From positions 1 to 26,903 of IMG/VR virus record IMGVR_UViG_3300044678_002132: 26,903 bases of DNA; one strand, 5' to 3'. A program made the position numbers and the translations under genes. The stretch comes from a virus. The notes beneath the pieces were generated by a model. That model was given only the letters and a program-made list of their open reading frames with translations, was not told where the DNA came from and did not search any database. Below are positions 1-26,903 of this stretch, one piece after another; within the stretch, counting starts at the first letter, position 1; every line of letters begins with the position of its first letter.

Positions 1-608
1 ATAATCCGGTTGCTAAAGAAATATTAGTTTCAACTAAAGAACTACGTCATCCATATCCTAATTATAAAACATATAAATTTAATAATAATCAACAAACATA
101 CCCGTTGCCAGAAGACATAAAATCTTTAACTAATAAAAAACAATATCGGGTAAAGCCTGCTGAGATATTTGGTCAAACATGGGATGTTACTCCATTGTTT
201 CCGGATTATTATGTAAGATTTGCATCCAATGGAATACTTGATTCAATCAACGATGATTTTGAAGAATCCAAATATATGGCGGGGAATGATAAATATATTT
301 TAGGTCGAGATTTTCGAAATCCTATAACTAAATTAATTTTAAATAGTATACAATTTAAAACCTGGCGCGAATTAGGACTGGAAGAAAAAATTAATACGTT
401 GATATCAAAAATAGTACAATATATTCCGTCAGTTCAATATGATCACAAAGCTGGATTACAAATGATTCCTAAACAAATTGTAAATAAATATTTGACTCCA
501 TATGAAGCCAAACCAATAGACTATGAAACATGGGTAAAGCCTAAAGCTACTAAGACGCCAAAGTATGACTGGTCTGGTATAGATACACCGGGCGATCCAA
601 CTATGTAA
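1..608 (+). CDS. Hypothetical protein, C-terminal part (5' end outside window)
   Basis: The reading frame is open from the first complete codon at base 3 through the TAA at 606-608, so this is the C-terminal ~200 residues of a longer protein. The TTG at 105 is inside the frame and is not a convincing start. The visible part is soluble, rich in Tyr, Lys and Asn, with no membrane segment, no Cys cluster and no catalytic motif I recognise. The last ~30 residues are Pro/Lys/Thr-rich and end in GDPTM. It is separated from folE by a 62-base gap with a promoter-like box, so it probably belongs to the preceding transcription unit. Function unknown; a virion or packaging-related protein is possible but nothing here proves it. 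Confidence 0.75.
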   Translation, partial: NPVAKEILVSTKELRHPYPNYKTYKFNNNQQTYPLPEDIKSLTNKKQYRVKPAEIFGQTWDVTPLFPDYYVRFASNGILDSINDDFEESKYMAGNDKYILGRDFRNPITKLILNSIQFKTWRELGLEEKINTLISKIVQYIPSVQYDHKAGLQMIPKQIVNKYLTPYEAKPIDYETWVKPKATKTPKYDWSGIDTPGDPTM

Positions 609-641
609 TAATTACATAAAAACTTTGAAAACTCAATAAAG

Positions 642-655
642 TTTATTATATTAAG
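642..655 (+). promoter_or_regulatory. Putative promoter box upstream of folE
   Basis: TTTATTATATTAAG lies in the 62-base gap before folE and matches the box at 14386-14399 (TTCATTATAATAAG) at 12 of 14 positions. No -35 hexamer is evident. It is followed by an A/G-rich leader of about 15 bases to the ATG at 671. Inferred from recurrence in gaps only. Confidence 0.35.
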
Positions 656-670
656 AATAAGAATTAAGTT

Positions 671-1336
671 ATGACAGAAAAACAAAAGCAAAATTTAGAA
701 TTAGTTAAATTAGGTTATGCAAATGGTTCTGCTCCTGGTGCACCATTTACCCGACAAGAAAAAGACAAAATGATTGAAGAAGCTGCTAAGGCATTTGGCG
801 AGTTTCTTGATGCACTTAAGTGTGATTGGCGTAACGATCCTAATAGTTCAGATACTCCTAGAAGAGTTGCAAAAGCATATGTAAATGATTTGTGGGCTGG
901 TCGATATGATGGCACTCCAGACATCACCGCATTTCCATCTGATGGATATGATGGTATGGTATTTGAAGGAGGTATTCCATTAACTTCAATGTGCTCACAT
1001 CATCATCAAACTATTATGGGTCGAGTTCATGTTGCATATATTCCAGGTACTGATAGCAAAGTTATCGGTTTATCAAAATTAAATCGATTAGTAGAGCATT
1101 TTGGTAGAAGAGGTGCAATACAAGAACAATTAACGGTAGCAATTCATAATGCTATCACTACTATTATCAATGACAATAAAGGTGTAGCTGTTATGATTGA
1201 AGCAACTCATAATTGTGTTCAATGCCGAGGAGTTAAACATGGTGGAGCTTCAATGAAGACATCTAAGTTAACCGGTGCATTTAGAGATGATGATGCTACC
1301 CGAGCAGAATTTTATGAATTCGTAAAAGGTTATTAA
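671..1336 (+). CDS. folE: GTP cyclohydrolase I (FolE)
   Basis: Converts GTP to 7,8-dihydroneopterin triphosphate, the first step toward folate/pterins and also toward 7-deazaguanine (preQ0). The 221-residue length is normal for FolE. The C-terminal catalytic domain is well preserved. The zinc site is Cys108 with His111 (MCSHHH) and Cys182 (HNCVQC), and His180 matches the catalytic His of the EAxHxC segment. Conserved blocks VIGLSKL (131-137) and RRGAIQEQLT (146-155) are present. It starts one base before the queD-like gene, with queE close behind, so its job here is most likely deazaguanine synthesis rather than folate. The N-terminal ~40 residues are lysine-rich and weakly conserved. A gap with a promoter-like box precedes it. 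Confidence 0.95.
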   Translation: MTEKQKQNLELVKLGYANGSAPGAPFTRQEKDKMIEEAAKAFGEFLDALKCDWRNDPNSSDTPRRVAKAYVNDLWAGRYDGTPDITAFPSDGYDGMVFEGGIPLTSMCSHHHQTIMGRVHVAYIPGTDSKVIGLSKLNRLVEHFGRRGAIQEQLTVAIHNAITTIINDNKGVAVMIEATHNCVQCRGVKHGGASMKTSKLTGAFRDDDATRAEFYEFVKGY

Positions 1337-1337
1337 T

Positions 1338-1802
1338 ATGGCTAAATTTCAATCAACTAAATTATTTGACGGGTATTCAACATGTTTCCGCCAATGGCGT
1401 GCAGAAGGAACTCATTGTAGATTTTTACATGGATACGCTATATCTTTTAGAGTATGGTTTGAGGGTGAATTAGATGAAAGAAATTGGGTTTGGGACTTTG
1501 GTGGCATGAAGCGAGCAAAGAATACTATTAACGGCATGTCTCCAAAAGACTATTTTGCTTGGTTGCTAGATCATACAACTATTATTGCTAGCGATGATCC
1601 ATATTTAGATACATTTCACAAAATGTATTCCAATGGGATCATTCAATTAAGGATACTGCCGGCGACGGGTTGTGAAAAATTTGCAGAATTCCTATACAAC
1701 ACAATCAATACTTTTTTAGAAAAAGAAACCGATGGTAGAGTAAGAGCCGTTAAAGTAGAAGTTTATGAACACGAAAGAAATGCAGCAAGTTATGAAGAAT
1801 GA
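1338..1802 (+). CDS. queD: QueD-like 6-carboxytetrahydropterin synthase with altered zinc ligands
   Basis: A T-fold protein of the PTPS/QueD family (154 aa), expected to make 6-carboxy-5,6,7,8-tetrahydropterin from the FolE product. Visible family features are Cys27 (position of the catalytic Cys) in HCRFLHGY, VWDFGGMK (51-58) as the V-x-D-F-x-x-L/M-K block, the Asp78-His79 pair (LLDHTT), and a C-terminal VEVYEHERN-A-SY segment where QueD has the substrate-anchoring Glu. Oddities: the usual HGH zinc pair is HGY (His31, Tyr33), and the first zinc His of the FxAxH motif appears to be Trp20 (CFRQWRA). So at most one of three classical zinc ligands remains, unless His26 substitutes. The gene follows folE by one base and is followed by queE, so a role in the deazaguanine pathway is very likely. 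Confidence 0.85.
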   Translation: MAKFQSTKLFDGYSTCFRQWRAEGTHCRFLHGYAISFRVWFEGELDERNWVWDFGGMKRAKNTINGMSPKDYFAWLLDHTTIIASDDPYLDTFHKMYSNGIIQLRILPATGCEKFAEFLYNTINTFLEKETDGRVRAVKVEVYEHERNAASYEE

Positions 1803-2166
1803 AAATGAAGAAACGTATCTATCGCTTTTTGAATATTTAGGTAAAGGTTCCGGTGGATCGAACATTGGTCGAGAAGTAACAGCTGAAGCTGTTAAACAAG
1901 GTATTGAGCTTAAATGGAAAATGTTACCTAAAGATATGCAGAAGCCTGAATATACTCAAGTGCAATTGTATCCGTTATCATTTTTAGATGAATACTTTGC
2001 AACTAAAGCAGAAGTTGATTCGACACCGATAGTAAGACGATCGGCTTTGATAGAAATTGAATCTAGATTAAACAAATTAGAAACACAAATCAACGAATTA
2101 ATAAAAAAATTAGATAATAATGTTACCAATAGTAATGAGTACCACGATGACGACCTCCCATTCTAA
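1792..2166 (+). CDS. Unknown protein with SSB-like acidic C-terminal tip
   Basis: About 124 residues, not an OB-fold SSB as far as I can see. The N-terminal ~70 residues contain a Gly-rich turn (GKGSGGSNIG), then a Lys-rich strand and an LYPLSFLDEYF segment. Residues ~80-112 form a predicted coiled coil with heptad-spaced Leu/Ile. The protein ends in HDDDLPF, closely resembling the DDDIPF tip with which bacterial SSB recruits replication and repair proteins. It sits inside the folE-queD-queE group, overlapping queD at the start and queE at the end. The start is uncertain: ATG 1792 overlaps queD by 11 bases, while ATG 1765 in the same frame adds nine residues and overlaps by 38. Function unknown; an SSB-partner mimic or a phage SSB-associated factor is an inference from the tail alone. 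Confidence 0.7.
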   Translation: MKNENEETYLSLFEYLGKGSGGSNIGREVTAEAVKQGIELKWKMLPKDMQKPEYTQVQLYPLSFLDEYFATKAEVDSTPIVRRSALIEIESRLNKLETQINELIKKLDNNVTNSNEYHDDDLPF

Positions 2167-2932
2167 AAGAATCACAGACTACGATAAAGTATTACCAATT
2201 GTTGAATTGTATAGATGCGTTCAATCAGAAGGAAGCCGATTTGGTAGACCTACAATAGCAGTACGAACTACAGGATGCACGCATCGTTGCTTCTTTGGCG
2301 AAGGCGGTTGGTGTGATAGTTGGTATACAAGTATACACCCAGAAAAAGGAACATTCTGTTTCAATGACATTATCAAGATATATGATGAAAATCCTCATAT
2401 CAAAGAAATGATGTTAACTGGTGGATCGCCAACGATGCATCCGGCATTGGTAAATGAATTAACGCATTTTGCACATGAAAGAAACATTCTTATCACGATT
2501 GAGACGGAAGGATCTCATTTTATTGCCACTGATTACCCTATCGGCTTGGTTAGTCTTAGTCCTAAATTTAGTAACAGTGTTCCCGTTGTGGGTGTTGCTA
2601 CGCCGCAAGGGACGATTACGGATGAGAAGATGGTGGCGCAACATAACAAATTTCGTCTCAAAAAAGATGCAATCAAACAAATGATGGAATTTCATACGGA
2701 TTATCATTATAAACCAGTATGGGATGGCACTCAAGAAAATTTAGCAGAGATTGAAGAATTCCGGGTAGAAATGAATATTCCTAAGGATAAAACATTTATT
2801 ATGCCAGCAGGCGATACCCGAGAAGAATTAATTCATATGTATCCGGTGGTATTTGATATGTGTGCCGAATATGGATATAACATGACAGGAAGAGACCATA
2901 TTATTGCATTTGACACTAAACGAGGAGTATGA
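2120..2932 (+). CDS. queE: 7-carboxy-7-deazaguanine synthase (QueE), radical SAM
   Basis: Radical SAM enzyme that rearranges 6-carboxytetrahydropterin to 7-carboxy-7-deazaguanine. The core begins at KVLPIVELYRCVQSEG (residues 23-38), the typical QueE opening. The cluster Cys residues are Cys53, Cys57 and Cys65 (CTHRC then WCDSWYT). Spacing is C-x3-C-x7-C, i.e. a five-residue insertion before the third Cys compared with C-x3-C-x2-C; the trailing CDS matches the QueE habit of CD(T/S). The SAM-binding GG motif is LTGGSP (99-104). The start is ambiguous: ATG 2120 (used here), 2135 or 2147, overlapping the upstream gene by 47, 32 or 20 bases; all lie before the conserved core. QueC is not seen in this window. 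Confidence 0.92.
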   Translation: MLPIVMSTTMTTSHSKRITDYDKVLPIVELYRCVQSEGSRFGRPTIAVRTTGCTHRCFFGEGGWCDSWYTSIHPEKGTFCFNDIIKIYDENPHIKEMMLTGGSPTMHPALVNELTHFAHERNILITIETEGSHFIATDYPIGLVSLSPKFSNSVPVVGVATPQGTITDEKMVAQHNKFRLKKDAIKQMMEFHTDYHYKPVWDGTQENLAEIEEFRVEMNIPKDKTFIMPAGDTREELIHMYPVVFDMCAEYGYNMTGRDHIIAFDTKRGV

Positions 2933-2991
2933 TGTATTATACAACAACGACCATTGGCGATATTAAAATTATATACGAGATAACACGATGA
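2929..2991 (+). CDS. Possible 20-codon translational bridge ORF
   Basis: A tiny frame fills the whole gap between queE and thioredoxin. Its ATG at 2929 overlaps the queE TGA (ATGA), and its own TGA at 2989-2991 overlaps the thioredoxin ATG (ATGA). The peptide is 20 residues: Met-Met-Tyr-Tyr, a run of Thr, then IGDIKIIYEITR. The precise coupling at both ends suggests ribosomes could pass through it to reach the thioredoxin gene. It may equally be a degraded remnant of a longer gene or chance. No function is proposed. Confidence 0.3.
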   Translation: MMYYTTTTIGDIKIIYEITR

Positions 2992-3233
2992 AAAAAATAC
3001 TTTATTTTACAGCATCTTGGTGCGAGCCATGTAAAGCATTGCGACCAAGAATAGAACGATTATCTGCAGAGCTTCCTATACAAATTATCGATGTAGATGC
3101 AAATAAAGCAACTTGCGATAAGTATGGAGTTAAAAGTGTTCCGTGTGTAATCATCACAATGAATGATTATGGAATAGGGCGCATCGTTGGAAACAACATT
3201 ACGGAAGATGCAATTAGAAAAATGTTTAATTAA
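2988..3233 (+). CDS. Thioredoxin-like protein
   Basis: Small (81 aa) thioredoxin-fold disulfide reductase. The active site is TASWCEPCK with Cys12 and Cys15, and the cis-proline loop is SVPCV at about residues 50-54. The protein is shorter than bacterial thioredoxin (~105 aa) and resembles the minimal thioredoxins and glutaredoxins carried by T4-type phages. A known role in such phages is supplying electrons to ribonucleotide reductase; no reductase gene is in the window. It starts at ATG 2988, overlapping the stop of a 20-codon frame, and is followed by a 14-base gap to the GroES-like gene. Confidence 0.88.
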   Translation: MKKILYFTASWCEPCKALRPRIERLSAELPIQIIDVDANKATCDKYGVKSVPCVIITMNDYGIGRIVGNNITEDAIRKMFN

Positions 3234-3247
3234 AAAAGGAATAAGTT

Positions 3248-3541
3248 ATGAATTGGTTACCAACTGGAGATCAGGTTTTATTAAAATTACAAGAAAAGAC
3301 AGACAAAACACAAAGTGGTATTATCATTATGACAGGTACAGATGAGTATCGTTATGCTGATGTAGTAAAAACAGGACCAGGTCTTTTTACGCAAACTGGT
3401 GATAGAATTCCAATGGCAGTTCAAGAAGGAAATGAAGTTATGATTCATTCCAACCAAATTGGAGATCACAAAGAAATTTCAATTGCCGGAGAAAAATATC
3501 ATTTAGTAAGAGAATCAGAAATTGCCTTAATTAAACAATAA
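3248..3541 (+). CDS. GroES-like co-chaperonin
   Basis: A 97-residue protein with the full Cpn10 layout. It opens with PTGDQVLLK (the family's 'P..DRVLVK' strand), then EKTDKTQSGIIIM (mobile-loop flank and GGIIIP-like strand), VVKTGPG, RIPMAVQEGNEVMI, and a C-terminal EKYHLVRESEIALI strand. It would cap the host GroEL ring for folding phage proteins, the role of gp31 in T4. The hydrophobic GIII tripeptide expected to contact GroEL is visible at about residues 24-27. An AAAGGA ribosome binding site (3235-3240) lies seven bases before the ATG. Its stop overlaps the ATG of the next gene (TAATG). Confidence 0.88.
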   Translation: MNWLPTGDQVLLKLQEKTDKTQSGIIIMTGTDEYRYADVVKTGPGLFTQTGDRIPMAVQEGNEVMIHSNQIGDHKEISIAGEKYHLVRESEIALIKQ

Positions 3542-3762
3542 TGATAGAAATTTTAGGATGGATTAGTACGGCTTTGGTATTAGCTGGTTACATTTCAAAT
3601 GCAAAAGGCTGGACAAAAGCCGCAATGATTACTTGGATCATTGGAGATACTGGGTGGATTACATATGATTTTTTTATTGACAATTACAGTCATCTAGTTT
3701 TAAGTTTAGTTATTATTGCAATCAATGTATACGGAATTTATAGAATATGGAAAAACTCATAA
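3541..3762 (+). CDS. Small multi-pass membrane protein
   Basis: A 73-residue, very hydrophobic protein with two to three membrane segments (about 3-20, 25-44 and 48-68), Gly/Trp-rich (GWISTALVLAGY, WIIGDTGWITYDFF) and ending in a basic RIWKNS. The spacing of Gly, Trp and the Y-x-x-x-N residues recalls the small PnuC/PQ-loop-like half-transporters, but it is too short to assign. It overlaps the stop of the GroES-like gene by one base and the phosphoribosyltransferase gene by 16 bases, so it is translationally coupled to both. Function unknown. Confidence 0.7.
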   Translation: MIEILGWISTALVLAGYISNAKGWTKAAMITWIIGDTGWITYDFFIDNYSHLVLSLVIIAINVYGIYRIWKNS

Positions 3763-4253
3763 CACAAAAACAAATACAACAACGTGTTAAAGAATTAGCA
3801 GAAGCAATTTCTTTAGACCACATCGAATCCGGCAACATTATGCCACCAGTATTAATTTGCGTACTTAATGGTGCTATACATTTCTTTTCAGATTTAAGTA
3901 GAGCTATAAAAATTGACCATGAAATTGATTTTGCGCGATTAAAATCTTATGACAAACGAGATAATTCTGGAGGAGTTTTAATAACTAAAACAATTGAGTT
4001 GGAACTTCGCGGTAAAAGAGTTTATATTATAGATGATATTTGTGACTCCGGAACCAGCATCATGGAAATGTTATTTATGGTAAATAGTAGAATTCCAGAA
4101 TGCGTAAAAGTTGTCACATTGTTAAAACGCAAAGGTGGAGTAGATTTAACTAACTTTCATGGATTTGAAATTGATAATGAATGGGTAGTTGGTTACGGAT
4201 TAGATGACAACGGATTAAAACGAGAATTACAAGACATATACAAGGTTAATTAA
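3747..4253 (+). CDS. Hypoxanthine/guanine phosphoribosyltransferase
   Basis: Type I phosphoribosyltransferase of the HPRT family (168 aa, usual 170-180). It would join hypoxanthine or guanine to PRPP to give IMP or GMP. Evidence: PPVLICVLNGAIHFFSDL (the family's 'L.GA..F..DL' block), LKSYD (about 65-69, the flexible-loop 'SSY' position), the PRPP-binding loop VYIIDDICDSGTS (92-104), and EWVVGYGLDDNG near the C-terminus, the purine-base specificity region. It overlaps the membrane protein upstream by 16 bases and the polymerase by one base (TAATG). In this setting it could recycle guanine released from DNA by the DpdA enzyme encoded 4.7 kb downstream; that is an inference. Confidence 0.92.
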   Translation: MEKLITQKQIQQRVKELAEAISLDHIESGNIMPPVLICVLNGAIHFFSDLSRAIKIDHEIDFARLKSYDKRDNSGGVLITKTIELELRGKRVYIIDDICDSGTSIMEMLFMVNSRIPECVKVVTLLKRKGGVDLTNFHGFEIDNEWVVGYGLDDNGLKRELQDIYKVN

Positions 4254-6769
4254 TGTATCAAGCAATAGGTTACGACAAAAAGAATGGCATTATGCACATA
4301 TGGGATGATGAATTGGGACATCAAAAGTTTCCATTCAAACCATATGCATATTTGCCAGATGATTCGGGACAACATCAATCTTTGGATGGAGTTAGATTAT
4401 CGAAGGTAGATGGCAATTGGAGAGATAACTCATCCGCATATGAATCAGATTTAAATGAAGAAATGCGTACGCTTATTGACCTTTATTACGAAAGCGATTT
4501 AGTTTCAAAAGGACATAGAGACTTTTTCTTTGATATCGAAGTAGAACGGGACGAAGATGGGTATTCGACTCCTGATGAAGCTCGTTCACAAATAACGTCC
4601 ATTGCATATTATGATAAAGCTGGGCGTACCATGAAAGTTTTGTTGTTAGATGAAGCAAGAAGAGTAAAACACGATTCATTTTCTACTAATAAATATGATG
4701 TGGAAATATTTGATTCTGAAGCAACAATGCTCATGCGGTTCATTAATGCATTTGCAGAAATACAACCCACAGTAATTACGGGTTGGAATACAGATAATTT
4801 CGATATTCCATATCTTGTTAATCGCATCAAAAAAGTATTAGGTGCACAGGCAGTTAAAAAATTATCTCCCGCAGGTATTGTTGAATGGAACAAGAATCGA
4901 GAAAGATACAAAATATTTGGTGTATCTAGTTTAGATTACTTAACATTATACAAAAAGTTTACATATACCGAGTTACCAAATTATCGTTTGGATACTGTTG
5001 CAAAAAAAGAATTGGGCAGAGGTAAAGTTGAATATGATGGAGATTTGGATCAATTGTTTGCAACGGACATTCACAAATTTGTTGAATATAACGTAACAGA
5101 CGTTGACCTTATTTACGAAATGGATGAAAAGCTGCAATTAATTGCACTTGCAAGGACCATATGCCATAAAGGACATGTTCCATATGAAGATGTGTATTAT
5201 GCATCCAAATACTTAGATGGTGCAGCGATTGTAGATTTAAAACGCAATGGATTAGTTGCTCCCAACAAACAATTTAGATTTGTTGAAGAAGAATCAGAAG
5301 CCGATGCACTTGCAGGAGCATATGTAAAAGATCCAATACCAGGATTGTATAAATGGATTTATGACTTAGATTTAACGTCACTATATCCAAGCATCATCAT
5401 GAGTTTGAATATTTCACCAGAAACTAAAATAGGTGTTATTTCAAATTGGAATCAAGAATGCTTATTGAAAGACGATGCACAACAAGCTAAATTTGTTGAT
5501 GGCACATATGTACAAAATGTTAAGCAATGGTTGCAAGACAAACAACATACCGTTGCAAGTAATGGTGCAGTGTATCGTACAGACATCAAAGGCTTCTTAC
5601 CGACGATTCTAGAAAAATGGTTTGATGAACGGGTTACATATAAAGACAAACGAGATGAATATGCAGTTGGAACAGAAGAATATAAATTCTACGATGCATT
5701 GCAATTAACACAAAAAGTATTGCTTAATTCATTTTATGGAGTATTAGGACTCAAAACATTTCGCTTTCACGATTTAGATAATGCAGGTGCAATTACCGCT
5801 ACGGGTCAAAGTGTAATTAAATTTTCAGCAAAGGTAATTAACAATCATTATGCAAAAGAAACGGGACAAGATCATTTTATTAATGCAACCAATGGTAAAG
5901 CAGAATTTGCTTTTTACACAGATACAGATTCAACATTCGTATCTAGCTTACCACTTATTGAAAAGCGGTTTCCTGGATTTGATGAATCAGATGAACAATT
6001 TATGATTGACCAAACCAATGCAATTGCATCAGAAGTACAAAAGTTAGTAAACACAATGTATGACCGATATGCCGTTGTATTTCACAATACCGAATCACAT
6101 CGTTGGCAAATCAAACAAGAATATGTTGCAAAGTCTGGTTTATGGATTGCTAAAAAGAGATATGCACAATGGGTTATTTTTAAAGAAGGTAAACCTACGG
6201 ATAAACTTGATATCAAAGGATTAGATGTTGTTAGGTCGTCATTTCCAGAAGATTTCAAAAAAATCATGAAAGAAACATTGTGGCACGTGTTAAAGGAAAA
6301 GGATAAAACCGAAACTACGGATATGATTCACAAATTTAAATCTGGATTAAAATCATCTCCGGTATTAAATGTAATGAAAAATTCTGGAGTCAAAGAAATA
6401 TCAAAATTTACAAAAGGCCGCAAACCATTTACTGGATATGAGAAAGGTACTCCGGCACACGTTAAATCTGCAATCAATTTCAATGATTTGTTATCAATGT
6501 ATGGCATTCGAGATATTCAACCTATTCAAAATGGTGAAAAAGTAAAATGGGCATATTTGTCAGATAATCCATTTGGCTTCGATACGATGGCATTGCGAGG
6601 ATATGAAGATCCACAACAAACCATCGATTTCGTTGCACAATATATTGACCGCAATAAAATCTTTGAAAAGGAATTGAAAAATAAACTTGATGATTTTTAT
6701 GCTGCAATGAATTGGGGTGCATTTCCAGAAAATAATTCGGTAGCAAAATTCTTTTCATTTGGAAAATAA
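4253..6769 (+). CDS. Family B DNA polymerase with 3'-5' exonuclease (T4 gp43-like)
   Basis: Replicative phage DNA polymerase, 838 residues (T4 gp43 is 898). Exonuclease motifs are intact: Exo I FFFDIEVE (Asp94, Glu96), Exo II ITGWNTDNFDIPYL (175-188), Exo III YNVTD (Tyr279, Asp283). Polymerase motif A is DLDLTSLYPS (371-380), motif B QKVLLNSFYG (487-496), motif C FYTDTDS (554-560), and the KKRYA thumb-side motif follows. All catalytic aspartates are present, so it should both synthesise and proofread. It begins at the phosphoribosyltransferase stop (TAATG) and is followed by a short gap with a promoter-like box. Clamp and clamp-loader genes lie 3.5 kb downstream rather than adjacent. Confidence 0.97.
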   Translation: MYQAIGYDKKNGIMHIWDDELGHQKFPFKPYAYLPDDSGQHQSLDGVRLSKVDGNWRDNSSAYESDLNEEMRTLIDLYYESDLVSKGHRDFFFDIEVERDEDGYSTPDEARSQITSIAYYDKAGRTMKVLLLDEARRVKHDSFSTNKYDVEIFDSEATMLMRFINAFAEIQPTVITGWNTDNFDIPYLVNRIKKVLGAQAVKKLSPAGIVEWNKNRERYKIFGVSSLDYLTLYKKFTYTELPNYRLDTVAKKELGRGKVEYDGDLDQLFATDIHKFVEYNVTDVDLIYEMDEKLQLIALARTICHKGHVPYEDVYYASKYLDGAAIVDLKRNGLVAPNKQFRFVEEESEADALAGAYVKDPIPGLYKWIYDLDLTSLYPSIIMSLNISPETKIGVISNWNQECLLKDDAQQAKFVDGTYVQNVKQWLQDKQHTVASNGAVYRTDIKGFLPTILEKWFDERVTYKDKRDEYAVGTEEYKFYDALQLTQKVLLNSFYGVLGLKTFRFHDLDNAGAITATGQSVIKFSAKVINNHYAKETGQDHFINATNGKAEFAFYTDTDSTFVSSLPLIEKRFPGFDESDEQFMIDQTNAIASEVQKLVNTMYDRYAVVFHNTESHRWQIKQEYVAKSGLWIAKKRYAQWVIFKEGKPTDKLDIKGLDVVRSSFPEDFKKIMKETLWHVLKEKDKTETTDMIHKFKSGLKSSPVLNVMKNSGVKEISKFTKGRKPFTGYEKGTPAHVKSAINFNDLLSMYGIRDIQPIQNGEKVKWAYLSDNPFGFDTMALRGYEDPQQTIDFVAQYIDRNKIFEKELKNKLDDFYAAMNWGAFPENNSVAKFFSFGK

Positions 6770-6776
6770 GAATAAA

Positions 6777-6790
6777 TTCATTATAATATA
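6777..6790 (+). promoter_or_regulatory. Putative promoter box immediately before a start codon
   Basis: TTCATTATAATATA contains a perfect TATAAT (6782-6787) only five bases before the ATG at 6793. The same TTCATTATAAT-5-ATG arrangement recurs at 14386. If TATAAT is a -10 element, the transcript would begin at or next to the ATG, giving a leaderless message. No -35 or ribosome binding site is evident. Confidence 0.4.
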
Positions 6791-6792
6791 AT

Positions 6793-7215
6793 ATGATTGG
6801 TTATAGAACGCATTGGTATGGTAAAGAAGTTGAAGGACGCTTTACAGATATCGAAACATTGTTTATTGCAGATGTCAAGGCAATGTATAAAAAATTAACA
6901 CCTTGTGCACACATTTATTTTTGTTCTCCGGCAACAGAGCAATTAATTAAAAATCAATCATGGGATTCGGTATTTGCAATGATAACAGATACTACATTTG
7001 TTACCATAGAAGTTACTCCTGGTATGTTAAAACACGTACCACCTATGATTAGAATTAGAGCACACATTTTATTGATGTTAGATTGTGAAGATGCTGCATT
7101 GTTAAAACAAACAGATAGCATCAAAGTTGTGTATGCAGATTATTCTTTATATTGCACAACGGTTCACAATATGCAACAAGTTACTCCAGATGACTATAAA
7201 TTTGATAGACAATGA
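6793..7215 (+). CDS. Hypothetical protein
   Basis: A 140-residue protein I do not recognise. It is soluble, with alternating hydrophobic strands (HIYFCSPA, SVFAMI, FVTIEVTPG, IRAHILLML) suggestive of an alpha/beta fold, four scattered Cys and no clear catalytic motif. It is the first gene of the cassette that ends with the DpdA gene; its stop overlaps the nucleotidyltransferase ATG (ATGA). A TATAAT box sits directly before its start with no ribosome binding site. Its position suggests a part in nucleotide or DNA modification or in replication, but this is by association only. Confidence 0.7.
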   Translation: MIGYRTHWYGKEVEGRFTDIETLFIADVKAMYKKLTPCAHIYFCSPATEQLIKNQSWDSVFAMITDTTFVTIEVTPGMLKHVPPMIRIRAHILLMLDCEDAALLKQTDSIKVVYADYSLYCTTVHNMQQVTPDDYKFDRQ

Positions 7216-7643
7216 AGATAGGACTTATTGCCGGTAGTTTCGATGTATTACATCCAGGCTACATTGAAATGTTTGAACAAATGGAAGATGAATGTGATCA
7301 GATATGGGTATTGCTCCAAACCGATCCAACGATTGAACGTCCCGAAAAAATGAAACCAGTTCTTTCAGTTAAAGATCGAACATCGATGTTGATTGCATTG
7401 CGACACGTTAATCATGTTATTCCATATACATTGGAATCGGAATTGCATTATAAATTAAAGCGGTTTGCTGAAAACAAATCCGCCGAATATGTTCGGTATT
7501 TAGGTGATGATTACGTCGGAAAGAAATTTACGGGCGATGATTTAGATCTTCCAATTCAATACTTAAACAGAGACCACGGTTGGTCAACAACTAAATATAA
7601 AAAATTAATAGCAGATGAAGTACAGCGTAGTAGTAACATTTAG
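7212..7643 (+). CDS. Cytidylyltransferase-like nucleotidyltransferase
   Basis: A 143-residue single-domain enzyme of the HIGH-motif nucleotidyltransferase superfamily (glycerol-3-phosphate cytidylyltransferase / RfaE C-domain relatives), which transfers NMP from CTP or ATP to a phosphorylated small molecule. Motif GSFDVLHPGY (8-17) is the G-x-FD-x-x-HxGH motif with Tyr17 in place of the second His. RYLGDDYVGKKFTG (about 94-107) is the ligand loop and WSTTKYK (about 124-130) is the conserved 'STT..I' motif. It overlaps the upstream gene by four bases and the downstream one by 29. It could activate a sugar or polyol for the glycosyltransferase two genes on; the substrate is unknown. Confidence 0.85.
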   Translation: MKIGLIAGSFDVLHPGYIEMFEQMEDECDQIWVLLQTDPTIERPEKMKPVLSVKDRTSMLIALRHVNHVIPYTLESELHYKLKRFAENKSAEYVRYLGDDYVGKKFTGDDLDLPIQYLNRDHGWSTTKYKKLIADEVQRSSNI

Positions 7644-7974
7644 TATCGAAGGGTTCCATTGTTGGCCCGATGCAAAAGACGTTTTTCCGGAAGTAGCATT
7701 TTTATCAGAACGCCATCGACATATGTTTGGATTCCGTTGTTATGCACGAGTAACGCATACAGATCGTGATGAAGAATTTATTTTGTTGAATCGTGCAATT
7801 CAAAAAGAACTTCGAATTGGGTTTACTGAGGATACGACTAACGTATTAGAATTTGGCTCAATGAGTTGCGAGGCAATTGGAGAATGGTTACTAGAACAAT
7901 TCCCGTCTCTTTATAAAGTAGAAGTGTGGGAAGATTGGGAAAATGGTGCAATCATAAAACGATCTAAAGCATGA
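7615..7974 (+). CDS. Putative T-fold (PTPS/QueD-fold) protein
   Basis: A 119-residue protein. I infer a PTPS/QueD-like T-fold from the order of features. A first strand ends in EGFH (His15). A loop then leads to ERHRHMFGFRC with His34 and His36 in the HxH spacing of the QueD zinc site (E. coli QueD uses His16, His31 and His33). After HTDRDEEFI come a helix, then FGSMSCEAIGEWLLE, matching the family's 'PT.E.la..i' helix, and a last strand VEVWEDWENGA, matching 'V.V.ET....A'. It lacks a clear copy of the catalytic Asp-His pair. It overlaps the nucleotidyltransferase by 29 bases and the glycosyltransferase by four. It might be a second pterin enzyme, or a zinc-binding helper; profile searching would decide. 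Confidence 0.6.
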   Translation: MKYSVVVTFSIEGFHCWPDAKDVFPEVAFLSERHRHMFGFRCYARVTHTDRDEEFILLNRAIQKELRIGFTEDTTNVLEFGSMSCEAIGEWLLEQFPSLYKVEVWEDWENGAIIKRSKA

Positions 7975-8999
7975 AAATATATTTAGTAGACATAGAATCA
8001 GTTCCAACTCGCTATACTTGCGAATGGAAAAATCATGTACCGCAATTGCTTCGAGACAATGGATTTGATGTTGAAGTAGTTGAGGGCGATACTACAATTC
8101 CAGAAGCTGCAACACCAGGTGCCTTTTTGAATTTCGGCGGTACCAATATGTATAAGTCAACGCAAGTACATAAATTGGCATCATGGTTTACGCAAGGAAA
8201 AATACAAGCAGGCGACCATATCATTTTTACAGATGCTTGGCATCCGGGTATTGTCAATGTAAAATATATGAGTGAACTTTTAAATATTCCTGTTGTAACG
8301 CACGGACTTTGGCACGCGGGTTCATATGACCCAAATGACTTTTTAGGTCGTCTCGTAGGAGATAAACCATGGATACGACACGCTGAACAAGCAATGATTG
8401 CATCATACGAACATAATTGGTTGGCAACTAAGGCACATTTTGATTTAATGAATAAAACATATGATATATATCATGATCCAACTTTCAATAAGACAGGTTG
8501 GCCCATGGAATATACACGCAATATGATTGAACCAAAGCGTTGGGTATTAAAAGAAGATATCATTGTGTTTCCGCATCGCATTGCACCAGAGAAACGTTTA
8601 GATTTATTTCAAGAATTAGCTGCTCGACCAGAATTGGCACATTATCAATTTTGTGTAGCAATGGAAATGAATTTGACAAAAACAGAATATCACGAATTGC
8701 TTCGTCGAGCTAAATTTGCAGTGTCGTTTGCAGATCAAGAAACATTGGGCATTTCAATGTATGAATCAGCTTGTGCAGGAGCATGTCCAATTGTTCCAAA
8801 TCGATTATCATATACAGAAATGTATGACCCAATGTTTAAACAAGCAGACAGTGTAGATGAAGCGGTAGCAGCAATATTGCGATATGAACAACACAATATA
8901 GCTGGACAAATTACACAATTGGTAGACAAATTACATAATAAATTTTTTTCAGCAACTAAATTAATTAATAAACTAAAGGAATACGATGGCAGAAAATAA
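7971..8999 (+). CDS. GT-B glycosyltransferase (GT4-like)
   Basis: A 342-residue protein with a two-domain GT-B layout. The C-terminal half has FPHRIAPEKRLDLF (200-213), where GT4 enzymes bind the donor phosphate via Arg and Lys, and SFADQETLGISMYESACAGACPIVPN (252-277), with Glu264 in the E-x7-E region that grips the nucleotide sugar. The N-terminal acceptor domain is divergent. There is no membrane segment, so it is cytoplasmic. It overlaps the T-fold gene by four bases and the DpdA gene by 14, which ties it to DNA modification more than to the distant glycan cassette. An acceptor in modified DNA is possible but unproven; it is not recognisably a T4 alpha- or beta-glucosyltransferase. Confidence 0.82.
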   Translation: MKIYLVDIESVPTRYTCEWKNHVPQLLRDNGFDVEVVEGDTTIPEAATPGAFLNFGGTNMYKSTQVHKLASWFTQGKIQAGDHIIFTDAWHPGIVNVKYMSELLNIPVVTHGLWHAGSYDPNDFLGRLVGDKPWIRHAEQAMIASYEHNWLATKAHFDLMNKTYDIYHDPTFNKTGWPMEYTRNMIEPKRWVLKEDIIVFPHRIAPEKRLDLFQELAARPELAHYQFCVAMEMNLTKTEYHELLRRAKFAVSFADQETLGISMYESACAGACPIVPNRLSYTEMYDPMFKQADSVDEAVAAILRYEQHNIAGQITQLVDKLHNKFFSATKLINKLKEYDGRK

Positions 9000-10245
9000 A
9001 AGATTCATATACTTTCCATCTTTATCTGCAGGATCTATGGTATCTGCATTTAAGAAAGATATGAAGTTCGAAAGCGGCGATCCAGTAAAATTCTTTGATT
9101 CTAGATATCCTGCAGAATGGAGACATCCATACTTTCTGGTTACGGCAGGGCATCATTACAAGAAAATGGATTTTCGCGATCAATTGGGATTAGAAAAAGA
9201 TGTGCTAGTATTTGGTGACTCAGGAGGTTATCAGATTGCAACGGGTGCATTACCATATAGCAATGAATTACGAGAAAAGATATTTCATTGGTTAGAAGCA
9301 AATAGCGATGTAGCAGCTAACTTAGATATCCCACCTAAAACAAAATATCGCAATCAATTTGCACATTGTGCTGACATTAGTTTTGATAATTTTGCTTGGT
9401 TTGAAAAACATCAAAGCGGTAAGACAAAATTCTTAAACATGTTGCAAGGTTCAAATACCGATGAATATACTTGGTGGTATCATAAATTTAAGCATTTTGA
9501 TTTTCAAGGTTGGGCGATTGGAGGCCCGCAAAAATTAGTTGATTTCATGTTTGCGGTTTCTTTGATGCTTAAAGAGCGCGAATTTGAAAATAAACGATTA
9601 GAATATGTTCACTTGTTAGGCATTAGCAAAATATCAGATTTCTTTATTTTGGCTACATTGCAAAAATTGATGAATGCGCATACCGGAAATAGAATTTATA
9701 TTACAACAGATTCTTCTTCTCCGGGTCAATATCCAGTATTTGGAACATATTTGCATTCAACAAATTACAAGTCACAAACATTTTCTGAATTGTATTTTCC
9801 GAAGAATGCTGAATATCGCAGAAAGGCACATATCAAACAAGGTAAAACCGGAGAGGTTGCAATTGATTTAACTCAACATGTTCCTTGTGCATTAGGTTGT
9901 CCTGCCTGTAAAGATTTTACATATGAATTGCTAGGCGGAAAGACAGATGCAGGTTTAGATCGTTATTCACAGGAAGCTATGCCAAGAATGGTAGTTCACA
10001 ATACGCATTTGTATGTACAGGCAGCAAATGAAATCAATCAATTGGTTGATAGTCACGTGGAATTGTTAGAAACAGTAATACCAAGAGACTTATACGATGT
10101 AATTTTGTCATTACATGAAATGTTTGCAGATCCGGATTCGGCGCCGCAAGTATATGAAAAATACATCAAAACATATAAAAAATTCGGTGGTAGCAGTATA
10201 TCGACTACCGATGCAGAAAATTTTAATAAATTCTTTACATTTTAA
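8986..10245 (+). CDS. dpdA: DpdA-like DNA/tRNA-guanine transglycosylase
   Basis: A 419-residue TGT-superfamily protein. Phage members (DpdA) swap guanine in DNA for a 7-deazaguanine. Landmarks: FGDSGGYQ (76-83), the TGT DSGGFQ block with the general-base Asp78; NLDIPP (112-117); WAIGG (176-180), matching the guanine-pocket 'AIGGL'; HLLGI (209-213); TTDSSS (240-245), where Asp242 is the candidate nucleophile; and a zinc-like Cys301-x3-Cys305-x2-Cys308 cluster. It lacks the C-terminal PUA-type extension. AAAGGA (8975-8980) lies five bases before the ATG, inside the glycosyltransferase gene. With folE, queD and queE in the same window, DNA rather than tRNA is the likely substrate, since no other tRNA-modification gene is present. 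Confidence 0.88.
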   Translation: MAENKRFIYFPSLSAGSMVSAFKKDMKFESGDPVKFFDSRYPAEWRHPYFLVTAGHHYKKMDFRDQLGLEKDVLVFGDSGGYQIATGALPYSNELREKIFHWLEANSDVAANLDIPPKTKYRNQFAHCADISFDNFAWFEKHQSGKTKFLNMLQGSNTDEYTWWYHKFKHFDFQGWAIGGPQKLVDFMFAVSLMLKEREFENKRLEYVHLLGISKISDFFILATLQKLMNAHTGNRIYITTDSSSPGQYPVFGTYLHSTNYKSQTFSELYFPKNAEYRRKAHIKQGKTGEVAIDLTQHVPCALGCPACKDFTYELLGGKTDAGLDRYSQEAMPRMVVHNTHLYVQAANEINQLVDSHVELLETVIPRDLYDVILSLHEMFADPDSAPQVYEKYIKTYKKFGGSSISTTDAENFNKFFTF

Positions 10246-10258
10246 ATTGGAATAAATA

Positions 10259-10969
10259 ATGGAAAAAAGCAAGTTACAATCGTTCATTAATCGTTATTAT
10301 TTAGCAGGAAACTGCGAAGCGGTTATCTTAAAAGAACAAGAAAATTCAATTAATTGTGAATTGATTGATATGGATCAAACCGTAGTAGGTAAAATTAAAT
10401 GGAATACGACTCCTTTTATGAAAGGTATGTTGGGTATTAACCACACTGGAGCATTGATTAAAATGCTAGGAGCATTAGGTGAAAATATTGCAATCGATGT
10501 AAAAGATGCGGCAGGTAAGAATTATGCTATGAAAATTTCAGAAGGTAGCACACAAGCAACTTTCATGTTAGCTGACACGACAGTTATTCCCGCAGTACCA
10601 TCAATCAATGCAGAACCTGATTATCAAGTAACCATTCCGGTTAATGAAGAATTTGTTAGCAAATTTATCAAAGCAAAAAATGCATTACCTGATGCAAAGA
10701 ATTTTGCAGTGCAAGTAATTAATGGACAAGTAAAATTCATTATCAATTATACAACGGTAAATGCAGATAATATTTCTTTTGAAGTTGGCCCCACTAATAT
10801 TGACAATATGGATCCGGTTTGTTTTTCGGCAGACAAATTAAAAGAAGTACTTGTAGCTAATCGTGGTGATTCAGGAGAATTAAAAGTATCTCCGGATGGA
10901 TTATCTAGAATTGAATTTAAAGGTTCAGATTTTGAATCAACCTATTGGTTAGTAATGTTACAAAATTAA
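10259..10969 (+). CDS. Sliding clamp (T4 gp45-like)
   Basis: A 236-residue protein, close to T4 gp45 (228 aa). It shows the all-beta, two-domain rhythm of PCNA-type clamps: an N-terminal domain (about 1-110), a proline-rich connector (VIPAVPSINAEPDY, about 117-130), then a second domain ending in a hydrophobic FESTYWLVMLQ strand. No catalytic motif is expected. Assignment rests on size, on the terminal strand, and on position just before dUTPase and the clamp-loader ATPase. It would tether the family B polymerase and, in T4-like phages, also activate late transcription. A 13-base gap separates it from dpdA. Confidence 0.82.
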   Translation: MEKSKLQSFINRYYLAGNCEAVILKEQENSINCELIDMDQTVVGKIKWNTTPFMKGMLGINHTGALIKMLGALGENIAIDVKDAAGKNYAMKISEGSTQATFMLADTTVIPAVPSINAEPDYQVTIPVNEEFVSKFIKAKNALPDAKNFAVQVINGQVKFIINYTTVNADNISFEVGPTNIDNMDPVCFSADKLKEVLVANRGDSGELKVSPDGLSRIEFKGSDFESTYWLVMLQN

Positions 10970-10970
10970 T

Positions 10971-11399
10971 ATGATGATAGTACAAGTAATAAATGAATCA
11001 TTGAACGTGTTGCCGGCATATGAAACACCTCAAAGTGCCGGTATGGATGTAAGATGTACAGAACATATTGTAATGAATCCAGGCGAACGGGTATTGGCAA
11101 AAACAGGCCTGTTTGTAGAAATACCTGCAGGGTTTGAAATTCAAGTTCGTCCTCGTAGCGGATTGGCATTGAAACACGGGGTAACTGTATTAAATACGCC
11201 AGGAACTATTGATGCTGATTATCGAGGCGAAATTGGTGTTATTTTAATTAATCATAGCAACACGGTTGTAGAATTTGCTAACGGAGAACGAATAGCACAA
11301 TTGATTTTGGCTCGCGTAGAACGAATTCAATGGGAATTAACTGATTCATTATCAGGAACAAAACGAGGTCAGCACGGATTTGGCTCAACGGGTAAATAA
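10971..11399 (+). CDS. dut: dUTPase (trimeric)
   Basis: Hydrolyses dUTP to dUMP and pyrophosphate, limiting uracil in phage DNA and feeding dTMP synthesis. The protein is 142 residues, typical for the trimeric family. All five motifs are visible: SAGMDVR (22-28), RPRSGLALKHGV (60-71), NTPGTIDADYRGEIGV (75-90), NGERIAQLIL (about 104-113) and RGQHGFGSTG (about 132-141) at the flexible C-terminus. It begins one base after the clamp stop with tandem ATG codons (10971 and 10974). The clamp-loader ATPase begins one base after its stop. Confidence 0.96.
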   Translation: MMIVQVINESLNVLPAYETPQSAGMDVRCTEHIVMNPGERVLAKTGLFVEIPAGFEIQVRPRSGLALKHGVTVLNTPGTIDADYRGEIGVILINHSNTVVEFANGERIAQLILARVERIQWELTDSLSGTKRGQHGFGSTGK

Positions 11400-11400
11400 C

Positions 11401-12327
11401 ATGATAGGACAACAAGAAAATACGCTCTGGGTGGAATCATTTCGCCCAGACACTTTAGAAGGATATATAGGAAATGAACACATTATTGAAAAAGTTAAAA
11501 TCTTTATTTCCAATGGCGATGTTCCGCATCTTTTATTTTATGGATCAGCTGGAACAGGCAAAACGACGTTGGCGAAAATAATCGCAAACAGCGTAGATGC
11601 AGATTTAATGTATATTAATGCATCTGATGAAAACTCGGTAGATGCCGTACGAGATAAGATTAAGCGATATGCATCTACTGTTGGATTTAGACGTTGGAAA
11701 ATTATTATTTTAGATGAGGCAGATTATTTGACACCAAATGCACAAGCTGCTCTTCGCAATTTAATGGAAACGTATAGCAAAACAACTAGATTTATCTTAA
11801 CATGTAACTATGTTGAAAAGATTATTGATCCAATTCAATCTCGTTGTCAAACATTTGCTATTACTCCACCAAATAAATCAGATGTTGCAAGGCGATTGGT
11901 TGCAGTATTAGATGAAAAGGGTGTTACGTATGATATCAAGGATGTTGCAGCAATCATCAATGCATCATATCCAGATATTCGTCGTGCAATCAATGCAGCA
12001 CAGGCATCTGTTGTTAATAACACGTTGCAATTAGACAAAGCAAGTGCAATACAAGCAAATTACATGACAGAAATATTGGAGATTCTTAAAAATTCAAAAG
12101 ATAAAAAGGCATCGTTCAATAAAATACGGCAAGTAATTGCAGATAGCAAAGTACGAGACTTTACTCCAATGTATACTTTTTTATATGACAATTTAGATGA
12201 TTTTGCACATGGTCATATTGCATCTTGCATTTTGATTATTGCAGAAGCACAATTCAAAGATGCAAATGTAGTAGACAAAGAAATCAATATAATGGCAATG
12301 TTTGTAAATTTATTAGGAGAATTATGA
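11401..12327 (+). CDS. Sliding clamp loader ATPase (T4 gp44-like)
   Basis: AAA+ clamp-loader large subunit of 308 residues (T4 gp44 is 319). The opening LWVESFRPDTLEGYIG is the family's 'kyRP.tl.d.iG' signature. Walker A is GSAGTGKT (48-55), Walker B ILDEAD (103-108), the SRC motif is at 147-149, and a sensor-2-like Arg lies in YPDIRRAINA. A C-terminal collar domain of about 110 residues follows. The ATG at 11401 is preferred; an in-frame TTG at 11380 inside dut would add a non-conserved seven-residue tail. Its stop overlaps the next ATG (ATGA). It should work with the gp62-like protein encoded at 12761. Confidence 0.95.
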   Translation: MIGQQENTLWVESFRPDTLEGYIGNEHIIEKVKIFISNGDVPHLLFYGSAGTGKTTLAKIIANSVDADLMYINASDENSVDAVRDKIKRYASTVGFRRWKIIILDEADYLTPNAQAALRNLMETYSKTTRFILTCNYVEKIIDPIQSRCQTFAITPPNKSDVARRLVAVLDEKGVTYDIKDVAAIINASYPDIRRAINAAQASVVNNTLQLDKASAIQANYMTEILEILKNSKDKKASFNKIRQVIADSKVRDFTPMYTFLYDNLDDFAHGHIASCILIIAEAQFKDANVVDKEINIMAMFVNLLGEL

Positions 12328-12542
12328 GTAAATTAAATGTTAATATTGGTCCAAATGATATGCAACCAATTACATGTAAAGAATGCAACGGAATGTATTT
12401 TCGTCAAGTAATGGCAATCAATAAAGTATCTAAATTTTTAACTGGTGCAGATAAAGATACGATAGTTCCTATTCCAGTATTTAGATGTGATGATTGTGGA
12501 TTTGTTCCAGAAGAATTTCAACCAATTAAAGTTAAAAAGTAA
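12324..12542 (+). CDS. Small zinc-ribbon protein
   Basis: A 72-residue protein with two CxxC knuckles, TCKECNG (about residues 17-23) and RCDDCGF (about 50-56), which should bind one zinc in a rubredoxin-like ribbon. The tail is basic (PIKVKK). The start ATG 12324 overlaps the clamp-loader stop by four bases; an in-frame upstream start inside that gene is unlikely. It lies between the two clamp-loader genes, so a DNA-binding or replisome-associated role is plausible. I do not recognise the family beyond the fold. Confidence 0.8.
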   Translation: MSKLNVNIGPNDMQPITCKECNGMYFRQVMAINKVSKFLTGADKDTIVPIPVFRCDDCGFVPEEFQPIKVKK

Positions 12543-12757
12543 TGTCTATATCATATCACAAAAGTACAGTAACGGTTGTGTTTAAATCATCTAATCGAAG
12601 CAATGCAAAAACAAAAATGAAAACGTTTCGCAATAAATCTATAGATGATATCTTAGATGCAAAGCGTATCATTGGAGTACCAGATACCGCAGTGATTTTA
12701 GAATTAGGCATAGGCAAACAGTTAGAAGAACAATATCGTAAAAAATATAAATTATAA
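12542..12757 (+). CDS. Hypothetical small basic protein
   Basis: A 71-residue lysine-rich protein, not recognised. Residues 1-30 are strand-like and rich in Ser, Thr and Lys (STVTVVFKSSNRS). Residues 32-45 look helical (SIDDILDAKRIIG), then VPDTAVILELGIGK and a basic helix to the end (QYRKKYKL). Its ATG overlaps the zinc-ribbon stop (TAATG), and the gp62-like gene starts three bases after its stop, so it belongs to the clamp-loader operon. A nucleic-acid-binding role would suit the charge but is unproven. Confidence 0.65.
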   Translation: MSISYHKSTVTVVFKSSNRSNAKTKMKTFRNKSIDDILDAKRIIGVPDTAVILELGIGKQLEEQYRKKYKL

Positions 12758-12760
12758 TAA

Positions 12761-13210
12761 ATGGCAGAAGAAAAGAAAGGTGCAACAATTTTTGATTTAA
12801 TAAGTGGATTAACTGATAAAAAACGAGAATGGTCGAAATGGTCTGAAACGGATCAAAAGAAATTTTCTCCGTTCATCGTAAATCGATGGTTATCAATGCG
12901 TATGGAATTAACGGAATTAATCAATGAATTCCAAACATATACCATTGGACAATTACGACCACAAGAAACTTATAAATTATATCACGATCTTCTGCCTACC
13001 AATAAAAGCTTTGCAAAATACATCAAAGGCAAATCAGAAGATAAGTATGATAAGGAATTGATTGCACAGTTTGCAGAGCATTATCAGACTAGCAAATCAG
13101 AAGCTGCAGATTATTTAGAATTGATGGATAAGATATCAATTGACCGCATTATTTCAATGTACGGATATAGTGATGGCGATAAAAAGCGAATGTTGAAAGG
13201 AATCAAATGA
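12761..13210 (+). CDS. Probable clamp-loader small subunit (T4 gp62-like)
   Basis: A 149-residue, mostly helical protein with no catalytic motif. The pattern DLISGLTDKKREWSKWSE followed by KKFSPFIVNRWLSM (about 35-48), then QLRPQETYKLYHDLLP, SFAKYIKGK and a late YQTSKSEAADYLELM helix resembles the short clamp-loader subunits annotated as gp62 in marine T4-like phages, as I remember them. Position, two genes after the gp44-like ATPase, supports this. T4 gp62 is longer (187 aa). Alternatively it could be an unrelated replication accessory protein. The next gene overlaps its stop by four bases. Confidence 0.68.
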   Translation: MAEEKKGATIFDLISGLTDKKREWSKWSETDQKKFSPFIVNRWLSMRMELTELINEFQTYTIGQLRPQETYKLYHDLLPTNKSFAKYIKGKSEDKYDKELIAQFAEHYQTSKSEAADYLELMDKISIDRIISMYGYSDGDKKRMLKGIK

Positions 13211-13410
13211 GTATAAATACACAATCACATTACAAAGGTAAGGATAGCCTTTATAAATTTGCAGAAGAGTGGGACTTGAACGCCTATGAGTTCGACATCA
13301 TTAAACGCATTGTAAGGTGCCGTCACAAAGGTTCTTTTCAACAAGATCTACAAAAAACAAAAGATTTAATTGATATTTATTTAAAGGAACAATTGGATTC
13401 TAACAAATAA
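13207..13410 (+). CDS. DUF3310 protein
   Basis: A 67-residue protein matching the DUF3310 pattern common in phages: HYKGKDSLYKFAEEWDLN, then FDIIKRIVRCRHKGS, then QQDLQKTKDLIDIYLKEQ. This is the family's 'HY.g.....e....w.l.......ikYi.R...K....DL.Ka..yl...l' layout. The function of the family is not established; it often sits among phage nucleotide-metabolism and replication genes, as here. The start overlaps the gp62-like stop by four bases. It closes the replication operon; a short gap with a TATAAT box follows. Confidence 0.82.
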   Translation: MSINTQSHYKGKDSLYKFAEEWDLNAYEFDIIKRIVRCRHKGSFQQDLQKTKDLIDIYLKEQLDSNK

Positions 13411-13411
13411 T

Positions 13412-13426
13412 TTCTTATTTTATAAT
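13412..13426 (+). promoter_or_regulatory. TATAAT box directly abutting the nuclease start codon
   Basis: TTCTTATTTTATAAT ends at 13426 and the ATG of the PD-(D/E)XK gene begins at 13427. The gap is only 16 bases and has no ribosome binding site. It resembles the boxes at 6777 and 14386, but here nothing separates TATAAT from ATG, so a conventional -10 role for this exact hexamer would start transcription inside the gene. Confidence 0.28.
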
Positions 13427-14383
13427 ATGAAACAAGGAAATTATATCAATCCAGTATATAAACTAGCAATACGAGATGCACAAACTGTTCCTAGAAAAAT
13501 ATCTTATTCACAATGGTCAATGTATGAACGTTGTCCACTTTCTTGGAAGTTAGCATACATTGATGGTTTAGCTCCATTTCAAGCATCAATTGATACAGTA
13601 TTTGGTACGGCATTTCACGAAACATTTCAACATTTCTTAACCGTAATGTATACGGAATCTGTTAAGAAAGCAGAAGAATTAAATCTTCGTTCAATATTGC
13701 AAAGTAAGCTTCGAGATGAATATACTCGATGTGTGCAAGAAATGGGAGGACAACATTTTTCTAATCCGTTGCAATTAGCAGAATATTTAGAAGATGGTGC
13801 TGCTATTTTACAATGGTTTTTGAAACGACGTTCACAATATTTTTCAAGCAAAGATTGGGAGCTTGTTGGTATCGAAATTGAATTATGTCAACAAGCATCA
13901 GCAAAGAATCCATCAGTATATTGGTATGGCTTTATTGATGTTGTGCTTCGTCATGCTCCAACCAATAAGATTGTAATTCTTGACATCAAGACATCGCGCA
14001 ATGGTTGGAATAAGAATGCTAAATCAGATTCAATGAAAGCTGCACAGTTAGTTGCATACAAGAATTACTTTTCAGAGCAATTTGGTGTTCCTAAAGAAAA
14101 CATTGATGTTGAATTTTTTATTGTTAAGCGCAAGATTGTTGAAGAATCAATGTTTCCACAAAAACGCATACAAAATTTCAAACCATCTGCAGGTTCGGTA
14201 ACGCAAAAGAAAGTGCAGCGGCAGATTGAAGCATTTGTTGAATCTTGTTTCGATGCTGAAGGCAATAAGAATGCTGATAGACAATATATGGCAATTGCTG
14301 GTAAAGGTTCTACGAATTGCAAGTATTGTCCTTTCAAAACTGATTATGTACGTTGTCCTAAAGAAAATAGGATTCGTGAATAA
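13427..14383 (+). CDS. PD-(D/E)XK nuclease with probable Fe-S cluster (RecB/Cas4/AddB-like)
   Basis: A 318-residue nuclease of the PDDEXK_1 type. It opens with ISYSQWSMYERCPLSWKLAYIDGL (25-48), the usual 'S.S.l..y..CP..~~y' segment with Cys36. Active-site elements follow: GTAFHE (His64), GFID (Asp171), ILDIKTS (Asp186, Lys188) and AAQLVAY (Gln207). Cys298-x2-Cys301 and Cys310 near the end plus Cys36 make the four-Cys layout of the AddB/Cas4 [4Fe-4S] nuclease domain. No helicase domain is present. In its replication setting it probably acts as an exonuclease in recombination, repair or host-DNA breakdown. It stands alone between two gaps with promoter-like boxes. Confidence 0.88.
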   Translation: MKQGNYINPVYKLAIRDAQTVPRKISYSQWSMYERCPLSWKLAYIDGLAPFQASIDTVFGTAFHETFQHFLTVMYTESVKKAEELNLRSILQSKLRDEYTRCVQEMGGQHFSNPLQLAEYLEDGAAILQWFLKRRSQYFSSKDWELVGIEIELCQQASAKNPSVYWYGFIDVVLRHAPTNKIVILDIKTSRNGWNKNAKSDSMKAAQLVAYKNYFSEQFGVPKENIDVEFFIVKRKIVEESMFPQKRIQNFKPSAGSVTQKKVQRQIEAFVESCFDAEGNKNADRQYMAIAGKGSTNCKYCPFKTDYVRCPKENRIRE

Positions 14384-14385
14384 AA

Positions 14386-14399
14386 TTCATTATAATAAG
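14386..14399 (+). promoter_or_regulatory. Putative promoter box immediately before a start codon
   Basis: TTCATTATAATAAG contains TATAAT at 14391-14396, five bases before the ATG at 14402. The first 11 bases are identical to the box at 6777 and the distance to ATG is the same. A leaderless start is implied if it is a -10 element. Confidence 0.4.
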
Positions 14400-14401
14400 A
14401 T

Positions 14402-14620
14402 ATGATTAAATGGACACATAAACATGTATACGTTTACGAATTTGAAATGCAAAATCATGCATCTTGGGGCGGTAAACGTACGTGCACAATGGAATATGCA
14501 TTATGCACAAATGTAGATGGACCTGATCATAAAGAAAATAGAAAAACATTGGAACAAATGCTTCGTTTAGTATACGGACATTATCCAAAAGGTGTTAAAT
14601 TTGTACGAGATAGAAAATGA
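14402..14620 (+). CDS. Hypothetical small protein
   Basis: A 72-residue protein, not recognised. It is rich in aromatic residues and His in the first half (HKHVYVYEFEMQNHASWGG), with two Cys (TCTMEYALCT), and ends in a Lys/Arg-rich strand (GVKFVRDRK). It looks like a small beta-rich soluble protein. A TATAAT box directly precedes its start; its stop overlaps the ATG of the SLOG-like gene by four bases, so the two form a small unit. No function proposed. Confidence 0.62.
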   Translation: MIKWTHKHVYVYEFEMQNHASWGGKRTCTMEYALCTNVDGPDHKENRKTLEQMLRLVYGHYPKGVKFVRDRK

Positions 14621-15021
14621 AACGAGTTGCAGTCATTGGAAATACAGATTGGCAAAACAAAAGAAAGATTCAAGAAACTCTTCAAATGTTAAAACGAAAG
14701 TTTGGAGATGACTTGATAGTAGTTGGTGCAGGTGGCAGCGAAGGTGCAAACAACATGGTTAGGAAATATGCATTAGAATTTGCCATACAGTATGAAGAAT
14801 ACAATCCTTCATTTTCAGGACATAACATGTATTCAGCAATGCCAGAGTCATATTATGGCAAACCATATCATTTTTCACAATTACATCACCGCATGCAACT
14901 TATTGCAGAACGATGTGATTACATGATGATTATGAGTAACCAAATGCAATTAGACCCAGTATTGCAAACTGCATGGACTCGCACTAAAAAATTAAATAAA
15001 CCGGTGGTTATATTAGGTTAA
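14617..15021 (+). CDS. DUF2493/SLOG-like Rossmann-fold protein
   Basis: A 134-residue single-domain protein. It begins with a Rossmann strand RVAVIGNTDW, then a helix, a strand LIVVGAGGSEGANNMVRKYALE (33-54) with the GGxxGaD-like nucleotide loop of the SLOG superfamily, then CDYMMIMSNQMQLDPVLQTAW (98-118) and a last strand KPVVILG. The central part (about 60-90) is rich in Tyr, Ser and His. SLOG proteins bind nucleotides or nucleotide-derived ligands, and DUF2493 members are frequent in phages with no settled role. It ends 32 bases before the glycan cassette, which has its own promoter-like box and ribosome binding site. Confidence 0.72.
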   Translation: MKRVAVIGNTDWQNKRKIQETLQMLKRKFGDDLIVVGAGGSEGANNMVRKYALEFAIQYEEYNPSFSGHNMYSAMPESYYGKPYHFSQLHHRMQLIAERCDYMMIMSNQMQLDPVLQTAWTRTKKLNKPVVILG

Positions 15022-15024
15022 ACC

Positions 15025-15039
15025 ATATTTATAATAAAG
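15025..15039 (+). promoter_or_regulatory. Putative promoter box before the glycosyltransferase cassette
   Basis: ATATTTATAATAAAG matches the box at 24022-24036 in 13 of 15 bases. It contains TATAAT (15030-15035) on the + strand and, read on the - strand, TATAAATA, the T4 late-promoter core. An AAAGGA ribosome binding site (15044-15049) and the ATG at 15054 follow, so a + strand promoter with a short leader is the simplest reading. Confidence 0.4.
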
Positions 15040-15053
15040 TTACAAAGGATTAA

Positions 15054-16550
15054 ATGGAGTTACCAAAGTTACAAAAGTTCGACCCGAACAAGCCTAAGAA
15101 AAAGAAAATTTTATTGTTAGCTGACGATTTTCGTTTGCCGTCTGGCATTGGCACAATTAGCCGAGAAATAGTTTTTAATACCGTACATCATTATGATTGG
15201 GTACAATTAGGAGCAGCTCTACATCATCCCGAACACGGGCAAGGTGTTGATTTATCTGCACATGTTGCACAAGAAACTGGTGTAGCTGATGCGTCTGTTA
15301 AAATAATTCCGTGGAGCGGATATGGCGACCGCAATATATTATTTGCAATCATCAATCAAGAAAAACCAGATGCAATATTTCATTTCACTGATCCAAGATA
15401 TTGGGTTTGGCTTTATGCAATTGAACATGAAATTAAAACAACTTATAATATTCCTATTGTATATTATTCAATCTGGGATGATTTGCCGTATCCGATGTGG
15501 AACGCACCATATTATGCAAGTTGCGATTTAATTATGGGTATTAGCAAGCAGTCAGATAACATTCATCGAGAAGTACTTACTCAAAATGGGTTTGATGTCG
15601 TAAATTATGATTCAAATGATTCTGTACCGCAAGATGTAAAATGGAACCAAATTATTACAGGATTTGTTCCACACGGATTGAATCATAACACGTTTAAGCC
15701 ATTGCCGCAAGATGACGCAGCATACAAACGAATGTATGAAAATATCAAAACTAAAAATGATGTTGATTTTGTAGTATTTTGGAATAATCGAAATATACGA
15801 AGAAAACAACCAGGTGATTTGATATTAGCATTCAAACATTTTGTAGACGGATTGCCAGAAGCTACACGAAATAAAGTTGCACTTTTAATGCACACGCAAG
15901 TTGTAGACGAAAATGGTACAGATTTGCGTGCAATTTATAAAACATTGGCACCTAATTGCAAAATATTATTTTCAGAACAAAAAATGACTCCACAAGAGTT
16001 AAATGCATTGTATAATGTTGCAGATGTGGTAGTTAATATTGGTAGCAACGAAGGTTGGGGACTTAGTTCAACTGAAGCAATGTTGTCAGGAACTCCTATC
16101 GTTAATAATGTTACCGGTGGATTGCAAGATCAATGTGGTTTTGTAGATGAAAATGATGAATGGATAAGATTTGATGGAGATTTTTCAACAAATCATATGG
16201 GTAAATTTAAACACCATGGGATATGGGCCAAACCAGTATTTCCAAGTAACCGATCACTTCAAGGATCGCCTGCTACGCCATATATCTTTGATGACCGAGT
16301 TTGTTTTGAAGATGTAGCTGATGCAATTCGCTATTGGTATGACACTCCAGAAACGCTTCGAGAGTCGATGGGACAAGCTGGAAGAGATTGGTGTTTGAAA
16401 AATGGACTTACGGCAGAACAAATGGGTCAAAAAATGATTCATATGATTGATTATCTATTTGATTCTAAACGAGAAAATAGAGCAAAATATACATTACATA
16501 AAGTTACAACAAAAAAATACGAAAAAACAGGAATAGTATGCGCACAGTAG
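15054..16550 (+). CDS. GT4-family glycosyltransferase
   Basis: A 498-residue GT-B glycosyltransferase, first gene of the glycan cassette. The N-terminal Rossmann start is KKILLLADDFRLPSGIGT (about 17-34), with a Gly-rich donor-side turn. The C-terminal domain holds NEGWGLSSTEAMLSGTPIVN (332-351), the E-x7-E type nucleotide-sugar motif of GT4. The N-terminal peptide ELPKLQKFD is echoed at the C-terminus of the next protein (ELKLPKLQKI). It has AAAGGA five bases... upstream at 15044-15049, the clearest ribosome binding site in this region. There is no membrane segment. It overlaps the next gene by 13 bases. Acceptor unknown. Confidence 0.88.
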   Translation: MELPKLQKFDPNKPKKKKILLLADDFRLPSGIGTISREIVFNTVHHYDWVQLGAALHHPEHGQGVDLSAHVAQETGVADASVKIIPWSGYGDRNILFAIINQEKPDAIFHFTDPRYWVWLYAIEHEIKTTYNIPIVYYSIWDDLPYPMWNAPYYASCDLIMGISKQSDNIHREVLTQNGFDVVNYDSNDSVPQDVKWNQIITGFVPHGLNHNTFKPLPQDDAAYKRMYENIKTKNDVDFVVFWNNRNIRRKQPGDLILAFKHFVDGLPEATRNKVALLMHTQVVDENGTDLRAIYKTLAPNCKILFSEQKMTPQELNALYNVADVVVNIGSNEGWGLSSTEAMLSGTPIVNNVTGGLQDQCGFVDENDEWIRFDGDFSTNHMGKFKHHGIWAKPVFPSNRSLQGSPATPYIFDDRVCFEDVADAIRYWYDTPETLRESMGQAGRDWCLKNGLTAEQMGQKMIHMIDYLFDSKRENRAKYTLHKVTTKKYEKTGIVCAQ

Positions 16551-17770
16551 TTATAGCATCACCAGTAGCAACACAATCGGGATACGGACATCATGCTCGT
16601 GAAATAATTGCTAATTTTATTGAACAACGAGGTAATGAATGGGACATTAAATTGCTTTCATTACCATGGGGGCATACACCATTTACATATCCATTGCCAC
16701 AAGATTGGAAACAAAGAATTATTCCAATGCCAATACAATATCAACCAGATATTTGGGTACAAATAACCGTGCCAAATGAATTTCAAGCAGTTGGTAAATA
16801 TAATATTGGAGTCACCGCGGCAACAGAAGGTGATATTTGTCCCGCAGAATGGATTGATAAAATTAATGCTATGCAAATGATTATTGTTCCAACTGAATTT
16901 ACTAAACAAGTATTTGAAAATACATCTAAAAAACATGGAAAAGCTATAACAACAAATATACAAGTTATTCCGGAATATTTTGATGAAACAATTTATACGA
17001 ATACATTGCCAGGCCAATTAAGTATATTAGATCAAATTGCAGAAACAACTGCATTTTTATCGGTAGGACATTGGTTACAAGGACAACTAGGAGAAGATAG
17101 AAAAAATATCAGTGGATTGATTCATTGTTTTTTTGATACATATAAAAATCAAAAAGATACTCCTGCTCTCGTATTAAAAACAAGTGGTGCAACATATTCT
17201 GTATTAGATCGATTTGAAATTGAATCAAAAATTTCACAAATACGAGATATGTTTGGAAATGCAAAATTACCAAGTGTATATCTTTTGCATGGTGATTTAA
17301 CAGATGAAGAAATGAATCTTCTTTATAATCATCCAAAAATAAAAGCAATGATATCATTTACTAAAGCTGAAGGTTTTGGTCGTCCATTATTAGAATTTTC
17401 GACATCCGGGAAACCAATCATTGCTCCATACTATTCAGGACAGGTAGATTTCTTGAAAAAAGATTTTATTTGTGCATTACCAGGCGGATTAACTGAAATT
17501 CATCCATCGGCACGCAATGAATTTTTAATTGAAGAAGCTAAATGGTTTACTCCGGATTATGCATCTGCAGGTAAAATGATGAAAGATGTTTTGAAAAATT
17601 ATAAAAAATGGCAAGAATTAGCAAAACGTCAACGTTACTTTGTAAATTCAACTTTTACTAAAACTGCAGTAGCCACAGTATATGAACGAGTATTGAACAT
17701 TGTAGATGAGGGAGTTGAATCTATCCCAAAACCATTAGAGTTAAAACTACCTAAATTGCAAAAAATATGA
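16538..17770 (+). CDS. GT-B glycosyltransferase
   Basis: A 410-residue protein with GT-B architecture. It opens with TVVIASPVATQSGYGHHARE (3-22), the acceptor-domain start with the 'GyG.h.re' turn. The C-terminal domain carries TKAEGFGRPLLEFSTSGKPI (275-294) with Glu278 and Glu286 as the donor-binding pair. The last residues, PKPLELKLPKLQKI, repeat the peptide at the N-terminus of the preceding enzyme. It overlaps the preceding gene by 13 bases and the next by four (ATGA). Cytoplasmic. It probably acts on the same glycan as its neighbours; sugar and acceptor are unknown. Confidence 0.86.
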   Translation: MRTVVIASPVATQSGYGHHAREIIANFIEQRGNEWDIKLLSLPWGHTPFTYPLPQDWKQRIIPMPIQYQPDIWVQITVPNEFQAVGKYNIGVTAATEGDICPAEWIDKINAMQMIIVPTEFTKQVFENTSKKHGKAITTNIQVIPEYFDETIYTNTLPGQLSILDQIAETTAFLSVGHWLQGQLGEDRKNISGLIHCFFDTYKNQKDTPALVLKTSGATYSVLDRFEIESKISQIRDMFGNAKLPSVYLLHGDLTDEEMNLLYNHPKIKAMISFTKAEGFGRPLLEFSTSGKPIIAPYYSGQVDFLKKDFICALPGGLTEIHPSARNEFLIEEAKWFTPDYASAGKMMKDVLKNYKKWQELAKRQRYFVNSTFTKTAVATVYERVLNIVDEGVESIPKPLELKLPKLQKI

Positions 17771-18390
17771 AAATAACATACGCTATTACGGTGTGCAATG
17801 AGTTTAAAGAAATTCAAAGACTCATTACACACTTGCTTAAACATAAAAGAATACAAGACAATATTGTTATCTTGTTTGATAGTAAAAATGGAGATTTAGA
17901 GATTGAAGCTTTTTTACGATCACACTCTGTTAATAAAGAATTTTCTTGGCATAAAGGTGAGTTTGCAGGACATTTTGCAGATTGGAAAAATAAGTTAACT
18001 AGTTTATGTAGCGGCGATTATATTTTTCAGATCGATGCAGATGAAATACCTCATGAAAAACTAGTAGAAGTATTACCATATGTATTAGAAGAAAACTTTG
18101 ATTGTGATGTATTTTTAGTTCCACGCGTTAATACAGTAGAAGGAATTACTCAAGAACATATTACAAAATGGCGCTGGAATGTAAATGATCAGGGCTGGAT
18201 CAATTGGCCGGACAATCAATGGAGAATTTGGAAAAACAAAACAGAAATTAAATGGATTAATAAAGTCCATGAAGTATTAAATGGACATAAGACGTGGACC
18301 AGTTTGCCAGAAATGGAGGAGTTCGCTCTATATCATCCTAAAACAATTGAACGACAAGAAAAACAAAACAATTATTACAATACATTATGA
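17767..18390 (+). CDS. GT2-family glycosyltransferase
   Basis: A 207-residue GT-A enzyme. It begins ITYAITVCNEFKEIQRLI (3-20), the classic GT2 opening strand with the 'V.NE' turn, then FADWKNKL (70-77) and the metal-binding motif FQIDADE (87-93) with Asp90 and Asp92. WRWNVNDQGWINWPDNQWRIWKN is a Trp-rich acceptor-side segment, and IKWINKVHE resembles the 'W..~VHE' motif in phage and LPS glycosyltransferases. It is soluble. It overlaps the genes on both sides by four bases. Confidence 0.86.
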   Translation: MKITYAITVCNEFKEIQRLITHLLKHKRIQDNIVILFDSKNGDLEIEAFLRSHSVNKEFSWHKGEFAGHFADWKNKLTSLCSGDYIFQIDADEIPHEKLVEVLPYVLEENFDCDVFLVPRVNTVEGITQEHITKWRWNVNDQGWINWPDNQWRIWKNKTEIKWINKVHEVLNGHKTWTSLPEMEEFALYHPKTIERQEKQNNYYNTL

Positions 18391-19064
18391 AAAAAGAAAT
18401 TTTAATTATAGTACCATCCAGATCTGGTGAAAGTGTCAGATATCCAAATGTTGATCGATTTATACAACATTGTCAACTTCATTCAGAAGGACATAGTGAT
18501 TTATGCATTGCATTAGACTCTGATGATGATCATCAATATCCTAGAAGAGATGGCGTTATTTATGAAGTGAATCCTCGAATAAGGATGATTCCAACATTGA
18601 ATCAAATTGCCATGAAATATAAAGACCAATATAAATATATTGCGTTTTTTGGCGATGATCACGTTATTCAATCAGCTTGGGAATCTAAGTTTATTTCTTA
18701 TTTTGAAAAAAATAATGGAGTTGGCATCGCATATGGTAATGATTTATTACAAGGAGCTAAATTACCAACCGCAGTTTGTTTAACTTCTAATATAGTTGAC
18801 AAATTAGAATATATGGTTCCTAAGAATTTAATTCATATGTATGCTGACAATTTTTGGTTAGATTTAGGACATAGCTTAAATATTATTAAATACTTTGATG
18901 AAGTAATATTTGAACATGTACATCCAGACAACGGCAAAGCAGTACGAGATTCACAATATGTAGATGCAGCATCTGTTGCACCATATGATCAACAACAATA
19001 TCAAATCTATATGAATAGTCCACAAAGAATGATTGACATTAATAAAATAAAAGAATTATTATGA
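18387..19064 (+). CDS. GT-A (GT2-like) glycosyltransferase
   Basis: A 225-residue GT-A-like protein. It opens with ILIIVPSRSGESVRYPNV, the 'lp.R.Rp....' start seen in many phage glycosyltransferases. Nucleotide-binding acidic clusters are LDSDDD (43-48) and FFGDDHVI (87-94), the latter in the DXD position. YADNFWLDLG (about 153-162) fits the later acidic motif. More divergent than its neighbour at 17767, so donor and linkage cannot be guessed. It overlaps the flanking genes by four bases on each side. Confidence 0.75.
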   Translation: MKKEILIIVPSRSGESVRYPNVDRFIQHCQLHSEGHSDLCIALDSDDDHQYPRRDGVIYEVNPRIRMIPTLNQIAMKYKDQYKYIAFFGDDHVIQSAWESKFISYFEKNNGVGIAYGNDLLQGAKLPTAVCLTSNIVDKLEYMVPKNLIHMYADNFWLDLGHSLNIIKYFDEVIFEHVHPDNGKAVRDSQYVDAASVAPYDQQQYQIYMNSPQRMIDINKIKELL

Positions 19065-19651
19065 GATATAAAACATTTGATAAACCACATAGTCATGATG
19101 CAGAATGGTATAAAGACCGAGAAGCAGTTGATCATATAAATGAAGCAGGACATCGTCCTAGATTATTGCAAGTGCAAGATTTTTTATTACAAATATTAAA
19201 TCATGAACAAAATAAAGATTTAACAATTTGTGATTTTGGTTGTGGCAATGCTGGACTAATTCGCGAGATTCAGTCAAAAGTTTCAAATACAATTTGGGGT
19301 TATGATTTATGTCCTGCAAATGTAGAAGATGCAATTACACGCGGAAATACAGATAATGTATTTTACAAAGATTTTATAATCGAAGATGATATTAAATTCC
19401 CAGATATTGCAATTTGTACAGAAGTATTAGAGCATTTAGTAGATCCAGACACATTTATTAAAAAATTATTAAATAACGGCGTAAAATATATCATAGCATC
19501 ATCTCCCGATTATGAAACACCAACATATCACGCACCATTTCATTTATGGGTGTTTAATGGGGATTCATATAAAGAAATGTTTGTAGACGCAGGATGGAAT
19601 GTAACATTACATCACAAAGCACATTTTCAATATATCGTAGCAACAAAGTAA
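19061..19651 (+). CDS. Class I SAM-dependent methyltransferase
   Basis: A 196-residue methyltransferase of the type 11/12 kind. Motif I is ICDFGCGNAG (56-65), the acidic residue after strand 2 is in WGYDLCPA (Asp at about 86), and the post-motif CTEVLEHLVDPDTF (about 124-137) is the typical 'SevlEHl.dp..~l' block. It has no nucleic-acid base-flipping motif such as DPPY or PCQ, so a small-molecule or sugar substrate is more likely than DNA. It lies in the glycan cassette next to an FkbM methyltransferase and probably caps or decorates sugars. It overlaps the gene before by four bases. Confidence 0.86.
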   Translation: MRYKTFDKPHSHDAEWYKDREAVDHINEAGHRPRLLQVQDFLLQILNHEQNKDLTICDFGCGNAGLIREIQSKVSNTIWGYDLCPANVEDAITRGNTDNVFYKDFIIEDDIKFPDIAICTEVLEHLVDPDTFIKKLLNNGVKYIIASSPDYETPTYHAPFHLWVFNGDSYKEMFVDAGWNVTLHHKAHFQYIVATK

Positions 19652-19654
19652 CTT

Positions 19655-20278
19655 ATGTATTCACAACACGGAGAAGACCTTTTTATTGTTAATCAGTTGT
19701 CTAACAATAATAAAATTGGATCTATATTAGATATAGGTGCAAATGACGGAACAACTTATTCAAATTCTAGATATTTTATTGAAAAACTAGGATGGAAAGG
19801 CGTATTAGTAGAACCTACTAGCCAATGTATATCTAAATTAAATGAATTATATTCTGAAAATAATCAAGTTATCATATATCCATATGCAATTGATTCAGAA
19901 GAAACGGAAACGGTGATTTATTTAGGAAATTTAGAGCCAGATACAATTAATCAAGTATCTACAATGTCAACTTCAGAAAAAACATATTGGGAAACTAATA
20001 GAAATGTTCACTATACTGAAGAACTAATTAAAACAAAGACAATTGATCAATTAGTATCAGATATCAAGATTGATTACTTTGATATTATTAGCATTGACAT
20101 CGAGGGTAAGGATATTTTAGCATTTAGTAGATTATATGAATTAGGATACAGACCAGAATTTTTTATATTCGAACATAATTCTAATAATATCACAATACAG
20201 CAGTTATCAGATATATGTCATACTGAATATAGGATTGTTTGGCAAAATACAATTAATTTTATCTTACAAAAAATATGA
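19655..20278 (+). CDS. FkbM-family methyltransferase
   Basis: A 207-residue SAM-dependent methyltransferase of the FkbM type, which O-methylates sugars or polyketides. Evidence: YSQHGEDLFI at the N-terminus (the 'sQ.gED.~i' FkbM lead), motif I ILDIGANDGTTYSNSRYF (24-41), VLVEPTSQC (50-58), and the catalytic-side ISIDIEGKD (about 145-153) with FFIFEHN close behind. It starts three bases after the preceding methyltransferase and overlaps the following glycosyltransferase by four. Methyl-capped sugars would be expected in the product. Confidence 0.9.
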   Translation: MYSQHGEDLFIVNQLSNNNKIGSILDIGANDGTTYSNSRYFIEKLGWKGVLVEPTSQCISKLNELYSENNQVIIYPYAIDSEETETVIYLGNLEPDTINQVSTMSTSEKTYWETNRNVHYTEELIKTKTIDQLVSDIKIDYFDIISIDIEGKDILAFSRLYELGYRPEFFIFEHNSNNITIQQLSDICHTEYRIVWQNTINFILQKI

Positions 20279-21135
20279 AAATACTATTAGGTTGTTTGAA
20301 TGCTAATGGCTTAGGCGGAAGTGAATTATATCATTATGAACTAACACGTGAATTAGATGCATTAGGACACGATGTTACATTATTCACATTGCGAGAAATT
20401 GATTGGATGGATGAAGTACGATTAAAACTTCAACATGTTCGACAATTAGATACAACAAATTTGGATATTACAGAAAAATATGATATAATAGTAGCAAGTC
20501 AACCGCAAGTCAATTTGTTTATGTTGGAACATTTTAAAAATATTCCTATAATTAGTATCATACATTCAGAAATTAGATCTGAAGATCCGATATTGGATTC
20601 TAGAATATCACATTATGTTGTAATACGAAAACCAATTGTAGATATGCTTATCAATGACTACAATATACCAGCATCCAAAGTTTCATTGATATACAATCCA
20701 ATTGATAGAACTAGATTTAATTCCAATGAGGCTTCAAAATTAGAACGTTATTCTGGAATTTTTGTTGGAGAAGTTTTAGATCCAATACGTTTTCAAGCAG
20801 TTCAGCATTTAGTTCAACAATGCATTGAAAATGATTGGGATTTGTATCTAATGAGTGAAAGTCGTTATGACTTTAAGCATCCAAACATTAAATATGTAGA
20901 CAAACGATGGGATACTGAAAACATAGTACAGATGATGCATTTTACTGCAGGAATTTTATTAGGCAGAACAACTTTAGAAGGTTGGTGTTGCGATGTGCCA
21001 GGATATATGTATTTAATTGATATCAATGGAAATATTTTATCAATAGATTCAACGGCGCCGGAAGAAATAAAAGAATTATGCAACAGCAAATATGTTGCAC
21101 AACAACACATTAATTTATATCAATCAATTATATGA
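20275..21135 (+). CDS. GT-B glycosyltransferase (GT4-like, short)
   Basis: A 286-residue GT-B-type protein, shorter than typical GT4 enzymes (~370). The N-terminal KILLGCLNANGLGGSELYHYELTRELDALGHDV is the textbook GT4 start, a Gly-rich loop followed by the helix and 'G.~V' strand. SLIYNPIDRTRFN (about 136-148) matches the inter-domain 'v.~NgiD...f' linker. The C-terminal domain is reduced: RTTLEGWCCDVPGYMY is the best match to the donor motif. It overlaps both neighbours by four bases. It is probably active, but the shortened donor domain is notable. Confidence 0.82.
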   Translation: MKILLGCLNANGLGGSELYHYELTRELDALGHDVTLFTLREIDWMDEVRLKLQHVRQLDTTNLDITEKYDIIVASQPQVNLFMLEHFKNIPIISIIHSEIRSEDPILDSRISHYVVIRKPIVDMLINDYNIPASKVSLIYNPIDRTRFNSNEASKLERYSGIFVGEVLDPIRFQAVQHLVQQCIENDWDLYLMSESRYDFKHPNIKYVDKRWDTENIVQMMHFTAGILLGRTTLEGWCCDVPGYMYLIDINGNILSIDSTAPEEIKELCNSKYVAQQHINLYQSII

Positions 21136-21998
21136 ATAAAATATTATATACATTACACGTAATGTGGTATGAGTCTAAAATGTTAAATGAAACATTAGAT
21201 TCAGTTGAGCATGCAATTCAAAATAGTATTATCCCAGTAGATTTAATAGTATATTTAAATGCTCAAACATTTATAGAAAAGCCTGACAACGTTATTCCAA
21301 TAGAGATGTTTAATGAATTTATAAATCATCCAGTTTTAAAGAATGCAATCATTTCATATAAAACAAATGATGATGAATTTTATAATATAGGAGATTTCCG
21401 TAGAGATATTTACGGTCCAGAATATGATTATAAATACATTGTATGGGGAGAATCTGATTGTTTAGTCCCAGAAGATTATTTCTTTCTATTATCAAACATA
21501 GAATTAGATCATCCACATTTTATTTCATTAGCAACTAGAAAAATGTGGGATAGTACATGGGATGATGTAGAACATCCGTGGATACATAAATTTCCTAGAA
21601 ACGGCCCCGCAATACGTCCAGAACAAGCTCCAGCTCCATTTAATTGTACTGATTATATTTCAATTGATGAATTAAATAAATTTAATAGTCAATTCGATCC
21701 AATTTTAATTAAATTAGACCGATTGAAGATAGATGGTAATATGACCGCACTAGCAAGAAATTTACCATATCCATTTTTACCATTAGATTTACATTTTGCT
21801 CGAGAAGATTATTGTTTAGAAATGTTTTTTACTAAAAAAAATATACCACAATATCATATATCAACTAGATTAAAAGGACATAATCAAGTTCACCCTACAA
21901 AACGAGTTGGGACATTAAATGAAAAGAATGACGAGATTTATAAACAATTTGAACAAGATGCATATACAAGCATTTTTAATTTTATAGAAAATTTATGA
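21132..21998 (+). CDS. GT-A-like glycosyltransferase
   Basis: A 288-residue protein. A GT-A fold is inferred from the start KILYTLHVMWYESKMLNETLDSV, the strand VDLIVYLNAQT, and the acidic metal-site candidate VWGESDCLVPEDYFF (104-118), a variant DXD (Glu107-Ser-Asp109). LHFAREDYCLEMFF (about 219-232) matches the later 'ED..l' acceptor motif. It lacks membrane segments. It overlaps its neighbours by four bases on both sides. I do not recognise a closer family, so sugar and acceptor are unknown. Confidence 0.68.
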   Translation: MNKILYTLHVMWYESKMLNETLDSVEHAIQNSIIPVDLIVYLNAQTFIEKPDNVIPIEMFNEFINHPVLKNAIISYKTNDDEFYNIGDFRRDIYGPEYDYKYIVWGESDCLVPEDYFFLLSNIELDHPHFISLATRKMWDSTWDDVEHPWIHKFPRNGPAIRPEQAPAPFNCTDYISIDELNKFNSQFDPILIKLDRLKIDGNMTALARNLPYPFLPLDLHFAREDYCLEMFFTKKNIPQYHISTRLKGHNQVHPTKRVGTLNEKNDEIYKQFEQDAYTSIFNFIENL

Positions 21999-22870
21999 AA
22001 ATATTAATTACAGGCCATATGGGGTTCGTAGGCAGATCCTTTTTACGTTATTTTAATGGTAAACATGAAATAACTGGAGTTGATTTAAAAGAAGGAAACG
22101 ATTGTCGCGACTTTTTTAAAACTTCAACTCAAAAATTTGATTTGATAATTCATTTAGCAGCAATCGTAGGTGGTCGAGAAACAATTGAAAATGAACCGTT
22201 ATCAGTAGCAACAGATTTATCAATTGATTCGGAGTTCTTTAACTGGGTAATAAAAACAAAACAACCTAGAGTAGTTTACTTTAGTTCTAGTGCAGCATAC
22301 CCAGTACATTTACAACATCCAGAATTGCAATATCATTTAAAAGAATCGGATATTAATTTAGATGATATTAGATTACCAGATTATACATATGGTTGGGCTA
22401 AATTAACAGGCGAATATTTAGCAAAATTTGTTAGAGAACAAGGAACTAAAGTTTATGTATTTAGACCATTCTCAGGATATGGCGCAGATCAGGATTTAAC
22501 TTATCCATTCCCATCATTCATTGATAGAATTAAAAGAAAAGTTTCTGAATTTGAAATTTGGGGCGATGGTACGCAAGTACGAGATTTTATCCATATGGAA
22601 GATATTGTAGAAGCGGTTATGACTGTTGTAGAAAATGATGTTCAAGTTGATGCATTGAATCTAGGAAGTGGAATAGCTACTCCATTTAATACATTAGCTG
22701 AAACTATGTTTGAAATTAGCAAATGGCGGCCAGAGAATGGAATTAAACATTTATTAGAAAAACCAATTGGAGTTTCTTTTAGAGTATGTGATCCTAGTTT
22801 AATGCTATCAATATACAAACCTAAATATACATTAGAAGAACGAATTGAACAAATATTATATGGAAAATAA
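21995..22870 (+). CDS. NAD-dependent epimerase/dehydratase (extended SDR)
   Basis: A 291-residue extended short-chain dehydrogenase that modifies a nucleotide sugar. The cofactor loop is TGHMGFVG (6-13, GxxGxxG). LIIHLAAIVGG (50-60) is the usual 'd.ViHlAa..g' segment. The catalytic elements are FSSSAAY (96-102) and Tyr132-x3-Lys136 (YTYGWAK). FRPFSGYG and QVRDFIHMEDIVEA are the conserved substrate-side motifs. It most resembles NDP-hexose 4-epimerases or GDP-sugar epimerases, but the exact reaction cannot be read. It supplies a non-standard donor sugar to the neighbouring transferases. It overlaps the previous gene by four and the next by 11 bases. Confidence 0.92.
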   Translation: MKILITGHMGFVGRSFLRYFNGKHEITGVDLKEGNDCRDFFKTSTQKFDLIIHLAAIVGGRETIENEPLSVATDLSIDSEFFNWVIKTKQPRVVYFSSSAAYPVHLQHPELQYHLKESDINLDDIRLPDYTYGWAKLTGEYLAKFVREQGTKVYVFRPFSGYGADQDLTYPFPSFIDRIKRKVSEFEIWGDGTQVRDFIHMEDIVEAVMTVVENDVQVDALNLGSGIATPFNTLAETMFEISKWRPENGIKHLLEKPIGVSFRVCDPSLMLSIYKPKYTLEERIEQILYGK

Positions 22871-23993
22871 CATTTCATTATTAGTAGGACTAAAAAATAA
22901 TTTAGACTACAATAAACATTTTTACGAAACAACTAGAGCATTATATCCAGAAGTAGAAATATGTTTTGTAAGTTATGGGTCAACTGATGGAACGCATGAA
23001 TGGTTAGACACATTATTAGATGATAACTTAAAGTATTTCTATTCAGTTGAAAACAAAACGTTTTCTGATACATTTAACAAAGCAGCAGAATTAGCTACGC
23101 GCGACTATGTAGCATATTTACATAATGATATTGTATTAGCGCCTGGTTTTATTGAAAATTTAGAAAAACATGTAGATGCTAACAATGTGGTTGCATATAC
23201 CACAATAGAACCGCCTATATTCGCAGGACATGAACGTCCAGGTAAACTAATACATGATTTGGGTACATCTTTAGAGACGTTTGATAAGGGGGCGTTATAC
23301 GAGTTTGTTAGAACAAATAAATCTAAATATGAAAACAAAACTGAATCTGGTATTACGTTTTTTATGTGTATGCCTCGCATCAAGTTATTAGAAATTGGAG
23401 GTATGGATAATTTATTCAATCCAATGTTTTGCGAAGATGATGATTTGATTCGTCGATGGAATTTATTGGGAATGAATTGTTTTACTGCATTGGATGCAAT
23501 ATGTTATCATTTTGTTAGTAAAACATCTAGATTTTCAGAAGAATATCAAACTCGAACACAGCAAATTGAATTGAATTCAAATAGAAATTTCATTAGAAAA
23601 TGGGGTATGCGATTATCGGCACCAAAATATAATATTGGAATACGTATTGAAAATTGTACGGCACACTTATTAGAATTATTAGAACCGTTTGGCGAACAAA
23701 TATACTCAGATGCAGAGTGGATGAAATATGTTACATTAGAACAACCTAATACAAAATTTGATTTACGTAAACGTTGCCATTCATTAACTGAGTTGGATAG
23801 ATATGATTATAATGATATCGTTGTAGAAATTGATGGAAATGCATTTACTCAACAAGATTTTGATGTTATACAAAATTTATCAGCAATAGTACAAGATTCT
23901 GGAGAACCCGGCACCTTTACAATAGGTAATTTAAAAATTACAATTGTTTCTATGGAAACATATGAAAAAGATCTAGTTGTTTGTAAAAAATAA
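22860..23993 (+). CDS. GT2-family glycosyltransferase with C-terminal extension
   Basis: A 377-residue protein. Residues 1-245 are a GT2 domain: NNISLLVGLKNNLDYN start, FVSYGSTDGTHEWL (36-49, the 'v.s.gStDgt..~l' loop), AYLHNDIVLAPGF (85-97) with HND at the DXD position, and FCEDDDLIRRWNLLG (about 183-197), the acceptor 'ED.Dl..R....G' motif. The last ~130 residues are an extra domain of unknown role. The start ATG 22860 lies within the epimerase gene; the in-frame TTG at 22845 is less likely. It ends the cassette; a 65-base gap with a promoter-like box follows. Confidence 0.88.
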   Translation: MENNISLLVGLKNNLDYNKHFYETTRALYPEVEICFVSYGSTDGTHEWLDTLLDDNLKYFYSVENKTFSDTFNKAAELATRDYVAYLHNDIVLAPGFIENLEKHVDANNVVAYTTIEPPIFAGHERPGKLIHDLGTSLETFDKGALYEFVRTNKSKYENKTESGITFFMCMPRIKLLEIGGMDNLFNPMFCEDDDLIRRWNLLGMNCFTALDAICYHFVSKTSRFSEEYQTRTQQIELNSNRNFIRKWGMRLSAPKYNIGIRIENCTAHLLELLEPFGEQIYSDAEWMKYVTLEQPNTKFDLRKRCHSLTELDRYDYNDIVVEIDGNAFTQQDFDVIQNLSAIVQDSGEPGTFTIGNLKITIVSMETYEKDLVVCKK

Positions 23994-24021
23994 ATTTTCT
24001 CATTGATTTGTTTGTTTTGTT

Positions 24022-24036
24022 ATATTTATACGAAAG
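24022..24036 (+). promoter_or_regulatory. Putative promoter box before the lysis block
   Basis: ATATTTATACGAAAG in the 65-base gap before the lysis genes matches the box at 15025-15039 in 13 of 15 bases. On the - strand it reads TATAAATA, the T4 late core. A + strand role, with a 22-base leader to the ATG at 24059, is suggested by position at the head of both large cassettes. Confidence 0.4.
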
Positions 24037-24048
24037 TAATAATTTAAC

Positions 24049-24053
24049 GGGAG
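24049..24053 (+). promoter_or_regulatory. Ribosome binding site GGGAG fixing the start at 24059
   Basis: GGGAG lies five bases before ATG 24059 and decides that start over the in-frame TTG at 24008, which would place the promoter-like box inside the gene. Confidence 0.6.
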
Positions 24054-24058
24054 ATATA

Positions 24059-24313
24059 ATGGGCGGATTCAAACAAATCTTTAAAGATTCGAATGATTAC
24101 AATGAAAAAACCATTATTGGATTTATGTCATTTGCAGTTATGACACTTGCAATGGTTGTAGATTTAATAACAGGATATTTTGGTAATGAATTAAAATTAA
24201 ATGAATACATTTACAATTCATTTGTTATTGTAACATTGGGAAGTTTAGGAATTGCAGGTTTAGAAAAGTTTGCAGGAAAAAAATCAAATAACGAAAACAG
24301 CGAAGAAATATAA
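24059..24313 (+). CDS. Small two-TM membrane protein, holin-like
   Basis: An 84-residue protein with a charged N-terminus (about 1-18), a first membrane segment at about 19-41 (IIGFMSFAVMTLAMVVDLITGYF), a short polar loop, a second at about 50-67 (YNSFVIVTLGSLGIAGLEKF), and a hydrophilic, Lys/Glu-rich tail. This is the size and shape of class II holins or of an antiholin. It is the first gene of the lysis block and a second holin-like gene follows two genes later. The start at 24059 is chosen for the GGGAG site just upstream. Confidence 0.75.
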   Translation: MGGFKQIFKDSNDYNEKTIIGFMSFAVMTLAMVVDLITGYFGNELKLNEYIYNSFVIVTLGSLGIAGLEKFAGKKSNNENSEEI

Positions 24314-24322
24314 AGGTTAACA

Positions 24323-24913
24323 ATGTCTTATACAAGAGAACAAATTGAAGCTACCGTAAAAGCTAAAGGATATGTTTGGTTTGAAGGTGCAAAAAATTAT
24401 GATGTGAATATTGTAGGAGTACGAAATTCTGCAACAGGTGATAAAGTTACTAACGTGTTTGATGATATCATGACAGTATCATATAAAGTTGATGGCGAAT
24501 GGAAATTTCATGCATGGCCATGTACAACTGATCCAGGTAAGAAAGGTGTTCAGCAATATCACAATGCAAAAGGCGTTGCTCGATTAGTTGAAGGTCAATA
24601 CAGAGGTTCACACGGAATTGGTTTGCATCAAGGTAAGTATGAAGCATTAAAACAATATAAATCAGTAAAAGTATTTCGTGATGCAGATCGCAACATGACA
24701 TACGCTGAAAACAAAGTGGATGAAGGTGTTTTTGGAATCAACATTCACAAAGCGGGTGCAGATTCAACTTATGTTGAAAATTGGTCTGAAGGTTGTCAAG
24801 TATTTAAAAGAGTTAAAGATTTTGAAGAATTTATGACAATTTGTCGTAAAGCCAAAGACATCCATGGAAATTCTTTTACTTATACATTGATTGAATCTGC
24901 GGACGTTAAATAA
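24323..24913 (+). CDS. YkuD-like (L,D-transpeptidase-fold) cell-wall protein
   Basis: A 196-residue protein with a motif resembling the YkuD active site: GINIHKAG (138-145, His142) followed by NWSEGCQVF (153-161) with Ser155 and Cys158, i.e. the H...S-x-G-C pattern of L,D-transpeptidases. The region before it is strand-rich with no signal peptide or membrane segment. The family acts on peptidoglycan crosslinks; in a lysis block it may cut or alter the wall, leaving through the holin pore. AAAGG (24312-24316) precedes the ATG by six bases. Its stop overlaps the holin ATG (TAATG). Its exact substrate is unknown. Confidence 0.75.
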   Translation: MSYTREQIEATVKAKGYVWFEGAKNYDVNIVGVRNSATGDKVTNVFDDIMTVSYKVDGEWKFHAWPCTTDPGKKGVQQYHNAKGVARLVEGQYRGSHGIGLHQGKYEALKQYKSVKVFRDADRNMTYAENKVDEGVFGINIHKAGADSTYVENWSEGCQVFKRVKDFEEFMTICRKAKDIHGNSFTYTLIESADVK

Positions 24914-25341
24914 TGAAAACAACAACATTATCGGCGATAATATATTCGGCAAGTACATTGATGGCATTCATTTGTACATATTTCTTCAACTTGGCAATGT
25001 CAAATTCAGATCAGTATTTGGCATTGGTTGCAGTAGTAATGACAGATGGGTTCTTTGGAGTAATTGCTGGTACTAAAAATGAAGGCTTCAAAACATTTAA
25101 AGCTCTTAAAGTTTTGAGAACATTGGTAGTATGGATTATGTTTTTAACGGTATTGTTAGTTATCGAAAAAGGTTTTCCGGGTACGGGGTGGTTGAGTGAA
25201 ACCATTTTATTGCCATTCATAATATTTCAACTTGTTAGTGCATTAAAGAATGCATCAATGTTGGGATTGATTGAAGGAAAAGTTTTATTAGAAATTTTAG
25301 ATAAAATTGATTTACATAAAGGTTTACGAAATAAAGGTTAA
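24913..25341 (+). CDS. Phage holin family protein (four TM)
   Basis: A 142-residue membrane protein with about four hydrophobic segments (about 6-28, 35-54, 67-86, 94-112) and a soluble, charged C-terminus. The middle has DGFFGVIAGTKNEGFKTFKALKVLRTL, matching the 'D...G~~~a...~e.~ss.k...gl.kk~' part of the phage holin/toxin-secretion family, and the late SALKNASMLG matches 'SilENa..lG'. It would permeabilise the inner membrane to set lysis timing. It sits directly between two wall-active enzymes, overlapping the first by one base and two bases before the second. Confidence 0.82.
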   Translation: MKTTTLSAIIYSASTLMAFICTYFFNLAMSNSDQYLALVAVVMTDGFFGVIAGTKNEGFKTFKALKVLRTLVVWIMFLTVLLVIEKGFPGTGWLSETILLPFIIFQLVSALKNASMLGLIEGKVLLEILDKIDLHKGLRNKG

Positions 25342-25343
25342 AT

Positions 25344-26021
25344 ATGAGTTTAGATACATCAAAAATTAAACAAGTTCCATTACCAGAGTCACAGTATATT
25401 AAAGAAGCAACAGAAAAGAAACAAATCGTATTGCATCACACCGCAGGTAATTCATCAGGCCCAGGCACAATTAAAATGTGGGCTAATGATGATAGAGGAC
25501 GAATTGCAACTTGCGTTACTATATCTGGTAAAGGCGTATCAAAAGATACATACGACGGAGAAATTTGTCAAGCATTTTCATCTAAGCATTGGGGATATCA
25601 TTTAGGACTTAAACAAGATGTGTTTAAAGCTAAGGGCGTTCCTTACAAAGCATTAGATAAGATATCAATTGGAATTGAAATTTGTAACTGGGGTGGATTA
25701 GACAAAGTTGGAGATAAATTTTATAATTATGTGGATCGAGAAATTCCTGCAGATCAAGTGACGGAATTAGAAACGCCATATAAAGGACATAAATATTATC
25801 ATGCGTATACAGATGCACAAATTGAATCTGTTAAACAATTATTGTTACATTGGCGAGACACTTACGGCATTGACTTAACATACCGAGAAGAAGATATGTG
25901 GTCAGTATCAACGCGAGCTTTGAAAGGAGAAGTAGGTGTGTATACGCACAATTCATATCGTAAGGATAAATCGGATATATATCCTTGTCCTCGTATGATT
26001 GCAATGCTGAAAACATTGTAA
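25344..26021 (+). CDS. N-acetylmuramoyl-L-alanine amidase (endolysin)
   Basis: A 225-residue Amidase_2 (zinc amidase) protein, the probable endolysin, cleaving the amide between MurNAc and L-Ala. Evidence: IVLHHTAG (28-35) with the first zinc His, WGYHLGL (83-89), ISIGIEICNWGG (107-118), and a distal THNSYRKDKSDIYPCP (201-216), the 'H......K.DPgp' segment carrying the second His (202) and the third ligand position. There is no separate wall-binding domain or signal peptide, fitting holin-dependent release. AAAGG (25333-25337) lies six bases before the ATG. The stop shares a base with the next ATG (TAATG). Confidence 0.92.
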   Translation: MSLDTSKIKQVPLPESQYIKEATEKKQIVLHHTAGNSSGPGTIKMWANDDRGRIATCVTISGKGVSKDTYDGEICQAFSSKHWGYHLGLKQDVFKAKGVPYKALDKISIGIEICNWGGLDKVGDKFYNYVDREIPADQVTELETPYKGHKYYHAYTDAQIESVKQLLLHWRDTYGIDLTYREEDMWSVSTRALKGEVGVYTHNSYRKDKSDIYPCPRMIAMLKTL

Positions 26022-26903
26022 TGCGCAATGCATTATCGGGCATATCATTAAAATCAAAAATAGCACTAGGAATTACTGGTGCTATTATGATTATTTTCTT
26101 TATTGTACAAATTTGTGCCATTATGGGTTGGTGTTCTACTAGTTATGAACTAAGCAAATTTGGATATGGTTGTGTAATTGGATTTATATTTCCATTCTTT
26201 GTTTTTGCATCTGAATTCTTATTACAAAAACGACGGATGATTGAAGAGATTAATAATCAGGTTGGCGAAGTACGCAAACAAAATACATATCTGGAACATG
26301 CAGCAAAGATACTTAGACACGATATGCATTCGGGTATTAATACTTATATTCCGAGAGGCATATCATCTTTAGAACGCAGAGTACCTGATTCTGTAATCGC
26401 AGAATTAAAAATTGAAGCACCATTGAAAATGATAAAGGAAGGACTTGCTCATTCCCAAAAAGTTTATAAAGGTGTTTATGAATTTACTAATCTAGTAAAA
26501 AAAGATGCCGTATTAGATAGAGCCGATCACAATTTAAAAACTATCTTAGAAAATTATCTAGCATCTACTTCATATAAAAGTCAAGTTATCATTGACGAAT
26601 TACCCATTGTATCAGTTAATGAATCATTGTTTTGTACAGCATTAGATAATTTAATTCGCAATGGATTAAAATACAACGATAGTGATCTAAAATTAGTTAA
26701 GATATATATGGAAAATGATTTGTTGATTTTGCAAGATAATGGCCGCGGCATAACTCAACAAGAATTTGATACATTATCTCAACCATATACTAGAAAAGAA
26801 GGACAAAAAGAAACTGGCAGTGGATTGGGATTGAATATTTGTATTGCTATACTACAAGAACATGGATTTGGAATTTCATGTGAAAAAAACAATATTGGAA
26901 CTA
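26021..26903 (+). CDS. Membrane histidine kinase (3' end outside window)
   Basis: The frame is open from ATG 26021 to the window edge (294 codons). Two membrane segments (about 13-36 and 48-68) flank an 11-residue loop, so there is no sizeable extracytoplasmic sensor. A coiled-coil linker (about 70-95) leads to the phospho-acceptor box ILRHDMHSGI (His100 candidate), a helical region, then a Bergerat ATPase: N box ALDNLIRNGLKYND (207-220), G1 DNGRG (239-243), and G2 GSGLGLNI (266-273). All ATP-binding motifs are intact, so it should autophosphorylate. No response regulator is in view. It is translationally coupled to the amidase (TAATG). The C-terminal end of the ATPase domain, and any receiver domain, lies beyond the window. 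Confidence 0.88.
   Translation, partial: MRNALSGISLKSKIALGITGAIMIIFFIVQICAIMGWCSTSYELSKFGYGCVIGFIFPFFVFASEFLLQKRRMIEEINNQVGEVRKQNTYLEHAAKILRHDMHSGINTYIPRGISSLERRVPDSVIAELKIEAPLKMIKEGLAHSQKVYKGVYEFTNLVKKDAVLDRADHNLKTILENYLASTSYKSQVIIDELPIVSVNESLFCTALDNLIRNGLKYNDSDLKLVKIYMENDLLILQDNGRGITQQEFDTLSQPYTRKEGQKETGSGLGLNICIAILQEHGFGISCEKNNIGT

Follow-up and report, generated by a model that had tools for sequence, protein, structure and literature searches.

A histidine kinase gene set directly against the endolysin gene of a phage raises the question of what such a sensor would be used for. The gene, here called HK1, runs from 26021 to 26903 at the edge of the window, by which we mean the whole stretch of DNA analysed, an entire linear IMG/VR record of 26,903 bases; HK1, its parts and the lysis genes before it all lie on the plus strand. 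A sequence-only reading had described the product as a transmembrane histidine kinase with two transmembrane (TM) segments, an H box and N, G1 and G2 boxes, its gene joined to the endolysin gene by a TAATG overlap. Hydropathy, alignment and a structural model agree with the first description, and the second is plain in the sequence, where the amidase stop codon TAA (26019–26021) overlaps the HK1 start in TAATG (26019–26023). The two genes are likely to be translationally coupled through this junction. The ATG at 26021 is favoured over an in-frame upstream TTG because relatives of the short type have the same first residue (MNALSGIS.., MSALDGIS..).

The HK1 frame stays open up to the contig end, giving 294 of about 301 amino acids (aa) from this ATG, and, since the window is the whole record, cannot be traced further within its own contig. 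Three relatives (L002, L003 and L004) match the window colinearly through its edge, with 93–97% nucleotide identity. In these near-identical contigs the gene, which might have proved to be interrupted just past the window, continues uninterrupted to a complete 301 aa; judged from relatives, the HK1 stop codon lies 7 codons beyond the contig end, and full-length copies are present in L002–L006.

Within HK1, hydropathy places TM helix 1 at residues 14–32 (26060–26116; helix 10–34 in the model) and TM helix 2 at residues 50–68 (26168–26224; helix from residue 42 in the model). The H box, RHDMHSGINTY, contains the phospho-acceptor His100 (codon 26318–26320), assigned from relatives and from alignment with CpxA and HK853, and is identical in 91 of 91 HK1 relatives checked. 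Sequence and alignment locate the N box DNLIRNGLKYND (residues 209–220, 26645–26680), the G1 box DNGRGI (residues 239–244, 26735–26752) and the G2 box GSGLGL (residues 266–271, 26816–26833); across 34 aligned sequences His100 is invariant and the residues of the other three boxes are invariant or nearly so. An AF2 model of the complete L002 homologue (pLDDT 87.7) shows a pair of TM helices together with the DHp hairpin and catalytic domain. A structure search with the HK1 model (Foldseek) ranked CpxA first and HK853 among the best; residues 82–301 align with HK853 (2c2a) with a Z score of 15.0 (VIA-align), and residue 82 corresponds to residue 230 of CpxA (4biu_B), a constant offset that sets His100 on CpxA His248, which we take to be the phospho-acceptor of that kinase. 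HK1 also matches HK853 in a profile comparison with an E value of 2e-13. The profile search proposed for the two kinase domains succeeded for HATPase_c (PF02518), with a match above the Pfam cut-off in HK1 (E = 1.9e-10) and matches in 34 of 34 relatives, but not for Pfam HisKA (PF00512), which was absent from the 25 commonest families of the 34 members and gave no match at E ≤ 1 for the first of them. The dimerisation domain was therefore identified through structure and motif. HK1 is a genuine histidine kinase, predicted from its residues to carry out autophosphorylation and phosphotransfer, and its DHp is a divergent branch that lies outside Pfam HisKA but within the wider kinase class.

A response regulator had been sought downstream of the kinase, and it is present in relatives that extend beyond the window (L003–L005). 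After HK1, L003 and L004 encode in turn LPcc, an exported coiled-coil protein of 211 aa; HK2, a second kinase of 486 aa whose N-terminal region is exported; and a receiver of 145 aa that the contig ends truncate. In L005 the receiver (RR) is complete and is followed by a 225-aa coiled-coil protein with two TM segments, named TMcc. The window contig ends before these genes, and we strongly infer from the relatives that the window phage itself has LPcc, HK2, RR and TMcc. In the window clade the LPcc gene separates the two kinase genes (for example L003:1847–2482), and LPcc-like genes are also seen without a second kinase in L028, L036 and L053; the protein may act like a spanin or as an accessory to a sensor. 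In the relatives, RR is a 145-aa stand-alone receiver that matches PF00072 above cut-off (E = 1.3e-8) and, by sequence, the solved response regulator 3ilh; its active-site residues Asp9, Asp10, Asp63, Ser94 and Lys116 are invariant among 19 sequences. Judged from these close relatives, HK1 would be the first gene of a complete relay of sensor kinase, response regulator and membrane protein.

How general is this arrangement? A search of IMG/VR viral contigs seeded with the kinase returned at least 597 confirmed relatives, and an independent search seeded with TMcc returned at least 569. The gene just before TMcc is RR in 139 of 139 testable loci, and the gene just before RR is a kinase in 126 of 132. 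These counts cover only loci kept and testable and draw partly on the TMcc-seeded search; in several of the loci where no kinase adjoins RR, one is found 0.6 to 1 kb further upstream. Contigs with the module reach 322 kb. Large contigs hold one or two HATPase_c domains with coordinates within the module, and in 14 of 15 large phage contigs exactly one receiver was detected, the RR of the module. The phage thus brings its own regulator. The earlier proposal that the kinase taps a host response regulator consequently loses its ground: a dedicated receiver adjoins the kinase in the module, so a host partner is unnecessary. On its conserved residues and gene order, the module is almost certainly a complete phage-owned two-component system.

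The premise that such kinases are scarce among phages is true of sequenced isolates; it fails for environmental phages, in which the module occurs on the hundreds of contigs counted above. Among 50,697 deposited phage records, RR and TMcc have no relative and the kinase has only distant kinase-domain matches. A pattern search of GTDB (84,980 species) yielded only two true relatives: L082, which carries terminase- and PhoH-like genes on a contig binned in a metagenome genome, and L083, a Bacteroidetes metagenome genome in which the module lies among ordinary bacterial genes. A further hit, L084, was set aside as an ordinary bacterial response regulator (32% RR identity). No copy of the module besides that in the seed genome was found in 395 Bacteroidota and 291 same-order genomes. 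The phages that carry it probably infect Bacteroidota. Virome surveys name two-component systems among auxiliary genes (PMC9636769), and the open-access literature searched yielded no description of a phage module of kinase, receiver and membrane protein.

Phages capture host genes, and the window contig is truncated, so HK1 might be a functionless bacterial gene, captured or decayed, that lies near lysis genes by chance. We regard this as very improbable. It calls for relaxed selection and frequent frameshifts, neither of which is seen; instead, catalytic residues are invariant across divergent kinases and receivers, gene order is conserved in more than 100 loci, and there are almost no bacterial homologues that could have served as the source.

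The likely output of the relay is TMcc, in which a conserved N-terminal domain is joined by a coiled coil, variable in length, to a two-TM hairpin. Two hydrophobic segments are present in 148 of 148 members. Conservation is highest in TM2, whose polar and glycine residues gather on a single face; in the model a long helix is followed by TM2. Lys-rich flanks suggest an N-in/C-in topology. Comparisons with known families yielded little: Phage_holin_9 matches 4 of 26 members at E = 0.023, below cut-off; no holin match was found in PHROG; the one match by sequence in the PDB is a weak one to a Rop-type coiled coil (E = 0.037); and in BFVD only one uncharacterised phage protein falls below E = 0.001. 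A role as a phosphotransfer protein was considered and rejected, as the alignment contains no conserved His.

A clue to how TMcc may be controlled comes from the chromosomal copy in L083 (5709–9090), a kinase-RR-kinase module whose third protein joins the TMcc N-terminal domain to a HisKA/HATPase kinase; the N-terminus of this protein matches TMcc with a BLASTP E value of 3e-20. Since L083 keeps the order of kinase, RR and third protein with the hairpin swapped for a kinase, the N-terminal domain travels with RR, and as the part shared by the L083 protein and TMcc it is the likely point of RR control. On the basis of gene order and this one domain swap, the N-terminal domain of TMcc is likely to be an RR-controlled input.

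What the relay acts upon is suggested by its neighbourhood. In the window, HK1 closes a run of lysis genes: a small two-TM protein of 84 aa (24059–24313), holin-like by topology only (hydropathy), which heads the cassette and has no convincing family match in Pfam or PHROG; a putative second wall-lytic enzyme (24323–24913; phrog_3000 at E = 9e-37, phrog_33083 endolysin at E = 4e-10), in which a SEGCQ motif is reminiscent of YkuD-type L,D-transpeptidases; a holin (24913–25341; Phage_holin_4_1, PF05105, above cut-off at E = 4.6e-5, and phrog_199 holin); and the N-acetylmuramoyl-L-alanine amidase endolysin (25344–26021; Amidase_2, E = 1.9e-11). A promoter scan of 23900–26903 found sigma-70-like sites to be no commoner than in shuffled sequence. 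An 11-bp stem hairpin with a T-rich tail lies within the start of HK1 (26059–26086) and is probably due to chance, since one such structure was found against 0.8 expected in shuffles.

Other features of the window were also recorded. Genes resembling glycosyltransferases, methyltransferases and epimerases extend in a long series (15054–23993) right up to the lysis cassette, with Pfam matches to Glycos_transf_1 at 15054–16550 and Glycos_transf_2 at 22845–23993. Genes resembling GTP cyclohydrolase I and 6-pyruvoyl-tetrahydropterin synthase lie side by side at 671–1336 and 1338–1802, and by eye a QueE-like ORF (2120–2932) and a TGT/DpdA-like ORF (8986–10245) can be recognized, without a Pfam match at 1e-5. 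Together these four genes suggest 7-deazaguanine DNA modification in the window phage.

The sequence-only reading had asked whether the kinase keeps its lysis neighbours in related phages; it does, and the association extends well beyond the window clade. When loci were grouped at 95% RR identity and those with at least 2.5 kb on both sides retained, a lysis-type gene was found within 3 kb in 16 of the 23 RR clusters; the other seven have no tested lysis gene within that distance. The genes involved vary in family and position: a GH19 gene directly follows TMcc in 33 loci and precedes the kinase in divergent orientation in 30, a divergent phrog_3000 gene is found in 20, a holin lies directly upstream in 13 and an amidase directly upstream in five. 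Pfam confirms the GH19 domains in L020 and L057. In these same two contigs, DnaK-like chaperone genes were noticed by eye a few kb downstream of the module (L020:9553–11412, L057:10799–12643). GH19 is present in 16 of 23 large contigs, usually as one copy, and by coordinates it lies less than 3 kb from the module in 11 of these 16, where random placement would give 1.1 (P about 3e-10); after merging of the most related contigs the figure is 9 of 13 (P about 8e-9), the lineages being not fully independent. Coupling to an amidase was rejected as a general rule: it occurs in the window clade and some others only, its place being taken elsewhere by GH19, phrog_3000 or a holin, and in some contigs Amidase_2 lies tens of kb from the module. 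From these neighbours, the module is likely to serve lysis control.

The location might instead reflect late expression or a site tolerant of insertion, with the phage-owned module acting on host physiology, such as transcription, motility or envelope stress. RR has no output domain, CheY-like receivers often act on non-adjacent partners, some members lie away from lysis genes, and the GAF/PAS sensors of certain relatives would suit metabolic cues. Set against this, the constant presence of TMcc after RR in all 139 testable loci marks it as a dedicated partner, and several unrelated lysis families in several orientations are hard to fit to one inherited insertion site. We therefore consider an action on host physiology unlikely.

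The cue that the relay would read may be sought in the kinase N-termini, which are of four kinds: a two-TM hairpin only, as in the window; a hairpin with GAF/PAS; GAF/PAS without TM segments; and an exported region. The view that HK1 has almost no external sensor domain is correct insofar as it has only the two-TM hairpin, but it overlooks three conserved cysteines, the GAF/PAS domains of relatives and the exported domain of the second kinase, which would often feed the same regulator as HK1. The cysteines C32, C38 and C51 lie on the outer side of the hairpin (26114–26173) and are kept in 24–25 of 25 kinases of the two-TM-only type. Given this conservation, the outer face might serve in thiol/redox or metal sensing, and the stretch is a candidate element for it. 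Direct reading of holin activity by HK1 is no more than a bare possibility.

These observations lead us to propose, with somewhat more conviction than doubt, that the HK1 gene stands first in a two-component system which belongs to the phage and regulates host lysis. In the proposed model, HK1 would read a cue through its three-cysteine hairpin, a task that could fall to the GAF/PAS domains in relatives, and in the window clade the second kinase would join through its exported N-terminal domain. The kinases would then autophosphorylate on His and pass the phosphate to the phage RR, a chemistry predicted from the conserved catalytic residues. Phosphorylated RR would bind the N-terminal domain of TMcc, from which the coiled coil leads into the membrane hairpin, and TMcc would either change membrane permeability in a holin-like manner or restrain or release an adjacent holin, so that the phage advances or delays lysis. 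Because PF05105 holins occur in only 3 of 23 large contigs, TMcc becomes a candidate for that role wherever a GH19 gene comes after it; since the window clade possesses a PF05105 holin of its own, TMcc need not be a holin there and would be an extra or regulatory partner of that protein. The most specific form of the proposal, in which RR phosphorylated by the kinases would directly govern a dedicated coiled-coil, two-TM, holin-like TMcc as a signal-gated lysis switch of a type not described before, is put forward only tentatively.

The same architecture would serve a superinfection-exclusion or anti-defence device, in which the kinase triggers TMcc as a membrane effector in response to another phage or a host defence. 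In its favour, TMcc is a membrane protein built of a coiled coil and a conserved hairpin, and exclusion and abortive systems commonly rely on effectors in the membrane. PADLOC defence models, however, give one marginal partial match only, and the regular presence of lysis genes nearby speaks for lysis control rather than exclusion as such, making this reading quite improbable. It is close in spirit to the environmentally sensed lysis inhibition of T-even and ICP1 phages (PMC7182436).

If regulation of lysis by the module is correct, phages that carry it may choose the moment of host lysis according to conditions they sense, and a large phage group would sense its host or surroundings by the main signalling chemistry of bacteria. 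Phage lysis timing is usually credited to holin accumulation; under the switch put forward tentatively above, it would be set post-translationally by sensed cues and not by holin accumulation only. To our knowledge, few phage lysis-sensing systems are known, lysis inhibition being an example. The module supplies three testable genes and an uncharacterised family of membrane effectors unmatched among sequenced phage isolates.

Each component resembles, and departs from, a known counterpart. HK1 shares with HK853 and CpxA a helix hairpin for dimerisation that bears the phospho-His and an ATP-binding domain with N, G1 and G2 boxes; unlike them it is phage-encoded, has an H box of its own and, in the window clade, has a minimal three-Cys hairpin as its candidate sensor. 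RR resembles CheY-like single-domain regulators: it lacks an output domain, and its receiver, about 120 residues long, keeps the five active-site residues. It differs in its conserved C-terminal tail (EPRLEEFKKDYEGY..PFKIY) and in having TMcc, not a flagellar switch, as its constant neighbour. Class II holins have two TM helices with both ends cytoplasmic; TMcc likewise has two TM helices and is directly followed by a GH19 endolysin in 33 loci, where it fits the description of a holin as a small membrane protein of 1–4 TM segments beside an endolysin, as not all members do. It differs from these holins in its long cytoplasmic coiled coil and conserved N-terminal domain and in its marginal similarity to the profile of a single holin family. 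RR also recalls cREC of jumbo phages, a receiver-fold domain found in large phages (PMC7824862), yet RR is a normal PF00072 member beside a kinase, whereas cREC is described as never occurring with histidine kinases and as tied to NAD/ADP-ribose enzymes; in that review of 224 jumbo phages the only receiver mentioned is this divergent Rec domain (PMC7824862). The closest functional parallel is lysis inhibition, which in T-even and ICP1 phages is environmentally sensed and in ICP1 relies on a holin paired with an antiholin (PMC7182436). In abstracts on T4, ICP1 and N4, this process is described through holin and antiholin with no phosphorelay named, and it is in its proposed role, the sensing of conditions to adjust the time of lysis, that the module resembles these systems (PMC7182436, PMC12642591).
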